Made by a program: the position numbers and the translations under genes. DNA of 61,084 nucleotides, from positions 1 through 61,084 of the forward strand of contig JACCRF010000128.1 in assembly GCA_013813715.1 (NCBI GenBank), read 5' to 3'. A model generated the notes under the pieces. It saw only the letters and a program-made list of their open reading frames with translations, was not told the DNA's origin and made no database searches. The stretch's first letter is position 1. Every line of letters starts with the position of its first letter. Source of the stretch: Gemmatimonadaceae bacterium (GTDB lineage: Bacteria; Gemmatimonadota; Gemmatimonadetes; Gemmatimonadales; Gemmatimonadaceae). Positions 1-61,084 of this stretch are shown here, piece by piece.

Positions 1-129
1 ATGCTCGAAATCGCGCGCGGGCGGCTGGCGAACCATCCGGCCATCGAGCTCTCGATAGCCGCGGAGGAACAGCGGAAGATCACGTGCCTCAGGCTCGACA
101 AACTGCTGGCCCAGGAGGAGAAAGCGTGA
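1..129 (+). CDS. uraD: OHCU decarboxylase, C-terminal fragment
   Basis: The window opens inside this gene; 42 codons are visible before the TGA at 127-129. The visible helix, with its RLDKLL tail, fits the last helix of 2-oxo-4-hydroxy-4-carboxy-5-ureidoimidazoline decarboxylase, the last enzyme in converting urate to S-allantoin. The fragment alone would be weak evidence. The call rests mainly on the next gene, HIU hydrolase, whose GTG start overlaps this stop by 4 bp. The two enzymes act in sequence and are commonly adjacent. The true start lies outside the window. Confidence 0.7.
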   Translation: MLEIARGRLANHPAIELSIAAEEQRKITCLRLDKLLAQEEKA

Positions 130-452
130 GCACCTTGAGCACACATGTTCTGGACACCGCGCTCGGCCGTCCCGCCGAGGGAATTCTGGTCACGCTCGAG
201 CGCGATGGCGTCGCTATCCGGGCCGGGGAAACGGACGCCGACGGGCGGCTCGGGAAAACCGACGGCGACGCACCCCTCAGCGCAGGGGAGTACCGTCTGA
301 TATTCTCGGTCGCCGATTATTTCTCGAGGGCCGGGCGCAATTCGTTCTACTCCGATATCATCGTGAGTTTCAGAATCGGAGCTGGGGACGAGCACTATCA
401 TGTGCCGCTGCTGCTGAGTCCATTCGGGTATTCGACGTATCGTGGAACCTGA
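126..452 (+). CDS. uraH: 5-hydroxyisourate hydrolase (transthyretin-like)
   Basis: This enzyme hydrolyses 5-hydroxyisourate, the product of urate oxidation, to OHCU in the cytoplasm. The 108-residue protein has the normal family length. The N-terminal STHVLD motif carries the conserved active-site His (residue 7), and the C-terminus ends YRGT where the family signature is YRGS. The GTG start at 126 is chosen because it begins the protein exactly at the conserved SxLSTHVLD block and overlaps the uraD stop as GTGA. An upstream in-frame GTG at 84 would add residues the family does not have. The urate oxidase needed upstream in the pathway may be the PuuD encoded at 17972-19189. Confidence 0.93.
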   Translation: MSTLSTHVLDTALGRPAEGILVTLERDGVAIRAGETDADGRLGKTDGDAPLSAGEYRLIFSVADYFSRAGRNSFYSDIIVSFRIGAGDEHYHVPLLLSPFGYSTYRGT

Positions 453-503
453 TATAAACGATTGAGCGGATTGGAACGGATCAGGGGCGGAACGGCATGC
501 TTT

Positions 504-1755
504 CTAGAAGGCAACCTGGGAAGTTGCCGAGCAAGTCGTCGTCCCCGTGCTGCACACTTTGTAGATGAAGGTGCCATTCACTTTCCCGATCACATCGGTG
601 TGGCTTCCGTCGTTCGGCGTGGAGACGATCAACGCGTTGTTTCGATAAACGTCCGCTGTCGCGCCGCTGGCACCGGCCCATGTGAGATCGGCGCGGGCGA
701 CGCCCTTCAGCTTGTATCCGCGAGTTGAAAGCGTGATGGCAGTCGGCTGACTCGCGCCCAACTGGATTCCCCAGTGCGCAGCGAGATACTGCTCGAGCAC
801 GGCGGCCGTGGCGTCCCCGAACCAATCGCGGCTCGCCGCGTTGTCGCGAACGCCAGTGTAGTTCGCTTCGATCTGGACGCCGCAGATATTCCCCCCGGTA
901 ACGCCACCGAACAGCGTCGCTTCCGCACCGCAGGCATGCCGGCGCGTGTTATCGCCCCCCGAGAAGTACGCGGCGCCGGATGGCCGGGGATCGGTCGCAC
1001 TCGGCAGTGACGGGAAGCCGTTGTCAGCAATAGAGAGTGCCGAGGCTCGTTGCCCCGCGAAGCAAAGCCGAGAAAGAGATCGGATCGAGCTCGGAGATCG
1101 TGCGTAGACTTGCGGTGTCCTCATAAGCCGCGTTCGCGTCGAGCGTAGTATCAGCGAGATCGAGCTGCGCGCCAGTCAGCAGATATCCCAGCTCGAGCCG
1201 CTGAACGGAATGGCCATGCCCGTGCATGTCCATGTACCAGCCCTTGCCGGGCGACTGAAGAACGGAACTCTTCGCGGCGTTGATGAAATCGTGCCACTCC
1301 GTCAGAACGATCTCGGCCTCGGCATCTCCACATGCGGCCTCAAGGGTCGTGCGATTGGCGTCGAGTTTCTTTCGTGCGAGGCGATTAATGACAATGTGCG
1401 GATAACTGCCGAAGCGAGCGAAGTACCGCTGCTGCATTGCCGTCACCAGCTCCGCTGTGTTCAAATCGGTGGTGGTGGTGGCGGAGCCTCCGCAGGCCGC
1501 AGCAGTTCGGTCGGGGATCTCGGAAGGTGTTAGTGATCCGCCGTGGGGCGCGGTGAAGATGACTGGCGCGTTTCCGGCGATGTACTCGATATAGCCGTTG
1601 CGACCGAGGTAGGATTGGCCGGGCGTGTACGGGCCAGCCGGTATCGCGAATCGGGGCTGAGCGGGATTATTCTCTGGAGGCCCGGGCGTCGTCGGGGCGG
1701 AGCACGCCAGCGCTACAAGGACGAGCAGCGCACGTTTCGTCAGTGATACTTTCAT
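504..1755 (-). pseudogene. N-formylglutamate amidohydrolase-like lipoprotein, frameshifted
   Basis: The first part (start ATG 1755) has a lipoprotein signal with Cys18 after VALA. It then carries the metal-hydrolase motifs of the N-formylglutamate amidohydrolase family: APHGG (69-73), NRLARKKLDANR (124-135) and DMHGHG (176-181). The frame ends at a stop at 1024-1026. The protein continues at once in another frame (ADNGFPSLP... through TAAVLEQYLAAHWG) and ends with a fibronectin-III-like module at 504. One surplus base near 1031-1035 explains the break. The family cleaves N-formyl-glutamate or similar acyl amides; an exported form with an Fn3 tail may act on a different substrate. The gene is either a young pseudogene or carries a sequencing error. 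Confidence 0.75.
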
Positions 1756-1812
1756 CTGGCCTACTCTACGGGTCAACAACGGAAGGGCAAGAGAGAATTC
1801 GCAGCTGAACCG

Positions 1813-3426
1813 ATGACCACAACCCGCAGATCATTCGTCACTTCCGGCGCCGCCGCGCTTCTCGGGTCGTTCGGTGGGCCCGCTGTTCTCGCGCAGCGCG
1901 CCGACTACGATCTGGTGATTCGCGGAGGCACCCTCTTCGATGGCACCGGCGCCGAGGGTCGCATCGTCGATCTCGCGGTCGCGAATGGACGTATAGCGGC
2001 GGTGGGATCGCGTGTCGCGCGCGGCCGGGAGGAGATAGACGCTCGGGGGCTAGCGGTGGCACCGGGCTTCATCGACATACATTCCCACGGCGACGGCACA
2101 CTCGGCGAAGATCCACGGGCGGAGTCGGTAGTCAGGCAGGGAATCACTACGATCGTTGCCGGCGCGGATGGGAGCTCACGGGCGAGCGGCGCAGACGATA
2201 AGTCGTTCGCCGATCTGTTCCTGTCGCTCGACCGGTTGAAGCCGGCCGTCAACGTTGCGTCCATGATCGGGCTGGGCACCGTGCGCGGCGCAGTGATCGG
2301 TGACAGGGGCCGCTCAGCGACGGCGACAGAGCTGGCGCGCATGACGGCGATGGTGGAGAGCGCAATCGCGGATGGAGCGTGCGGCGCGTCGTCCGGTCTC
2401 GAGTACACTCCCGGAGCATTCGCGTCGCGGGACGAGCTCATCACCTTGTGCCGCCCACTTGCGCCGCGCCGGCTTCCGTACGCCACTCACATGCGGAACG
2501 AGGATGACCGGCTCCTCGATGCGATCGACGAATCGCTCGCCGTCGCGCGCGGAGCTGGCTGCGCGCTCCAGATATCGCATCTGAAAACTCAGGGGCCGCG
2601 GAACTGGCCGAAGCTGGATCAAGTCTTCAATCGCATCGAAGCGTCGCGAAGTGCGGGTGTCGACGTCGCCTTCGACCGATACCCGTACACCGCGTACTCG
2701 ACGGGGCTTACCAACCTCTTTCCGGTGTGGAGCCGCGACGGAGGAGTAGATGCTTTCCTCGGACGTCTCGCCGCTACCGCTACCGGGCCGCGCATCAGAC
2801 AGGAGGCGCTGGCGAAGGTGGACCTCATAGGCGGATGGGACAACGTGCTTGTCTCCAGCGTGCGTGCGGTCGCTGACCGCAATGCGGAAGGCAAGCGACT
2901 GGGCGCGTACGCCCGCGACCGCGGAGCCGACCCCTATGAGCTCGCCGTCGGACTTCTGAGACAAAGTCGTGGTGACGTCGGGATGCTGGGATTCGCGATG
3001 AGCGAGGAGAATCTCGAACGCATCCTGAAACATCCACTTGGCATGGTATGCACCGATGGCGTGGCGTTCGCGATTGATGGCCCGACGCGCCGCGGAAGTC
3101 CCCATCCGCGTAGCGCTGGAAGTTTTCCCCGGGTGCTAGCGCGCTACGTCCGTGAGCGAAAGGTCCTGTCGCTTCCCGAGGCGATCAGGAAGATGACGTC
3201 GCTGCCGGCGTCACGAGTGCGACTCAACGATCGCGGCCGGCTAGTGGTTGGCCTGGCGGCCGACGTCGTGGCGTTCGACCCGGCGCGGATTGCCGACACG
3301 GCGACGTTCGAGGCGCCGTTCCAGTATCCTGCAGGTATTGCCGCCGTGGTAGTAAACGGCGTGGCTGCCCTTCGCGATGGGCAACGCAGCGCTATCGGGA
3401 GTGGCAGGGCGCTCCGTGCCGGCTAA
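1813..3426 (+). CDS. N-acyl-D-amino-acid deacylase-type amidohydrolase, Tat-exported
   Basis: The 537-residue protein begins with a twin-arginine signal (TTRRSF, cleavage near Ala27). A typical amidohydrolase follows: metal ligands HSH at 90-92, THMRNE with His226, QISHLK with His256, and a late CTDG Asp. Length and motif order match the D-aminoacylase branch, which removes N-acyl groups from D-amino acids. The Cys of the usual NCG motif after the first barrel strands is absent; the segment reads GADGSS (117-122). That changes the expected metal site, so the substrate is uncertain. The gene diverges from the frameshifted amidohydrolase with 57 bp between them and precedes the DUF202 gene by 12 bp. 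Confidence 0.85.
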   Translation: MTTTRRSFVTSGAAALLGSFGGPAVLAQRADYDLVIRGGTLFDGTGAEGRIVDLAVANGRIAAVGSRVARGREEIDARGLAVAPGFIDIHSHGDGTLGEDPRAESVVRQGITTIVAGADGSSRASGADDKSFADLFLSLDRLKPAVNVASMIGLGTVRGAVIGDRGRSATATELARMTAMVESAIADGACGASSGLEYTPGAFASRDELITLCRPLAPRRLPYATHMRNEDDRLLDAIDESLAVARGAGCALQISHLKTQGPRNWPKLDQVFNRIEASRSAGVDVAFDRYPYTAYSTGLTNLFPVWSRDGGVDAFLGRLAATATGPRIRQEALAKVDLIGGWDNVLVSSVRAVADRNAEGKRLGAYARDRGADPYELAVGLLRQSRGDVGMLGFAMSEENLERILKHPLGMVCTDGVAFAIDGPTRRGSPHPRSAGSFPRVLARYVRERKVLSLPEAIRKMTSLPASRVRLNDRGRLVVGLAADVVAFDPARIADTATFEAPFQYPAGIAAVVVNGVAALRDGQRSAIGSGRALRAG

Positions 3427-3438
3427 ACACCGCCCGCA

Positions 3439-3804
3439 ATGACCGAACCGCATTCCGATCCCAGGGTTTACTTCGCGGCTGAACGGACGATGCTGGCCTG
3501 GCTCCGTACCGGCATTGCGATCATGGCCTTTGGCTTTGTCGTCGCGCGGTTCGGTCTTTTTCTTCGCCTGATCCTTGCGCAGACGGGTGAGCCACCCGGG
3601 CGCGGCCTGTCGCCTTTTGTGGGCGCTGCCCTGGTCGTCCTCGGCGTGGTGGCGACAGCGGGAGGGGCGGTGCAATTCCAGCGTTTCTGTCGCACGCTTT
3701 CACCGTCGGAGCGTCCACCCAACGCGCGTCCCGGGTTTACACTCGGGATAAGCTGGACGCTCGTGCTTGTCGGGACCGCGATGGTTCTCATGCTCTCGGT
3801 GTAG
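3439..3804 (+). CDS. DUF202 (YidH-like) inner-membrane protein
   Basis: This 121-residue protein shows the DUF202 signature: an N-terminal FAAERTMLAWLRTGIAIMAFGF segment that forms the first membrane helix, then two more hydrophobic helices near residues 50-70 and 100-120. The family has no firmly established function. The start is 12 bp after the amidohydrolase stop, so co-transcription is likely. Its 3' end overlaps the convergent DUF1460 gene by 17 bp. Confidence 0.85.
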   Translation: MTEPHSDPRVYFAAERTMLAWLRTGIAIMAFGFVVARFGLFLRLILAQTGEPPGRGLSPFVGAALVVLGVVATAGGAVQFQRFCRTLSPSERPPNARPGFTLGISWTLVLVGTAMVLMLSV

Positions 3805-4714
3805 CCCCACCAGCCAGCGGACGCGCCACGAGGATGCCGGTAGATCGTCGTATGGCGGCGACGTATTCGGCGAGCGTTGTGCGCGTGATCTCGACCATCC
3901 CGCCGGACAGTGGCGCGTGCAGCACTCGTAGCACACCGCTCGCGTCGCGGTACGCAAAGGCGGCGTGGCTCACGTCGAGCCCCGGAATCGACGTTGCAAA
4001 CGCCAGCACGTCACCGGTCTCGATGCGGCTCGCGATAGCCGGAATTCGCGCCGTTGGTATGACGTGTCGCGGGCGACTGTCGAGCCGTCGCTCCATCGCT
4101 CCGATTTCGCGGAACACGACATCGTTGGCGAGCGCGGGGTAGCTCGCCCGGTGCTCCGTCATAAAGCGAAGGGGGCGCGGGTCGGGGATGCCGCCAAGCT
4201 GCGCGCCGAGGTCACGGAGCAAGCCGCGCTTAGCGCCATCGGTGATCCACTCGCTGAAATAGTGCAGTCGCGATGTGTACCCGCGGCGGTTCCCGCCTCG
4301 ATAGCGCATCTGTTCCATTTCGCGACCGAAGCGCTTCCATGACGGCGCGGCTCTGTCGTCCGCGAGGCGCGCAACGGCGATGCAGGACTCCACAAGCGTG
4401 ACGCAATCGAACCTGGTCAGCGATAGCGCGAGCGGCTCGGCACGCGTGGGATTGCCACCCTCGCGAATGTACTCTTCGAGCGTGAATGCCTGATAGGGAG
4501 TACCGATGGCGAGCTCTCCGACTCGGGCAGCCCGCGGCCCGAGCGGAAGCGATCGCTGGCCCGGCGTTTCGCGCCGGAGCGCTGCCGTCCAGTCGGCTAG
4601 GCGGGTTTCATCGGTGTCCTGGAGCGCTGCGGCAAGAGGAGCGGGAAACGCGATCGTTGCCGCGGCGATGGCGGCTTTCCTGAGAAGTTCTCGACGCGAA
4701 AGAGGAGTGTCCAT
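3788..4714 (-). CDS. DUF1460 family protein, exported (amidase-like fold)
   Basis: The ATG at 4714 gives a 308-residue protein with a Tat-like leader (SRRELLRKAAIAAATIAFP, cleavage near Ala30). A longer reading frame upstream runs through the inverted repeat and is unlikely to be translated. The RFDCVTLVES block (Cys104) and the later DVSHAAF segment are the conserved Cys and His of DUF1460, an NlpC/P60-like fold. Characterised relatives act on cell-wall amide bonds, so a role in peptidoglycan trimming is inferred only. The start lies 22 bp from the left arm of the inverted repeat shared with the divergent fusion gene. Confidence 0.82.
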   Translation of the reverse strand: MDTPLSRRELLRKAAIAAATIAFPAPLAAALQDTDETRLADWTAALRRETPGQRSLPLGPRAARVGELAIGTPYQAFTLEEYIREGGNPTRAEPLALSLTRFDCVTLVESCIAVARLADDRAAPSWKRFGREMEQMRYRGGNRRGYTSRLHYFSEWITDGAKRGLLRDLGAQLGGIPDPRPLRFMTEHRASYPALANDVVFREIGAMERRLDSRPRHVIPTARIPAIASRIETGDVLAFATSIPGLDVSHAAFAYRDASGVLRVLHAPLSGGMVEITRTTLAEYVAAIRRSTGILVARPLAGGATPRA

Positions 4715-4736
4715 GGTATGGAAAGAAAAATCAACA

Positions 4737-4869
4737 TAGAACGACAGAGATGCGAGTGGCCAGAAGCATAGCTTCCAGGCTCGAGGGTGCGAACCGGCCA
4801 AGCGTGAGCGATTGCGGCTCCTCGGAACTCTGAGCTGTGCTTCTGGCCTCTCGCATCTCTGTCGTTCTA
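4737..4869. repeat. Near-perfect inverted repeat between divergent genes (family 1 element)
   Basis: The arms at 4737-4773 and 4833-4869 are 37 bp each and match as reverse complements at 35 of 37 positions, with a 59-bp spacer. The left arm ends near the DUF1460 start (4714) and the right arm ends 12 bp before the fusion-gene start (4882). The outer part of each arm (TAGAACGACAGAGATGCGAG) resembles the termini of four other intergenic elements at about 15831, 40289, 41045 and 54025. It could be a repeat copy that also carries the promoters, or a folded leader in either transcript. Confidence 0.85.
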
Positions 4870-4881
4870 AGTTTCGAGGTG

Positions 4882-7086
4882 ATGGCAAACATTGGCTCAA
4901 TCGCGTCAGCTATCGTCATTGGCTCGGCCCTCGTGTGCACCAGCGCCACGCAGGGCGTGCCGCCGCAAGAAAAGGCCGGCCCCGGCCTAAAGCGCGGCGT
5001 CGCCTCCGCAGACTCGATGGTCAAGGCCGCGCTCGGCGCACTGATACCCGGCGCTGTCCTCCTCATCGCAAAGGATGGAAAGGTCATTCACGAACGCGCG
5101 TATGGGTACGCCGAGCTCAACGACTACTCGATGCAGCGGCTCGCTTCGCCTCGTCGCATGCGTACGACGACGCTGTTCGACCTTGCGTCCGTAACCAAGG
5201 TGATGGCGACCACGTTTGCCGCCATGCTCCTCGTGGATCGCGGGCAACTGAGCCTGGACGTACCGCTGCATCGCTATCTTCCCGACTTCCGCGGCCCGCG
5301 CCTCGACAGCATCACCGTCCGCCACCTGCTCCAACACTCGTCAGGGCTCGTGCAATGGCAGCCCCTCTACTACCAGGCCGCGAACAGCGCGCAAACCTAC
5401 GTGGCGATTCGCGACATGCCCCTCGGTTGGGGCGTCGGGGAAGGGCGTCACTACAGCGATCTCGGTTTCATGCTGCTCGGCTACATCATCGAGCACGTCG
5501 GTGGGCGCGCCCTGGACGTTTTCGTCGAGCAGGAGCTCTACATGCCACTTGGCCTGCGTGCGACGACGTTCACCCCGAGGAAGCGCGGCCTCACTGAATT
5601 TGCCGCGACCGAGCAGGGCAACGTCTACGAGCGCCACATGGTTTACGATTCCACCTTCGGCTACCGCTACAGGGGCGATCCGAAGGCGTGGAATGGCTGG
5701 CGCCAGCACGTGCTCATCGGCGAAGTGGACGACGGCAACGCCGCCTATGCAAACGCAGGCGTCGCGGGACATGCGGGACTGTTCTCGACTGCGGCCGAGC
5801 TGCGAGTGCTCCTCGACCTTCTTAACAATCGCGGCGCGTACGGCGGACGCAGCTACATCCGGCCGGCTACCGTGGATCAGTTTCTCACCCGCGATCGCTT
5901 CCAGCACTACCTCGGCTGGCAGTTTCCGCCGGGTATGCTCGCGGGCACATTCGCTCACAGCGGATTCACGGGCACTTGGGTCGCCGGCGTTCCAAAGCAC
6001 AAGCTGTCGATCGTACTACTCACGAACCGGCAGAACCTCGGCACCAACGACCGGGGTTTCTTCCCCGACGTTGCTCCACTTCGCGAGGCGGTGACAAAGG
6101 CGATAACGCGAGGCGCAGAGGCGGATACCGAAGGGGAGAATGGCGAATCGCCGCGCTTCGAGGCTGCAGATTTTCAGCAGGGGCGCTGGCTCAAAGGGAA
6201 CACTCACACCCACACACTCGAAAGCGACGGCGACTCACCGCCTGAGTTGGTGGCGAGCTGGTACAAGAAACACAGCTACAATTTTCTCGTGATCTCCGAC
6301 CACAACGTGTGGGTCAATCCGGCGAAACTCGCGCACCTGGTGGATTCAACGTTTCTCCTCATTCCCGGCGAAGAGCTCACCACTCGATTCGGGACGAAGC
6401 CGGTTCATGTGAACGGATTGAACATTCCTCGCGTGATCGAGCCGCGAACCGACACTACATTGCTCGGAACAGTGCAGAAGAATGTTGATGCGGTGCGCGA
6501 GGTTGCCGGCGTTCCGCACATCAATCACCCCAACTTCGGGTGGGCGCTGAGCCCCGAAGTTCTCGCGAGAGTGCGCAACGACAAGCTGATCGAAATTCAC
6601 AACGGACACCCGTTCGTGAACAACCTCGGCGGCGGCGACTCGCCAGGAATGGAAGCCGCATGGGATATCATGCTGACCGGCGGGAAGAGGATCTACGGCA
6701 TCGCTGTGGACGACGCGCATCATTTCCAGGGAGAGTTTGCCCCCAACAGGTCGAATCCGGGGCGCGGGTGGGTGGCCGTGCGCGCTCAGCGGCTCCACGC
6801 GGTCGACATTCTTCAGCAAATGGAGGCGGGTCGGTTCTACGCGAGCACCGGGGTCGAGTTCGATTCGCTACGCATAACGCCGCAGCGGATGGAGATCCAC
6901 ATTCGGCGCCGAGAGGATTTCAAGTTCACGACGGAGTTCGTCGGTAGGGGCGGCAGGCTGCTGAAGAGTACCGGCGAGAATCCGGCGACATACCGGTTAT
7001 CAGGCAGCGAGACGTACGTCAGAGCGAAGGTCACCGATTCGAACGGAGGCGTCGCCTGGGTGCAGCCGGTGTTCGTCGAGCGATGA
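4882..7086 (+). CDS. Serine beta-lactamase-like hydrolase fused to CehA/McbA-type PHP domain
   Basis: The 734-residue protein starts at ATG 4882, which gives a clean signal sequence; an earlier ATG (4837) lies inside the inverted repeat. Residues 45-400 form a beta-lactamase/esterase domain with SVTK (Ser103, Lys106), YSD (191-193) and HSGFTG (359-364). Residues 435-734 form a PHP metallo-hydrolase domain with HTH (442-444), SDHN (472-475), PGEE, INHPN and a VDDAHH segment, as in CehA/McbA-like phosphoesterases. The reading frame is continuous and a 30-residue acidic linker joins the domains. Both catalytic sets look intact, so it may be a two-step periplasmic hydrolase; the substrate cannot be read from sequence. 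The stop overlaps the next start (ATGA). Confidence 0.85.
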   Translation: MANIGSIASAIVIGSALVCTSATQGVPPQEKAGPGLKRGVASADSMVKAALGALIPGAVLLIAKDGKVIHERAYGYAELNDYSMQRLASPRRMRTTTLFDLASVTKVMATTFAAMLLVDRGQLSLDVPLHRYLPDFRGPRLDSITVRHLLQHSSGLVQWQPLYYQAANSAQTYVAIRDMPLGWGVGEGRHYSDLGFMLLGYIIEHVGGRALDVFVEQELYMPLGLRATTFTPRKRGLTEFAATEQGNVYERHMVYDSTFGYRYRGDPKAWNGWRQHVLIGEVDDGNAAYANAGVAGHAGLFSTAAELRVLLDLLNNRGAYGGRSYIRPATVDQFLTRDRFQHYLGWQFPPGMLAGTFAHSGFTGTWVAGVPKHKLSIVLLTNRQNLGTNDRGFFPDVAPLREAVTKAITRGAEADTEGENGESPRFEAADFQQGRWLKGNTHTHTLESDGDSPPELVASWYKKHSYNFLVISDHNVWVNPAKLAHLVDSTFLLIPGEELTTRFGTKPVHVNGLNIPRVIEPRTDTTLLGTVQKNVDAVREVAGVPHINHPNFGWALSPEVLARVRNDKLIEIHNGHPFVNNLGGGDSPGMEAAWDIMLTGGKRIYGIAVDDAHHFQGEFAPNRSNPGRGWVAVRAQRLHAVDILQQMEAGRFYASTGVEFDSLRITPQRMEIHIRRREDFKFTTEFVGRGGRLLKSTGENPATYRLSGSETYVRAKVTDSNGGVAWVQPVFVER

Positions 7087-7766
7087 GCACCGATCCACTG
7101 AGCGACGACAGAATCATAGAATCGTGGCAGACCAATGCGGCACCATGGACTGACGCGGTTCGCGGGCGGCAGATCGAGAGCCGCAACCTCGTCACCAACG
7201 CGGCCATCGTGGAGGCCGTGTTGAGCCGCTCGCCGCGCACCGTGCTCGACATCGGATGCGGCGAGGGATGGCTGGTGCGCGCACTCGCCGAGCATGGCGT
7301 CCAGGGAATCGGCGTAGATGTAGTGCCTGAGCTCATCGAGGAAGCGGAACGCGCCGGCGCCGGCGATTTCCACGTCGCGTCGTATGAAATGATCGCCACG
7401 GGTGAGTTCCACGTCACGGTGGATGTCGCCATCGCCAACTTCTCTCTCATTGGGAATGAATCGGTGGATGGCATCGTTCAGCGCGTTCCCGCGATGCTCG
7501 AGCCGCGTGGCTCCTTCATCGTTCAGACTCTGCACCCGGTGATCGCGAGCGGCGACATGCCATACGAGGACGGGTGGCGCCCGGGGTCGTGGGCGGGCTT
7601 CAACGAAGCCTTCTCCGATCCGGCACCGTGGTACTTCAGGACGATGAACACCTGGCTCGACCTTTTCACCGACAGCGGTCTGCGGATGGTGGAGATTCGC
7701 GAGCCGGTGAACCCCAGATCGGGGAAGCCGGCGTCGGTGATCTTCATCGCCGAATGTTCTTGCTAG
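7083..7766 (+). CDS. Class I SAM-dependent methyltransferase
   Basis: The 227-residue cytoplasmic protein carries motif I, VLDIGCGEG (54-62), followed by GIGVDVV for binding S-adenosylmethionine. The middle SLIGNE segment and the late YEDGW and WLDLF region are typical of small-molecule methyltransferases of this size. The start overlaps the fusion hydrolase stop by 4 bp, so translation is probably coupled. The methyl acceptor is not predictable. Confidence 0.88.
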   Translation: MSTDPLSDDRIIESWQTNAAPWTDAVRGRQIESRNLVTNAAIVEAVLSRSPRTVLDIGCGEGWLVRALAEHGVQGIGVDVVPELIEEAERAGAGDFHVASYEMIATGEFHVTVDVAIANFSLIGNESVDGIVQRVPAMLEPRGSFIVQTLHPVIASGDMPYEDGWRPGSWAGFNEAFSDPAPWYFRTMNTWLDLFTDSGLRMVEIREPVNPRSGKPASVIFIAECSC

Positions 7767-7854
7767 CATCTGCGCGCCGCACTATCGTATCGCGCCTCGT
7801 CATCGACTGGCAGCCGCCCTCGATTGACCAGAACCCGGAATCGGAGATTTTCGC

Positions 7855-10800
7855 ATGACCCTTACTTCCGTTTACCGTTGCGCGCTCGCGCTCGCATTCG
7901 CTCTCACCGCAACCCCGGCGCTGCTGGTGAGTCAGACTTCCGACGGAGTGGTAAGGGGCCGGGTGACGGACGCTGCCTCCGGCCGCGGCCTGGCTGAGGC
8001 CCAAATCGTTGTCACCGGCACCCGCATCGGTGCGATCACCAATGCCGCGGGAGATTTCATGCTGGCAGACGTGCCCGCCGGGGACCGATCGATCACAGTG
8101 CGCCGCATCGGCTATCTGCCGGCAACGCAGACGATCAATGTCGCCAGTGGATCCACCGCGACGGTCGCCGTGGCGTTGAGGGTGAGCGCCGTGAATCTGA
8201 GCGAAGTAGTCGTCACCGGGACGGGGACTGCGACCGAGAAGCGCAAGCTCGGGACGAGCATCGCGTCAGTTGATTCGACTCTCATCGGCCGCGCCCAGGC
8301 GGTGACACTCGATCAGGCGATGCAGGGAAAGATTCCCGGCGCGCAGATCACGCAGAACTCGGGCGGTCCGGGGGGCGGTGGAATGTCGGTGCGCCTCCGC
8401 GGCGTCAACTCGTTTATATCCGGCTCCGATCCGCTTTATATCATCGACGGCGTGATCATTGACAACGGATCCGCGCAGCTCGCCGATCTCGGGGGCCGGT
8501 CGAATCCCCAGAACCGCCTTGCCGACATCAACCCGGCGGACATCGAGCGCGTCGAGGTGATCCGAGGCGCTGCCGCCGCCGCGCTCTACGGATCACGGGC
8601 CAACAACGGTGTCGTGCAGATCTTTACCAGGCGCGGCACCACCGGCAAGCCGCATTTCACCTATACGAGCCGCCTCACGACGAATGAGCTGCGCGAGCAG
8701 CAGCCGTTCAACTTCTATCCCTTCGACGCCGCCGGTCTGCCGAGCCCCCGGTTCAACTATCAGGACGACATCTTCCGGCGCGCGATGGGCAGCGAACAGA
8801 ACGTGACGGTCGAAGGTGGAAACGACCAGACGCGCTACTTCGTGAGTGGAAACTTCGCGAAGGAGGACGGCATTCTTCGGTCAACCTCATCGCAGCGTGC
8901 CGGGGCGCGGGTCAACCTGCAACAGCATCTCACCTCGCGCCTCATCGGGAGTGTGACGGCAAACTACGTCACGACGCACAACGAGCTCCAGGCCTTCGGA
9001 GAGCAGAACAACTATGGCGTCATGGGGTCGCTTTTCTTCGCCCCGACCCATATCGACTTCCGGCCAGTGAACGGCGTCTACCCGTTGCCGCCAACGCTCG
9101 GAACAAACCCGTTTCTGGCAATCGATCGCATCACTAACCCGCAGACGATCGACCGTTTCATCGGCGCGACGAAGCTGACCTGGACGCCACTCACCAGCCT
9201 CGTGCTGGACTACACGCTCGGGATCGACAACACCAGCTTCGAACAAGGACAATTCGTTCCCCGTAATGCAGTACTCGGTACGGATCCGCTTGCCACCGGA
9301 CGGTCGTTGTCCGTGTTTCAGGGAACGCGCGTCATCAACCAGGACGGGGTGGCGAGTTACACCTGGCGGCCGATGGGGCCAATCGAGATGCGCACTACTG
9401 GTGGATTCAACCACACGGCGCAACGAGTGAAGACGACGAGCGCCGAGGCCAATGGCCTGGCGCCGGTTGGAGAGCTGGTGAGCGCGGGCTCGGCGCCGAG
9501 GGCGGCGCAGACCGACGTCGAACTTCGCACGCTCGGTTTCTACGGACAGCAGGAGCTGGCGTGGAACGACCGGCTCTTTCTTACGGGAGCGGTTCGCTAC
9601 GACGCGTCGTCCACGTTCGCGCCATCTGAGCGCTGGCAGGTATTCCCGAAGTTCTCGGGATCGTACGTGGTTATCGCCAATCAGCCTGGCCGCCTCAACA
9701 ACCTGCGGCTGCGCTCGGCCATCGGCTGGGCGGGCAGCCAGCCCGGGATTGTGAACGCGTACTCCCAGTTCGTCACGTACACTCAGGAATCTTTCGCGCT
9801 GCGGCCAGGCTTCGTCAACGCCACCACCTTCGGCAATCCCGAACTGCGCAACGAGCGCGCTCGCGAATGGGAGGTCGGGGCAGAGCTCGGTCTCCTGGCC
9901 GGGCGGGTAGGGCTCGAAGCGACTTATTACGACCGGTTGGTGTCCGACCTGCTGTTCTTCCGCCCGCTGCCTACCAGCACCGGTTTTTTGCGCCAGTTCT
10001 TCCCGATCGGCACGATGTCCAACAAGGGGTTCGAGCTGCTCGCTCAAACAACGAACCTCGATGCGCCGAACTTCGGTTGGTCAACCACGGCTACCTACAC
10101 TCGCAATCGGAATCTCGTAGAGAGCCTGGCGATTCTGGATTTCCAGTCAGCGGGCGGATACCCGAACCGCATTCGCGCCGGAGAGCCGGCGGGCGTGTTC
10201 TACGGGTCGTACGCTGCGCGCGACTGTGTCACGGGCGCGCTGCTGCTCGACTCGCTCGGCCGGTATCGGCGCAGCAACCAGACGGCCGACATGGGAACGC
10301 TGGCCCAGCGGCGCGCGATCAGCAACGGAACGTGCAACGATTCACTCAATAAGGTCATCGGCGATCCGAATCCCGACTGGATGGGCTCGTTACTCAACGA
10401 GTTCACGATCGGGAAGAAGCTGCGCGTGCGTGCGCTGCTCGATGGAGTGTTCGGGAACGACATCATGAATCTCTCCACGCGCGCGCAGAACGCCGGCATC
10501 GCGAGCAACTCGAAGGAATATGAGCGCGAGCTTCTGCCCTACGGTGATTCCCGCAAGCTGCCGCCCACCTTCAACTCTCGGACACAGGGAATCTTCGAGT
10601 ACTGGATCGAGGACGGCACCTTTGTGAAGCTTCGCGAGCTTTCGGCGAGCTACAAGTTCGACGCAGAGCCCGTGCGCTGGCTCTTCAGGGAAGGCGTGGA
10701 TGTGACAGTTTCGGGTCGCAATCTCTATGTGTGGACCGATTACAGCGGCTTCGATCCGGAGATCAACCTGTTCGGAACGAACGCAGGTGGGAGGGAATCC

Positions 10801-10890
10801 GTTCAGACGACGGCTGCTGACCGGGGCTTCGACTTCGGCGGCTACCCGATTCCGCGCGTGTGGTCAGTAAGTGCGCGATTTACGTTCTGA
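7855..10890 (+). CDS. SusC/RagA-family TonB-linked outer-membrane transporter
   Basis: The 1011-residue protein has a signal peptide (cleavage near Ser26) and then a carboxypeptidase-regulatory-like domain (about 30-110). A SEVVVTGTG TonB-box region follows, then a plug domain with the SusC signature DPLYIIDG (192-199) and a long beta-barrel ending in an aromatic residue (SARFTF). SusC proteins form an energised channel lidded by a SusD lipoprotein, here the next gene 18 bp downstream. There is no glycosidase, anti-sigma or sensor gene nearby, so the imported substrate is unknown. Peptides or other nutrients are as likely as glycans. Confidence 0.95.
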   Translation: MTLTSVYRCALALAFALTATPALLVSQTSDGVVRGRVTDAASGRGLAEAQIVVTGTRIGAITNAAGDFMLADVPAGDRSITVRRIGYLPATQTINVASGSTATVAVALRVSAVNLSEVVVTGTGTATEKRKLGTSIASVDSTLIGRAQAVTLDQAMQGKIPGAQITQNSGGPGGGGMSVRLRGVNSFISGSDPLYIIDGVIIDNGSAQLADLGGRSNPQNRLADINPADIERVEVIRGAAAAALYGSRANNGVVQIFTRRGTTGKPHFTYTSRLTTNELREQQPFNFYPFDAAGLPSPRFNYQDDIFRRAMGSEQNVTVEGGNDQTRYFVSGNFAKEDGILRSTSSQRAGARVNLQQHLTSRLIGSVTANYVTTHNELQAFGEQNNYGVMGSLFFAPTHIDFRPVNGVYPLPPTLGTNPFLAIDRITNPQTIDRFIGATKLTWTPLTSLVLDYTLGIDNTSFEQGQFVPRNAVLGTDPLATGRSLSVFQGTRVINQDGVASYTWRPMGPIEMRTTGGFNHTAQRVKTTSAEANGLAPVGELVSAGSAPRAAQTDVELRTLGFYGQQELAWNDRLFLTGAVRYDASSTFAPSERWQVFPKFSGSYVVIANQPGRLNNLRLRSAIGWAGSQPGIVNAYSQFVTYTQESFALRPGFVNATTFGNPELRNERAREWEVGAELGLLAGRVGLEATYYDRLVSDLLFFRPLPTSTGFLRQFFPIGTMSNKGFELLAQTTNLDAPNFGWSTTATYTRNRNLVESLAILDFQSAGGYPNRIRAGEPAGVFYGSYAARDCVTGALLLDSLGRYRRSNQTADMGTLAQRRAISNGTCNDSLNKVIGDPNPDWMGSLLNEFTIGKKLRVRALLDGVFGNDIMNLSTRAQNAGIASNSKEYERELLPYGDSRKLPPTFNSRTQGIFEYWIEDGTFVKLRELSASYKFDAEPVRWLFREGVDVTVSGRNLYVWTDYSGFDPEINLFGTNAGGRESVQTTAADRGFDFGGYPIPRVWSVSARFTF

Positions 10891-10908
10891 CCCGCGGAGA
10901 CCGTCATC

Positions 10909-12261
10909 ATGCGAATAATCAGACAGTGCGTGGTGCTCTTGGCGGCGGCGTCGCTCGCGGGATGCGAGCTCGACCTTCAGAATCCCAATTCGCCGACTGA
11001 GGGCCAGGTTACCAGCAGTCCCGATGGTGTCATCGCGCTGGCGACGGGACTTCAGAGCCGATTCGCGAGTTCGTACGGTAACTTCGCGTACATGGCGGGA
11101 CTGGTGACCGACGAATTCGCTTCAGGCTCGGCGGCGCTCATCTCGATCAGCGATTCCGAGCAGGGGTCAGTCGCGCCTGGCACGGCGATCGCCGACATCG
11201 TGTTCAACTCCATCTACCGAACGGTGCGTACCGCAGACGATCTACTCACCGGCGCTGAAGCACTTTCGGGTAGCATTGAAGCGGGGACGCGCAGCGGCCT
11301 GCGTGGACTGGCATTCGCGCTAAAGGCCGAGGCGCTCGGCGAGGCGCTACAGTCCTACCAGCGGATTCCGATCGTAACATTCGGCGAAACAGCGCCGGCG
11401 TATGTTGGTCGTGCCGAGGCCCTGGCGGTTGTGCGGCAGCTCCTCGACTCGGCGGCAAACGGGATCGCCGCAACGCCGCCGAGCACGTTCTTCAACAACA
11501 GCATCCTGACGCCGGGCGTGAATCTGCCAAACGTGATCCAGCTTTTCAGGGCGCGTTATGCGCGGATCGCGAGCGACGATGCGACGGCATTGGCGTCGGC
11601 GAACCTTGTTGGCCGGACGGGTTCCGCGGCGCTCTCGGTGCTGACGTTCCCCTCGCCGACGGTCAACTTCTACGCGAATGTCACCGGTGGCACCAACGGC
11701 ATCGCGCCGCGGCGACAGTTCCGGCTCTCGATGCTGCCGCAGGATCAGCGGTTCGCGTATTTCGTGGTGCCATCGACGACACTTTCAGGCCGCGTCGGGG
11801 CGCTGCTCGATCCGTGGAACCGGTATGCGAACCCCCAGGCGCCGCTCCCCGTCTACTTTCCGGACGAAGCGCTGCTGATAAAAGCCGAGGCGCTCGCGAA
11901 TCAGAACCAGCTCTCCGCGGCGCAGGCGGTGCTCGACTCTGTTCGTACCGATTGCACCGGCGGCCGCGGGCTCGACGATCCGAAGGCCTGTCTTCCGCCG
12001 CTTGGCGCGCAGCTCACACAGAGCCAGCTCCTCGCCGAGATCTACGTGCAAAGGCGGTACGAGCTGCTTGGTACCGGTCTCAGGTGGGAGGACGCGCGCC
12101 GGCGCAACGCGATCCGCGGACCGACTGCGGCTCCCGCCGTTCCGGTTGACGGCCAGCGGTGCTGGCTGCCGTACTCGATAGGTGACCGCAACGCGAATCC
12201 CAACGTTCCCCCCGATCCGGCCGAGCCGGGCACGTTTCCATCTGGCTGCCCACTCCAGTAG
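10909..12261 (+). CDS. SusD/RagB-like outer-membrane lipoprotein
   Basis: The 450-residue lipoprotein has the lipobox LAGC (Cys19), followed by the ELDLQNPNSPTEGQ segment common after lipidation in gemmatimonad SusD proteins. The TPR-like helical body and the C-terminal VQRRYELLGTGLRWEDARR block are typical of the RagB/SusD family. It should sit on the cell surface as the substrate-binding lid of the SusC channel encoded immediately upstream. The gene order SusC-SusD-DUF4397 indicates one operon. Confidence 0.93.
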   Translation: MRIIRQCVVLLAAASLAGCELDLQNPNSPTEGQVTSSPDGVIALATGLQSRFASSYGNFAYMAGLVTDEFASGSAALISISDSEQGSVAPGTAIADIVFNSIYRTVRTADDLLTGAEALSGSIEAGTRSGLRGLAFALKAEALGEALQSYQRIPIVTFGETAPAYVGRAEALAVVRQLLDSAANGIAATPPSTFFNNSILTPGVNLPNVIQLFRARYARIASDDATALASANLVGRTGSAALSVLTFPSPTVNFYANVTGGTNGIAPRRQFRLSMLPQDQRFAYFVVPSTTLSGRVGALLDPWNRYANPQAPLPVYFPDEALLIKAEALANQNQLSAAQAVLDSVRTDCTGGRGLDDPKACLPPLGAQLTQSQLLAEIYVQRRYELLGTGLRWEDARRRNAIRGPTAAPAVPVDGQRCWLPYSIGDRNANPNVPPDPAEPGTFPSGCPLQ

Positions 12262-12300
12262 ATCATGATCATGCAATCGACAATCACCGGAAGGGCACAC

Positions 12301-13065
12301 ATGTCGAATCGGACGCGGGCGGTGGTGGTTGGATGCCTCGCAGTTGTCGCGGCAGCCTGTGGAACGACGACGGCGCCGGATGCACTCGTTCCGTCGGGCG
12401 CGCAGGGCCGCGTGCGGCTGGTGAACGTGATCACCGATGCAACTCGTGGCCGCGTCAATGCGAGTCTCGAGGGGCTCGTGTTCGGTGTCGACATAAACTA
12501 TGCGGTGAGTGCTCCGGCGAATCTCCCTGCGCCGTCGACCGCTCCATATAAGGCAGTTCTGGCAGGAAATCGTGCGTTCATCCTCAAGCGGACGGCGGAT
12601 ACGACGGTAACGGTGGCGACGCTCAACTTCACGGTAGCGGAAGGTGAGGACCGCAGCGTTTACGCGATCGGTGGTGCAGGCGGCAGCGCAATCACTGGGT
12701 TCGTGCTGACGGATGTCAACACTGCCGCCGCTGCGACGGAGACGCGACTGCGTTTAGTCAACATGAGTCCGACTGCCGGGCCGCTCGACGTATTTCTTAC
12801 GGCGGTGGGCGCTGATCTCGCAACGGCGGCCCCGCGGGCAACGAGTCTCGCCTACCAGGCTGCGTCGGCTTACTTCACCGTTGCACCGGGGACGTATCAG
12901 TACCGGGCGGTTCCGGCCGGTACGGCTCCGGCGAACCGCGCCGGGAATGTGACGATCACCCTGTCCCCAGTTGCGCTTGCGGGCGGAACGGGGCGAACTA
13001 TCGTCGCCGCCGACAACAGCGCCGGCGGAGCGCCGCTGCGGGCGTTCGTCCTTACGGATCGGTAA
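12301..13065 (+). CDS. DUF4397 lipoprotein
   Basis: ATG 12301 is preferred over an upstream ATG because GGAAGG sits about 7 bases before it. The 254-residue product then begins with a lipoprotein signal (VAAAC, Cys20). The RVRLVNVITDA opening and the repeated RLRLVNMSPTAGPLDVFLT segment are DUF4397 hallmarks; the domain has an immunoglobulin-like or beta-sandwich appearance. Its position 39 bp after SusD suggests a surface accessory to the SusCD transporter. No enzymatic motif is visible. Confidence 0.85.
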   Translation: MSNRTRAVVVGCLAVVAAACGTTTAPDALVPSGAQGRVRLVNVITDATRGRVNASLEGLVFGVDINYAVSAPANLPAPSTAPYKAVLAGNRAFILKRTADTTVTVATLNFTVAEGEDRSVYAIGGAGGSAITGFVLTDVNTAAAATETRLRLVNMSPTAGPLDVFLTAVGADLATAAPRATSLAYQAASAYFTVAPGTYQYRAVPAGTAPANRAGNVTITLSPVALAGGTGRTIVAADNSAGGAPLRAFVLTDR

Positions 13066-13098
13066 GAAGCCGCGGCTGCAGCCGAGCGGTGGCAAAAG

Positions 13099-13321
13099 CC
13101 TTACCGCAGGGAACGCAGAGGATTGCAGGGAACACAGGGAAGGCGCACCACTTTTTGGGTTTCTTGTCGACTTGTCTTGCCCGGCAGGTTACCCGTGCGT
13201 GGCGGGCCCTGATCGCACATCCCCGTCGTTGCTCTTTAACAACAGCCTTCGTGTAGTTGCGTCCCCTGCGTCCCCTGTGTCCCCTGAGCTCTCTGTGATC
13301 CCCGCGTTCTCTGCGGTAAGG
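13099..13321. repeat. Family 2 dispersed repeat (TTACCGCAG...CTGCGGTAA)
   Basis: This fills most of the 279-bp gap between DUF4397 and the SDR gene. The left end reads TTACCGCAGGGAACGCAGAG and the right end is its imperfect reverse complement (GCGTTCTCTGCGGTAA). Runs such as GTCCCCTGCGTCCCCTGTGT form short tandem motifs inside. A second copy lies at 45101-45307 with nearly the same termini but a different centre, which supports a dispersed element rather than a local hairpin. No coding sequence is seen in it. Confidence 0.8.
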
Positions 13322-13344
13322 CAGTTCTGCAATATACGATAGTT

Positions 13345-14916
13345 TTACCAGTTGGTCGGCTCGTAATCCTTGAGGAACTTCCCCCACACGTGCTCGCCGC
13401 TGTTGAAGCCGGCGATGATAGGATCCACAATGCGCGCCGCACCATCCACGATGTCGAGCGGTGGATGAAAGCGGTGCTCCGCGGTCTTGCGCGTCGCGAT
13501 CTCCACGGGATCCTCGTCCGTGACCCAGCCCGTATCCACGCTATTCATGTGGATGCCGTCGGCCTGATAGTCTGCCGCTGACGTACGAGTCATCATGTTG
13601 AGCGCGGCCTTCGCCATGTTCGTGTGCGGATGCCGCGTGGACTTGAACGTCTTGTAAAACTGACCCTCGACCGCGGAGACGTTGACGATGTGCTTGTCGC
13701 GCCCCGGAGTCCGCAGCATGAGCGGCTTGAGGCGAGCGTTGATGATGAACGGTGCTACCGCATTCACGAGGTGAACCTCGAGCAGCTCAACGCTCGGCAC
13801 CTCGGCCATGAGAAGCCGCCAGGAGTTGCGGCCACGCAGGTCGACCTGTTGACGATCCTGATCGAGGCGTCCCTGAGGGAAGAGGGCCGTTTGCGCGGCC
13901 CGCTCTTCGGGCAGCAACGGCACCTGCGACAGTTGCGCCGCGTGAGTCAGCCCGGCCACATCGGAGATCCCCGTGTCGAGCGTTACCGGCGTCGTACCGC
14001 CTTCGGGTAGCATGTGGTATCCACGCAATCCCTCGTAGACTCCGAGCAACTTGCGCGCGGGCTCGGGCATCGCCCCGAGCGACGCTGTTTCACGCGCCAT
14101 CATGTGCTCGTAAAAATCTGGCGGGCGCCGTACGGTCTGACACGCGTTGTTTACGATGAAGTCCAGTCGATCACGGGTAGCGAGAAGCTCGCGGCAGAAC
14201 GCCTCGACACTCGGCGTGTGGCGCAGATCGAGCCCGAAGATTTCCAGCCGATCCGCCCACTCGGCGAAATCCGGCTCCTGCGCGTAACGGGCCGCCGAAT
14301 CACGCGGGAAACGGGTGGTGACGATGAGCTGCGCGCCGCAGCGGAGGAGCTTGATGCCGGCCTGATATCCGATCTTGACACGCCCGCCGGTGAGCAGCGC
14401 GACGCGTCCGCTGAGATCGGCCAGCTCCGTCCGTTTGGCGTAGTTGAGATCCGCGCATCGCGGACATAGCTGGTCGTAGAAGTGGTGGATCGGCGAGTAA
14501 CTCTGCTTGCAGATGTAGCAGTTCTGGGGATCCAGGGCGTCTGGAGACGTCCGGTCATCGTCGGTGACGTGCGGCACGAATCCGACCGGCGGAAAGACGT
14601 TCGGTGTGATGAAGACCGGCTCGCGGCGGAGCTTCCGAATGCCGGTTGCCTCGAGCACGTTCTCCTCGCGCTGGACACGATCTGCCTTGCGCTGGCGCTT
14701 GGTGATTTTGAGGAGCTGGCGCCGTCCGATCGCGTCGGGTCGTGAGACTCGCCCGGCGGCTTGGAGGAGGCGGTTCCGGTCGTCTTCGGGGACACCTGCA
14801 AGCAGTGCGCGATCGGCGGCGATCGCCTCGAGGAATTCGGCCGCAGAGCGAGCGCGGTCGGCAACGTCTACGCGTGTCGCGCCGTGAGAGGCTACCTCGC
14901 GGGAGGATGTGGTCAT
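13345..14916 (-). CDS. SDR-family oxidoreductase with N-terminal zinc ribbon
   Basis: The 523-residue protein is about twice the size of a classical SDR. Residues 1-130 are a helical extension. Residues 133-154 hold a four-cysteine ribbon (CYIC...CPRC) with two His between. The Rossmann fold then begins with [12 protein letters not shown] (172-183). The later NVSAVEG segment supplies the catalytic Ser, but the usual YxxxK reads TNMAK, so the Tyr is absent. I recall the same arrangement in homologues of this large-SDR group, so it is probably not a defect. The substrate is unknown. ATG 14916 is chosen because the longer upstream frame lacks family features. Confidence 0.85.
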
Positions 14917-15023
14917 GGGCGTGAATGAGGATGGAGCGATGCTTCCGGCCGGGGGGCCGACCGAACTTACAAGGATTAGCGTGAAGGCCAGTTCCGGGCA
15001 AGGCATGGTGCGCAATGCGCTCT

Positions 15024-15058
15024 GTACATACATTCTATAAAAACGTACATACAGGAGG
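15024..15058 (+). promoter_or_regulatory. Direct-repeat operator, -10 box and RBS of vapBC
   Basis: Two copies of GTACATACA (15024-15032 and 15045-15053) lie exactly 21 bp apart, two helical turns. They flank a TATAAA -10-like box at 15036-15041. The second copy runs into AGGAGG (15053-15058), four bases before the GTG start of vapB, one of the strongest ribosome sites in the window. The arrangement suits autorepression by a ribbon-helix-helix antitoxin; binding is inferred. Confidence 0.65.
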
Positions 15059-15062
15059 CTGA

Positions 15063-15308
15063 GTGCCTGGTGGAAGAGAGAAGACAGGGCCAGCCAGAAG
15101 GGCGACTAACCGCCCAGCGAACGCGAAGAAGCCGAAGACGTTCCGGCTGTCAGAAAGCAGGATCGAGTCGGCCCGGCAAATTCTTGGAGTCAATACCGCC
15201 ACGGCGGCCATCGAGGCGGCGCTCGACATGGTCGTTTTTCGCAAAGAGCTCGTCGACGGCACGAGGTCGCTCCTCGGCATCGCTGTAAATCCCTTCGACG
15301 CGCACTAG
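15063..15308 (+). CDS. vapB: VapB-type antitoxin (ribbon-helix-helix-like)
   Basis: This 81-residue basic protein starts at GTG 15063 behind a strong AGGAGG. The [17 protein letters not shown] segment followed by [21 protein letters not shown] has the strand-helix-helix layout of VapB-like DNA-binding antitoxins. The C-terminal part would wrap the toxin. The toxin gene follows after one base, and the direct repeats upstream fit autoregulation. Confidence 0.8.
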
Positions 15309-15309
15309 C

Positions 15310-15774
15310 GTGCCTCGGCGGGAGCGGAAGTACACTCTCGACACGAACGTCTACATCACGGCATTCAGGGACCCCAAAGCCAATGCCGCTTTGCAGGTGT
15401 TTCATACAGTCTTTGCGCCGTTCGAATATCTGAGCGCTGTGGTGGTGCAGGAGCTGGCCGCGGGAGTCCGGACATCCCCTGCGTCTCATCGACTGGAACG
15501 TCTGCTGTTCGAGCCGTTCCAAAGGCGCGGCAGGATCATAACGCCGTCGGACGCCGCCTGGAAGCGCGCGGGTCAGGTACTATCGACGCTCGTCCGCAGG
15601 GAAGGACTCGAGCTGCGCCACATCACGAAGGGCTTTGCAAACGACGTAATGCTGGCGGTCGCATGCCGGGAGGCCGGCGTTGTTCTCGTAACGGAGAATC
15701 GCAGGGACTTCGAGCGAATCGGAAACGTAATATCGTTCGAGTTCGTGGATCCGTGGCCCGCGCCGGCGGGATAG
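15310..15774 (+). CDS. vapC: VapC-type PIN-domain ribonuclease toxin
   Basis: The 154-residue protein has the acidic PIN quartet: Asp11 in TLDTNVYI, Glu48 in VVQELAAG, Asp112 in FANDVMLA, and Asp133 in TENRRDF. VapC toxins cut specific tRNAs or rRNA with Mg2+ when the antitoxin is degraded. The GTG start at 15310 follows the vapB stop by one base, so the two are translated together. Spacing of the motifs is normal and the toxin looks intact. Confidence 0.88.
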   Translation: MPRRERKYTLDTNVYITAFRDPKANAALQVFHTVFAPFEYLSAVVVQELAAGVRTSPASHRLERLLFEPFQRRGRIITPSDAAWKRAGQVLSTLVRREGLELRHITKGFANDVMLAVACREAGVVLVTENRRDFERIGNVISFEFVDPWPAPAG

Positions 15775-15830
15775 GGGACTTGGTACCCGGTGGCTGGTAG
15801 TCGGGATGCTTACATGGTTGCGGTGAAGGT

Positions 15831-16123
15831 CAACCTAGAACGGCACAGGTTTGAGATGCCCGAAGCATAGTTACGAGTTGCTAGAGAGGAACCCGCCCAG
15901 TCAAGCCGCGTCCTCGCCCAGGGATGACTGTGATCCTGTCCTCCAGCGAGAAGCCAGAGACGGCACGGCGGCAGAGTCGCGCTTGCCTTTGTGCCCGACT
16001 CGTATCTCGCCCCTGGATCGCGTGCATATCATGGATCATGCGCCAGGATGGGATCGCAGATGCAACTAACTCGAAACTCGCATCTATACTCCTGGCCTCT
16101 CTTACCTGTGTATTTCTCGGTTG
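15831..16123. repeat. Family 1 imperfect inverted-repeat element in a 384-bp gap
   Basis: The gap 15775-16158 between vapC and the convergent dehydrogenase gene holds no credible gene. Its ends pair imperfectly: the left end reads CAACCTAGAACGGCACAGGT and the reverse complement of the right end reads CAACCGAGAAATACACAGGT, with similarity continuing inward over about 50 bp. The left end also shares TAGAACG, GAGATGC and GAAGCATAG blocks with the inverted repeat at 4737-4869. I read it as a diverged copy of the same element. Confidence 0.65.
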
Positions 16124-16158
16124 CGTTCTTTCTGGTCTGCTGTCGAACGGACCCGCTA

Positions 16159-17484
16159 CTATCGGTCCGGCGCGCTCCCCGTCACGCGCCAGATGACATT
16201 GCCGACGTCGTCGGCAACCAGCAGTGCACCGCGTTTGTCGAGCGCTACGCCAACGGGACGCCCCATCGCGTCGCCGTTTCTCCTCACGAACCCGGTCAGT
16301 ACGCCGACAGGATCGCCGGACGGCATGCCGTTCGCGAACGGAACGAAGATCACCTTGTAGCCGCTGCGTGGCTCCCGGTTCCACGAACCGTGCTGCCCGA
16401 CGAACATTCCGCGTCTCAGCTGTGCGGGCAGCGATGTGCTCCCCGACCATGCGAGACCGAGCGACGCGGTGTGCGGGCCGAGCGCATAGTCCGGCTTGAT
16501 CGCCTTGGCGACGAGATCGGGCCGCGGCGGCTTCACGCGTGCGTCCACGTGCTGCCCGAAATAACTGTACGGCCAGCCGTAGAACCCGCCGTCGCGCACC
16601 GACGTCATGTAGTCGGGCACAAGGTCGCTACCGAGCTCATCACGCTCATTCACTGACGTCCACAACGCACCGGTCTCGGGCTCCCACGCCATCCCAACAG
16701 GATTCCGCAATCCCGACGCAAAGATCCGCTGAGTGCCGGTAGCAACATTGACTTCCCAGATCGCAGCTCGCCCTTCCTCCTCCTCGATTCCGTGCTCGGC
16801 AACATTGCTCGCGGAACCAACGGCGACGTACAGCCTCGCCCCATCCGCCGCGGCAATGACGTTTCTCGTCCAGTGCTGGTTGATCGCACCCGCGGGCAGG
16901 GCGATGAGCCTCACTCCGCGATCGGCTACGCGCATTTGTCCTGGCACGTACGGAAACCGGAGGACAGCGTCGCTGTTTGCGACAAAGAGGCTGTTTCCAA
17001 TGAGCGCCATTCCGAACGGCGCGTTGAGGCCGGCGAGGAAATCCGACCGCGTCTCTGCAATTCCATCGCCGTCCGCGTCACGTAGCAGCGTAATGCGATT
17101 GGGGCTTGGTACCGCGCCGCCGGCTTTCTTCTGGAATTGCTTCCTGAACCACGCCTTGATTCCCTTGGGAGCCCCCGGCCTTGCGGGTGCATTCGTCTCG
17201 GCGACCAATACGTCGCCGTTCGGAAGAACATGGAGCCAACGCGGATGATTCAAGCCACGCGCGAAAGCGACGACAGTCGTTCCTTCCGCGGCAACCGGAG
17301 CGGCGCCGGCCGGCCAGCCTTTCGCCGTCACCACATTGATTACGGGGATGAGCGACGTGCTCGGCGGTGGAAGTGCAGGGTTGGGCCCGATCCCGGCAGA
17401 GACGGGAAGGAGGGCCGGAGCGCCGCAGGCGATGAGCGAACCCGCGGCGGCGACGATTGACGTGCATCGGATTGAATGGAGCAT
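16159..17484 (-). CDS. PQQ-type sugar (sorbosone) dehydrogenase lipoprotein
   Basis: The 441-residue protein starts at ATG 17484 with a lipoprotein signal (SLIAC, Cys20). It shows the six-bladed propeller pattern of soluble aldose/sorbosone dehydrogenases: LNHPRWLHVLPNGDVLVAE, LNAPFGMALIGNSLFVAN, ASGLRNPVGMAWEP, GGFYGWPYSYFG, and the late GQHGSWNR His segment. Such enzymes oxidise sugars or aldehydes in the periplasm with PQQ and pass electrons to carriers. No PQQ biosynthesis gene is in view. The start follows the preceding gene's stop by one base, placing it last in the guaD-puuD operon. Confidence 0.88.
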   Translation of the reverse strand: MLHSIRCTSIVAAAGSLIACGAPALLPVSAGIGPNPALPPPSTSLIPVINVVTAKGWPAGAAPVAAEGTTVVAFARGLNHPRWLHVLPNGDVLVAETNAPARPGAPKGIKAWFRKQFQKKAGGAVPSPNRITLLRDADGDGIAETRSDFLAGLNAPFGMALIGNSLFVANSDAVLRFPYVPGQMRVADRGVRLIALPAGAINQHWTRNVIAAADGARLYVAVGSASNVAEHGIEEEEGRAAIWEVNVATGTQRIFASGLRNPVGMAWEPETGALWTSVNERDELGSDLVPDYMTSVRDGGFYGWPYSYFGQHVDARVKPPRPDLVAKAIKPDYALGPHTASLGLAWSGSTSLPAQLRRGMFVGQHGSWNREPRSGYKVIFVPFANGMPSGDPVGVLTGFVRRNGDAMGRPVGVALDKRGALLVADDVGNVIWRVTGSAPDR

Positions 17485-17485
17485 C

Positions 17486-17947
17486 TCAGGGGATCTCCAC
17501 GGAGAGCGTTCGCACTTCAGGCGGCGGCAGTCGAAGAAATTGCCGCCGGCCATTGGCAGTGACCCGCACCACCGCGGGGCCTTTCTGAAAGCGCGCTATC
17601 ATAGCTGTCGTGAGCGTCACTGAAAGCGAGTCGGTGCGCGAACGCGGATCCAGTACCGGCTCGCTGTTGCTCCGGATCTTCAGCGTGGCGAGTGTATCGG
17701 AATGCAGGCCCTGGACCAGCTCGACCCCGACGTCTACCGGAGTTCGTCCAGACGTTACGACTTTCACGCCAACCGTCGAGCCACCATGCAGAATGGTTTC
17801 AGACGCCCTGAGATGCAGGCTGCGCACCTGTACCACTGCCCGATAGCTCGACAGTGCTCCAAGAATCATGGGAACGATGACCGCGACGGTGAGCACTCCA
17901 TTGAGTGGGGAGAAACGCTTCCTGTGAATCAGACGGGGCGCGAACAA
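17486..17947 (-). CDS. Unknown membrane-anchored exported protein
   Basis: The 153-residue protein has a basic N-terminus, one hydrophobic helix (about 17-35) and then a beta-rich region that looks like a small Ig-type domain (GSTVGVKVVTSGRTPVDVGVELV, and a final TLSVEIP). I do not recognise the family. It sits between puuD (24 bp upstream) and the sorbosone-type dehydrogenase (1 bp downstream), so it is surely co-transcribed. It may help assemble or anchor a periplasmic redox partner; that role is a guess from position. Confidence 0.7.
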   Translation of the reverse strand: MFAPRLIHRKRFSPLNGVLTVAVIVPMILGALSSYRAVVQVRSLHLRASETILHGGSTVGVKVVTSGRTPVDVGVELVQGLHSDTLATLKIRSNSEPVLDPRSRTDSLSVTLTTAMIARFQKGPAVVRVTANGRRQFLRLPPPEVRTLSVEIP

Positions 17948-17971
17948 GAGTTATTCCTTCCTGATCGCCGA

Positions 17972-19189
17972 CTATTGCCGTGGGCGGAGCGGCGGACCCT
18001 GCGAAATCCATCGGGAAAGCAGCGCCCGCTCGGCGTCGGTCATTTTCGTCTTATTCGCAGGTGGCATCGTGCGCGTGACGACCGCGCGCTCATGGATTCG
18101 CGAAGCGCGCGCGACGATCTGTTCGGGCGTGTCGAATGTCACCCCGCCCGGAGCTGCGCCGAATGTCAGATCGCTTGGTTGACCGGAATGGCACGCGGTG
18201 CATCGGCGGTCGATGACGTGCCTCACGTCGGCGAACACGACGGGCACCGATGAATCACCTCCGAGTGTCGGTTCGGCGCTCGATCCGAGCCGTATCGCCG
18301 TAAACAACGCGATTGCGCCGGCCGCAATCGTGCCCGCGAGCATCGGCTTCCACCACCGATTCGTGAATCGCAGGTTCATCGCGTGTCGCACACCCGCGCC
18401 TGAGGCTCCAATCAGGAAAAGCACCAGCCAGTTGTTCGGACTCGCGTAAAACACCGGATAGTGGCTGATCACCATCAGCGCTATCACGGGGAACACGAAG
18501 TAGTTGTTGTGTATGGAGACGCGCTTCGCCCGCGCCGAGACGGTCGCGTCGGCGCCCCGCCCCTCGGCCACTGAGCTGACGAGCTCGCGTTGCGAGGGGA
18601 CGATCGTCATGGCGACGTTGCCGGCCATGATCGTTCCCAGCATGGCGCCTACGTGGAGAAACGCCGCGCGTCCGCTGAGGATCTGCGTGAGCGCGATGGC
18701 GATCGCGGCCAGCCCGGTAACCCACACAGTCGCCGCAACCGCCGGAGCGCGGGGAGCGACGACCCGCTGCATCGACTCGTACAACGCCCATCCACCAATG
18801 ATCGCGCCGATGCCGGCGAGATTCGCCTGCGCGTGGCTGAGCTCAAACGCCCCCGGGTCGGTCATCACGGCGCGATCGCTCAGATAGTAGACGACCACCA
18901 GCAGAGCCGCGCCGCTGAGCCATGTGGTGTACGCCTGCCACTTGAACCAGTGCAACGGGCGCGGCAACGGCTCGCCGGCCAGAAGCGTCTTTTCGACGTA
19001 ATAGAATCCGCCGCTGTGCAACAGCCAGACCGTGCCGGTGGGTTTCGATGTTTGCCCCGGTGCCTGCGCCGGCACAAGGATCCGGTCGAGCCAATTGAAC
19101 AGAAGGGAGTTGCCGACCCACATGATCCCGGCGATCACGTGTATCCACCGTGCTGCGAGGTCGAAAAGGTCGACGGCAGTCGGGCTCAG
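17972..19189 (-). CDS. puuD: Cytochrome c-linked urate oxidase PuuD
   Basis: This integral membrane protein oxidises urate to 5-hydroxyisourate and passes electrons to its own cytochrome c domain. It has the RWIHVIAGIMWVGNSLLF first helix, further helices, and a C-terminal CTACH haem site (about residues 330-334) with a distal Met in TRTMPPA. The first conventional start (GTG 19138) falls inside the conserved RWIHV motif and would cut off the first helix. The frame is open upstream, and a CTG at 19189 overlaps the preceding stop as CTGA, giving a 405-residue protein starting SPTAVDLFDLAARWIH. I prefer that start. Its product feeds uraH and uraD. Confidence 0.85.
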   Translation of the reverse strand: MSPTAVDLFDLAARWIHVIAGIMWVGNSLLFNWLDRILVPAQAPGQTSKPTGTVWLLHSGGFYYVEKTLLAGEPLPRPLHWFKWQAYTTWLSGAALLVVVYYLSDRAVMTDPGAFELSHAQANLAGIGAIIGGWALYESMQRVVAPRAPAVAATVWVTGLAAIAIALTQILSGRAAFLHVGAMLGTIMAGNVAMTIVPSQRELVSSVAEGRGADATVSARAKRVSIHNNYFVFPVIALMVISHYPVFYASPNNWLVLFLIGASGAGVRHAMNLRFTNRWWKPMLAGTIAAGAIALFTAIRLGSSAEPTLGGDSSVPVVFADVRHVIDRRCTACHSGQPSDLTFGAAPGGVTFDTPEQIVARASRIHERAVVTRTMPPANKTKMTDAERALLSRWISQGPPLRPRQ

Positions 19190-20571
19190 CGTGGCGCTGC
19201 CTCGCCCTTCGCGGCGCCTCGCGCGCGAAGGATACTGACGAACGAACGACCACGGAACTCGGCTGCCGTGAGTCCGGTCATGTTCAACGCTTCTTCCTCC
19301 GTGATCGCCCCTGAGTTTATTCCGCGAAGGAAGAAATTGAGAAGTCCCTGGCCAGTCGCTGCGTCATCGAACACGTCTCCGACGAGCGTTGCCTGCGCGG
19401 CCTTACCGACGAAGTTGCTGAGTCGCACACCAGCGGCGTCTATTCCCTCGAGGAAAAAGCTGTACAGCGCCGCATACCGCGTAACCAGCTGCGCCGGGTG
19501 GAGATCCCATCCCTGATAGAATCCGCCGGCCAGGGAATGGCGCACGTCGTTGAAATGAAGGCGCCATGCGTGATGCACGCTGGCGGCGTTCGCCCGGTGC
19601 TGCACGTCGCTCAGCGGCGTCCCCCCGGCCGCTACTCGGTGAATCGGAACCGGCATGACCGTCGTTGATCCATCTGAAAGCCATACGTCGGTACCTGCAA
19701 ACGCTGCTTGCATAAAATGCTTGGCGAAGTCGCAGGTGGGATGCTGCATCCGCTGATTCGCGGCGGTGATGTTGCAGCTCGCCGTGTAGTCGTAAGTGCC
19801 GAAGTGCGCGCCGCGAAGCCGTCCGTCGGATACGTCGATCACCCGCGGCAGCAGCGAGCCGCCGCTCGCATCGAGAACGATCTGGGGCGTCTCGACCATG
19901 ATCTCGAACCGCAGCGTACCGTCGTCGAGGCCAAGTCCGTGCTCGAGCGCGCGAAGCACATTGACGGTGTATTCCACCTGCTCGATGACGGTGATCTTTG
20001 GAATCGTCACGATCCAGTGTTCAGGAATTCCGCCCGCTTCGACAAGAGCAGTGATGACCAGATCGAGTGTGCGAACGCTGCGCGCGCGAAGTTCCTCATT
20101 AAGGGGCTTGATGCGCATTCCGATGAACGGGGACAGAGTTCCCTCGCGCATCCCGGTTGTCACCTCCCTCGCTACTGCCGCTGCGTGACCGTCTTCCTCG
20201 TCGTCAGGCCGGTTGCCGTAGCCGTCCTCGAAGTCGATGCGAAAGTCTTCGATCGGCTCGCGGGCAAGTTTGTCCCGCACGCGCTGTTCTATCGTCGCGA
20301 GCTCCGAATGGCCGGAGATGCTCAGCGCGTCGCCAAGCGCCGCCGCATCACCCGCGTACTGGTCCAGCGCGCGCAGCGCGATCGCGCCGAGCTTGGGGAC
20401 GGAGTCGGCCGCGAAGAGTTGCGCGCCTCCGTAAACGGTATGCACCGGCTGACGGCCGGGTCCTTCGCCGGGATGTGTCCTTGCGAACGCCAGATTCGCT
20501 TCGCGCAGCGCCGCCGTGGCGTCGGCGACCATTTCGGCGTCGAGGCTCAGGCGGTGTGGGTGGGGACTCAT
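19186..20571 (-). CDS. DUF6986 / HpcH-HpaI aldolase-like protein
   Basis: The 461-residue protein has features of the PEP-utilising/citrate-lyase-like TIM barrel: IDFEDGYGNR (metal-binding acids), GMRIKPLNEE, a FEIMVETPQ strand with the catalytic-type Glu, and an AHFGTYDYTAS strand. It matches the DUF6986 group, some members of which are labelled aldolase. In this operon it stands between guanine deaminase and PuuD, so a step in purine or ureide breakdown, perhaps on glyoxylate-derived C2-C3 acids, is plausible but unproven. Start ATG 20571; its stop overlaps the proposed puuD CTG. Confidence 0.72.
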   Translation of the reverse strand: MSPHPHRLSLDAEMVADATAALREANLAFARTHPGEGPGRQPVHTVYGGAQLFAADSVPKLGAIALRALDQYAGDAAALGDALSISGHSELATIEQRVRDKLAREPIEDFRIDFEDGYGNRPDDEEDGHAAAVAREVTTGMREGTLSPFIGMRIKPLNEELRARSVRTLDLVITALVEAGGIPEHWIVTIPKITVIEQVEYTVNVLRALEHGLGLDDGTLRFEIMVETPQIVLDASGGSLLPRVIDVSDGRLRGAHFGTYDYTASCNITAANQRMQHPTCDFAKHFMQAAFAGTDVWLSDGSTTVMPVPIHRVAAGGTPLSDVQHRANAASVHHAWRLHFNDVRHSLAGGFYQGWDLHPAQLVTRYAALYSFFLEGIDAAGVRLSNFVGKAAQATLVGDVFDDAATGQGLLNFFLRGINSGAITEEEALNMTGLTAAEFRGRSFVSILRARGAAKGEAAPR

Positions 20572-20664
20572 GCGGGGAAGGTTGCCACCAACCGCATGCG
20601 TCCGGAAGACTACCGCGGCACGGGGATCAACCCCGCTTCATGCCGAGCATCGCACAAGTGCAGC

Positions 20665-21246
20665 TCAGCCGTTGTAGATCCTACCGCTGTTAGCGCGATA
20701 GAGCTCGAGCACGGCACGAGCCTCATCGCGGAGGACGTTGCGCACGATCTTTATGCCGCGCTCCTCGAGATAGTGGTACGACTCGGGAAAGACGGGGCCT
20801 TCCTCGAAATCGAGCAAGGATGCGTCTTCGCGGCCTGCTCCGTACACGAGACGCTGCACGCCGCTCCAGAGCGTGGCGCCCAGGCACATCGCGCATGGCT
20901 CGCACGACGTGTAGAGATCGTGTGCGGGGAGGCCTGGCGTGTTCAGGGTAAACGAGCCGACACGCTGCTGCGCCATCATGAACGCCATCATCTCACCGTG
21001 CAGCGTGCAGTTGCTCAGCCGGACGACGCTGTTCATTCCAACCGCGACGAGCCGCCCGGATTGAGCCTCGAAGATCGCAGCCCCGAACGGCCCTCCTGTC
21101 CCGCTCTCTACGTTGGCGCGCGACACAGCGATCGCGAGGCGCATTCTGTCCTCATCCGACGCGTAGGTGCGAGTCCAGTCGACGATGGAGTCCACCCAGT
21201 CGGGGTATTCGACGTGGACTACCGGGTGGGGTTCGCTGTTGTTCAT
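20665..21246 (-). CDS. guaD: Guanine deaminase (CDA-fold)
   Basis: The 193-residue enzyme deaminates guanine to xanthine. The zinc site of the cytidine-deaminase fold is complete: LHGEMMA with His83 and catalytic Glu85, and CEPCAMC with Cys118 and Cys121. Length and the C-terminal acidic SLLDFEEGPVFPESYHYLEERGI segment fit bacterial GuaD rather than TadA. ATG 21246 is used; the longer frame upstream is translated repeat sequence. It leads a minus-strand operon with the DUF6986 protein and PuuD, which suits purine salvage or degradation. Confidence 0.85.
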   Translation of the reverse strand: MNNSEPHPVVHVEYPDWVDSIVDWTRTYASDEDRMRLAIAVSRANVESGTGGPFGAAIFEAQSGRLVAVGMNSVVRLSNCTLHGEMMAFMMAQQRVGSFTLNTPGLPAHDLYTSCEPCAMCLGATLWSGVQRLVYGAGREDASLLDFEEGPVFPESYHYLEERGIKIVRNVLRDEARAVLELYRANSGRIYNG

Positions 21247-21267
21247 GGGGCGGAGGATCAGGCGTAA

Positions 21268-21330
21268 GGACAGGAGCTGAACCACAGATGGCACAGACGT
21301 ACACGGATGACACGGATGGAATCCTGAGAA
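21268..21330. repeat. CACAGAT/ACACGGATG dispersed-repeat fragment
   Basis: The 101-bp gap between guaD and the downstream-ending hydrolase gene contains AACCACAGATGGCACAGACG followed by TACACGGATGACACGGATGG, a run of near-tandem CACRGAT units. Strings of this kind are familiar as dispersed non-coding repeats in several soil-bacterial phyla. The copy is short and has no visible partner arm. Confidence 0.6.
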
Positions 21331-21347
21331 AGAGAGCTGCAAATCAT

Positions 21348-22304
21348 TCAAGGGGGAACGGCGGAGCGTCCCTCCGGTTCCGGCGCGAGCGTTACCTCCA
21401 CCCGTGCCCCATAGCGCGCATCCACGATCTCGACTCGAGTCGAGTTGAGTTGTCTGTCGATGCGGTACCATGGCAGCCTCGCCCAGTTCAGGAACCGCTG
21501 TCCGCGCTCCGTGCGCGAGGCAGCAATCGCGGCTGGATCGTTTGCGTTCTTCACGATGGACTCGTTGGAGAACGCGAGACGACCGGTGCTCGTCCGCGTG
21601 AGCGAAAGCGTTCCCCTCCAGTAACGATCTCCATCATCCCCGTACACCCGCCACCGAATCGGATCAGCGGGAGACGCGAACACGAAAAGACCTTCGTTCG
21701 CCTTCGCGCTGCCCGTAAGCTCGTGCCGGGCGGCTCGCTCGGCTACGCCTTGAAGTCCGACCATGCTCGCGATGTAAAAGACTGCGACCCCAATCGCGAC
21801 ACGCGCCGGACGCCAGGGGCGAGGTGCATCGCCTCGCTCGCGGCGGCGCGATAGCCACACGCCGAGCCCAAGAACGATGAGCAGCCACGGGTCGATGATG
21901 AAGAGAGAGTCTCCATAAAACCAGCGACCGTCGAATGGCATGAGCCAGCGCATACCATATGAGTTCATCCAGTCGAGCGTCGGATGCGTGAGGATGGCTA
22001 ATGCGGAGAGAAGAAGCAGCTCGCGCGGAACCACAGGCCGACGGCCGGGTTCGCTCGAGTTCCTCTTGTATCGGTCCCACGCAATCATGAGCGCGGTCAG
22101 CGCGAACGGCAGCACCGCTAGCGCCAACACACCGTGGGTCCAGCCGCGGCGAAACTCGGTCGCCCGGCCGATCAGAATCGCCATAGCGTCGATGTCGGGA
22201 AAGTTCGCGCCGATCATGAGCGTCGCCGCGCCGAGCCCGGTTCGTTTCTTGAGTCCCGTCTGCGCGAGCGCTGCGCCGACCAGCGTGTGGCAGATATTGT
22301 CCAT
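21348..22304 (-). CDS. YdjM-type membrane-bound metal-dependent hydrolase
   Basis: The 318-residue protein starts MDNICHTLVGAALAQTGL, with the His of the family's first motif. It then shows NFPDIDA, RRGWTHG and THPTLDWMNSYG, the metal-binding motifs of the LexA-binding/YdjM (DUF457) group. Four or so membrane helices occupy residues 60-190, and a soluble C-terminal domain follows. The biochemical activity of this family is poorly known. The gene is 17 bp downstream of the DUF4440 lipoprotein gene on the same strand, so they likely form one unit. Confidence 0.83.
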   Translation of the reverse strand: MDNICHTLVGAALAQTGLKKRTGLGAATLMIGANFPDIDAMAILIGRATEFRRGWTHGVLALAVLPFALTALMIAWDRYKRNSSEPGRRPVVPRELLLLSALAILTHPTLDWMNSYGMRWLMPFDGRWFYGDSLFIIDPWLLIVLGLGVWLSRRRERGDAPRPWRPARVAIGVAVFYIASMVGLQGVAERAARHELTGSAKANEGLFVFASPADPIRWRVYGDDGDRYWRGTLSLTRTSTGRLAFSNESIVKNANDPAAIAASRTERGQRFLNWARLPWYRIDRQLNSTRVEIVDARYGARVEVTLAPEPEGRSAVPP

Positions 22305-22321
22305 CGACCGGGATCAGCGTG

Positions 22322-23254
22322 TCATTCAGCGATGTAACGCCAGGGGTCGGAGGCGCTTGCGCGGTCCCAGATCGTGAAGAAAGCGAAACGCGTAGCTGGT
22401 GTTCCCGCGGCTGGAGGCGCGTTCGGGCGAATGAATCCGATCGTGACGCCGAGGTCGCCGCTCGAGGCGACGATGACCCTGTCCGGTGACCAGGCGACCG
22501 AGCTTCCCGTCGCGGGTTCGCCCTCGGAGACGAGGCGCCCGATCGCCGCAGCGCCAACGACAATCGAAGTATCGTTGGTCCCCCCCAGGTTGATGGCGTC
22601 GGCCCTTCCATAGCGGACGAATGCGGGGCCGAGTCCGATAGTCTGCGCATCGTGAGAGAACGTACGCTCGGCGCTGTCGAGGCTCTCCCGAAAGCGCGCG
22701 ATCGCCGCCGAATCCATGAATGCGGGAACGATCTGGGCGGGAACTGCGGCCGGCATGAGCGCGAGCGATACATCGCCTGTCGGACGGCGGGTGCGCCTGT
22801 ATGCGGTGACGCGCCAGCCCGCCGGTTGCTTCACCCAGTATGCCAGATATTTCCCCGGCGTGCTGGTGCCATCGGGCGCCGAAAGCTTGGAGTAGCCGAA
22901 AGTGAAACCGTGCAATCCGTCAGCCGATACGCCGCCCCGAACCGGGGTCCAGGTGACACGTGATTGTGCGTTATCGGGATTCGCTTCGCGAAGGGCATCG
23001 GCTGCCTTCACGGCACCCTCCGCGAACTGGCCGCCGGGAATTGGCATCGTGACGTCGGCGGCGAACATCGCGCTGAGCCCTGATATCAGGTCGGTGCGGG
23101 CACTGGCAGCTGAGAAAGCGCGGTCGGTAGCCAGGAGCTCATCGACGGCAGCCTGTCCGGCGCCGACTACGGGTGCCGGATTGACGGTGCTGCGGGCGCA
23201 GGCGGCGACGGCCGCGAGTCCAAGTAGTGCCAGTGCGAGGCGAGTGCGTGACAT
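22322..23254 (-). CDS. DUF4440/SnoaL-like lipoprotein with two NTF2-like domains
   Basis: The 310-residue protein has lipobox AAC (Cys19). It then carries two cone-shaped NTF2-like domains: residues 35-145 (ELLATDRAFSAAS ... GWRVTAYRR) and residues 175-310 (SLDSAERTFSHDA ... DPWRYIAE). Each begins with the AxD/ExxFxxxA helix of DUF4440. Such domains bind small ligands or act as scaffolds; no catalytic residues are evident. Confidence 0.82.
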   Translation of the reverse strand: MSRTRLALALLGLAAVAACARSTVNPAPVVGAGQAAVDELLATDRAFSAASARTDLISGLSAMFAADVTMPIPGGQFAEGAVKAADALREANPDNAQSRVTWTPVRGGVSADGLHGFTFGYSKLSAPDGTSTPGKYLAYWVKQPAGWRVTAYRRTRRPTGDVSLALMPAAVPAQIVPAFMDSAAIARFRESLDSAERTFSHDAQTIGLGPAFVRYGRADAINLGGTNDTSIVVGAAAIGRLVSEGEPATGSSVAWSPDRVIVASSGDLGVTIGFIRPNAPPAAGTPATRFAFFTIWDRASASDPWRYIAE

Positions 23255-23455
23255 CGAATCGAGTGTTGGGAGGTTGCGCGGACTTTACGGACTGGTGACC
23301 GCGCCCGCAATAAGGCTCTCCTGGCGGTGTGTGATCTCGCTTCTCACGCGGTTGATGGACGGCAGAGAAAGCAATCAGACGGATCGAATGGATCAGGGGC
23401 GCAATGGGATTGGGGAGGATCGCCAATGTCGTCTATGTCGGCCGGATCCCGTGTC

Positions 23456-23491
23456 TTGACATTCAGTGTGACAACATCTATAATTCATGCC
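23456..23491 (+). promoter_or_regulatory. Consensus sigma-70 promoter giving a leaderless marR mRNA
   Basis: TTGACA at 23456-23461 and TATAAT at 23479-23484 are separated by exactly 17 bp, a perfect vegetative promoter. The ATG of marR begins 7 bases after the -10 box, so transcription should start at or next to the start codon, with no room for a ribosome site. A GTGTGACAACA segment inside the spacer resembles sequence upstream of doxX and may be the MarR operator. Confidence 0.8.
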
Positions 23492-23959
23492 ATGGCACCG
23501 AACCTTCGCAATGAGCTCCGACAGAGCAAACCGTTCTCGAGCCTCGAGCACGAGGCGCAGCTCAGCATTCTCCGGACGAGCGTCGTGCTGGAGGATTCGT
23601 TTGAGCAGCTGCTGAAGCCATACGGTATTACGGGGACTCAGTACAACGTGCTCCGGATCCTGAGAGGTGCGGGCGCTGACGGTCTCTGTCGCAACGAAGT
23701 GCGGGGGCGTCTCCTCAGGCGGATGCCCGATGTCACGCGGCTGCTCGACCGGATGGAGGAGGCAGGGCTGGTAGTCCGCGCGCGCGACGGGGCCGACCGG
23801 CGGCTGGTGTCGACGAAGCTGACCACGGAAGGGCTCCGTCTTGTCGACGCCCTGGACGATGAAGTCGAGCAGGAGCACCAGCGGCGACTCGGCCAGCTCA
23901 GCGACCGGCAGCTCAAGACTCTGGTCGACCTGCTCGCAAGGGCCCGTAGTCCGGCCTGA
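23492..23959 (+). CDS. MarR-family transcriptional regulator
   Basis: The 155-residue protein has the winged-helix pattern of MarR dimers: an N-terminal helix, then YGITGTQYNVLRILRG, a recognition helix in PDVTRLLDRMEEAGLV, and a wing in RARDGADRRLVSTKLT. ATG 23492 is set by the promoter 7 bases upstream. A longer frame to 23327 is ruled out because it would span that promoter. It precedes a DoxX gene by 77 bp, and both upstream regions share an AGTGTG(n)AACA block, which suggests that it controls itself and doxX. Confidence 0.9.
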   Translation: MAPNLRNELRQSKPFSSLEHEAQLSILRTSVVLEDSFEQLLKPYGITGTQYNVLRILRGAGADGLCRNEVRGRLLRRMPDVTRLLDRMEEAGLVVRARDGADRRLVSTKLTTEGLRLVDALDDEVEQEHQRRLGQLSDRQLKTLVDLLARARSPA

Positions 23960-23975
23960 TTTTTTTAGCCTAATA

Positions 23976-24005
23976 AGTGTGGTAACACCAAGTATCGTAA
24001 CACCA
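23976..24005 (+). promoter_or_regulatory. Possible MarR operator before doxX
   Basis: GTAACACCA occurs twice, at 23982-23990 and 23997-24005, 15 bp apart, within the 77-bp gap before doxX. The first copy is preceded by AGTGTG, as in the marR promoter spacer (AGTGTGACAACA at 23466). Shared sequence at both promoters fits a common regulator; binding is inferred. Confidence 0.45.
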
Positions 24006-24036
24006 GGCGTACACCAACTTCAACACAGGAACGATC

Positions 24037-24507
24037 ATGTCACTCTTCACCGCAACCACATCCCGCCAGATCAACACCGGCCTCACGATTCTGCGACTCG
24101 TAATCGGCGCGATCTTCATCGCGCACGGCGGACAGAAGCTTTTCGTCTACGGCTTCGCCGGAATCACCGCCGCGTTCGGACAGATGGGAGTTCCGATGCC
24201 CGAGCTCATGGGACCGTTCGTCGCTCTCCTGGAGCTCCTCGGCGGATTGGCCCTCATCGCGGGCCTGCTGACACGGCTCGTATCGCTCGGCCTCGCATCC
24301 ACCATGGTTGTCGCTATTCTGCTCGTACATTTGAAGGGCGGATTCTTCAACCCGGGCGGGATCGAGTTCCCGTTGTCGTTGCTCGGCTCCACGCTGCTGC
24401 TCGCCATCACCGGCGCCGGTGCGTGGTCGGTCGACAACCTGATCGCCGGCCGCAGAAGGGAACCGGCAGTCGATACCGAGTCGGTCAGACTGCGTCGGGC
24501 GGCGTAG
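24037..24507 (+). CDS. DoxX-family membrane protein
   Basis: The 156-residue protein has four hydrophobic helices. It carries the DoxX signature near the N-terminus (LRLVIGAIFIAHGGQKLFVYG), then GGLALIAGLLTRL, and KGGFFNPGGIEFPL before the last helices. DoxX proteins are inner-membrane proteins linked to thiol and oxidative stress in some bacteria. The MarR gene directly upstream is a common partner, as in thiol- or electrophile-responsive units. Confidence 0.9.
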   Translation: MSLFTATTSRQINTGLTILRLVIGAIFIAHGGQKLFVYGFAGITAAFGQMGVPMPELMGPFVALLELLGGLALIAGLLTRLVSLGLASTMVVAILLVHLKGGFFNPGGIEFPLSLLGSTLLLAITGAGAWSVDNLIAGRRREPAVDTESVRLRRAA

Positions 24508-24514
24508 AGGGGAA

Positions 24515-24565
24515 GGGAGACGAGGGAGATAAGCGGCTCGTCTTTCCCTATCTTCCTCGTCTCCC
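24515..24565. terminator. Long hairpin after doxX
   Basis: The arms GGGAGACGAGGGAGATA (24515-24531) and TATCTTCCTCGTCTCCC (24549-24565) pair over 17 bp with one mismatch around a 17-base loop, starting 8 bp after the doxX stop. A further CTCCCTCGTCTC follows at about 24570, an extra copy of one arm. It can act as a terminator without a T-tract, or it may be a small repeat element. Confidence 0.6.
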
Positions 24566-24674
24566 ACGCTCCCTCGTCTCTCCCTGACTTCATCTCTCCC
24601 CGCCCACGCTGGCATTAGAGGGCCCCGCGACGTAACCTCCCAGCGTCCATCTCTCACCGAAATCTCCGATTCCC

Positions 24675-26129
24675 TTGACCGACGTCACGGCGCCCGCCGA
24701 CATCGACATCCCGGCGGCGCCATCCATTGCGCCGGCGCCAGTCCCAGGGCGATACGACCGATCCATTGTCGAGGGCCCGCTGCGATCGGCAGTTTGGAAG
24801 ATCGCGTGGCCCACCATGCTGACGAACATCATCGGCGGCCTCCAAGGCATTATCGATCACGTGCTCGTCGGCCACCTCGTCGGCTTCAATGGCAACGCCG
24901 CGATCGGCGTCGCTTTTCAGATTTTCATCGTCGTTATCGTGTTCATCATGTCCATCTTCACCGGCATGAGTGTGCTCGTCGCACGATTTGCCGGAGCGGG
25001 TGAGGAGGACAAGGTCGACCGCACCGTCTATCAGGCATTTTTGACGGCGATCGGCATCTCGCTTTTGATCATGGCGCCCGTCGGGTACTTCGCCTCGCCT
25101 GTGCTGCTCGACCTGGTCAATGCCGCCCCCGCCGTGAAGGCAGAAGCGCTGCCCTTTCTGCGGATCATGTTCATGTTCAGCAGCGGTATGCTGGTGTTCT
25201 ACATGCTGAGCGGCGCGTTGCGCTCAGCAGGGGACGCCCGTACTCCCATGATCCTGGGCATCGCGATGACGGTGCTCAACATCATACTGAATATCGTGTT
25301 CATTCGAGGGCTTGGTCCCATTCCGGCGTTTGGTACCGCCGGCGCTGCGATGGGGACGGTCATCGCCTGCGGTCTCGTCGGTCTCTACTCGTTCACAAAG
25401 CTTTGGAGGGGGGGCTGGGTCGTGCGGTTTCCGCGCGGGCGCGGCTGGGGTCCCGACTGGACCATCATCAGGTCACTCTTCCGGTACGGTCTGCCCACTG
25501 GAGTTCAGGGAATTGCGATGAACGTCGGGGGCGTATTCATGATGGCGTTCATCGGTTCGCTGGCGCAGAGTGCCGCCGCACAGGCTGCGTTCGCGGTGTC
25601 GTATTCTCAGCTCTTCTCGCTCATCACCTGGACATCGGTCGGGCTGATGGGAGCCGCAGCGACGGTGGCGGGCCAGAACCTGGGCGCGGGCAAGCCCGAC
25701 CGTGCCAACCAGGCGGTTCACGTCGCGGCGAGCATCGGCGTAACCGGTGCCGGTTTCGTGGGAATCTTTTTCTTCTTCTTTCCCGAACAATTGCTCGCTG
25801 TGTTCGGCATGAACGAGCCCGCGGTCGTCGAGATCGGCACTCAACTGCTGCGCGTGCTCAGTGTGTCCGGCCTGTTCATCGCGGTCGCGCTCACTTACAC
25901 CGGCGGACTTCAGGGGACCGGAGATACAAAGAGCCCGCTCTACATCTCGGTCATCTCACAAATCGTGGTGCCGCTCGGCATCTGTTTCATTATCCAGCAG
26001 ACCGGCACGCTCGAGCCGCTCCACATCTGGACGGCGATTCTCATCGGCCACGCGATGCGCTGCGTGCTGAGCGTACTGCGGTTCAATCAGGGAAAGTGGC
26101 GCGGCATCACGGTGGATATCGGTCACTAG
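24675..26129 (+). CDS. MATE-family multidrug/sodium antiporter
   Basis: The 484-residue inner-membrane protein has about twelve hydrophobic helices in two similar halves, as MATE exporters do. Diagnostic segments include WKIAWPTMLTNIIGGLQGI, SGALRSAGDARTP, GLMGAAATVAGQNLGAGKPD and TYTGGLQGTGDTKSP. MATE proteins expel cationic drugs or metabolites with H+ or Na+ entry. The start is a TTG at 24675 with no clear ribosome site. The substrate is not predictable. Confidence 0.92.
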   Translation: MTDVTAPADIDIPAAPSIAPAPVPGRYDRSIVEGPLRSAVWKIAWPTMLTNIIGGLQGIIDHVLVGHLVGFNGNAAIGVAFQIFIVVIVFIMSIFTGMSVLVARFAGAGEEDKVDRTVYQAFLTAIGISLLIMAPVGYFASPVLLDLVNAAPAVKAEALPFLRIMFMFSSGMLVFYMLSGALRSAGDARTPMILGIAMTVLNIILNIVFIRGLGPIPAFGTAGAAMGTVIACGLVGLYSFTKLWRGGWVVRFPRGRGWGPDWTIIRSLFRYGLPTGVQGIAMNVGGVFMMAFIGSLAQSAAAQAAFAVSYSQLFSLITWTSVGLMGAAATVAGQNLGAGKPDRANQAVHVAASIGVTGAGFVGIFFFFFPEQLLAVFGMNEPAVVEIGTQLLRVLSVSGLFIAVALTYTGGLQGTGDTKSPLYISVISQIVVPLGICFIIQQTGTLEPLHIWTAILIGHAMRCVLSVLRFNQGKWRGITVDIGH

Positions 26130-26218
26130 CTTGTCCACGGCCTTTCGCGCGACATACGGTTGTATGGGGCTCACCTCGAGAAGGGCAGGCAGACACAGTT
26201 CACGACACGGACGGTTGA

Positions 26219-27058
26219 ATGATTCGGATGCTCTCTCGCGCGATCGCGTCGGCTTTCGTGGTGGTCGTCCTGACGGCGACGACTGCGCTCACGCAGGTAA
26301 CGGTCCCGATAGATGGCGCCACGCTCGGGGAGGTGGGACATCGGACGACAGAGGTGTCGACGGCAGACCTGCGCCGTATCCTCGCCGAACGGAGTGCCGT
26401 GCTGCTGGATGCTCGGCCTTTCCGGGAGTTTGCAATCAGCCATATCCCGGGGGCGCGCAACGTGGCCGCCAAGCCCGGTGTCGCAATTTCGGTCTACGTC
26501 TCCGACGTGACGGAAGTCGGCCGTCTACTGGGCGGGCAGAAGGCGGCCGCGGTCGTGCTCTACTGCAACGGCCCGTTCTGCGGCAAGAGCAAGCGCCTGG
26601 CTGAGGAGCTGGTGGACGCCGGGTATACGAACGTGCGCCGGTACCAGCTCGGAATCCCGGTCTGGCGCGCGCTCGGCGGTGTCACCGAGATCGAGCCTGA
26701 CGGCCTGCGTCACATCCGCGAGAGCGACTGCACGGCGGTACTGATCGACACTCGCGAGAGAGCCGAATTTCGCGCCGGGACGATCGTCGGCGCACGCCAC
26801 CTGCCCCGGAGCGCAGTGCTCGACGGAAAGGATGTTGGTGAGGTGCGGCGGGCAAAGGACGACGGCCGCCTGCCGATGGATGATCACAACACTCGCCTCG
26901 TCGTTGTCGGTCGCGACGCCGCATCGGCGCGGTATGTAGCCGAGGCACTGACACGCGAGGCGTTCCACAACGTGGCGTACTTCTCAGGCACCTTCGCGCA
27001 GGCGCGCGGCGCGCTCCGGCCCGAGCGACCGCGGCGGCTCTGCCCGGCTAATCCGTAG
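26219..27058 (+). CDS. Exported tandem rhodanese-domain protein
   Basis: The 279-residue protein has a signal peptide (to about Ala23). The first rhodanese domain (45-155) has VLLDARPFREFAISHIPGA and an active-site Cys116 in the loop CNGPFCGKS, which is longer than the classical six-residue loop. A second domain (165-270) begins VLIDTRERAEFRAGTIVGA, but its loop reads VVGRDAAS with no Cys, so it is inactive or structural. It likely handles sulfane sulfur in the periplasm. A similar active/inactive pairing is typical of tandem rhodaneses, although usually the C-terminal domain is the active one. Confidence 0.85.
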   Translation: MIRMLSRAIASAFVVVVLTATTALTQVTVPIDGATLGEVGHRTTEVSTADLRRILAERSAVLLDARPFREFAISHIPGARNVAAKPGVAISVYVSDVTEVGRLLGGQKAAAVVLYCNGPFCGKSKRLAEELVDAGYTNVRRYQLGIPVWRALGGVTEIEPDGLRHIRESDCTAVLIDTRERAEFRAGTIVGARHLPRSAVLDGKDVGEVRRAKDDGRLPMDDHNTRLVVVGRDAASARYVAEALTREAFHNVAYFSGTFAQARGALRPERPRRLCPANP

Positions 27059-27124
27059 TGGTCAGTTTGCTCGCACACTCTTCCTGGACAACGTGAACCG
27101 AGAAACACAGGTGAGAGAGGGCCG

Positions 27125-27955
27125 TCACCCTGCGAGCTGTCTGGTCAAGTCAGTCACCCGCGTCGCCAGGCGCGGATCACCGATTATCTCAGCCACTGCC
27201 TCAAAGGCCTCCGTCGCTCCGCGCCAGCGAAGCTCCTCCACATCGCGGAAGAGCGGGGCGTCTGTTCGGAGGGTAGCGAGATCTTTGAAGAGCAGCGCGC
27301 GCTCGAGGTTGTCGCTCAGAGTTTCGCCTGGAAACTGTCCGATGTGGCCGTGCTGATTTATGAGTCTGGCAGCCGTCTTCGGTCCGTAACCCGGTATGCC
27401 GGGATACCCGTCAGCGGCATCCCCCACTAGCGCGAGGTAGTCCGGAATGAACGCGGGCATGACACCGAACTTCGCGCGGACAGCCTGCTCATCGCGAATC
27501 ACGCCACTCTTTCGATCCACCTGCACGACGCGCTCTCCAACCACGCATTGCGAGAGATCCTTGTCGGGCGTCCAGATGCAGACTTTTTCCACGCGCTCAT
27601 CCGCTGCTGCAATGCGTGCGGCGGAAGCGAGGCCGTCGTCTGCCTCGAGCTCGACCATCGGCCATGTCGCGACGCCCATTGCGACGAGGAACTCTTCGAG
27701 TGGGATGAACTGCGCGTACAGCGCGGGCTCGATTCCTTCGCCGGTCTTGTAGTCGGCCCACAGATCGTTGCGGAATGACTCGATCACGTGGTCGGTCGCG
27801 ACTCCGACGTGGGTCGCGCCGCCCTCGATCATCTTCGCGACCGTACCGAGGACGCCGGCCGCCGCGCCGAGAGGAGGATCGGTCTTGGTGAAGCGCCGGA
27901 TTCCGTAGAAGTGGCGAAAAAGCTCGTACGTTCCATCTACGAGGTGGACGATCAT
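27125..27955 (-). CDS. 5'-3' exonuclease (PolI N-terminal type)
   Basis: The 276-residue protein matches a stand-alone flap/5'-nuclease. It has VDGTYELFRHFYG (Asp7), a DLWADYKTGEG arch region, ELEADDGLAS and WTPDKDLSQ acidic residues, and the helix-three-turn-helix GIPGYGPKTAARL for DNA binding. The metal-binding acids are in the expected order. Such proteins remove RNA primers or flaps. It ends convergently with the rhodanese gene, 66 bp apart. Confidence 0.9.
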   Translation of the reverse strand: MIVHLVDGTYELFRHFYGIRRFTKTDPPLGAAAGVLGTVAKMIEGGATHVGVATDHVIESFRNDLWADYKTGEGIEPALYAQFIPLEEFLVAMGVATWPMVELEADDGLASAARIAAADERVEKVCIWTPDKDLSQCVVGERVVQVDRKSGVIRDEQAVRAKFGVMPAFIPDYLALVGDAADGYPGIPGYGPKTAARLINQHGHIGQFPGETLSDNLERALLFKDLATLRTDAPLFRDVEELRWRGATEAFEAVAEIIGDPRLATRVTDLTRQLAG

Positions 27956-28028
27956 TCAGATGTGGAATGAGGGCGTTAGCGCCGAGCCCCTCCTGTGTCG
28001 GCTCAGCGTTGCTTCATCGAATCCGCCC

Positions 28029-28496
28029 CTACCTGACCGATCCGCCCGACATCGCCGGCGCCTCGATTATGTTCGATGCCTTGTAATCAGCCGGAACGAT
28101 GCGGTAGCGATAGATCATTCCGTGCTCGCTCGAGACGTACCCGCGACCGCGTGACGGTACGCTGAACCCGTTGATGGTGGCGGGGAACGTCAGCTTTCGG
28201 GATGCCCAGCGTCTTCCTCCATCGGTCGTGTAGACGAGCGTCCCATAGGGGGAAACCCCCCACCCGACCTCGCGGTCCACGAACTTGATCCTTGCCTGCT
28301 TGCCGCCCTCGAGCTTCACTCCCGGGACGCCGGTCCATGACTTCCCTCCGTCGCGCGTCGACAGAATGGCGCCGCCCCACATCTTGATGAACCCGGTGTT
28401 CTCATCGGTGAATACGATGTGCTCTCCGCCGAACTGTGGCTCCGGGATCGTCCACGCCGTCCAGTGGGGCGCTTCATTTTTGTTGCCTCCTCGGGG
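28029..28496 (-). pseudogene. BNR/YCF48-like repeat protein remnant
   Basis: The protein sequence is recognisable from about 28475 to the stop at 28029: two BNR-type blades (STRDGGKSW and YTTDGGRRW) and a GYVSSEHGMIYRY end. The frame opens at a stop at 28497-28499, and the first start codon inside it (ATG 28382) cuts through a blade. A strong GAGGAGG with an ATG 8 bases later (28477) lies just upstream but in another frame. One missing base near 28472 would join them. It is either a frameshifted small gene or the 3' end of a lost larger one. Confidence 0.6.
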
Positions 28497-28615
28497 TCAG
28501 ATGCTTCTTGACCGGTAATACGCCGGGGGTGGAAGATTCGCAAGACTGGAGATGCGCTGCCGACTGCGTCCGCCAGGTTAGAGACATCTGTCGAGGTGGA
28601 GATCCCGAGGTAGGC

Positions 28616-29884
28616 CTAAAAGGCCTGAGCGCACGTTGCGGCGCGTGCGAGCAGGAGGTCGCGCTCGCGGGCGTTGCGCGTGAGTGAAGCCGCACGTTCG
28701 AACTGTGCAGCTGCCTCGCCGTGTCCCCCAAGCTTGGCGAGGAGGTCGCCGCGCACGCTCGACAGAAGATGATAGTTCTTGAGAGTCTGCTCGGATGTCA
28801 GCGCGTCGACGAGCTCGAGACCGGCGGCCGGCCCGAAGGCCATCCCTACCGCGACCGCGCGATTCAGCTCCACGATCGGCGATGGCGCGAGCTGGGCTAG
28901 CGCAGCGTAGAGCGCAGCAATGCGGGCCCAGTCCGTTTCGTCCGGCGTGCGCGCTCGGGCGTGACAGGCGGCGATTGCGGCCTGTAGAGTGTAGGTGCCG
29001 AGCGCACCTCCGAGCTTCTCTGCGCGGCTGAGCGCCGTGAGTCCGCGACGGATAAGGACGTGATCCCAATGCGCGCGATCCTGATCGAGTAACAGGACTG
29101 GCTCTCCCGATGGACCGACTCGGGCGCGCGAGCGCGACGCTTGAATCTCCATCAGAGCGACGAGGCCGTGCACCTCGGGCTCTTTCGGGACGAGCTGGGC
29201 GAGGATGCGGGCGAGTCGAAGCGCATCCTCGCAGAGGGTGGGTCGCATCCAGTCGTCACCGGCGGTGGCGGAGTATCCCTCGTTGAACACCAGGTAGATG
29301 ACCTGGAGCACCGACGACAGGCGGGCGGCGAAATCACTTCCGCGTGGAACTTCGAACGGGACTTGCCGCTCCGCGAGGGTGCGCTTGGCGCGGACGATTC
29401 GCTGCGCGATAGTCGGCTCGGGAACGAGGAACGCGCGCGCGATTTCTTCAGTAGTAAGGCCGCCGAGCAGGCGGAGGGTAAGGGCGACCCGCGCTTCGGT
29501 GGAAAGCACCGGGTGGCAGGCGATAAAGACGAGCCGCAGCAGGTCGTCGCCGATGTCGTCGTCAATCGCGGCGTCGAGATCCGGCATGGCCGATTGTTGA
29601 AGAGCTTCCAGTTCATGCCCGAGCTGCTCGTGCTTTCGCTCGACCATCCTGTTTCGGCGGAGCTGGTCGATCGCCCGATGCTTCGCTGTGGCCATGAGCC
29701 AGGCGCCCGGATTTTGCGGAACTCCCGACCCCGGCCACTGTTCGAGCGCGGCAACGAGAGCGTCTTGAGCGAGATCCTCGGCGACACCGACGTCGCGCAC
29801 GATGCGGACGAGTCCGGCGATGAGCCTGGCCGATTCGATCCTCCAGACGGCGTCGATCGCGCGGTGTGTATCGGAGACTGACAC
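28616..29884 (-). CDS. ECF sigma factor with long C-terminal extension (ECF42-like)
   Basis: The protein of about 422 residues begins with sigma region 2 (RIVRDVGVAEDLAQDALVAALEQWP, then LMATAKHRAIDQLRR). Region 4 follows (LTLRLLGGLTTEEIARAFLVPEPTIAQRIVRAKRTL). The last 230 residues form a helical, TPR-like extension (YLVFNEGY ... PIVELNRAVAV). This is the layout of ECF42 sigma factors, which have no anti-sigma factor and are usually encoded beside DGPF/YCII proteins; one such gene lies at 32240. GTG 29884 is used, with a TTG at 29893 also possible. It directly follows the Ada-AlkA stop, so the two are one operon. Confidence 0.88.
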   Translation of the reverse strand: MSVSDTHRAIDAVWRIESARLIAGLVRIVRDVGVAEDLAQDALVAALEQWPGSGVPQNPGAWLMATAKHRAIDQLRRNRMVERKHEQLGHELEALQQSAMPDLDAAIDDDIGDDLLRLVFIACHPVLSTEARVALTLRLLGGLTTEEIARAFLVPEPTIAQRIVRAKRTLAERQVPFEVPRGSDFAARLSSVLQVIYLVFNEGYSATAGDDWMRPTLCEDALRLARILAQLVPKEPEVHGLVALMEIQASRSRARVGPSGEPVLLLDQDRAHWDHVLIRRGLTALSRAEKLGGALGTYTLQAAIAACHARARTPDETDWARIAALYAALAQLAPSPIVELNRAVAVGMAFGPAAGLELVDALTSEQTLKNYHLLSSVRGDLLAKLGGHGEAAAQFERAASLTRNARERDLLLARAATCAQAF

Positions 29885-29893
29885 GCCAGACAA

Positions 29894-31477
29894 TCAGGTC
29901 TTCTTCAGTCTCCGGCGCAATGCGAGGCGATCAGGCTGGCCGGCCGCTCCGGCGTATTTCAGTATGCCCGCGGTTTCCTTCGCTTTCGACGGGTGCATCG
30001 CCTCGTAGGGCGAGATACCACCGACTCCTTCGCTCTGCCACAGGTGCAGCGTCGCGTAGCTCCGCCACGGCCGCCACGGCTGAGACAGAACCTCGGCTCG
30101 CGCAGCGCTGACGCCGCCGAGCTTCCTTCGCAGCGCGATGTCTTCCTTGGGAAACGCATCGGGCCAGCGCAAGGCGCGCATCGCGATGTAGTCCGCTGTC
30201 CATCTGCCGATGCCCGAGATCTTCATGAGCCGTTCGATCGTTTCGTGGGGATTGACCCCAGCTTCGAGCTTCAACTGGCCCGATGCCATCTCGGCTGCGA
30301 GAGCGATGATACTCCGGGCGCGGGACTGAACGATGCCCAGCTCTGTGAGATCCTCGAACTTTGCGGCCGCGACGCGGTGCGGTCGAGGGGACAACAGCGC
30401 AAGCCCGGCGTGCGGGGTCTCGATCGGCTCACCGAACGCTTCCACGAAACGACCCGCCAGCGTCGTTGCACCTTTGACCGCAATCTGCTGTCCGAGGATT
30501 GCGCGTGTTGCAAGCTCAAATCCGTCGAACGCGCCGGGAACTCGAAGTCCCGGGTGTTGAGCGACGATGTCGGCAAGCAGGCCGTCCTGCATAAGCTGCT
30601 CGGCGATGACATCCGGGCGGGCACTAAGGTCGAAAAGGTTACGCAGCCTGCCGAGTAGCGCGGGGAGGACCGGGGTGAGGGTATGGGTGAGCTCGACGAG
30701 GAGTGCCCGCTTTTTCGGCGCGTGTCGGACTACGATCCATCCCGTATGAGTGCCGAGCTGAACGGTGCGGAAGTAGGCGTCGTCACCGACGCGCTCGACG
30801 TGCCGGAGCGCGCGGGCGCTCAGAAATCGCAGCAACCCGGCCCAGTCGAACGGTGGTCGATACGTCAACTGGAGCGTGAATGACCCTCCGGATGCCGGCG
30901 TACTCTTTGCGCCGTCCGCCGCCTTTCTGAAATGAGTCGGCGGAATTCCGTAACGACCGCTGAACGCGTCATTGAACCGGCGAACACTCGAAAACCCGCT
31001 GGCATACGCGACCTTGATGATCGGGAGCGCCGTTTCCGTCAGCAACTGCTTCGCGAGCAACAGGCGCCGGGTCTGCACCAGCTCGATTGGCGAAACACCC
31101 AGCTCTTTCTGGACGATGCGGCGGATCTGGCGCGAGCTCCAGCCGAAGTCCGTGGCAATTCGTTCCAGTCCCGCGCCGTCATCGAGCGCTCCTTCATCGA
31201 TGCGATGCGCGATGAGGTGTGCTATCCGGTGCGCGTCGTCTACGGGCGCGTTCCCGGGCGCGAGCTCAGGCCTGCAGCGCAAACACGGACGAAATGACGC
31301 CTTCTCCGCTGCTTCGGCGGAGTCGAAGAACCGGCAGTTCGCGGCTTTCGGCGTCTTGGCTGGGCAGATGGGCCGGCAATAGATGCCCGTTGAAGTGACG
31401 CCGATGTAGAACACGCCGTCGAAGCGCGAGTCGCGGGACGAGAGAGCGTTGTAGAGTGCGGCCGTATCTTGCGTCAT
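29894..31477 (-). CDS. Ada-type methyl-sensing regulator fused to AlkA DNA glycosylase
   Basis: The 527-residue protein joins three parts. Residues 1-80 are the Ada methylphosphotriester domain with zinc cysteines C34, C38, C65 and C68 in the same spacing as E. coli Ada. Residues 85-190 are an AraC-type helix-turn-helix (WSSRQIRRIVQKELGVSP). From about 200 comes an AlkA N-terminal domain and then an HhH-GPD fold with ISGIGRWTADY and the catalytic Asp in WPDAFPKED. It should sense methylated DNA, activate repair genes and remove alkylated bases. The O6-methyltransferase part of classical Ada is encoded divergently at 31685. Confidence 0.93.
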   Translation of the reverse strand: MTQDTAALYNALSSRDSRFDGVFYIGVTSTGIYCRPICPAKTPKAANCRFFDSAEAAEKASFRPCLRCRPELAPGNAPVDDAHRIAHLIAHRIDEGALDDGAGLERIATDFGWSSRQIRRIVQKELGVSPIELVQTRRLLLAKQLLTETALPIIKVAYASGFSSVRRFNDAFSGRYGIPPTHFRKAADGAKSTPASGGSFTLQLTYRPPFDWAGLLRFLSARALRHVERVGDDAYFRTVQLGTHTGWIVVRHAPKKRALLVELTHTLTPVLPALLGRLRNLFDLSARPDVIAEQLMQDGLLADIVAQHPGLRVPGAFDGFELATRAILGQQIAVKGATTLAGRFVEAFGEPIETPHAGLALLSPRPHRVAAAKFEDLTELGIVQSRARSIIALAAEMASGQLKLEAGVNPHETIERLMKISGIGRWTADYIAMRALRWPDAFPKEDIALRRKLGGVSAARAEVLSQPWRPWRSYATLHLWQSEGVGGISPYEAMHPSKAKETAGILKYAGAAGQPDRLALRRRLKKT

Positions 31478-31503
31478 GCTTCTGATTGTAATGGGTCTCG
31501 CCC

Positions 31504-31608
31504 GGCAGTACTAGCCATTTTCGGCCATGTGATTTCAGGAGGGCAACAGCTGGCATGTCAACCGTTTAAGCCGTTTGAGGTGTCCTCACTTAGCTGTCCG
31601 AAAATGGC
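31504..31608. promoter_or_regulatory. Paired candidate Ada operators between ada-alkA and ogt
   Basis: TGGCCGAAAATGGCTAG (minus strand, 31527-31511) and TGTCCGAAAATGGCGAG (plus strand, 31595-31611) match at 15 of 17 bases and face their respective genes in the same orientation. Similarity extends a few bases further (CTGC). On the ada-alkA side the site lies about 37-50 bp before the start codon, with a TACAAT -10-like box (31489-31484) 7 bases before the ATG and no good -35, as expected for an activated promoter. Confidence 0.6.
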
Positions 31609-31684
31609 GAGACCTGCTATCCGGACGCCCTTACTCTCAACCTCGTATTCGGATCGGGCAATAGGTTAATTAAGGGAGATCAGC

Positions 31685-32194
31685 ATGGACAGCACGGATG
31701 AGATTCGCGTGGCGATCCGCAAATCGTCGATTGGCCTCATACTCGTTGCGCATGGGAGAAAAGGCGTCGTCGCAGTGATGATTGGCGACGATCGCAACGC
31801 GTTGCGGAGTGACATGCGGATCCGTTTTCCGTTGGTCTCGCTCGTCGACGGTGACTCGGAGTCGGATGCCATCGCGGCGAGAATCATCGAGTTCATCGAG
31901 TCGCCGTCCCGCGCGCTCGAACTGCCGCTGGACATGCGCGGCTCAGACTTTCAGCGCGAGGTGTGGCGCGCGTTGCGCGCGATCCCACCAGGCCGGACGG
32001 CGACCTATGCCGAAGTCGCACGCAGCCTCGGTCGGCCGAGCGCGGTTCGCGCGGTCGCCGCGGCATGCGCCGCGAATCCTCTGGCGGTCGTCGTCCCCTG
32101 CCATCGCGTGGTCAGGAGCGACGGCGGGCTGGCGGGTTACCGCTGGGGCATCGACCGAAAGCGCGCGCTGCTCGCCAGGGAGGCGACAGCATGA
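31685..32194 (+). CDS. ogt: Methylated-DNA-protein-cysteine methyltransferase
   Basis: The 169-residue suicide enzyme takes methyl groups from O6-methylguanine onto Cys139 in the PCHRVV motif. The preceding DFQREVWRALRAIPPGRTATYAEVA helix-turn-helix and the LAGYRWGIDRK tail are standard for the family. The N-terminal half is the short ribonuclease-like domain. A good AAGGGAG lies 6 bases before the ATG. It diverges from the Ada-AlkA gene, sharing a near-identical upstream motif, so the two likely form one alkylation-response regulon. Confidence 0.93.
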   Translation: MDSTDEIRVAIRKSSIGLILVAHGRKGVVAVMIGDDRNALRSDMRIRFPLVSLVDGDSESDAIAARIIEFIESPSRALELPLDMRGSDFQREVWRALRAIPPGRTATYAEVARSLGRPSAVRAVAAACAANPLAVVVPCHRVVRSDGGLAGYRWGIDRKRALLAREATA

Positions 32195-32239
32195 CCGCGA
32201 TTCCGCCGGGGCCGAGCGGTCCCCGGCGGTCGTATCTAC

Positions 32240-32674
32240 TTACCGATTCGCGTTTGCGGCGGCCTGCTCTCGAATGCGGTCCTCCTGCTCTCTGAGCTCC
32301 GGTGTGAACTCGGCCCCAAAGTCGTCCGCCTCGAAAACCTGCCGAATCTCGATCTCCGCCTCGGTGCCGGGAAAAGGATTCGGGGCGCGCTTCACCCACT
32401 CGATCGCCTCTTCTTTCGACCTCACCTGGAACAGCCAATACCCGGCGATCAGTTCCTTCGTCTCCGTGAACGGTCCGTCGATGACCGTCCGCTTGTCTCC
32501 CGCGAATCTCACGCGAACGCCCTTCGAGGTCGGGTGCAGCCCCTCACCAGCGAGCAGCACGCCGGCCTTCACCAACTCTTCGTTGTACTTCCCCATCGCC
32601 GCAAGGAGCTCCTCGCTGGGGAGGACACCGGCCTCCGAGTCCTTGTCGGCCTTCACTATCACCATGAACCGCAT
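32240..32674 (-). CDS. YCII-related DGPF-domain protein
   Basis: The 144-residue protein begins MRFMVIVKA and contains the DGPF signature (VIDGPFTETKELIAGYWLFQV), then KEEAIEWVKRAP. The ferredoxin-like fold resembles dehydratase-like YCII proteins, but its role is not established. DGPF genes are the hallmark neighbours of ECF42 sigma factors; here the sigma gene is 2.4 kb downstream beyond ogt and ada-alkA. ATG 32674 is chosen for the GGAG nine bases upstream and the conserved first strand. Confidence 0.88.
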   Translation of the reverse strand: MRFMVIVKADKDSEAGVLPSEELLAAMGKYNEELVKAGVLLAGEGLHPTSKGVRVRFAGDKRTVIDGPFTETKELIAGYWLFQVRSKEEAIEWVKRAPNPFPGTEAEIEIRQVFEADDFGAEFTPELREQEDRIREQAAANANR

Positions 32675-32730
32675 TGTTGTGTCTCCTTCTCGTTTCGGTA
32701 GTACCGGTTTCGACCGGCAAAAATCGGGCT

Positions 32731-33714
32731 CTACGTACACGTCGAACGAGAGATGGCAGGATCGACATGGACGGTCGGGATATCATTTTCATTGCCGAGG
32801 TTCCTCAGCACCACCTCTGCATTCCGTTTCAGCCCCGCGAGCTTCGCCCGCTTCATCGGCGATCCTCTGAACGCCGCTCGGAATCCTGCATCATCGAGCG
32901 CAAGGATGTCGTTCGCGAGCGAGCGTGCATCCTTGCCCGCGATGAACCCGCGCGGCGCGAAGGCGGGCACCTTCAGCTCCTGCGCGAAGCGGACATTCCA
33001 GGGACACACTTCCTGGCAGATGTCGCATCCGTAAATCAACTCTCCGACAGACTCGCGCAGCTCCATCGGAATCGCGCTCTTCGCTTCTATCGTTAGGTAT
33101 GAGATGCATTTCGTCGCATCGAGAACACGCGGCTCGACGAACGCTTGAGTCGGGCACGCGTCGAGGCAGCGCGTACAGCTCCCGCATCGGTCGGCCTCGA
33201 ACGGCGCATCCTGCTCCAGCTCCAGGTCGACGAGCAGAGCGCCGATGAAGAAGAACGAGCCGAGTCGGGGATTCACGAGATTCGTATTCTTGCCGAACCA
33301 GCCGAGTCCCGCGCGGCGCGCGAGGTCACGCTCCAGTATCGGGCCGGTGTCCACGTATGACTTTCCCGCAACCGCGCGGCCTGAGTTTTCATCGATCCAG
33401 TCGTGCAGAGAGCTGAGCATGCGCCACATCACGTCGTGGTAGTCATCGCCCCGAGCGTATCGGGCAACCGGACCTGCCGGCTGCCGGCCGCCGTAGTCCA
33501 GTGCGACGAGTATCGCGCTCGCCGCCGCCGGGAAGGGACGCCGCGTATCGCGGCGCTTCTCAGCACCGCGTGGGAGATAGCTCATCTCGCCCGCGTACCC
33601 CGCTTCGATCCACCGGTCGAACGCGTCCGCTGATTCGGCCGGTCCGAGCGCGGTGATGCCGGCGAGATCGAACCCCAGACCGTATGCCTGCGCTTTGATC
33701 ATCTCCGCATTCAT
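32731..33714 (-). CDS. queG: Epoxyqueuosine reductase
   Basis: The 327-residue cobalamin-dependent enzyme performs the last step of queuosine synthesis in tRNA, reducing epoxyqueuosine. It has the DUF1730-type N-terminal region (YVDTGPILERDLARRAGLGWFGKN) and two 4Fe-4S motifs, CGSCTRCLDACP and CDICQEVCP. It ends soon after one HEAT-like helix, so it lacks the long HEAT tail of some relatives; this short form is common. ATG 33714 overlaps the upstream stop as ATGA. Confidence 0.93.
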   Translation of the reverse strand: MNAEMIKAQAYGLGFDLAGITALGPAESADAFDRWIEAGYAGEMSYLPRGAEKRRDTRRPFPAAASAILVALDYGGRQPAGPVARYARGDDYHDVMWRMLSSLHDWIDENSGRAVAGKSYVDTGPILERDLARRAGLGWFGKNTNLVNPRLGSFFFIGALLVDLELEQDAPFEADRCGSCTRCLDACPTQAFVEPRVLDATKCISYLTIEAKSAIPMELRESVGELIYGCDICQEVCPWNVRFAQELKVPAFAPRGFIAGKDARSLANDILALDDAGFRAAFRGSPMKRAKLAGLKRNAEVVLRNLGNENDIPTVHVDPAISRSTCT

Positions 33715-33959
33715 CTCTCGTTCACCGCCCATCTCGCGTAGCGCTCCACGTCGCTCGCCGGAGGGATCGCGTCGTAGTCTCCGTACGCGGTGTACATCCG
33801 CCAGCGCACATAGGTTGCGTCAGGGAGTGGCAGGAAGGGAAAACGCCGGTACCAGTGCCGCGTTCTGAAACGCCATGCGACCCGCAGCAGCGCGACTGCA
33901 AGCGCCGGCTGGAGCACCGATCTTGCCGCGAGCAACGAAGAGAGTCGTAACCATGACAT
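33711..33959 (-). CDS. Small conserved hypothetical protein upstream of queG
   Basis: The 82-residue basic protein has a hydrophobic first third (LSSLLAARSVLQPALAVALLRVAW), then RFRTRHWYRRFPFLPLPDATYVRWRMYTAYGDYDAIPP. It resembles a small single-pass membrane protein with an Arg/Trp/Tyr-rich cytoplasmic end. I do not recognise a family. Translation looks coupled to queG through a 4-bp overlap, and the start is 21 bp from the divergent phosphoesterase start. Confidence 0.7.
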   Translation of the reverse strand: MSWLRLSSLLAARSVLQPALAVALLRVAWRFRTRHWYRRFPFLPLPDATYVRWRMYTAYGDYDAIPPASDVERYARWAVNER

Positions 33960-33980
33960 CGCCCAGGTAATATAGGAGCA

Positions 33981-34466
33981 ATGAAGAGTCGTTCGGGTCG
34001 CGTTCGCGTCGGTCTCATATCGGATACGCACGGACTTCTTCGCCCCGCCGTCCATTCCGCGCTCGCGGGAGTGGATATGATTCTCCACGCCGGCGACGTG
34101 GGCGGGGCGGAGATCCTACAGGAATTGCGGATCATCGCGCCCGTGCACGCGGTTTACGGCAATACCGATCCGGCAGGCGATCCGGAGCTGGTGGAAGAGC
34201 TGAGGCTCGACCTCGGCGGAGTATCGGTTCACGTCAGCCACGGTCATGAGGTGGGTGTGCCGACACCAGCGAAGCTGCTCGCGAAGTATTCGGAAGAAGT
34301 CCTGCTCTACGGTCACACGCACAGGCAGCTTATCACGCGGGCCGGTGGCCGGCTGGTGGTCAACCCGGGTGCCGCCGGCGCGCGACGCTTCAAGCTCTCA
34401 CCTAGCGTCGGGATTCTTACCATCAGCGGTGGCGTCGCGGAGGTGGAGATTGTCGCCGTTGATTGA
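33981..34466 (+). CDS. YfcE-like metallophosphoesterase
   Basis: The 161-residue protein has the calcineurin-like metal-binding series: SDTHG (14-18), HAGDVGG, YGNTDP, SHGHE and YGHTHR, ending NPGAAGARR. This is the small MJ0936/YfcE group, which hydrolyses phosphodiesters in vitro; the cellular substrate is uncertain. GGAG five bases before the ATG supports the start. The 3' end overlaps the next gene slightly. Confidence 0.92.
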   Translation: MKSRSGRVRVGLISDTHGLLRPAVHSALAGVDMILHAGDVGGAEILQELRIIAPVHAVYGNTDPAGDPELVEELRLDLGGVSVHVSHGHEVGVPTPAKLLAKYSEEVLLYGHTHRQLITRAGGRLVVNPGAAGARRFKLSPSVGILTISGGVAEVEIVAVD

Positions 34467-35139
34467 TCTAGCGCCCGATGCCGTGGACGTGTGGCACGGA
34501 AGGCTCGATCTCAACGCCGACGAGATGCAGGGCATGCGCGAGTCTCTGTCGCCCGCCGAGCGTGACCGCGCGGCCGGATTCCCCGAAGAGCGGGCGGCGC
34601 GCCAGTACGTCGTCTCACGCGCGTATCAGCGGCGCCTGCTCGCAGCATACGTAGGTGCGTCTCCCGCCGACATTCGGTTCGGGATGGTCGGGATGGGGAA
34701 GCCAACGCTGTCGCATCCGAACGACATCGGGCTCACGTTCAACACGACGCACTCGGGCAATCTGGTGGTGATCGCTGTGACAGCGAAGCGCGAAGTTGGC
34801 GTCGATACGGAGCACATACGGCCGATCTCGCGCGCTCTTCGGCTCGCGAAGCGGTTCTTTTCGGAGGAAGAATTCCGCATGCTCGCCGCGCTTCCCGACG
34901 CTGAGCTCGACCGTGCTTTCCTGACGGTATGGGTAAGGCGCGAAGGCACGACCAAGGCGCGTGGAGACAGCGTATGGCGCGGACTGGCGAGCTGGCGAAA
35001 CGGAGAGCTCGAGGAGAGGGGGGCACTGGCGTACAGGGTCGAGCCGCTCGAGCTCGGCCCAGAGTTCGTGGGAGTAGTCGTCGCGAATGGCTCGGACTGG
35101 CGCGTCGTGATGCGTGGCGACGCCAGGGGGATCGCCTGA
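34450..35139 (+). CDS. 4'-phosphopantetheinyl transferase (Sfp-type)
   Basis: The protein of about 229 residues transfers phosphopantetheine from CoA to carrier proteins. It shows the Sfp-type pattern: LTFNTTHSGNLVVIAV, the metal motif GVDTEHIRP, and FFSEEEFRMLAALP. The final motif reads WVRREGTTKARG where the family usually has W(S/T)xKEAxxKxxG; the Glu and last Lys are kept but KEA has become REG. Possible starts are TTG at 34450 or 34459, overlapping the phosphoesterase stop. No polyketide or peptide synthetase is nearby. Confidence 0.85.
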   Translation: MSPLIDLAPDAVDVWHGRLDLNADEMQGMRESLSPAERDRAAGFPEERAARQYVVSRAYQRRLLAAYVGASPADIRFGMVGMGKPTLSHPNDIGLTFNTTHSGNLVVIAVTAKREVGVDTEHIRPISRALRLAKRFFSEEEFRMLAALPDAELDRAFLTVWVRREGTTKARGDSVWRGLASWRNGELEERGALAYRVEPLELGPEFVGVVVANGSDWRVVMRGDARGIA

Positions 35140-35187
35140 ACAGCTAGCGGTTGCCCGGCTGCCGGCGCGTCGCTACCCGCTACCCGT

Positions 35188-35979
35188 TTACCCGTTACCG
35201 GTACCGTTTGACGAGGCTCGCACTTTCCGCCGAGTTCGGCGCGGGGTGACCTCCGCGATCACGGCCATCGTTCGCTCAGCTGCGTTTTTCCAGTGCGATT
35301 CGACGGCGCTCTTAGCCTCATCGGGGTCGCCCTTCCGGATCGCCTCGATGATCCGTTTGTGCTCCGCAGCGGAAGGCTCGTATTCCGCGCCGGAGCGCGT
35401 ACCGTACACCCACTCATATCGCTGAACGTGAGGCCGAACCGCTTCGTAGACAGCGCGAAGACGCGCGCCCGCGACCTCATAGACAAAGCGGACGTGAAAC
35501 GCGGTTTGAAGCTCGAACAATCGGTCGGGGTTTCGTGGACGCGCTGTCGAGGCGCTGCGCAGTTCGAGATTGAGCCGCTTGAGATCGTCGGCAATAGCCA
35601 CTCGGCGGATAAGCGGTAGCAACGCTACGGACTGGACGGCGTATCCCTCCAGCGCCCCGATCATTCCCCAGAGTTCAGCCACGCTCTCAGCAGAGATTTT
35701 CGTGACTACGAGTTCAGTGCGGCGAGCGCTCGAAACAGGAGTGAGATAGCCCTCCTGAACAAGCTGGGCCAGCGCCTCGCGCACTGGCGTACGGCTCACA
35801 CCGAATCGGTCCGCCATTTCGGCTTCCGTGACGCGATCTCCCGGGGCAAGACGGCCACGGATTATGAGATCACGGATCGACTCGAACGTATGAGCCGGAA
35901 GGAGCCCGTGGATCGGCTGAACTCTGGCCTGATTCAAAAGAAAACTCGGAGTCAAAAGGTTACTCGGTGTCTGGCGCAT
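35188..35979 (-). CDS. GntR-family regulator, FCD subgroup
   Basis: The 263-residue protein has an N-terminal winged helix (SIRDLIIRGRLAPGDRVTEAEMADRFGVSRTPVREALAQLVQEGYL) and an all-helical FCD ligand domain with the FELQTAFHVRFVYEVA and SAAEHKRIIEAIRKGD His positions, which bind a metal and a carboxylate ligand. It may control the divergent ferritin-like genes at 36270, or a distant target. A TAGAAT box lies close before the ATG. Confidence 0.9.
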   Translation of the reverse strand: MRQTPSNLLTPSFLLNQARVQPIHGLLPAHTFESIRDLIIRGRLAPGDRVTEAEMADRFGVSRTPVREALAQLVQEGYLTPVSSARRTELVVTKISAESVAELWGMIGALEGYAVQSVALLPLIRRVAIADDLKRLNLELRSASTARPRNPDRLFELQTAFHVRFVYEVAGARLRAVYEAVRPHVQRYEWVYGTRSGAEYEPSAAEHKRIIEAIRKGDPDEAKSAVESHWKNAAERTMAVIAEVTPRRTRRKVRASSNGTGNG

Positions 35980-36080
35980 GTATTCTAGCAGTCACCGGGT
36001 TGAGTGCGCCATACTCCCCCATCGGCCATGCCGAAACCTCTTTGGAGAGCCGCGAGCGGACCCTTTTCGCAGCGCTGGCG

Positions 36081-36106
36081 CATTGTATGCAATGAGAAGC
36101 CTTCTC
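36081..36106. promoter_or_regulatory. Two adjoining palindromes in the GntR/ferritin intergenic region
   Basis: The 290-bp gap 35980-36269 has no gene. Within it CATTG-TATG-CAATG (36081-36094) is followed at once by GAGAAG-C-CTTCTC (36094-36106). The first has the size and symmetry of FCD-GntR operators and may be the site of the GntR protein encoded at 35188. This is inference from symmetry and location only. Confidence 0.4.
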
Positions 36107-36269
36107 GACGGGCGCCGGGGCGCAAATGCCGCGGAGGTCCTCAACGACACGATCCCTCTCCCTCGCGCGGCCATCATCCGGCGCGTGAACCAGCGGCGAG
36201 TGAAGCGCTCAGCTGCGTTGCCAGCACGGGCGAGCGCGGATCGGCAAATATCTGCTGGACGAGGTAATC

Positions 36270-37016
36270 ATGATGAAGGAAGTAAAGGAACCCCTCGTGA
36301 TCTCGCGCGCCACGCAACTCTGGGAACAGAGTACGCGGCGCGACTTTCTGAGAATGATGGGCATCGGAGGGACGATTGTGTTGCTGCCGAGCGTCCTGGC
36401 GAGCTGCGACGACGACGATGACGATCCCACAGGGCCGGGAAGCGGATCGACCGTCACGATCGACTTCTCCAAGGGGGACACCGCGGTGCTTCAGTTTGCG
36501 TACGCTCTTGAGCAGCTCGAGGCGGATTTCTACACACGTGTCGCGTCGAACTTCGGCGCATCCGGTTTGAGCTCGGCGGAGCAGACGATATTCGCCGACA
36601 TCAAGAACCACGAAGTGATTCACCGCGAGGCACTCAAGACCATCCTCGGCACAACCAACGGTTTCACCCTGAGCACGGTCTACACCAATGTCAACTTCAG
36701 CAGTCGCACATCGATTCTCCAGACTGCGAAGACGTTCGAAGACCTGGGCGTAGCTGCATACAACGGCGCCGCGCAGTACCTCAACAACGTCAACAACCTC
36801 CTCGTCGCCGGCAAGATCGTATCGGTGGAGGCCCGTCACGCCTCGGCAATTTCCGATCTCATCGCGCCAAACACGACGGCATTTTCCCCCACTCCCTTTG
36901 ACGACGCGTTCGGTCCGGCGAAGGTGGCTGCGGCCGCCCAGGCTTTCATCGTCGAGCAGCTCGTACTCGCCGGCGCACCGGCAACGTTCGTTCAGGGACC
37001 AAACAATAACGGTTGA
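36270..37016 (+). CDS. Tat-exported ferritin-like domain protein
   Basis: The 248-residue protein has a twin-arginine leader (STRRDFLRMMGIGG). A lipobox-like LASC is followed by a DDDDDD run. The mature part is a helical Ferritin_2-type domain: AVLQFAYALEQLEADFYTRV, then IKNHEVIHREALKTIL, a Glu-rich AKTFEDLGVAAYNGA helix, and VSVEARHASAI. Glu and His pairs in these helices look able to form a di-iron site. The function of this family outside the cytoplasm is unknown. It is paired with a second member 12 bp downstream. Confidence 0.88.
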   Translation: MMKEVKEPLVISRATQLWEQSTRRDFLRMMGIGGTIVLLPSVLASCDDDDDDPTGPGSGSTVTIDFSKGDTAVLQFAYALEQLEADFYTRVASNFGASGLSSAEQTIFADIKNHEVIHREALKTILGTTNGFTLSTVYTNVNFSSRTSILQTAKTFEDLGVAAYNGAAQYLNNVNNLLVAGKIVSVEARHASAISDLIAPNTTAFSPTPFDDAFGPAKVAAAAQAFIVEQLVLAGAPATFVQGPNNNG

Positions 37017-37028
37017 GAGAAGAGATCA

Positions 37029-37844
37029 ATGGAAAACACAGCAATCATCAACACGCTCGACCCCGAGCTTCTGGCGCCGATAATCTCCCGCCGCGACGCT
37101 ATCGCGAAGGGAGCCTCGGCGAGTTCGAAGGTCGTAGCCGCCCTGGCGCTCGGATCTGTTCCGATCGCGCTCGGAGCCCTGGCAAAGGACGTCTACGGGC
37201 AGACCCCGGCAGACGTACTCGACGTACTTCAGTTCGCGCTCACACTCGAGTATCTCGAGGCGGAGTTTTACACCCGAGGCGTTGCAGCGACCGGACTGAT
37301 TCCTGGCGCGGCTGTCGCCGTCTTCACGCAGATCAGGGATCACGAGAACACACACGTGAACACGCTCAGAACCGTGATTGGGGGGAAGGGAGCAACACCG
37401 GTCGCGAAGCCTGCATTCGACTTCACCGCCAAGGGCGCGCTTCAGGGCTTCAACTTCGGAGCGACGCAGTACGCGACGTTCCAGGCGCTCGCACAGGCCT
37501 TTGAGGATACGGGCGTGCGTGCTTACAAGGGACAGGCCGGACGCCTGATCGGCGACAAAGTGGTACTTACTGCCGCTCTCACCATTCACTCGGTTGAGGC
37601 TCGGCACGCATCGCAAGTGCGGCGAATGCGCGGACAAAAGGGCTGGATCACCGGTAACAGTAACGGCGGCCTCCCCGCGTTCACGCAGCCGATCTACAAC
37701 GGCGAGGAAAACAGAACTCAGGCAGGGCTCGACATCACCGCTCTCGGAGCCGGCAACGGCGGAAACGACGGCGTCACCGAGGCGTTTGATGAGCCGCTCA
37801 CGAAGGATCAGGTTCTGGCGATAGTCACACCTTTCCTGGCGTAG
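37029..37844 (+). CDS. Second ferritin-like domain protein
   Basis: The 271-residue protein has the same four-helix signature as its neighbour: VLQFALTLEYLEAEFYTRGV, IRDHENTHVNTLRTVIG, AQAFEDTGVRAYKG and IHSVEARHASQVRRMRG. The N-terminus (ISRRDAIAKGASASSKVVAALALG) is a Tat-like leader set back by about 20 residues. A C-terminal extension contains YNGEENRTQAG. Residues matching the Glu/His ligands are kept in both proteins, so they may form a hetero-oligomer. The operon probably ends at the hairpin at 37858. Confidence 0.87.
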   Translation: MENTAIINTLDPELLAPIISRRDAIAKGASASSKVVAALALGSVPIALGALAKDVYGQTPADVLDVLQFALTLEYLEAEFYTRGVAATGLIPGAAVAVFTQIRDHENTHVNTLRTVIGGKGATPVAKPAFDFTAKGALQGFNFGATQYATFQALAQAFEDTGVRAYKGQAGRLIGDKVVLTAALTIHSVEARHASQVRRMRGQKGWITGNSNGGLPAFTQPIYNGEENRTQAGLDITALGAGNGGNDGVTEAFDEPLTKDQVLAIVTPFLA

Positions 37845-37857
37845 CGATCACCACCGT

Positions 37858-37885
37858 GAAGCCGGAGCTTCCCCAGGCCGGCTTC
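37858..37885 (+). terminator. Hairpin after the ferritin-like pair
   Basis: GAAGCCGG (37858-37865) pairs perfectly with CCGGCTTC (37878-37885) around a 12-base loop, 14 bp after the stop. No T-run follows, so termination strength is uncertain. Confidence 0.55.
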
Positions 37886-37961
37886 CCGGGCACTGCGTCA
37901 TCACTCACCAAACGATGAGGACACACATGCAGCATCAGCCCGCCGGGCATTCCTGCCCGCT

Positions 37962-39026
37962 GTGCTCGCCGCATTGTCCGCCTGCACCGCTGAGAACGCC
38001 CGCACTTCAGCAGCCGACACCACTCCAGCCATGGATTCCGCAATGACAGCGCAAGCTCCACCAATGGCAACACCCGACGCCCAGATGAAGGCCGTCCTCG
38101 ACCAGCTCGCCTCGCTGGGCGGAAAGCCGATCGAGACTCTTACTCCGGCAGAAGCGCGGCAACAGCCAACGCCCGCGGACGCAGTAAAGAAAGTGCTCGA
38201 AGCCCAGGGCAAACCCACTACTCCCGATCCCGCGGTCGCGTCAGTGGATCGTACAATCAACACGGCCTCGGGATCCCTGCCGGTTCGCATCTACACGCCA
38301 ACGTCGAGAGCCGGACCCTTTCCAGTGATCGTGTATTATCACGGCGGCGGATGGGTGATCGCCGACAAGATTGTATACGATGGAGGAGCACGGGGACTTT
38401 CGAAGCTCGCCAACGCGGTGGTTGTTTCGCCTGACTACAGGCGCGGACCGGAGAGCAAGTTCCCGGCAGCCCACGATGACGCCTATGCAGCTTACGAGTG
38501 GGCGCTCGCCAACGCGGCTTCCATCAAGGGAGATCCGAAGCGAATCGCGCTGGCCGGCGAAAGCGCGGGTGGCAACCTCGCAGTTTCCACGGCGATCATG
38601 GCGCGGGACAGGAAAGCGCAGATGCCCACCGGAATCGTCGCGGTTTATCCGGTTGCGGGCACCGATCCCAACACCCCCTCCGCCAACGAGAACGCGATGG
38701 CGAAGCCGCTCAACAAAGCGATGCTGCCGTGGTTCTTCGGGCATTACACGAACGGTCCTCAGGACGCACAGAACCCGCGCCTGAATCTGCTTGCAGCGAA
38801 TCTTGCCAACCTGCCGCCGACGACGATTATCAATGCGCAGATCGATCCGCTTCGTTCGGATGGTGAAATGCTGGCTCAGAAGCTGAAAGCGGCCGGCGTC
38901 ACGACGACCCAGAAGACTTTCGATGGCGTGAACCACGAGTTCTTCGGAATGGCCGCTGTGGTGGACAAGGCGATGCAGGCTCAGCAGATGGCGGCCGATG
39001 CCTTAAAGCAGGGCTTCGGCGGGTAG
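37962..39026 (+). CDS. HSL-type alpha/beta hydrolase (esterase), exported; start disturbed
   Basis: The protein has the hormone-sensitive-lipase signature: oxyanion motif YYHGGGW, nucleophile Ser in AGESAGGN, Asp in QIDPLRSDG and His in VNHEFFG. It should cleave short acyl esters in the periplasm. The only start in frame is GTG 37962, inside the signal sequence. The frame upstream reads SARRAFLPAVLAALSAC, a complete Tat or lipoprotein leader with no start codon. An ATG at 37927 would fit if one base were added near 37935. The listed start is therefore provisional. Confidence 0.85.
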   Translation: MLAALSACTAENARTSAADTTPAMDSAMTAQAPPMATPDAQMKAVLDQLASLGGKPIETLTPAEARQQPTPADAVKKVLEAQGKPTTPDPAVASVDRTINTASGSLPVRIYTPTSRAGPFPVIVYYHGGGWVIADKIVYDGGARGLSKLANAVVVSPDYRRGPESKFPAAHDDAYAAYEWALANAASIKGDPKRIALAGESAGGNLAVSTAIMARDRKAQMPTGIVAVYPVAGTDPNTPSANENAMAKPLNKAMLPWFFGHYTNGPQDAQNPRLNLLAANLANLPPTTIINAQIDPLRSDGEMLAQKLKAAGVTTTQKTFDGVNHEFFGMAAVVDKAMQAQQMAADALKQGFGG

Positions 39027-39061
39027 GCAGGTACCGGGAACGAACAAAGGAATGACAAAGC

Positions 39062-39086
39062 AGCCCGGACAAGGGTACTCCGGGCT
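39062..39086 (+). terminator. Intrinsic-type terminator after the esterase
   Basis: AGCCCGGA (39062-39069) and TCCGGGCT (39079-39086) form an 8-bp perfect stem with a 9-base loop, 35 bp after the esterase stop, followed by TCTCC. It separates the esterase from the L,D-transpeptidase and argues against the transpeptidase frame starting at 39052. Confidence 0.65.
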
Positions 39087-39159
39087 TCTCCATCCCCTGC
39101 GGCGACGGGATTGCCCGGTAGCAAGCGCCGACGGTACGGTTCCTGAACTGTTTCAGGGC

Positions 39160-40206
39160 GTGTTGAACAAACGCTCAACTATTGCAGCTTTGGCGCTGGC
39201 ATTTGCGTTCACCGCCTGCTCGTCCCGAGTTTCCGTTCCGGCGGTAGAGGTCGAGCCGGTCGAGTCCACCCGGCCTCTGACTATCGACGACATCAGCGCG
39301 GCGGCGGTGAATGCCGACCCGACGGCCGCCACGCTGCGCTCGACCTCGGGACCGGTGATCGTGCGCGCCCAGGTTCTCCTGGATCGCGCCCAGTTCTCTG
39401 TCGGCGTGATAGACGGCAACGCGGGCCGAAACACGGAGTTGGCGCTCGTCTGGTTTCAGAAGACCCACAATCTTCCCGCGACTTCAACGCTTGACTCGGC
39501 GACGTACACCCGTCTGATGCAGGTGGCGGGTGCCGCGCCCCCGGTGATGCGGTTCGTCGTCGACGAAGAAACGCTCCAAGGCCCGTTCATCGTTCTGCCC
39601 AGAAACGTGTACGAACAGGCGAGGCTGAGGTGCCTCTGTTACGCGTCGCTCACGGAGAAACTCGCCGAGCGGTTCCATGCCACGCTGGAAGTGATGAGAA
39701 AACTGAATCCCGGTATCGGGTTTGCCGCGCTCAAGCCCGGCGACACGATCTGGGTTCCAGCGGTCGAGGTCTTACCCTCGGCCAATCCGATGCGCGTCGC
39801 GAGAATTCAGGTCGCGAAGAAGGGATCGTACGTCCACGCTTATGATCGCAGCGGGCGGCTGGTATATCATTTTCCGTCGACGCTGGGCTCGCGCTATGAC
39901 CCTTCGCCGACTGGCAACTTCAAGGTGACCGGGGTCGCCTGGGACCCGGTCTTCCGGTACGATCCGACCCTCTTCTCCGATGTGGCAGACAACAAGCCGG
40001 GGGCGAAGCTGCCTCCCGGCCCCAACTCGCCGGTCGGACGGGTGTGGATCGCGCTGTCCAGGGATCATATCGGGATCCATGGAACTCCCACTCCAGAAAC
40101 AATCGGCTTCGCGAGCTCGCATGGTTGCGTGCGGCTCACCAACTGGGATGCGACCAAGCTGGCGCGCGCGGCTTCCCGCGGTACGCGAGTGGACTTTACT
40201 AGCTGA
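39160..40206 (+). CDS. L,D-transpeptidase (YkuD domain) with peptidoglycan-binding region
   Basis: The 348-residue lipoprotein candidate (AFAFTAC lipobox) has an N-terminal peptidoglycan_binding_1-like segment (VLLDRAQFSVGVIDGNAGRNTELALVWFQ), a LysM-like stretch (KLAERFHATLEVMRKLNPGI...GDTIWVP) and a YkuD catalytic domain. The latter contains IGIHGT and the SSHGCVRLTNWD motif with the active Cys. It should form 3-3 cross-links or attach proteins to peptidoglycan. GTG 39160 (or TTG 39163) is chosen because earlier starts would lie upstream of the terminator hairpin. Confidence 0.9.
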   Translation: MLNKRSTIAALALAFAFTACSSRVSVPAVEVEPVESTRPLTIDDISAAAVNADPTAATLRSTSGPVIVRAQVLLDRAQFSVGVIDGNAGRNTELALVWFQKTHNLPATSTLDSATYTRLMQVAGAAPPVMRFVVDEETLQGPFIVLPRNVYEQARLRCLCYASLTEKLAERFHATLEVMRKLNPGIGFAALKPGDTIWVPAVEVLPSANPMRVARIQVAKKGSYVHAYDRSGRLVYHFPSTLGSRYDPSPTGNFKVTGVAWDPVFRYDPTLFSDVADNKPGAKLPPGPNSPVGRVWIALSRDHIGIHGTPTPETIGFASSHGCVRLTNWDATKLARAASRGTRVDFTS

Positions 40207-40288
40207 CCGGCCGCTAGGGAATAATCCGGACGGTCGCCGGGTCTGCAGTCAGAGGACTCTTGTATGGTTCATAGTGGGACCCGCGGCT

Positions 40289-40515
40289 CTGAAATAAGGA
40301 ACGGAGAACTACCAGGCTTCCGGCGGCCGGCTCGGTAGTGCGCTGCCGGCTGCGGGCTAAGGCGGAAATGCAACAAATGGCGCGTTTGCCGACATGTACG
40401 ATTTTCCGGTGGGTCCAGGAGTCGTTGCCATGCGGTTGTGTTTGGGCCGGAAGCCGGGAGCGCCTCCTTTAGCCGGCAGCCGGCAGCACGTTATTTCTAT
40501 GTTCCGTCGTTTCAG
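40289..40515. repeat. Family 1 inverted-repeat element upstream of the sigma fragment
   Basis: The 370-bp gap 40207-40576 holds no gene. The left end begins CTGAAATAAGGAACGGAGAA, and the reverse complement of the right end begins CTGAAACGACGGAACATAGAA with one further match block. Both then run into GGCTTCCGGC or GCTGCCGGC motifs. The centre contains the palindromic GCCGGCTGCGGGC and GCCGGCAGCCGGC runs. Similar ends occur at 41045 and 54025. Confidence 0.65.
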
Positions 40516-40576
40516 AGACACCGCGATCCCGTAATTCAGCGAACAACCCGTTGCCCCGCACCCGCACCCGCACCCG

Positions 40577-41044
40577 ATGCACGCTGCAATACATCCGAAC
40601 AACGACATCCTGATGCGCTTCAATGCGGTGATACTTCCGCACGTCGACCGGCTGCTTGCGTTCGCGAAACGGCGCACGGATTCGGTTGCGGACGCGGAGG
40701 ACGCTGTTCAGGAGGCCTTTCTCCGCGCGTGGCTCGGGTTTGCCGATCTGCGGGACGATTCCAAGGCGCGATCCTGGCTCTACCGCATCCTGCGCACGGT
40801 TCTCAGTGACGAGCGGGAGAAGAAAGGGCGTCGCCGACAGCTCGTATCTATCACCCGGCTCGAGGATGCGCACGAGGAGCTCGTCGGAGGAGGCCGGGAC
40901 GCGGTGTTCGCCGAGGTCATGGCGCGGCTCACGAGCGAGGCGGTGCACGAGGGGCTGGCGACCATTCCGGAGGACTTCGCCGTCGCTGTCGAGCTCCACG
41001 ACATCGACGGGTTTCTTCGCTGGTCGCCGGGATCGCGCGGTTGA
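40577..41044 (+). CDS. ECF sigma factor, truncated in region 4
   Basis: The 155-residue protein has a normal region 2 (DRLLAFAKRRTDSVADAEDAVQEAFLRAW, then ARSWLYRILRTVLSD). Region 4 starts (LATIPEDFAVAVELHDIDGF) but is lost before the recognition helix; the last eleven residues are unrelated and a stop follows. The reading frame ends one base before a repeat element (41045). In another frame the bases after GF read as LVAGIARL, which could be the start of the lost helix, so an indel may also be present. Without the -35-binding helix it is probably non-functional. Confidence 0.75.
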   Translation: MHAAIHPNNDILMRFNAVILPHVDRLLAFAKRRTDSVADAEDAVQEAFLRAWLGFADLRDDSKARSWLYRILRTVLSDEREKKGRRRQLVSITRLEDAHEELVGGGRDAVFAEVMARLTSEAVHEGLATIPEDFAVAVELHDIDGFLRWSPGSRG

Positions 41045-41179
41045 CTGAAGGACGGAAGATAGAACCGCCATGCTACCCGCTTCCGGCCACAGACGGCGCG
41101 GCCGGCCGCCGGCTCAAACGGAAGGACGGGTGTTCGCCACGGAAGCCTGTGACGAACCTTTTTTCAAGCCATCCTTCAG
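41045..41179. repeat. Family 1 element abutting the sigma-factor fragment
   Basis: The left end begins CTGAAGGACGGAAGATAGAA directly after the sigma-factor stop. The reverse complement of the right end begins CTGAAGGATGG, matching at 10 of 11 bases. The inside is GC-rich (GCGCGGCCGGCCGCCGGC). Together with the right end of the element at 40289-40515, it flanks the sigma fragment with outward-facing matching termini. Confidence 0.6.
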
Positions 41180-41259
41180 GGGAATAACTCGCTCTCCGGC
41201 CCCGTCTGCTTATGAGGGCCGCCTGAGCGGTTTCCGATTCAGACACGCACATATCGGGG

Positions 41260-41667
41260 GTGACCGTGAGAAAGCTGATTGGTTTTCAGATAGCCGTGCT
41301 GGCGATGGGGCTTGGCTGCGGTGGTGGAAGCACCGGTCCGGGCGGAGGTGGAGTGGTTCCACCACCGCCACCGCCGCCACCACCTCCATCCTCAACATGC
41401 CCGGCAGGATCCATTTGCATGCTGGCTTCCGCGTTCGATCCCACCACCATCACCGTTGCGCGGAATGGCTCCATCAACTTCGTGAACAACTCGGCGATTC
41501 TGCACAACGTGATCTTCGAAGGCGGTAACCCGCAGGGCGGTGATATTCCGAATCACGATTCAGGCACCAACGCCAGAACGTTCGGAACCGCCGGCACCTT
41601 CGGCTTTCGCTGCAGCATTCATGGAACCACGCAGGGTGGCATGCGGGGCTCGATCACCGTCCAGTAG
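41260..41667 (+). CDS. Cupredoxin (plastocyanin/azurin-like) with polyproline linker
   Basis: The 135-residue protein has a signal sequence with Cys20, a Gly-rich stretch, ten consecutive prolines (34-43), and then a small beta-sandwich. Type I copper ligands are in place: His82 (LHNV), Cys118, His121 and Met128 in RCSIHGTTQGGM. It should carry single electrons outside the inner membrane, tethered through the linker. GTG 41260 follows a run of G that may serve as ribosome site; GTG 41266 is an alternative. The CCACCGCCA-type coding repeat is prone to slippage. Confidence 0.88.
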   Translation: MTVRKLIGFQIAVLAMGLGCGGGSTGPGGGGVVPPPPPPPPPPSSTCPAGSICMLASAFDPTTITVARNGSINFVNNSAILHNVIFEGGNPQGGDIPNHDSGTNARTFGTAGTFGFRCSIHGTTQGGMRGSITVQ

Positions 41668-41737
41668 AAGATTGGGGACTTCTCGATTAGCGCGAGTGTT
41701 CTAAGACAGCGCTTTCGCATCGACGCCGCGCTGCCCC

Positions 41738-43138
41738 TCACAGAAACGACTTCCCGTCGAGTCTCTTAGGCGGAGTGACGCCCAACGCGCGCAGTGCGCT
41801 GGGCATGACGTCAACCGTTCGTCGCGGACGCGTATTGGCCGGACGGCTCAGCAGTAGCGGCACCAACATGTGATCACGGTGAAGGGCACCGTGCGAAGAC
41901 GCGTGCGGAATAGGCTCGTATCTCGCGCGGAAGTCCCAGTTCCGCGAAGCCGAAAGGATGATCTCTCCAGACCGCTGAGAATCCGAAAGATGTGATATCT
42001 GAACGAGCGAATCAGGGTAGTCGCTGGCGAGAGTCACGTCATATGACTCCATCTCATCCAGCCGGTCCTGAGTCCCGATACCGAGTGGATCACCGGTGAA
42101 GGGCTCGTACGATACCAATCCATGGCTCCACGTCATCCTCGCGTGCCCGCGGGCCCGTCCGTGCACCTCGCATGCGCCAGGTGCAACAGGAAGGATCATC
42201 AAATCGACCGACTCCCGAGCGAGGAGCCTATCTCGAATCGGCGCCCACCTGCCGCCGAGGTCCGCGAGCCACGGGCGGCTGCGCTTCGCGAGATTCAGAT
42301 AGATGTGAGCCATCGCGTTTCCGCTAACCATCACCGCCACCTCGCCGCGCGTGGAGTACACGAACGGATGCGCGATGGTGCGATACCCCATGTCGCGTAT
42401 CAGTCCGGCGAGGTCCTCGTGTGCGGCGACGGGTGAATGCCCGTGATCGCTGACGACCCAGATATGCATGGACTCCCACAGGTGCGCGCGCTCCGCGTCC
42501 TCGCGGATCCGTGCCACCGCCCAATCCACAATTTGCGTCGCCTTGTCGACCCAGGTGCTGGAGTGTCCTTCGGAGTGCGATGTCTTGTCGATCCCGCTGA
42601 GCGCGGCGAACGCGAAGTCCGGGCGCGCCGAGCGTATGCGGTCGGCCAGCTCGCGAGCAATGTCCCTGTCGATCGCGAGCCAGCCGTTGACATTGCCGCT
42701 GAAATGGGTGCGTGCGGTGCGGGCGATGAAGCCCAGTCCGCGTCCGAGGCGTGCGCTTGGCTCGAGGCCGCGGCCGATCACGTTCAGCGCGGCGATGCTT
42801 GACGGTACCATCTCGAATACCGTCGGTGCGTCCCGATCGAGGTCGCTGTCGACGTGCCGCATGTCGGGCCCGACATAGCTGCGCGAGTTGCCGGGCAACC
42901 GCGACGTCGTTCGCGCGCGGTCGTACCAGCGCAGCCCGGGGAGCCCGATGGGACCAGGGTAGCGTCCCATCAGAAAAGGCGCGTACGCGGGCCCGGTGAC
43001 CGAGGGAAAAACCGACGTAAGTGTGTACATCCCGCCCTCGTCGCGGAGCCGGCTCAGTGCCGGCGCGATCCCTCTCTCCATCGCGCTGACGAGCGTGTCC
43101 GGCCGCGCGCCGTCGGCGACGATGATGACTACCGCCAT
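41738..43138 (-). CDS. Alkaline-phosphatase-superfamily phosphodiesterase
   Basis: The 466-residue protein belongs to the type I phosphodiesterase/nucleotide pyrophosphatase group. It has the metal Asp in ADGARPDT, the nucleophile Thr in FPSVTGPAYAP, GIDKTSHSEG, VVSDHGHSP and a final SSHGALHRDHMLVPLLLS. No signal peptide is visible, so it may be cytoplasmic. The nearest relatives cleave nucleotide or lipid phosphodiesters; the substrate is open. It diverges from the LOG-family gene with 99 bp between them. Confidence 0.88.
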   Translation of the reverse strand: MAVVIIVADGARPDTLVSAMERGIAPALSRLRDEGGMYTLTSVFPSVTGPAYAPFLMGRYPGPIGLPGLRWYDRARTTSRLPGNSRSYVGPDMRHVDSDLDRDAPTVFEMVPSSIAALNVIGRGLEPSARLGRGLGFIARTARTHFSGNVNGWLAIDRDIARELADRIRSARPDFAFAALSGIDKTSHSEGHSSTWVDKATQIVDWAVARIREDAERAHLWESMHIWVVSDHGHSPVAAHEDLAGLIRDMGYRTIAHPFVYSTRGEVAVMVSGNAMAHIYLNLAKRSRPWLADLGGRWAPIRDRLLARESVDLMILPVAPGACEVHGRARGHARMTWSHGLVSYEPFTGDPLGIGTQDRLDEMESYDVTLASDYPDSLVQISHLSDSQRSGEIILSASRNWDFRARYEPIPHASSHGALHRDHMLVPLLLSRPANTRPRRTVDVMPSALRALGVTPPKRLDGKSFL

Positions 43139-43237
43139 GCATTCATCTGGCGAGTCTCACGCGTCGGAGGCCACATTCTACGTTGCGACGCCACGCTGGC
43201 GCGAGGAGCATCGAAGCCCGTTTCCGGATTGGAGTGG

Positions 43238-44269
43238 ATGACAAGGAAGAAAAGTATCCCTGGCTCGGCCGCCACGACGGCCAGACGCGGAAAGCAGAAG
43301 CACGGGCGCACCCCGACCGGGAAAACAGCCGATCCCGCGACCCGCGAATCGGCAGAGATGGGCGCGCGGGCGGGAATGAGGGAGCGCACCGAAGAGGGCC
43401 ACCGGATGGCCGGGCGAACGCCGCCATCCACCGATACCCCGCGGCGGCGCGCGGGAGACGCGCGCGAGATCGACGACTCGATCCGAAGCTATGCCGTACC
43501 TGTAACCGAAGACGAAAAGCTGCTTCAACAGCCGGCCCCCGGCTTCGACTTCACGCGTACCGACCCCTGGCGCGTGCTGAGAATCATGGGCGAGTTCATC
43601 GAAGGCTTCGACACTCTCTCGTCGATCGAGAAAGGGGTCACCATCTTCGGTTCAGCGCGCACCGCACCCGAAGATCCGCATTACAAGGCCGCGCAGGAAG
43701 TCGCGCGGCTGCTGGCCGACGCGGGGTTCGCGATCATTACCGGCGCCGGCCCGGGCATCATGGAGGCGGCGAACAAGGGTGCGCGCCTGGCGGGAGGCCG
43801 GTCGATCGGGTGCAACATCGAGCTCCCCTTCGAACAGGGCGCCAACCCGTACGTGGATACCCTCGTGAACTTCCGGTACTTCTTCGTCCGGAAGACAATG
43901 TTCATCAAGTACTCTGTGGCGTTCATCATTTTTCCGGGCGGGTTCGGGACGCTCGACGAACTGTTCGAGGCGATCACACTGATTCAGACCGGAAAGATCT
44001 ATCAGTTCCCGGTGATTCTCTTCGGACGCCATTACTGGGCGGGCCTGCTTCGCTGGCTTCAGACGCGGGTGCTCGAAGAGCGGAAGATCTCCCGGGGCGA
44101 CATCGACCTGATGGTGCTCACCGACGATCCGATGGAAGCGGCAGCGGCGGTGATCGCCGCCCACGAGGCGCAGGCGACGACAGCGGCGAAGCGGGTACAC
44201 ATGGAGGAGAAGATGTCCGATCCAGCGCACGGAGCCGGCCCGATTGCGGCGCCGAGGCGGAACATCTAG
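43238..44269 (+). CDS. LOG-family (TIGR00730) Rossmann-fold protein
   Basis: The 343-residue protein has a basic, low-complexity N-terminal tail of about 80 residues. The LOG domain then carries FGSARTAPEDPHY, TGAGPGIMEAANKGA, and PGGFGTLDELFE, the phosphoribohydrolase motif of cytokinin-activating LOG proteins. Bacterial members hydrolyse nucleoside 5'-monophosphates such as AMP or cytokinin precursors. ATG 43238 is preceded by GGAG at 4-5 bases. The tail is longer than in most LOG proteins. Confidence 0.9.
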   Translation: MTRKKSIPGSAATTARRGKQKHGRTPTGKTADPATRESAEMGARAGMRERTEEGHRMAGRTPPSTDTPRRRAGDAREIDDSIRSYAVPVTEDEKLLQQPAPGFDFTRTDPWRVLRIMGEFIEGFDTLSSIEKGVTIFGSARTAPEDPHYKAAQEVARLLADAGFAIITGAGPGIMEAANKGARLAGGRSIGCNIELPFEQGANPYVDTLVNFRYFFVRKTMFIKYSVAFIIFPGGFGTLDELFEAITLIQTGKIYQFPVILFGRHYWAGLLRWLQTRVLEERKISRGDIDLMVLTDDPMEAAAAVIAAHEAQATTAAKRVHMEEKMSDPAHGAGPIAAPRRNI

Positions 44270-44281
44270 TTTGAGTCACCG

Positions 44282-44316
44282 AGCGCCCGATCCTCCTGGA
44301 CGGGCGCTTGGGCTTT
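44282..44316 (+). terminator. Intrinsic terminator after the LOG gene
   Basis: AGCGCCCG (44282-44289) pairs with CGGGCGCT (44301-44308) around an 11-base loop, and TGGGCTTTTC follows. It lies 13 bp after the stop and upstream of the greA start at 44344. Confidence 0.75.
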
Positions 44317-44343
44317 TCTCACCGTCTCCAGTCAGTGCCGCCC

Positions 44344-44811
44344 ATGATAGAAAAACTTAAGGCCAAGCTCGGCGCGGAAGCCCAGAAGCTTCAGCACGAG
44401 CTGAACGTGATTGTCCCCGCGGAAATCCGCAAGGCAGTCGAGCATGGCGATCTTCGCGAGAACAGCGAGTACAAAGCCGCTCTCGAACGTCAGCAGTTCG
44501 TTCAGGCACGGCTGGGACAGTTGCGGCAGCGGTTGAGCAAGCTGTCCTCGATCGACGTGAGCCAGATTCCGGCGGACAAGGTCGGTCTGGGCTCTGAAGT
44601 GACGGTCGAGGACGAGAAGACGGGAGAGAAGGAGACGTACAACCTCGTCTTCGGTGATTCGGTCGAGTTCGAGGACGGGCATGTCAGCATGTCCTCGCCG
44701 ATCGGGCTTTCGCTCGTCGGTCGGGGTGTGGGTGACACGACGGTTCTCAAACTTCCGGCGGCGGTACGCCGCCTCAGAATCGTCGAGCTAAAGACGATTC
44801 ACGAGGCGTGA
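44344..44811 (+). CDS. greA: Transcription elongation factor GreA/GreB
   Basis: The 155-residue protein has the N-terminal coiled coil with the acidic tip (HGDLRENSEYKAALERQQFVQARLGQL) and the C-terminal FKBP-like domain (VTVEDEKTGEKETYNLV ... SPIGLSLVGRGVGD). Gre factors enter the RNA polymerase secondary channel and trigger cleavage of backtracked RNA. ATG 44344 is used because the upstream in-frame start lies in the terminator region. The end of the gene overlaps the convergent small gene by 13 bp. Confidence 0.92.
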   Translation: MIEKLKAKLGAEAQKLQHELNVIVPAEIRKAVEHGDLRENSEYKAALERQQFVQARLGQLRQRLSKLSSIDVSQIPADKVGLGSEVTVEDEKTGEKETYNLVFGDSVEFEDGHVSMSSPIGLSLVGRGVGDTTVLKLPAAVRRLRIVELKTIHEA

Positions 44812-45014
44812 GAGGGGCCCTCTGGCGTGGTATCGGGGCGAACGGATGATCTATTAGGACCTTCATCTTCTTCTGCGCTGCCGGACATCGTCGATTCGTC
44901 CGTGGCTTCTTCGTTCCTGCGGAGCGCTCGATCCTCCCGCTTGGCATCCTTCTTCGCCTTTCGGTCGAGCTCTTTTCTTCTCTTCTCGTAATCGTAGTTG
45001 GGCTTCTTGGCCAA
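44799..45014 (-). CDS. Small Lys/Arg-rich conserved protein
   Basis: The 71-residue protein begins MAKKPNYDYEKRRKELDRK and continues as a highly charged helix, followed by an acidic Ser-rich tail (TMSGSAEEDEGP). Short proteins with this opening recur in many bacteria and are of unknown role, perhaps RNA- or ribosome-associated. The conserved first 30 residues make it a likely real gene even though it overlaps greA at the 3' end. Confidence 0.6.
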   Translation of the reverse strand: MAKKPNYDYEKRRKELDRKAKKDAKREDRALRRNEEATDESTMSGSAEEDEGPNRSSVRPDTTPEGPSHAS

Positions 45015-45100
45015 ATGCGGAGGCTCCGCTCCTGAACATTGTATGGGTTTAAGCGTTGTGCGAATACAAAAGATAGCCGAAAACCAGAGGTCACAAAAAA

Positions 45101-45307
45101 CTTACCGCAGAGAACGCAGAGGTTCGCAGGGATTTCAGGGGACAACAGAACGGCAAATGCTTTTTCTTGTAAAGAGCGCACTACGGAAGTTGGCAGCGCG
45201 ATGGCTCAGCTCATCGAAGCGAAAGTAGTCGCACGAGAGCCGGCCGACAAAACCAAGAAAATGCCTTTCTCTCTGTTCCCTGCGATACCCTGCGTTCTCT
45301 GCGGTAA
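45101..45307. repeat. Family 2 dispersed repeat next to glpD
   Basis: The 307-bp gap 45015-45321 contains this element. The left end reads TTACCGCAGAGAACGCAGAG and the right end is its reverse complement (CTGCGTTCTCTGCGGTAA). The next block also pairs (TTCGCAGGGA with TCCCTGCGA), and the inner blocks GGCAAATGCTTTTTCTTG and CAAGAAAATGCC pair again. It matches the termini of the element at 13099-13321. The right end stops 15 bp from the end of glpD. Confidence 0.8.
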
Positions 45308-45321
45308 TGCCTCTGACCTTT

Positions 45322-46509
45322 TCACGCTACAGCTCCATCGATGTCAGGGAGCGCATGCTCGTGCGTGGTGGCGGCGACGGGCGACCGGCCCAGCGACCGC
45401 ATCACCTCATCAACCACCCCAGCCGCCATCGAGCGGTATGTCGTCAGCTTCCCGCCGGTGACCGTGATCATTCCCCTGGAATCGCGCACGATGTTGTGCT
45501 CGCGTGAAATGCTCGACGGATTTCTGCCGTACGGCGCCGCGGCGAGAGGCCTGATCCCCGCCCAGGACGCTATGACGTCGGCTTCGGTCAATTTTGCGTC
45601 CGGGAAGTACGCGTTCGCGGCTGCCAGCAGATAGCTTACCTCCGCCTCGCTTGCCCGTACGTCGTCGGGCGATTCGCCGGTAAAGATGTCGGTGGTCCCC
45701 ACGATGGTCTGCCGGCCCGACGGAAGCACGAACATGACACGTCCGTCCACCGGGGACAGCATCGTCACCGCACCGCGGTTGCAGACTCGCTCACCCGACA
45801 CTGAGATGTGCGACCCCTTCGTTCCTCTCGCCTGCCACGGGCCGGTAGCGCTCACCAGCAGCCGAGCCGATACGCGCGCTCTCAGCGCATCCGCCTGATC
45901 CGACACCAGTGCACCATCAACTTTTCCCGCACTCACCGTGGTCGACTCGGCCTTCGCGTAATTCACCGCTACCGCGCCGTGCTCGACCGCGCTGGTCACG
46001 TTCGCCCGCGTGAGCCCCACATCGTCCGTCGTGGCGTCGAAGTAAGCGGCGCCGCCGGTCAGTTCCTTCGAGCGGAGGCAGGGTTCCCTCTGTATTACCT
46101 CGTCGGGATCGAGCGAGCGATGCGGCCGCATCGTGCCGCCTCGAGCAAGCAGGTCGTAGATCGTCAACCCTGCGCGGAGCTTCCATCTCGGTAGCCGTGC
46201 GCTGCGATACACGGGCCACGTGAACTCCAGCGGTTTCACGAGATGTGGCGCGATCCGCAGCAGGGTCTCGCGCTCCCGCACCGACTCGCGCACCATGCCA
46301 ATTCGCCCGTGCTCCAGATATCGAATGCCGCCGTGTATCAGGCGCGACGAGCGGCTCGACGTGCCGCTCGCCCAATCCGACTTCTCCACGATCGCGACGC
46401 TCAGGCCGCGCATCGCCGCATCACGAGCGATGCCCGCGCCGGTGATGCCGCCCCCGATCACGAGCACGTCAAAGACTCGGGATTCCAGCGCCGCAAAAGT
46501 GCGTTGCAT
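45322..46509 (-). CDS. glpD: FAD-dependent glycerol-3-phosphate dehydrogenase, short form
   Basis: The 395-residue protein has the FAD-binding VIGGGITGAGIARDAAMRG, the GlpD block GTSSRSSRLIHGGIRYLEHG, and the conserved late TWAGIRPLAA and VTGGKLTTYRSMA region. It oxidises glycerol 3-phosphate at the membrane, feeding electrons to quinones. Family members usually continue for another 100 or so residues as a helical C-terminal domain; here the protein stops shortly after the FAD domain, beside a dispersed repeat. It may be truncated or a naturally short form. It diverges from fadI with 37 bp between them. Confidence 0.85.
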   Translation of the reverse strand: MQRTFAALESRVFDVLVIGGGITGAGIARDAAMRGLSVAIVEKSDWASGTSSRSSRLIHGGIRYLEHGRIGMVRESVRERETLLRIAPHLVKPLEFTWPVYRSARLPRWKLRAGLTIYDLLARGGTMRPHRSLDPDEVIQREPCLRSKELTGGAAYFDATTDDVGLTRANVTSAVEHGAVAVNYAKAESTTVSAGKVDGALVSDQADALRARVSARLLVSATGPWQARGTKGSHISVSGERVCNRGAVTMLSPVDGRVMFVLPSGRQTIVGTTDIFTGESPDDVRASEAEVSYLLAAANAYFPDAKLTEADVIASWAGIRPLAAAPYGRNPSSISREHNIVRDSRGMITVTGGKLTTYRSMAAGVVDEVMRSLGRSPVAATTHEHALPDIDGAVA

Positions 46510-46546
46510 TCTGGAAAGATACCCGCTCCCCGCCTAAGTTCCCGTA

Positions 46547-47842
46547 ATGGCAACGTTCGGAAATGGCCGCCGGGTGGCCATTGTCGCAGGTGTCCGGACG
46601 CCGTTCACGAGAGCAGGTACGGCGTTCAAATCCATCTCCGCGATCGACCTCGGCAAGCTCTGCGTCGCGGAGCTCATTCAGCGCACCAACCTGAGCGGCA
46701 AGGAAGTCGAGGCGCTGGTCTTCGGAACCGTGGTTCCGTCGGTGATCGCTCCGAACATCGCCCGCGAGATCGCGCTCATGCCGCTGCTTCCGAAAGGAGT
46801 CCAGGCATTCAGCGTGAGCCGCGCATGCGCGTCGGCGAACCAGGCGATAACCGACGCGGCCGATCAGATCGCTCTCGGGCACATCGACGTCGCGATCGCG
46901 GGCGGATCGGAGTCGCTCTCCAACGTTCCCATACTGCACTCAGCGGGCATGGCCGAAGCGCTGGTGCTCGCCTCGAAGGCGAAAACTCTCACCGGCCGAG
47001 TGAAGGCGCTCGCGAGAGTTCGGCCGAAGGATCTCGTGCCGATAACACCCGCCATCGCCGAGCCGTCAACCGGTGAGACGATGGGCCAGTCAGCCGAAAA
47101 GATGGCGAAGCTCAATAACATCAGCCGCGAAGAGCAGGATCAGCTCGCGTTGCGGTCGCATCGCCTCGCCGCCGCTGGTACCGCGGACGGCCGTCTCACC
47201 GCCGAGATGATGCCGGTGTATGTGCCGCCGCGCTTCGACAGCGTCGTCACTTCGGATAACGGTATCCGCGCGGACACCAGCTTCGAGCGGCTCAGCGCGC
47301 TCAAGCCGGTGTTCGACCGCAGATACGGAAGCGTGACGGCGGGCAACGCGTCTCCGCTTACCGATGGCGGCGCCTGCGTGCTTCTCATGAGTGCGGAAAA
47401 GGCCGAATCTCTGGGTTACGAGCCCCTTGGCTTTATCCGCTCGTATGCGTATGCGGCGCTCGATCCGGGGGAGCAACTCCTCCAGGCACCTGTGCTGGCC
47501 GCTCCCGTTGCGCTCGCCCGCGCCGGTCTCGAGCTCGGGGACATTGACCTCGTCGAGATGCACGAGGCGTTCGCCGCCCAGCTTCTTTCCAATCTCCGCG
47601 GATTCGAGTCGAAGTTCTGGGCCGAGCGCGCGGGATTCCCGAAGCCGATCGGAGCGGTGGACCTGGCGCGCCTGAACGTCATGGGCGGATCAATCGCGAT
47701 CGGGCACCCGTTCGGTGCAACCGGATCCCGCATCACGGTGACGCTGCTCAACGAGCTCGCGCGCCGTGGCGGCCAATTCGGCCTCATGACAGTGTGCGCC
47801 GCCGGCGGAATGGGATTCGCCATGGTCGTGGAGCGCGCTTGA
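46547..47842 (+). CDS. fadI: Acetyl-CoA acyltransferase (thiolase), FadI-like
   Basis: The 431-residue thiolase of the beta-oxidation complex cleaves 3-ketoacyl-CoA. It has the acyl-accepting Cys in SVSRACASANQ (near 92), the MHEAFAAQ His, IGHPFGATGSR, and the second Cys in TVCAAGGMGFA. Length and the SRACAS motif fit the FadI type. The TGA overlaps the fadJ ATG (TGATG), so both subunits are made together. Confidence 0.93.
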   Translation: MATFGNGRRVAIVAGVRTPFTRAGTAFKSISAIDLGKLCVAELIQRTNLSGKEVEALVFGTVVPSVIAPNIAREIALMPLLPKGVQAFSVSRACASANQAITDAADQIALGHIDVAIAGGSESLSNVPILHSAGMAEALVLASKAKTLTGRVKALARVRPKDLVPITPAIAEPSTGETMGQSAEKMAKLNNISREEQDQLALRSHRLAAAGTADGRLTAEMMPVYVPPRFDSVVTSDNGIRADTSFERLSALKPVFDRRYGSVTAGNASPLTDGGACVLLMSAEKAESLGYEPLGFIRSYAYAALDPGEQLLQAPVLAAPVALARAGLELGDIDLVEMHEAFAAQLLSNLRGFESKFWAERAGFPKPIGAVDLARLNVMGGSIAIGHPFGATGSRITVTLLNELARRGGQFGLMTVCAAGGMGFAMVVERA

Positions 47843-50031
47843 TGAGCAGTCCTTACGCGCTGACGACGGAGATTCTCAACGGCGTCGCTGTGATCACGCT
47901 GGATCTCCCGAACGATCCGGTGAACAAGTTCAATCGGGCAGTCAAGGAAGAGTTCGTCGCTTTGTTCGACCGGCTCGAGCGTGACCTGAACGTGCGCGCG
48001 GCAGTACTGCTGAGCGGGAAACAGGACAGCTGGATAGCGGGTGCCGACATCGAGGAGTTCCTCGAGCTCAAGTCGGCCGCGGAAGCCGAGCGCATGAGCC
48101 ATGACGGACAGCTTCTGCTGGATTCCATCGAGGCGCTGCGTACGCCGCTCGTCTGCGCGATTCATGGCGTGTGCCTTGGCGGTGCGGTCGAGCTCGCGAT
48201 CGCAACGCACTATCGTATCGCGACCGATCATCCGAAGACCGTGTTGGCGCTTCCCGAGGTACAGCTCGGACTCATCCCGGGAGCTGGGGGAACGCAACGG
48301 CTGCCGCGGCTGATCGGAATCCGCGCCGCGCTCGACATGATTCTCACTGGCAGGAATGTCAGGGCGAAGAAGGCGCTCCAGATCGGGCTTGTTGACGAGC
48401 TGGTGCATCCGTCGATACTTCGCTCGGTCGCGATCCAGCGCGCCCGGGAGATCGCGGACGGACAGCGAAAGCATCAGAAGCACAGCGGCGGCATTACCGG
48501 CCTGCTGCTCGACGAAAACCTCGCCGGGCGCAAGTTGGTACTGAGAAAGGCACGAGAAGAGACGCTAAAGAAAACGCGCGGGCATTTCCCCGCGCCGCTG
48601 GCAGCGATCGAGGCTATCGACGCGGGTTACTCTGGCGGTCCGAGCAAGGGCTATCGCGAAGAGTCGCGGCTGTTCGGCGAGATGTCCGCCACCGATGTCT
48701 CGAAACAACTCATCTTCCTCTTCTTCGCGACGACGGCGCTCAAAAAGGATCCCGGCGTTACGCTCGCCGAAGGGGAAGGGAGGATCGACGTGATCCCGGT
48801 CGACAAGCTTGGGATACTCGGCGCCGGCTTCATGGGGTCGGGCATCGCCGCGATTGCCGTGCAGCAGGGAACGCTGGTGAGAATGAAGGACGCCGATCAC
48901 GGCCGGGTGGCGAAGGGAATGGCCGCCGTGCGCGATGTGTTGAAGGAGCGGCTCGAGAAGCGGCAGATCACGCGCCTGCAGTACACAGACATGATGACGC
49001 TGCTCGGTGGAACGGTGGACTATTCCGGTTTCAGGAACGCCGACCTCGTGATCGAGGCGGTGTTCGAGGACCTCGACGTGAAACACCAGGTGCTCAAGGA
49101 AGTCGAGGCAGCGACGGATCCCGATGCGATCTTCGCGTCCAACACGAGCACGATTCCGATTTCGAGGATAGCTGAGGCCGCTGCACGGCCCGAGCGGGTG
49201 GTTGGCATGCATTTCTTCTCGCCAGTGCACAAGATGCCGCTGCTCGAAGTCATCGCGACGTCGCGCACCGACCGGCGCGTCGTCGCCAGCGCCGTGGCCT
49301 ACGGCAAGAAGCTCGGCAAAACCGTCATCGTCGTCGCCGACGGCCCGGGTTTCTACGTCAATAGAATCCTCACGCCGTACATCAATGAAGCGGGACGACT
49401 GCTCGACCAGGGAGCCGCGATAGATGCGGTCGACAACGCGCTGCTCGACTTCGGATTTCCGGTAGGTCCGATCACGCTCGTTGACGAGGTCGGGCTCGAC
49501 GTGGGTTCGAAAGCCGGCCACATCATGCACGAGGCATTCGGCCAGCGTTTCGCTCCCCCTGTTTCGATGCAGGCTGTCGTCGCGTCGGGAAGGTACGGGC
49601 GGAAGGTGAAGAAGGGATTCTATCTGTACGACGAGGAAGGAAAGAAAGGAGCGGTCGACCAGAGTGTTTATGCCCTCCTGATGCCGGCCGGACGGGGGGT
49701 GTCTGTGGAGGGCGGATCAGGGCAGCAGCGGACGACGATTCCGGCGCTCGAGGTTCAGCAGCGCACGGTTCTTCCGATGCTGAACGAAGCAGCGCGCTGC
49801 CTGGCAGAGGGCGTCATCCGATCGCCCCGTGACGGCGACGTCGGAGCGGTTTTCGGGTTCGGTTTCCCCGCCTTCCGCGGCGGTCCCTTCCGTTACATGG
49901 ACACGCTCGGAGCGAGCGAGATCGTGAAGCAGCTCGAAGAGCTCAACGATCGATTCCCGGGTCGCTTCGAGCCCGCCGAGCAGCTCCTTTACATGGCCCG
50001 CCGAAGCGAGCGCTTCTACTCGCAGGGTTGA
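47842..50031 (+). CDS. fadJ: Fatty-acid oxidation complex alpha subunit, FadJ-like
   Basis: The 729-residue multifunctional protein has an enoyl-CoA hydratase domain (WIAGADIEEF oxyanion region, ALPEVQLGLIPGAGGTQRLPRL). After a linker comes 3-hydroxyacyl-CoA dehydrogenase: the NAD site GILGAGFMGSGIA, then NTSTIPIS, HFFSPVHKMPLLEV with the catalytic His, and GFYVNRIL. It catalyses the middle two steps of beta-oxidation with FadI. Its stop overlaps the next start (TGATG). Confidence 0.94.
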   Translation: MSSPYALTTEILNGVAVITLDLPNDPVNKFNRAVKEEFVALFDRLERDLNVRAAVLLSGKQDSWIAGADIEEFLELKSAAEAERMSHDGQLLLDSIEALRTPLVCAIHGVCLGGAVELAIATHYRIATDHPKTVLALPEVQLGLIPGAGGTQRLPRLIGIRAALDMILTGRNVRAKKALQIGLVDELVHPSILRSVAIQRAREIADGQRKHQKHSGGITGLLLDENLAGRKLVLRKAREETLKKTRGHFPAPLAAIEAIDAGYSGGPSKGYREESRLFGEMSATDVSKQLIFLFFATTALKKDPGVTLAEGEGRIDVIPVDKLGILGAGFMGSGIAAIAVQQGTLVRMKDADHGRVAKGMAAVRDVLKERLEKRQITRLQYTDMMTLLGGTVDYSGFRNADLVIEAVFEDLDVKHQVLKEVEAATDPDAIFASNTSTIPISRIAEAAARPERVVGMHFFSPVHKMPLLEVIATSRTDRRVVASAVAYGKKLGKTVIVVADGPGFYVNRILTPYINEAGRLLDQGAAIDAVDNALLDFGFPVGPITLVDEVGLDVGSKAGHIMHEAFGQRFAPPVSMQAVVASGRYGRKVKKGFYLYDEEGKKGAVDQSVYALLMPAGRGVSVEGGSGQQRTTIPALEVQQRTVLPMLNEAARCLAEGVIRSPRDGDVGAVFGFGFPAFRGGPFRYMDTLGASEIVKQLEELNDRFPGRFEPAEQLLYMARRSERFYSQG

Positions 50032-51665
50032 TGGCAAGACCGCCGTACCGAACCTTCGCTTTTTGTTTCGTCGCGGTTACCGGCTGCGCGGGGGGAATGA
50101 TGGGCGGCGGTCAGCGGGGCCCGACCACCCGGGCGGAACGAAGCGGATATCTCGAGACTTCGCAATACGCCGACGTTGTCGCGTTTCTCGATTCACTCGG
50201 CGGACGGAGGGAGCTCGCATTCGGCTCGATCGGGAAGACCAGCGAAGGGCGGGACATACCCTATGTTGTCGCGTCACGTCCAGCGGTCTCGACTCCGGGG
50301 GAAGCGCGCAAGCTCGGGCGGCCGATCGTATACGTGCAGGGCAACATCCACGGCGGCGAAGTGGAGGGGAAGGAAGCGCTCCTCGCACTTCTCCGCGATC
50401 TCACGAACTCGAGGCGCGCGAACGTCCTGGACTCGATAGTGCTGATCGCCATCCCGATATACAACGCCGACGGAAACGAGCGGCTCGCTTCGCAGGAGAC
50501 GAACCGCGGGTCGCAGAACGGCCCGGAGATGGTCGGTCAGCGCAGCAACGCGCAAGGTCTCGACCTGAATCGCGATTACATAAAGGCCGAGGCGCCTGAA
50601 ACGCGGGCATCGCTCGCCATGTTCAACTTGTGGGACCCGCACGTGTTCGTGGACCTTCATACGACCAACGGCAGCTACCACGGCTACGCGCTCACTTTCG
50701 CGCCGCCGCTCAATCCCGCGGCGCGGCTCGGTGCCTTCACGCGGGATTCTCTGCTTCCAGTCTTGCGCGAGCGGATGAGGCGTCGGCACAATTTCGAGAC
50801 GTTCGACTACGGCGACTTCGTGTCGGAGGACACACTGTCGCTCGGATGGATCACCTTCGATTCGCGCCCGCGATTCGGCACCAACTATTTCGGACTCCGC
50901 GGTCGCGTGGCGATACTGAGCGAGGCGTACTCGCACGATCCTTTCCAGCGACGCGTGGCCTCCACATATGCCTTCGTGCGGGAGATCCTCTCGTTATCGG
51001 CCGAGCGCGCGACGACGCTTATGAGCGCCCGGCCTGGCGGGGGCGACTCATCGTCGGAAGCGCCGGTGAGGCCGGTGGCGCTGAGATCAGATCTCATGCA
51101 GGCGCCGGATTCCGTAGAGGTGATCGCCGAGTCGGTGGAAAGGACAGGCGACTCGATTCGCACCGAGCCGGGAGTGCCGAAGGGGCAGCGCCGGAGCGGA
51201 CGGTTTACGAGCGTCCGCATGCCCATCTTCGACCGGTTCGAGGCGACGCTCACGCGCCGCCCGCCAGCAGCGTACGCGATCTTCCCCCGTGATACGGTGG
51301 CGGTGAGAGTACTGAGGGAGCACGGCATCCACAGCGATGTCACCACCGCGCCCTGGGTCGACACGGTCGAGGCGTTTCGCGTCGACTCGGTTGTCGTTGC
51401 AGAGAGGCCATTCCAGGGGCACCGTGAAGTCCGACTCGTCGGATCGTGGAGCCGAACCGTGCGCACGATTCCGCGTGGCTCCTTCATCGTCAACATGGCG
51501 CAGCCACTGCTCGATCTCGGTGTTTACCTTCTCGAACCCGAGAGCGACGATGGACTCGCCACCTGGAATTTTTTCGATAGCTCGCTTCGCGCGGGACTGC
51601 CCTTTCCCGTTCTGAGGCTGTTGAGAGGGCCGCCTCGTGATTCTGTGGGAGTCGACCGAGACTGA
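50031..51665 (+). CDS. M14-family zinc carboxypeptidase, exported
   Basis: The 544-residue protein has a short lipoprotein-like leader (AVTGC) and then an M14 domain: NIHGGEVEGKE (His/Glu zinc ligands near 107-110), LDLNRDYIK, VDLHTTNGSYHGY (third ligand His) and a SEAYSHDPF Glu region. It removes C-terminal residues from peptides outside the cytoplasm. About 200 residues after the catalytic domain are beta-rich and unassigned. The ATG at 50031 overlaps the fadJ stop, and its own stop overlaps proline dehydrogenase, which would suit use of peptides as food. Confidence 0.88.
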   Translation: MARPPYRTFAFCFVAVTGCAGGMMGGGQRGPTTRAERSGYLETSQYADVVAFLDSLGGRRELAFGSIGKTSEGRDIPYVVASRPAVSTPGEARKLGRPIVYVQGNIHGGEVEGKEALLALLRDLTNSRRANVLDSIVLIAIPIYNADGNERLASQETNRGSQNGPEMVGQRSNAQGLDLNRDYIKAEAPETRASLAMFNLWDPHVFVDLHTTNGSYHGYALTFAPPLNPAARLGAFTRDSLLPVLRERMRRRHNFETFDYGDFVSEDTLSLGWITFDSRPRFGTNYFGLRGRVAILSEAYSHDPFQRRVASTYAFVREILSLSAERATTLMSARPGGGDSSSEAPVRPVALRSDLMQAPDSVEVIAESVERTGDSIRTEPGVPKGQRRSGRFTSVRMPIFDRFEATLTRRPPAAYAIFPRDTVAVRVLREHGIHSDVTTAPWVDTVEAFRVDSVVVAERPFQGHREVRLVGSWSRTVRTIPRGSFIVNMAQPLLDLGVYLLEPESDDGLATWNFFDSSLRAGLPFPVLRLLRGPPRDSVGVDRD

Positions 51666-52603
51666 TGATCAGCAGCGCACTGCTCTACCTGTCCAATCAG
51701 CCGCAGGTTTTCAACTTCGTTCGCCACAATCGAATGGCGAAGAGCATGGCCAACCGCTTCGTTGCCGGAGAGACGCTCAAGACTGCACTGGCCGCGGTTC
51801 GCAGGTTGAATGCAAAGGGTGTCACAGCATCGCTCGACCTGCTCGGCGAGAGCGTGCACAACGAAGCCGAAGCTCGCGAATCGGCGCGCCAGTACATCGA
51901 GATGATCGACAGTATTCACCGCGACCGGCTCGATGCTAACGTCTCGGTGAAGCTTACCGCGATGGGCCTCGACATCTCGGAGGATCTCTGCGTCGCGAAC
52001 ATGCAGAGCATTCTCGAGCACGCCCACGATCACGGCACGTTCGTTCGCATCGACATGGAGAGCAGCGAGTACACGCAGAAAACGCTCGACCTTTTTTACG
52101 AGCGCCTCTTTCCCTCGTTCCGTGCTTGCGTGGGTATCGTACTCCAGAGCTACCTCTACCGGACGGCGACGGACGTCGAGCAGGCTAACCGTGAGTGCGC
52201 GCGCGTTCGCATCTGCAAGGGCGCGTACAAGGAGCCGGCATCGGTCGCGTGGCCCGAGAAGAAGGACGTTGACGAGGCGTACGTTCGAGCGATGCACGCG
52301 CTGATGTCGGACGGTCACTATCCCGGTATCGCGACGCACGACGAGGCCATCGTTGATGACGCAAAGCGTTTCGCGCGGGAGAACGACATTCCGGCGACCC
52401 AGTTCGAGTTCCAGATGCTTTACGGTGTTCGGCGTGATCTTCAGGAGCAACTCGTGCGCGAGGGCTACCGCATGCGCGTGTACGTGCCCTTCGGGACACA
52501 GTGGTATCCGTATCTAATGCGCAGGCTCGCCGAGCGGCCGGCAAACGTCGCCTTCCTCACCGGGAACGTGATCAGGGAAATGGTCGGCCGCCGTCGCCGC
52601 TAG
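51665..52603 (+). CDS. Proline dehydrogenase (monofunctional)
   Basis: The 312-residue FAD enzyme oxidises proline to pyrroline-5-carboxylate. Motifs of the PRODH barrel are present: LDLLGESV, VSVKLTAMGLDIS, IDMESSEYTQKTLDL, RICKGAYKEP, GIATHDE, FEFQMLYGVRRD and the final RVYVPFGTQWYPYLMRRLAERP, which binds the substrate carboxylate. Length fits the small monofunctional form. It starts in a TGATG overlap with the M14 peptidase. No P5C dehydrogenase is nearby. Confidence 0.93.
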   Translation: MISSALLYLSNQPQVFNFVRHNRMAKSMANRFVAGETLKTALAAVRRLNAKGVTASLDLLGESVHNEAEARESARQYIEMIDSIHRDRLDANVSVKLTAMGLDISEDLCVANMQSILEHAHDHGTFVRIDMESSEYTQKTLDLFYERLFPSFRACVGIVLQSYLYRTATDVEQANRECARVRICKGAYKEPASVAWPEKKDVDEAYVRAMHALMSDGHYPGIATHDEAIVDDAKRFARENDIPATQFEFQMLYGVRRDLQEQLVREGYRMRVYVPFGTQWYPYLMRRLAERPANVAFLTGNVIREMVGRRRR

Positions 52604-52605
52604 AG

Positions 52606-52992
52606 ATGGGCCAATTCCTTCCCGCGGATCACGCCAAGGGCGATGCCAACACAGTAGGAGGCTACGCTGCCGTTCACTCGCGCCCGCCGGCGTTCGAGGG
52701 AAGTGACGGCGCATCGTATAGCGTCGAGGTCATGACCGATGCGACGGGTGATGCTGCGAAGCCGTACGGTGGGTTCCTCCTTTTCGTGAAGTGGGCGGCC
52801 GGCGATCCGGTCGCGGCAGGACATGTCGAGACAGGATACCTGAAGTTCGGCGCAACCGAGGACAAGGCACGCGTGGCCGTCGGAGCGATGACTCTCAACG
52901 AAGCACGGGGCGAGCTCGATCGCGCCATCGCCGGGCGATCCGACCCGGGGCGTCCGTGGTGGGAAGTGATGCGCGACGAGAATACCTCTTGA
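52606..52992 (+). CDS. Conserved hypothetical protein
   Basis: The 128-residue soluble protein starts two bases after the proline dehydrogenase stop. It reads as a compact alpha/beta domain: YSVEVMTDATGDAAKPYGGFLLFVKWAA, then TGYLKFGATEDKARVAVGAMTLNEARGELDRAI, ending WWEVMRDE. I do not recognise the family. Its tight placement in the fadIJ-peptidase-PRODH chain suggests a linked, perhaps regulatory, role. Confidence 0.7.
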   Translation: MGQFLPADHAKGDANTVGGYAAVHSRPPAFEGSDGASYSVEVMTDATGDAAKPYGGFLLFVKWAAGDPVAAGHVETGYLKFGATEDKARVAVGAMTLNEARGELDRAIAGRSDPGRPWWEVMRDENTS

Positions 52993-53045
52993 GAGAGGAG
53001 TGGCGAGACACAGAAGGACTCGGCGCACGCAGAGACACAGACTCG
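52993..53045. repeat. Degenerate GACACAGA/CGCAGAGACACAGA repeat
   Basis: The 53-bp gap before rsgA contains GGCGAGACACAGAAGGACTC and GCACGCAGAGACACAGAC, short units like those of the family 2 and CACAGAT repeats elsewhere in the window. It is too short and diverged to define ends. Confidence 0.4.
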
Positions 53046-54014
53046 ATGGCGACGCTTGGCGTCGTAATGAGCGGTACTGGCGGGATCTGGCGCGTGCGCA
53101 CGATTACCGGAGACACGCTCGAGGTATCGTTGCGCGGCCGGCTCAAAAAGGGCAACGCCGACGCACTCAAACTCACAGTTGGCGACGACGTCCGGCTCGA
53201 CAGGGAGGCCCACGGAAAGAGCTGGGCCATCGCCGAGATATTTCCGCGACGATCGCAACTCGCGCGAAGGGTACCGGGAGGCGGGCACGGCGAGCGGATC
53301 GTCGCGGCAAACGTCGACCAGGTCATCGTGGTGTTCGCCACGGCAAAGCCGGAGCCCCACGTCAGGATGCTCGACCGCTTTCTCGTGATTGCGGAGGGAA
53401 ACAACCTTGAGGCGCGGATCATCATCAACAAAATGGATCTCGCGGACGAAGCGGGGGCGCGCGACCGGTTTCGCGCGTACGAGCGCGCCGGTTATCCGGT
53501 GCATTACACCAGCGTCAAGAAGCGCCTTGGCCTCGATGAGCTCCATGATGCTCTGGCCGGCCGGACGTCCGTGCTGAGTGGACCATCGGGCGTCGGGAAG
53601 TCGTCGCTGCTCAACAACATGTATCCAGGTCTCAACCTTCGCGTCGGGGAGATCAGCGAGTCGGTGAACAAGGGACGCCACACGACGGTGGGTGCGGTTC
53701 TCCATCCGCTGCCGGATCGCGGGTACGTGGTGGATACGCCCGGTCTCCGCGAGGTCGGCATGTGGGGAATGCCTTCCGAGCACCTGGATGGGTGCTTCCC
53801 CGAGTTCAGGCCGAGTCTCGACCGATGCAGGTTTGGGGACTGCACCCACGTCTCGGAGCCCGACTGCGAGGTTCGCGCTGCCGTTGGGCGCGGCGACATC
53901 AGCTCCGAGAGGTATGACAGCTACGCGAAGTTGCGGGCCGAGCTCGAGGAGACCGAGAAGAAATGGGCGAATTCGAAGCCGGTGACACACAGTCCGAGGA
54001 AGCGTGGGCGATAG
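53046..54014 (+). CDS. rsgA: Ribosome small-subunit GTPase RsgA
   Basis: The 322-residue GTPase has an N-terminal OB fold (GIWRVRTITGDTLEVSLRG), then a circularly permuted G domain. G4 NKMD (128-131) comes first, followed by G1 GPSGVGKS (179-186), the GRHTT switch and G3 DTPGLRE. A C-terminal zinc site is formed by CRFGDCTHVSEPDC. It acts in late 30S subunit maturation. ATG 53046 gives the standard N-terminus; the longer open frame upstream is repeat and foreign coding sequence. Confidence 0.95.
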   Translation: MATLGVVMSGTGGIWRVRTITGDTLEVSLRGRLKKGNADALKLTVGDDVRLDREAHGKSWAIAEIFPRRSQLARRVPGGGHGERIVAANVDQVIVVFATAKPEPHVRMLDRFLVIAEGNNLEARIIINKMDLADEAGARDRFRAYERAGYPVHYTSVKKRLGLDELHDALAGRTSVLSGPSGVGKSSLLNNMYPGLNLRVGEISESVNKGRHTTVGAVLHPLPDRGYVVDTPGLREVGMWGMPSEHLDGCFPEFRPSLDRCRFGDCTHVSEPDCEVRAAVGRGDISSERYDSYAKLRAELEETEKKWANSKPVTHSPRKRGR

Positions 54015-54024
54015 GCGGTCTGCG

Positions 54025-54272
54025 TCAGCGAAGGACGGAACATAGAACTACCCTGCTCCCGGCTGCCGGCCACAAAGGGCGCTGCGGGCTACCGGCCCGA
54101 CCAGAACGACGGATGCTCGGCTCGTGGAGCCAGTCTCACACAAACATCTCAACGGCGTCCCTGATCCGTTCAATCCGCCCGATCGCGCATCTGGCGGTTC
54201 CCGTCTCGGCCCGCAGCCGGCAGCGCTTTACCGAGCCGGCCGCCGGCAGCCAGGTGGTTCTAAGTTCCTCAG
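54025..54272. repeat. Family 1 inverted-repeat element between rsgA and hydrolase
   Basis: The 288-bp gap 54015-54302 holds no gene. The left end contains GAAGGACGGAACATAGAAC followed by TACC and GGCTGCCGGC. The reverse complement of the right end reads CTGAGGAACTTAGAACCACC and then GGCTGCCGGC. The centre is CG-rich with repeated CCGGC. It is the best preserved partner of the elements at 40289 and 41045. Confidence 0.7.
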
Positions 54273-54302
54273 TGCCGCAGTTCAGCATCCCTCGACCCGG
54301 CG

Positions 54303-55463
54303 CTATCTCATGACCGCCGCCAGGAATCGCTCGATCGCATACGTGCTGAGCTGCCCGCAGGGCCCATTGAAGAAGTAGTCGCATCCGTGGGTTGCCCAGG
54401 GCAGCTCGAGGTACAGATGCGGCCGACCCGCACTGGCGAGCCGGGCGGTCAGTCTCGCGCTCTGCCTGGCGAATACGAGCTCATCCTTCCTGCCATGGAT
54501 CAGCAGCGTCGGAACGGTGGCCGGGCCCACAAAGTTGATCGGCGATGATGACGCGTACGCGGCGGGAGCCGTTTTCGGATTACCCTGCAGATAGTCCTCG
54601 AGGATGAGAGTGCTGTTGATGACCCTGGGGTTGGACGGATTCTCGTATCCGAAGACCTGATCGCTCGGAGGATACAGGCCGACCACGCCCCGAATCGCCG
54701 GATCGTTCTTCGTGTACGCCGACAGAAGGGCGAGCTGACCGCCTGCCGAGCGGCCGATGAGGGCTATTCGTGTTCGGTCCAAGCCGAACCGTGGCCCATT
54801 CGCCTTCAGATATTCGATTGCGGAGTTGACGTCGTCGGTGGCCGCGGGATGTGGATTGTGAGGCGCGAATCGGTAGCTGATCGCGGCCACGACGTAGCCG
54901 CGGGCCGCGAGGTAACTGTTGAGCGGCGCGAGATCACTTCGGTCGCCTCCGCGCCACGATCCGCCGTGTATCATCACGATGAGCGGAGTGGCCGCAACGG
55001 CACCGGCCTTCGCATACAGGTCGAGCTCCAGGGGCTTGCCGGCGCGCGACGTGTACTGCTCTGCCCTTGTCGTAACCACCGCGGGCGTTGGCGCACCGCG
55101 CAGCATCCCGCCGAGTGTAAACGGGCGCTCGAGCGCCGGTGCTCCGTCCAGCGAATGCGGCGTTGCGGCGCCAAATGCCGTTGTAAGCCGTGCCGGCAGA
55201 TCGCGGGCGACACCATACGCACGGACAATCGGCGACACGGCGAGAACTACCGCGGCCAGGGCGAGCATCGCGGCCGCGCGGCCGATCAGGCTCCGGTGCC
55301 AGCCCGGCAGCAGCACCACAAGCGCGAGGAGCGCGAGCACGAATCCCAGCTCGGTGACCGCGATCGAGGCTTGCCACAGGTTGTAGGTCGGCGCACTGAA
55401 AACGGCGAGCAGTGAACCGAGGAAGACGACGACCGCAGTGAGCAGTCGAAGTGCCGCGATCAC
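54303..55463 (-). CDS. Membrane-anchored alpha/beta hydrolase (BD-FAE/esterase-like)
   Basis: The 386-residue protein has three hydrophobic helices in the first 85 residues, then an outward-facing hydrolase domain: MIHGGSWRGGD, ISYRFAP, nucleophile Ser in IGRSAGGQ, Asp in HGRKDELV, and His in WATHGCDYF. This pattern fits BD-FAE or arylformamidase-type esterases. The start is GTG 55463. The gene converges with rsgA across a family 1 repeat. Confidence 0.87.
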   Translation of the reverse strand: MIAALRLLTAVVVFLGSLLAVFSAPTYNLWQASIAVTELGFVLALLALVVLLPGWHRSLIGRAAAMLALAAVVLAVSPIVRAYGVARDLPARLTTAFGAATPHSLDGAPALERPFTLGGMLRGAPTPAVVTTRAEQYTSRAGKPLELDLYAKAGAVAATPLIVMIHGGSWRGGDRSDLAPLNSYLAARGYVVAAISYRFAPHNPHPAATDDVNSAIEYLKANGPRFGLDRTRIALIGRSAGGQLALLSAYTKNDPAIRGVVGLYPPSDQVFGYENPSNPRVINSTLILEDYLQGNPKTAPAAYASSSPINFVGPATVPTLLIHGRKDELVFARQSARLTARLASAGRPHLYLELPWATHGCDYFFNGPCGQLSTYAIERFLAAVMR

Positions 55464-55541
55464 CCGACCGACCGAGAGCGCAGCGGGCTTACGCCACGCA
55501 GAGAACGCAGACTAAACAGTGCAAGTCCTCGAGCCCGGTGA

Positions 55542-55964
55542 TCACGCTGCGCTCTCCCCCGCCAGCGTCAACTTCCACACGACGGGAATGTCCGGCGAGA
55601 GAGAATCCCGAACGGAGCAGTATTTCGTGACCGCGAGCTCGATCGCGCGCTCGGCGTGGACGCGCTCGATTCCGGTACCTGAGATCGTAAACTCGAGCGT
55701 AATGTGACTGAACCGGCGCGGAATGGTGTCGACACGCTCGCCGGTTACGTGAACGCGGAACGATTCCACCGGAGTGCGCCGTTTCGCGAGAATGTCCACC
55801 ACGTCGACCGACACGCACGACGCGAGGGCGCCGAGCAGCCCTTCCGGCGGGCTCGGTCCAGCGGCGCCGTCTCCGTCGAACAGCGCGCCGGGACGTCCCT
55901 CGCGTCCTGCCTGAAATCTGCGGTCTCCCTGCCACTCGACTTCCAGGAGCGACGGTTGGCTCAC
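55542..55964 (-). CDS. OsmC-family protein
   Basis: The 140-residue protein has the OsmC/YhfA layout. Its Cys lies in [21 protein letters not shown], and the [26 protein letters not shown] and SVRDSL segments follow. The second, C-terminal Cys is also present ([10 protein letters not shown]). Such proteins reduce organic peroxides through two thiols. GTG 55964 overlaps the sulfurtransferase stop by 4 bp, so the two are translated together and share a thiol or sulfur theme. Confidence 0.88.
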
Positions 55965-56863
55965 TTCGGGCCGCCCTTCTCGATCGGAGCGCGCACCGCG
56001 TTGCCCCATTCCGTCCAGCTCCCGTCGTAGTTCCGGACTTTCTTGTAGCCAAGGAGGCGGGTGAGCACGAACCAGGTATGCGATGATCGCTCTCCGATCC
56101 GGCAATAGGCAACGACATCGTCGTCCTGCTTCAGTCCCTGCTCTTTTTCGTAGATGGCGCGCAACTCATCAGCCGACTTGAAGGTACCGTCCTGATTCGC
56201 GGCGCGCGCCCACGGGACGCTTCGCGCACCTCGGATGTGACCGCCACGGAGAGTTCCTTCCTGCGGGTAATCGGGCATGTGGGTTTTTGCGCCGCTGTAC
56301 TCATCGGGCGAGCGGACGTCAACGAGCGGCAGCCCGGCGTCCGCATGCTCGCGCACCTGATGGAAGAACGCGCGGATCTTTTCGTCGTCCCGTTCCTTCG
56401 CCGTATAGCTCGTCTTTGGAAAATATGGAGCATCGGTCGTCATCGGCCGGCCTTCCTGTTCCCACTTGATGCGGCCGCCGTCGAGCAGCTTCGCGTTAGT
56501 GAAGCCGAACAACTGGAACACCCAATAGGCGTACGCCGCCCACCAGTTGTTCTTGTCTCCGTAGAAGATGACGGTGGTGCTGTCGTCTATCCCTTTCGCG
56601 CGGAGAAGCTTCTCAAACTTCTCGTGCGAGATGTAGTCGCGAAGCACGTCGTCGTTGAGATCCTCGTGCCAGTCTACTTTCTGCGCGCCGGGAATATGTC
56701 CCGTGTCGTAGAGGAGAACATCCTCGTCGCTCTCGAGAATCCTGATCTTCGGGTCCTCCATGTGCGCGGCGAGCCAATTGGTGCTGACCAGCGAATCGGG
56801 ATGCGCGTATCCCTTCTGACCAATCGCGGGATCAGCCGCGGCGTTATGCATTGTGTTCGTCAT
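55961..56863 (-). CDS. Two-domain sulfurtransferase (thiosulfate/3-mercaptopyruvate)
   Basis: The 300-residue protein has an N-terminal structural rhodanese domain ([20 protein letters not shown]) and a C-terminal catalytic one with [11 protein letters not shown] and Cys254 in the loop CRIGERSS. The charged RIGER loop is typical of thiosulfate sulfurtransferases of this group. ATG 56863 lies 5 bases after GGGGAG. It moves sulfane sulfur to acceptors such as cyanide or thiols; with OsmC downstream it forms a sulfur/redox pair. Confidence 0.9.
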
Positions 56864-56947
56864 TTCTCCCCTCGGGGCTTTGGGTATGAGAAGCAATCCC
56901 CGCTGTTGGCGACTGTCAACCGGACGCCGCGTTCAGCATCTTTCGGC

Positions 56948-57283
56948 ATGGGGCAATACGCGCATCACGTTTTCGTCTGCACGAGCGGAAAAACCTGTCC
57001 GCTCGCCGGGTCGTTCGAGGTCCACTCCGTCCTGAAAAAGTGCGTCGCCGCGGCCGGCCTGCGCGGAGTCGTGCGCGTCAATCACGCCGGTTGCATGAAT
57101 CAGTGCGGAAACGGACCGATGGTGGTCGTATATCCCGAGAACGTCTGGTATTCGCACGTGGACGAGGCGGGCGCGCGCCGGATCGTCAGCGAACACCTGG
57201 TTTCCGGGCGGACGGTTGACGACTACCGCTACATCGCGCCGCCCGGCGACAACAAAATCGAGCCGGCTGAACCCGATTCATGA
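56948..57283 (+). CDS. Thioredoxin-like 2Fe-2S ferredoxin (first of two)
   Basis: The 111-residue protein has the four cluster cysteines of thioredoxin-fold ferredoxins: Cys11 and Cys17 (FVCTSGKTC), then a CMNQC pair near 49-53, followed by GPMVVVYPENVWYSHVD. Such proteins carry one electron to oxidoreductases. ATG 56948 is 84 bp from the divergent sulfurtransferase start. The stop overlaps the next ferredoxin gene by 4 bp. Confidence 0.9.
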   Translation: MGQYAHHVFVCTSGKTCPLAGSFEVHSVLKKCVAAAGLRGVVRVNHAGCMNQCGNGPMVVVYPENVWYSHVDEAGARRIVSEHLVSGRTVDDYRYIAPPGDNKIEPAEPDS

Positions 57284-57624
57284 TGGCGATCGAAGGCATC
57301 GGGCGGCCTTTCATGGAGCCCTACTCGCGCCATGTGATCGTGTGCACGGGTGACTTCTGCTCCCCCGACCGAAAGGGCCGTGCCCTCTACGCTCAGCTGG
57401 CGTCTCTGCTCCAGCGAGAGGATCTGCTCTTCGGGCCCGACCGGGTAAAGCGTGGCGAGACACCCTGCCTTGGCGTATGCGCGGGCGGGCCCATCGTCGT
57501 GGTCTATCCGGATGGAGTGTGGTATGGGGGCGTAACCCCCGAGCTTCTCGATAGAATCGTCGTCGAGCATCTGAAAGAGGGCAGGGTAGTCGAAGAGGCG
57601 GTATTCCACGGGCTCGCGACATGA
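57280..57624 (+). CDS. Thioredoxin-like 2Fe-2S ferredoxin (second)
   Basis: The 114-residue paralogue of the preceding gene has VIVCTGDFC and CLGVC for the cluster, with [19 protein letters not shown] 12-residue N-terminal extension precedes the fold; an internal ATG (57313) is another possible start. It overlaps both neighbours by 4 bp, so it is made in step with the first ferredoxin and the flavin enzyme, which may take electrons from them. Confidence 0.9.
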
Positions 57625-58664
57625 CATTGGAGCTGGGCATCTACACGTTCGCTGAGCGGACGGCGGACACCAGCACCGGCGAGTTCGTGACGCCGGAACA
57701 GCGTATTCGCGACCTCCTCGAGGAGATCGAGCTGGCCGACGACGTGGGGCTCGACGTCTTCGGGGTCGGCGAGCATCACCGCCCCGACTATCTGGTTTCG
57801 GCGCCGGCAGTCGTCCTGGCCGCGGCTGCCGCGAGGACAAAGACGATCAGGCTTACGAGTGCCGTCACAGTTCTGAGCTCCGACGACCCCGTGCGCGTGT
57901 TCCAGGATTTCGCGACCCTCGATCTCATCTCCGGAGGGCGAGCCGAGATCATGGCCGGCCGAGGATCGTTCATTGAGTCGTATCCTCTGTTCGGCTACGA
58001 TCTTGAAGACTATGACGAGCTGTTTTCCGAGAAACTCGAGATGCTGCTGCGCATCCGCGAGAGCGAGCGGGTGACATGGGCTGGAAAGCTCACGCAGCCG
58101 CTCGACAATCTCGGCGTCTATCCTCGCCCGGTACAGAATCCGTTGCCGGTGTGGATCGCAGTCGGTGGCACGCCGCAATCGGTCGTCCGTGCGGGGACAC
58201 TCGGACTGCCGCTTGCCATCGCAATCATTGGCGGCGCTCCGGAGCGATTCGTTCCGTTCGTCGATCTCTATCGCGAGAGTGCGAGCCGCGCTGGGCACGA
58301 CCCGGAAAAGCTCGGGATCAGCATCAACTCTCACGGACTCATCGCGGACACTTCGCAGGAAGCCGCGGATGCGGCATGGCCACCCTACGCCGACCAGATG
58401 GGCCGAATAGGCCGCGAGCGCGGCTGGCCCCCGCCAAAGAGAAGTCAGTTCGAGGCGGAGCGTTCGCCAGCCGGGTCGATGCTCGTGGGAAGCGCACAGG
58501 AAGTGACCGAGAAGATCCTTCGCGAATTCGAGCTGTTTCGCATGACGCGCTTTCTGATTCAGTTCACGGTTGGAACGTTGCCGCACGCGACGGTGATGCG
58601 CTCCATTGAGTTATTCGGGACCGAGGTCGCGCCGGCGGTGCGGAGGGAAGTGGCCGCGCGCTGA
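57621..58664 (+). CDS. LLM-class flavin-dependent oxidoreductase
   Basis: The 347-residue TIM-barrel protein resembles bacterial luciferase-like monooxygenases: [50 protein letters not shown] and [11 protein letters not shown]-type strands. The family uses FMN or F420 and oxygen on varied substrates, including sulfonates. It ends the three-gene ferredoxin operon and is closed by a strong terminator. Whether it uses the ferredoxins directly is inference from linkage. Confidence 0.9.
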
Positions 58665-58726
58665 CGATCAAGCGGTCGTGGCGTGTCGCCCGCCGGATGA
58701 TGCAGCCTGGTCCCCGAATGAGCGTG

Positions 58727-58760
58727 GCGGGCGCGAGTGAGTCTCGCGCCCGCTTCCTTT
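58727..58760 (+). terminator. Strong intrinsic terminator
   Basis: GCGGGCGCGAG (58727-58737) and CTCGCGCCCGC (58743-58753) form a perfect 11-bp stem with a 5-base loop, followed by TTCCTTT. It ends the ferredoxin-oxidoreductase operon, 62 bp after the stop and just before the next start. Confidence 0.88.
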
Positions 58761-58762
58761 AG

Positions 58763-59125
58763 ATGACGGCCAGATATATCCTGCACCCAGTGCCCATTCC
58801 CTTCAATCCTCGTCGTCTGGCGCTCGGTGCCGCCAGGAAGTTCATCTTCGAGGGACGCGATCCGGAAACGATCCTCGAGCGCATTTCGGGCATCGACCGG
58901 GAAGGCAATATCCTGCCGACACGATTACCCACAACTGAGAAACTCATGTCCCGCTCTCGTGAACGTATTCTCCAGAACCTGGACGAGATGTACACCGAAG
59001 CTTTCGAGCGCGCGAAGGAGTCGGGCGATCAGTCGCAGATGGCATCGCTCGATTTCGCGTACCGGCGCGAGCAGTTGTACTTCGAGATTCTGCTCGACGT
59101 TCGCGATGCTCTGGAGCGACGCTGA
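58763..59125 (+). CDS. Hypothetical protein, helical C-terminus
   Basis: The 120-residue protein begins MTARYILHPVPIPFNPRRLALG. A charged helical region follows (RSRERILQNLDEMYTEAFERAKESGDQSQMASLDFAYRREQLYFEILLDVRDALERR) that may form a coiled coil. I do not recognise it. The start lies directly after the terminator T-run, so it must have its own promoter inside or just before the hairpin, or be read through. It precedes terC by 49 bp. Confidence 0.65.
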   Translation: MTARYILHPVPIPFNPRRLALGAARKFIFEGRDPETILERISGIDREGNILPTRLPTTEKLMSRSRERILQNLDEMYTEAFERAKESGDQSQMASLDFAYRREQLYFEILLDVRDALERR

Positions 59126-59174
59126 GACAGCGCGCCGCCGGGCCGCTGCGCTTCCCTGATCGAGTCACGCGCCC

Positions 59175-60107
59175 GTGAGCCAGACCGTTCTCTTCATCGC
59201 GTTCAACCTCGGCGTGCTCGCCGTCCTTGCGATAGACCTCGGCATTTTTCACAAGAAGGCGCACGCCGTCACGGTGAAGGAAGCCGCGATCTGGAGTTCG
59301 GTCTGGATCACGCTGTCGCTAGGGTTCGCCGGCGTTGTCTGGTGGCAGATGGGCACTCAGCCGGCGCTCGAGTTCGTGACCGGCTATCTGATCGAGTACT
59401 CTCTCTCCATCGACAACATCTTCGTGATCGTGCTGATCTTCTCGTACTTCCGCATCCCCGAGAAGTATCAGCACAGGGTGCTGTTCTGGGGCATCATCGG
59501 GGCGCTCGTCATGCGCGGATCGATGATAGCCGCCGGGGCGTTTCTTATCGATCGCTTCCACTGGATCATCTACGTTTTCGGCGCCTTCCTTGTTTTCACG
59601 GGGATCCGGATGGCGATGCAGGACGAGAGCGACATCGAGCCCGAGGCGAACCCCATTCTCCGGCTCGTCCGGAAAATGCTTCCGGTCACGCACGACTACC
59701 GGGGACAGTATTTCTTCGTGCGGGAGTCTCCAGCGCGGGGCCAGCCCGCGACGTTGATGGCAACGCCGCTGTTCGTGGTTCTCGTCCTGGTCGAGACGAC
59801 CGACCTGATATTCGCGGTCGATTCGATTCCGGCCATCTTCGCGATCACCCGCGATCCCTTCCTGGTCTATACGTCCAACGTCTGCGCGATTCTGGGTCTG
59901 AGGTCTCTGTACTTCCTGCTTGCCGGGGTCATTCACCGGTTTCACTACCTGAAGCTCGGGCTCGCAGTGGTACTCACTTTCGTCGGCGTGAAGATGCTCC
60001 TTGGCGGCGTCTATGAGATTCCGACGCTTGTTTCACTGCTGATCATCGCTGTGGTGCTTGCGGCGGCGGCGCTGGCATCAGTCGCATTCCCCAAGAAGCC
60101 GGAATAG
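59175..60107 (+). CDS. TerC-family integral membrane protein
   Basis: The 310-residue protein has about seven to nine helices with the TerC signature acidic residues in ALEFVTGYLIEYSLSIDNIFVIV and LVETTDLIFAVDSIPAIFAI. TerC/Alx proteins are implicated in manganese export and in metal loading of exported proteins. The start is GTG 59175. No yybP-ykoY-like leader is visible in the short upstream gap. Confidence 0.9.
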   Translation: MSQTVLFIAFNLGVLAVLAIDLGIFHKKAHAVTVKEAAIWSSVWITLSLGFAGVVWWQMGTQPALEFVTGYLIEYSLSIDNIFVIVLIFSYFRIPEKYQHRVLFWGIIGALVMRGSMIAAGAFLIDRFHWIIYVFGAFLVFTGIRMAMQDESDIEPEANPILRLVRKMLPVTHDYRGQYFFVRESPARGQPATLMATPLFVVLVLVETTDLIFAVDSIPAIFAITRDPFLVYTSNVCAILGLRSLYFLLAGVIHRFHYLKLGLAVVLTFVGVKMLLGGVYEIPTLVSLLIIAVVLAAAALASVAFPKKPE

Positions 60108-60224
60108 AGTGGCGGCCCGCGGAGGAGGACTCTAGAAACATCTGGCCTCAAGCAGCGCCGAAACTTATGTTATCTGCCTTCCAACCCTCTAACCTCCCGC
60201 TCCAGGCAGCGAGAAGGAGAAAGC

Positions 60225-61084
60225 ATGCGCGTCAGCTTGATACGACCGGCACGATTTGCGGCCGTCGCAGCACTACCGATCGTTTTTGCCGCAGCGGTGC
60301 CGGTTGCCGATGGAACCACTTACGAGTTCGTCATGAAATCCCAGAGCACACAGACCGGAAACAAGGAAACGGTCTCGATGCGCGGGCGCGGAACCTTTTC
60401 AGGCGATGACGCCCGCATCGAGATCATCGATGCAGCTTCGTCGGCGGGCGGGGCGGAAGCCTTCGGCGGCAAGGGCACCTACTTCATCCTGAAGGACGGC
60501 GGGAAGGAAATGCTGCTCGTCGATCCCAATCAGAAGTCGTACATGAAGTGGGACATGGCGAACATGTTCGCCGGCATCAGCAAGGTTGTGAACGCCGTCG
60601 GCGGGCTGGTCAAGATGAAGATGTCCGACGTCAAGATCGAGGCCCATGACATGGGCGCCGGCGAGACCATCCACGGATACCCGACAAAACACGTCCGCAT
60701 GGTGCAGAACTACACGGTGACCGCAAGCGTTTTCGGACGTACCAGTAAGACTCGGAGCGAGTCGACTACCGACTACTATTTCGCGCCGGCCCTGAACAAA
60801 CTCGCCAATCCGTTTGTCTCGAACAGTCAGGCGCTGGCGATGATGTCTCAGATGGACATGTTCAACAACCCGGACTACAAGAACCAGATGCTGGCGGCGA
60901 ACGCCAAGCTCCACAAGGGCGTTCCGATCAAGACCGTAACCACGACCGTGAGCGTGGACGAAAAGGGCAAGAAGGAGACGATGGTGACGACGATGGAAAT
61001 GCTGAATTTCAAGCCCGCCAGCGTACCAACCTCGACCTTCGCCATTCCCGGCGACTACAAGCTGATCGAGATGCCGAGCCTGAA
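60225..61084 (+). CDS. Exported DUF4412-like protein, 3' end outside window
   Basis: The frame runs open from ATG 60225 to the window end (286 codons). AAGGAG lies 7 bases before the start. A signal peptide (to about Ala29) is followed by beta-rich sequence: YEFVMKSQSTQTGNKE, a GRGTFSGDDARIEI strand, LLVDPNQKSYMKWD, and HGYPTKHVRMVQNYTV. This is the pattern of DUF4412 proteins, which resemble lipoprotein-carrier folds. The function is unknown and the C-terminus is missing. Confidence 0.8.
   Translation, partial: MRVSLIRPARFAAVAALPIVFAAAVPVADGTTYEFVMKSQSTQTGNKETVSMRGRGTFSGDDARIEIIDAASSAGGAEAFGGKGTYFILKDGGKEMLLVDPNQKSYMKWDMANMFAGISKVVNAVGGLVKMKMSDVKIEAHDMGAGETIHGYPTKHVRMVQNYTVTASVFGRTSKTRSESTTDYYFAPALNKLANPFVSNSQALAMMSQMDMFNNPDYKNQMLAANAKLHKGVPIKTVTTTVSVDEKGKKETMVTTMEMLNFKPASVPTSTFAIPGDYKLIEMPSL

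Follow-up and report, generated by a model that had tools for sequence, protein, structure and literature searches.

A probable recent fusion of a PBP4B-related serine hydrolase with a CehA/McbA-type PHP metallohydrolase in Gemmatimonadaceae

The window, the whole 61,084-nucleotide stretch of Gemmatimonadaceae DNA analysed here, contains a gene that encodes a serine hydrolase domain (D1) and a CehA/McbA-type PHP metallohydrolase domain (D2) in one chain. The fusion gene is real and was confirmed to be two ordinary exported enzymes joined end to end. The parts are known; the combination of a beta-lactamase-family domain and a PHP domain in one chain is new. It is probable (about three in four) that the gene arose by a recent, lineage-specific fusion of normally separate enzymes, in which D2 was inserted in frame, the two activities stayed independent, and the chimera has been eroding in relatives. 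Because the fusion is found in only two species, and their close relatives have lost one half or the other, two independent enzymes on a shared leader are the preferred explanation.

Domains and motifs of the fusion gene

4882..7086, forward: fusion gene, exported serine hydrolase D1 plus CehA/McbA-type PHP metallohydrolase D2, 734 aa (open frame and domain matches)
4882..4956, forward: N-terminal export signal with Cys19 at a degenerate lipobox (ALVC), read by eye; relatives have LLGC, LIGC or LGC at the same place
5038..6039, forward: D1, PF00144 serine beta-lactamase/R61/PBP4B-like domain, residues 53-386 (E 1.3e-60)
6118..6183, forward: linker between D1 and D2, residues 413-434; outgroup D1 proteins end near here, and G175 retains the linker and a relic of the D2 start
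6184..7077, forward: D2, CehA/McbA-type PHP metallohydrolase, residues 435-732, a PHP barrel followed by a C-terminal beta-sandwich at about 657-733 (NF038032, AlphaFold and PDB matches)

The gene is a single open frame of 734 codons with an ATG start and no internal stop; an alternative GTG start lies at 4837, 45 bases upstream of the ATG. The dN/dS values of 0.08-0.15 indicate purifying selection on D1 and D2 alike. An export signal was seen by eye at residues 1-19. Cys19 aligns with the clear lipobox cysteines of two related genomes, G175 (LLGC) and G173 (LIGC), and the window has V at the -1 position. As read from the sequence, the product is probably one exported polypeptide, either periplasmic or lipid-anchored. 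The sequence-only reading had proposed two unrelated hydrolase folds with full catalytic motifs in one chain behind one signal peptide; the PF00144 and NF038032 matches, the complete set of motifs, and the single leader all agree with this proposal.

5188..5199, forward: D1 motif 1, SVTK 103-106, with nucleophile Ser103 and Lys106 (both invariant in the D1 alignment)
5452..5460, forward: D1 motif 2, YSD 191-193, a variant of YxN (sequence and D1 alignment)
5956..5964, forward: D1 motif 3, HSG 359-361 (sequence and D1 alignment); deleted in G173

The D1 half belongs to the beta-lactamase/S12 superfamily, scoring 205.7 bits against PF00144 (gathering score 27) and carrying the SxxK, YxN/YxD, and KTG/HxG motifs as SVTK, YSD, and HSG. 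Seven relatives show no variation at the catalytic positions. The best NCBIfam match was PBP4B (NF002968), with 205.2 bits over residues 41-385, under the equivalog cut-off of 385; judged by this match, D1 is a relative of PBP4B (YfeW), not a member. Assignment as a class C beta-lactamase (AmpC) was rejected, the NF033085 score being 67.6 bits against an equivalog cut-off of 415. Relatives with solved structures include the carboxylesterases 4ivi and 1ci8 and the R61 DD-peptidase 1cef. D1 resembles PBP4B and the other PF00144/S12 hydrolases (R61 DD-peptidase, EstB-type esterases) in its SVTK and HxG motifs and its export; it differs from them in falling under the PBP4B cut-off, in having YSD in place of YxN, and in being fused to a PHP domain. 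D1 is probably a D-peptide, amide or ester hydrolase, in which an acyl-enzyme site formed by Ser103, Lys106, Tyr191, and His359 would act on a D-amino-acid peptide, amide or ester, probably related to the cell wall. A cell-wall role is suggested because of the PBP4B match and the AmiA-like and D-aminoacylase neighbours. PBP4B of E. coli and the amidase AmiE of B. subtilis are both encoded within MurNAc-recycling gene clusters (PMC5061867). In the full-length structure prediction, for which the input sequences (the window and related loci) did not cover D1, this half had a pLDDT below 50. A scan for D1 relatives on viral contigs found none. In another genome of the genus, G164, the D1 ortholog is split over two overlapping frames (C106:39029-40152), reflecting either a frameshift or an assembly error.

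6205..6213, forward: PHP motif I, HTH within HTHT 442-445 (His442 and His444, both invariant in 44 sequences)
6295..6306, forward: PHP motif II, SDHN 472-475 (Asp473, His474; 44-sequence alignment)
6367..6375, forward: GEE 496-498 (Glu498 invariant in the 44-sequence alignment)
6517..6528, forward: PHP motif III, HINH 546-549 (His546, His549; kept in at least 90% of 44 sequences)
6709..6723, forward: PHP motif IV, DDAHH 610-614 (Asp611, His613; invariant in 44 sequences)

The D2 half scored 88.8 bits against the CehA/McbA model NF038032, above its domain cut-off of 80. The AlphaFold model of D2 is confident (pLDDT 95.5) and predicts a PHP barrel with a C-terminal beta-sandwich; its PDB matches were 2anu (Z 21.4) and 3e38 (Z 20.0). 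This modelled barrel, together with the metal-ligand motifs, places D2 in the PHP superfamily. H442, H444, D449, H474, E498, D611, and H613 are invariant in the 44-sequence D2 alignment. The barrel and the HxH, SDHN, H, and DxH ligands are shared with the CehA/McbA family and with the PHP proteins BVU_3505 (3e38) and TM0559 (2anu), and BVU_3505 likewise has two domains, one of them PHP-like. From the family, D2 would probably use a multi-metal site, separate from the serine site of D1, to hydrolyse an ester of the phospho- or carbamate type. Carbamate pesticides are substrates of the characterised CehA (PMC4850150).

Neighbouring genes and distribution of the two halves

1813..3426, forward: D-aminoacylase-type amidohydrolase (profile matches); a neighbour in G173 too
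3791..4738, reverse: AmiA-like gene upstream of the fusion (PF07313); a neighbour in G173 too
7083..7766, forward: class I SAM methyltransferase (PF13489)
7855..12261, forward: downstream SusC- and SusD-type genes, syntenic with D1-methyltransferase in G175

The stop of the fusion gene overlaps the methyltransferase start exactly, as ATGA at 7083-7086. This translational overlap bears out the earlier claim that a methyltransferase is coupled behind the fusion. The methyltransferase has no export signal visible on reading its sequence. Only three genomes of the genus have it next to D1; in G169 and G164 it lies on a different contig from D1. In G172, the methyltransferase beside D1 (L050, about 1600-1998) is the relic of an internal deletion, of which the start and the last part are left. 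Farther upstream, at 504-1779 on the reverse strand of the window, an N-formylglutamate-amidohydrolase-like gene (weak PF05013 match) lies in two reading frames with a break near 1024, owing to a natural frameshift or a sequence error.

The two halves have different distributions. Of the 19 genomes in the genus, 12 carry a clear D1 ortholog and three carry D2 (the window, G173, and G174). Other members of the genus and of neighbouring genera carry the D1 ortholog as a stand-alone protein. D2 stands alone in 43 of 45 loci from the family and in all 80 GTDB loci, the latter being the best 80 of 407 relatives; the two sets share some genomes, and the GTDB scan may omit the genome that the window comes from and those very near to it. 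Stand-alone D2 is generally an exported protein of about 340 aa, mostly with a leader of its own that can be seen by eye. No D1 homologue lies within 5 kb of stand-alone D2 in these best 80 of 407 loci, and no partner gene recurs strongly around stand-alone D2 once close relatives are set aside. When every frame of 150 aa or more in the collected loci was searched with profiles, the window and G173 were the only cases of D1 and D2 sharing a frame. The distribution is thus not that of a conserved bifunctional enzyme: 2 of 45 family loci and none of the 80 GTDB loci are fused, and one of the two fusions is without D1 motif 3. Homologues always split into separate genes would, by the sequence-only reading, speak against its proposal; the loci examined come close to this, with D2 fused only in the window and G173.

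History of the fusion within the genus

The history was drawn from a few genomes of one genus: the window, G172, G173, G174, and G175. In the D1 tree, the window and G175 are grouped (98/91), and G173 joins next (91/89, a position taken from its N-terminal half only). In the D2 tree, the window, G173, and G174 are grouped (97). The two trees agree and are consistent with a single origin of the fusion.

The outgroup G172 has no D2; its D1 ends in GAEADKSRAK, with an ATGA overlap between the D1 stop and the methyltransferase start. The overlap between D1 and the methyltransferase in G172 is identical to that between D2 and the methyltransferase in the window. In the nearest sister, G175, the D1, methyltransferase, SusC, SusD, and DUF4397 genes are syntenic with the window and D2 is missing. 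The D1 tail of G175 passes through the linker and ends in LDAARFQQGRS, which matches FEAADFQQGRW of the window, spanning the linker and the D2 start. Over the whole linker, chance is an unlikely source of the match (0 of 5000 shuffles reached the score); the case is weaker for the D2 part alone (7 of 5000 shuffles; 2 of 626 genomic windows). The frame of G173 is made up of D1 residues 13-241 and a short segment around 310, followed by a linker and D2. It has lost D1 residues of about 242-308 and 318-418, including the HSG motif. G174 has the PHP protein alone.

These data suggest that the ancestor of a few species in this genus had a D1 gene overlapping a methyltransferase gene by ATGA. A gene for a secreted CehA/McbA-type PHP protein would have been inserted in frame between the two, and partial losses would have followed in different directions among the relatives. 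An ancestral fusion that was lost everywhere else was rejected: in several phyla D2 is a separate protein that generally brings its own leader, and D1 in the outgroup reaches a natural end where it meets the methyltransferase. The chimeras of the window and G173 may be two separate fusions, given that their linkers have no clear likeness outside the D2 start; the agreement of the two trees fits a single event. Within one genus, the outgroup without the fusion, the chimera that is still intact, the sister with a D2 relic, and the sister with a partial D1 together make an unusually clean record of a fusion made and undone.

Function of the fused protein and related systems

On the preferred reading of a recent fusion of independent enzymes, the two activities would share a leader, a location, and a dosage, most likely with no channelled two-step reaction. 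The alternative that the chimera is decaying, with one half (probably the serine hydrolase) being lost and the fusion kept by selection merely because it carries the other half, is improbable. G173 carries a gutted serine hydrolase before an intact PHP half, G175 has the reverse loss, and the methyltransferase of G172 is a deletion relic; however, both halves in the window keep all of their motifs and a low dN/dS.

It is also improbable that the protein is a true two-step periplasmic enzyme, in which the PHP domain would hydrolyse what the serine hydrolase releases by ester or amide cleavage and the methyltransferase would serve the same pathway. The intact and constrained active sites in the window and the translational overlap with the methyltransferase speak for such a coupling. 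However, D1 and D2 are separate nearly everywhere and are not neighbours, and the sisters have each lost one half (the PHP half in G175; most of the C-terminal half of D1, with motif 3, in G173). The methyltransferase, without a visible export signal and located away from the D1 contig in G169 and G164, also argues against a shared periplasmic pathway. The coupled reaction put forward by the sequence-only reading was therefore not upheld. If the advantage of coupling were limited to the species of the window, the losses in the sisters would be compatible with it. We would give only a small chance to a working bifunctional exported enzyme, whose PBP4B-like and PHP domains process a single cell-wall or lipid-linked substrate one after the other; if true, this sequential action would be a pairing not described before. 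An assembly artefact or sequencing error joining adjacent genes is very unlikely: the genome is a draft of 183 contigs and the nearest sister, G175, has a stop at the corresponding place, but D1 and D2 also share a frame in the independent assembly of G173, where the upstream neighbours are conserved, base composition is even across the D1-D2 join, and an entire in-frame linker, as opposed to one missing stop codon, separates the halves. Function should not be read off a domain fusion found in one genome.

The literature searched contained no beta-lactamase-PHP fusion and no characterised enzyme of such a build, in line with the earlier statement that none was known. Two other fusions provide precedents. 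RmNag3 is a GH3 N-acetylglucosaminidase with a C-terminal beta-lactamase domain, for which its authors suggested a link to peptidoglycan turnover (PMC6987092). Like the window protein, it combines an exported beta-lactamase-family domain with an unrelated hydrolase, and its build is shared by its relatives; unlike the window protein, it has GH3 as the partner and carries the beta-lactamase domain at the C-terminus. LRA-13 is a class C-class D double beta-lactamase, in which fusion was shown to broaden the range of substrates hydrolysed (PMC5967600). Both LRA-13 and the window protein come from environmental bacteria and fuse a class C-type domain with a second hydrolase, whereas both halves of LRA-13 are beta-lactamases.

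D2 marks a widespread clade of secreted PHP proteins in Gemmatimonadota, Ignavibacteriota, KSB1, Acidobacteriota, and Sumerlaeota. In contrast to the long CehA/McbA proteins of the phylum, D2 falls in a short, stand-alone clade. Many phylum proteins of 850-900 aa contain a CehA/McbA domain (L065-L094), and the three long forms examined consist of an N-terminal PD40 beta-propeller and a CehA domain. Among the family loci and the best 80 of 407 GTDB loci, the nearest D2 relatives outside the genus (L135 and L136; 71 and 69% identity) come from MAGs labelled Ignavibacteriae/Ignavibacteriales. They are closer to D2 than any other family locus, possibly through horizontal transfer or mislabelled bins.
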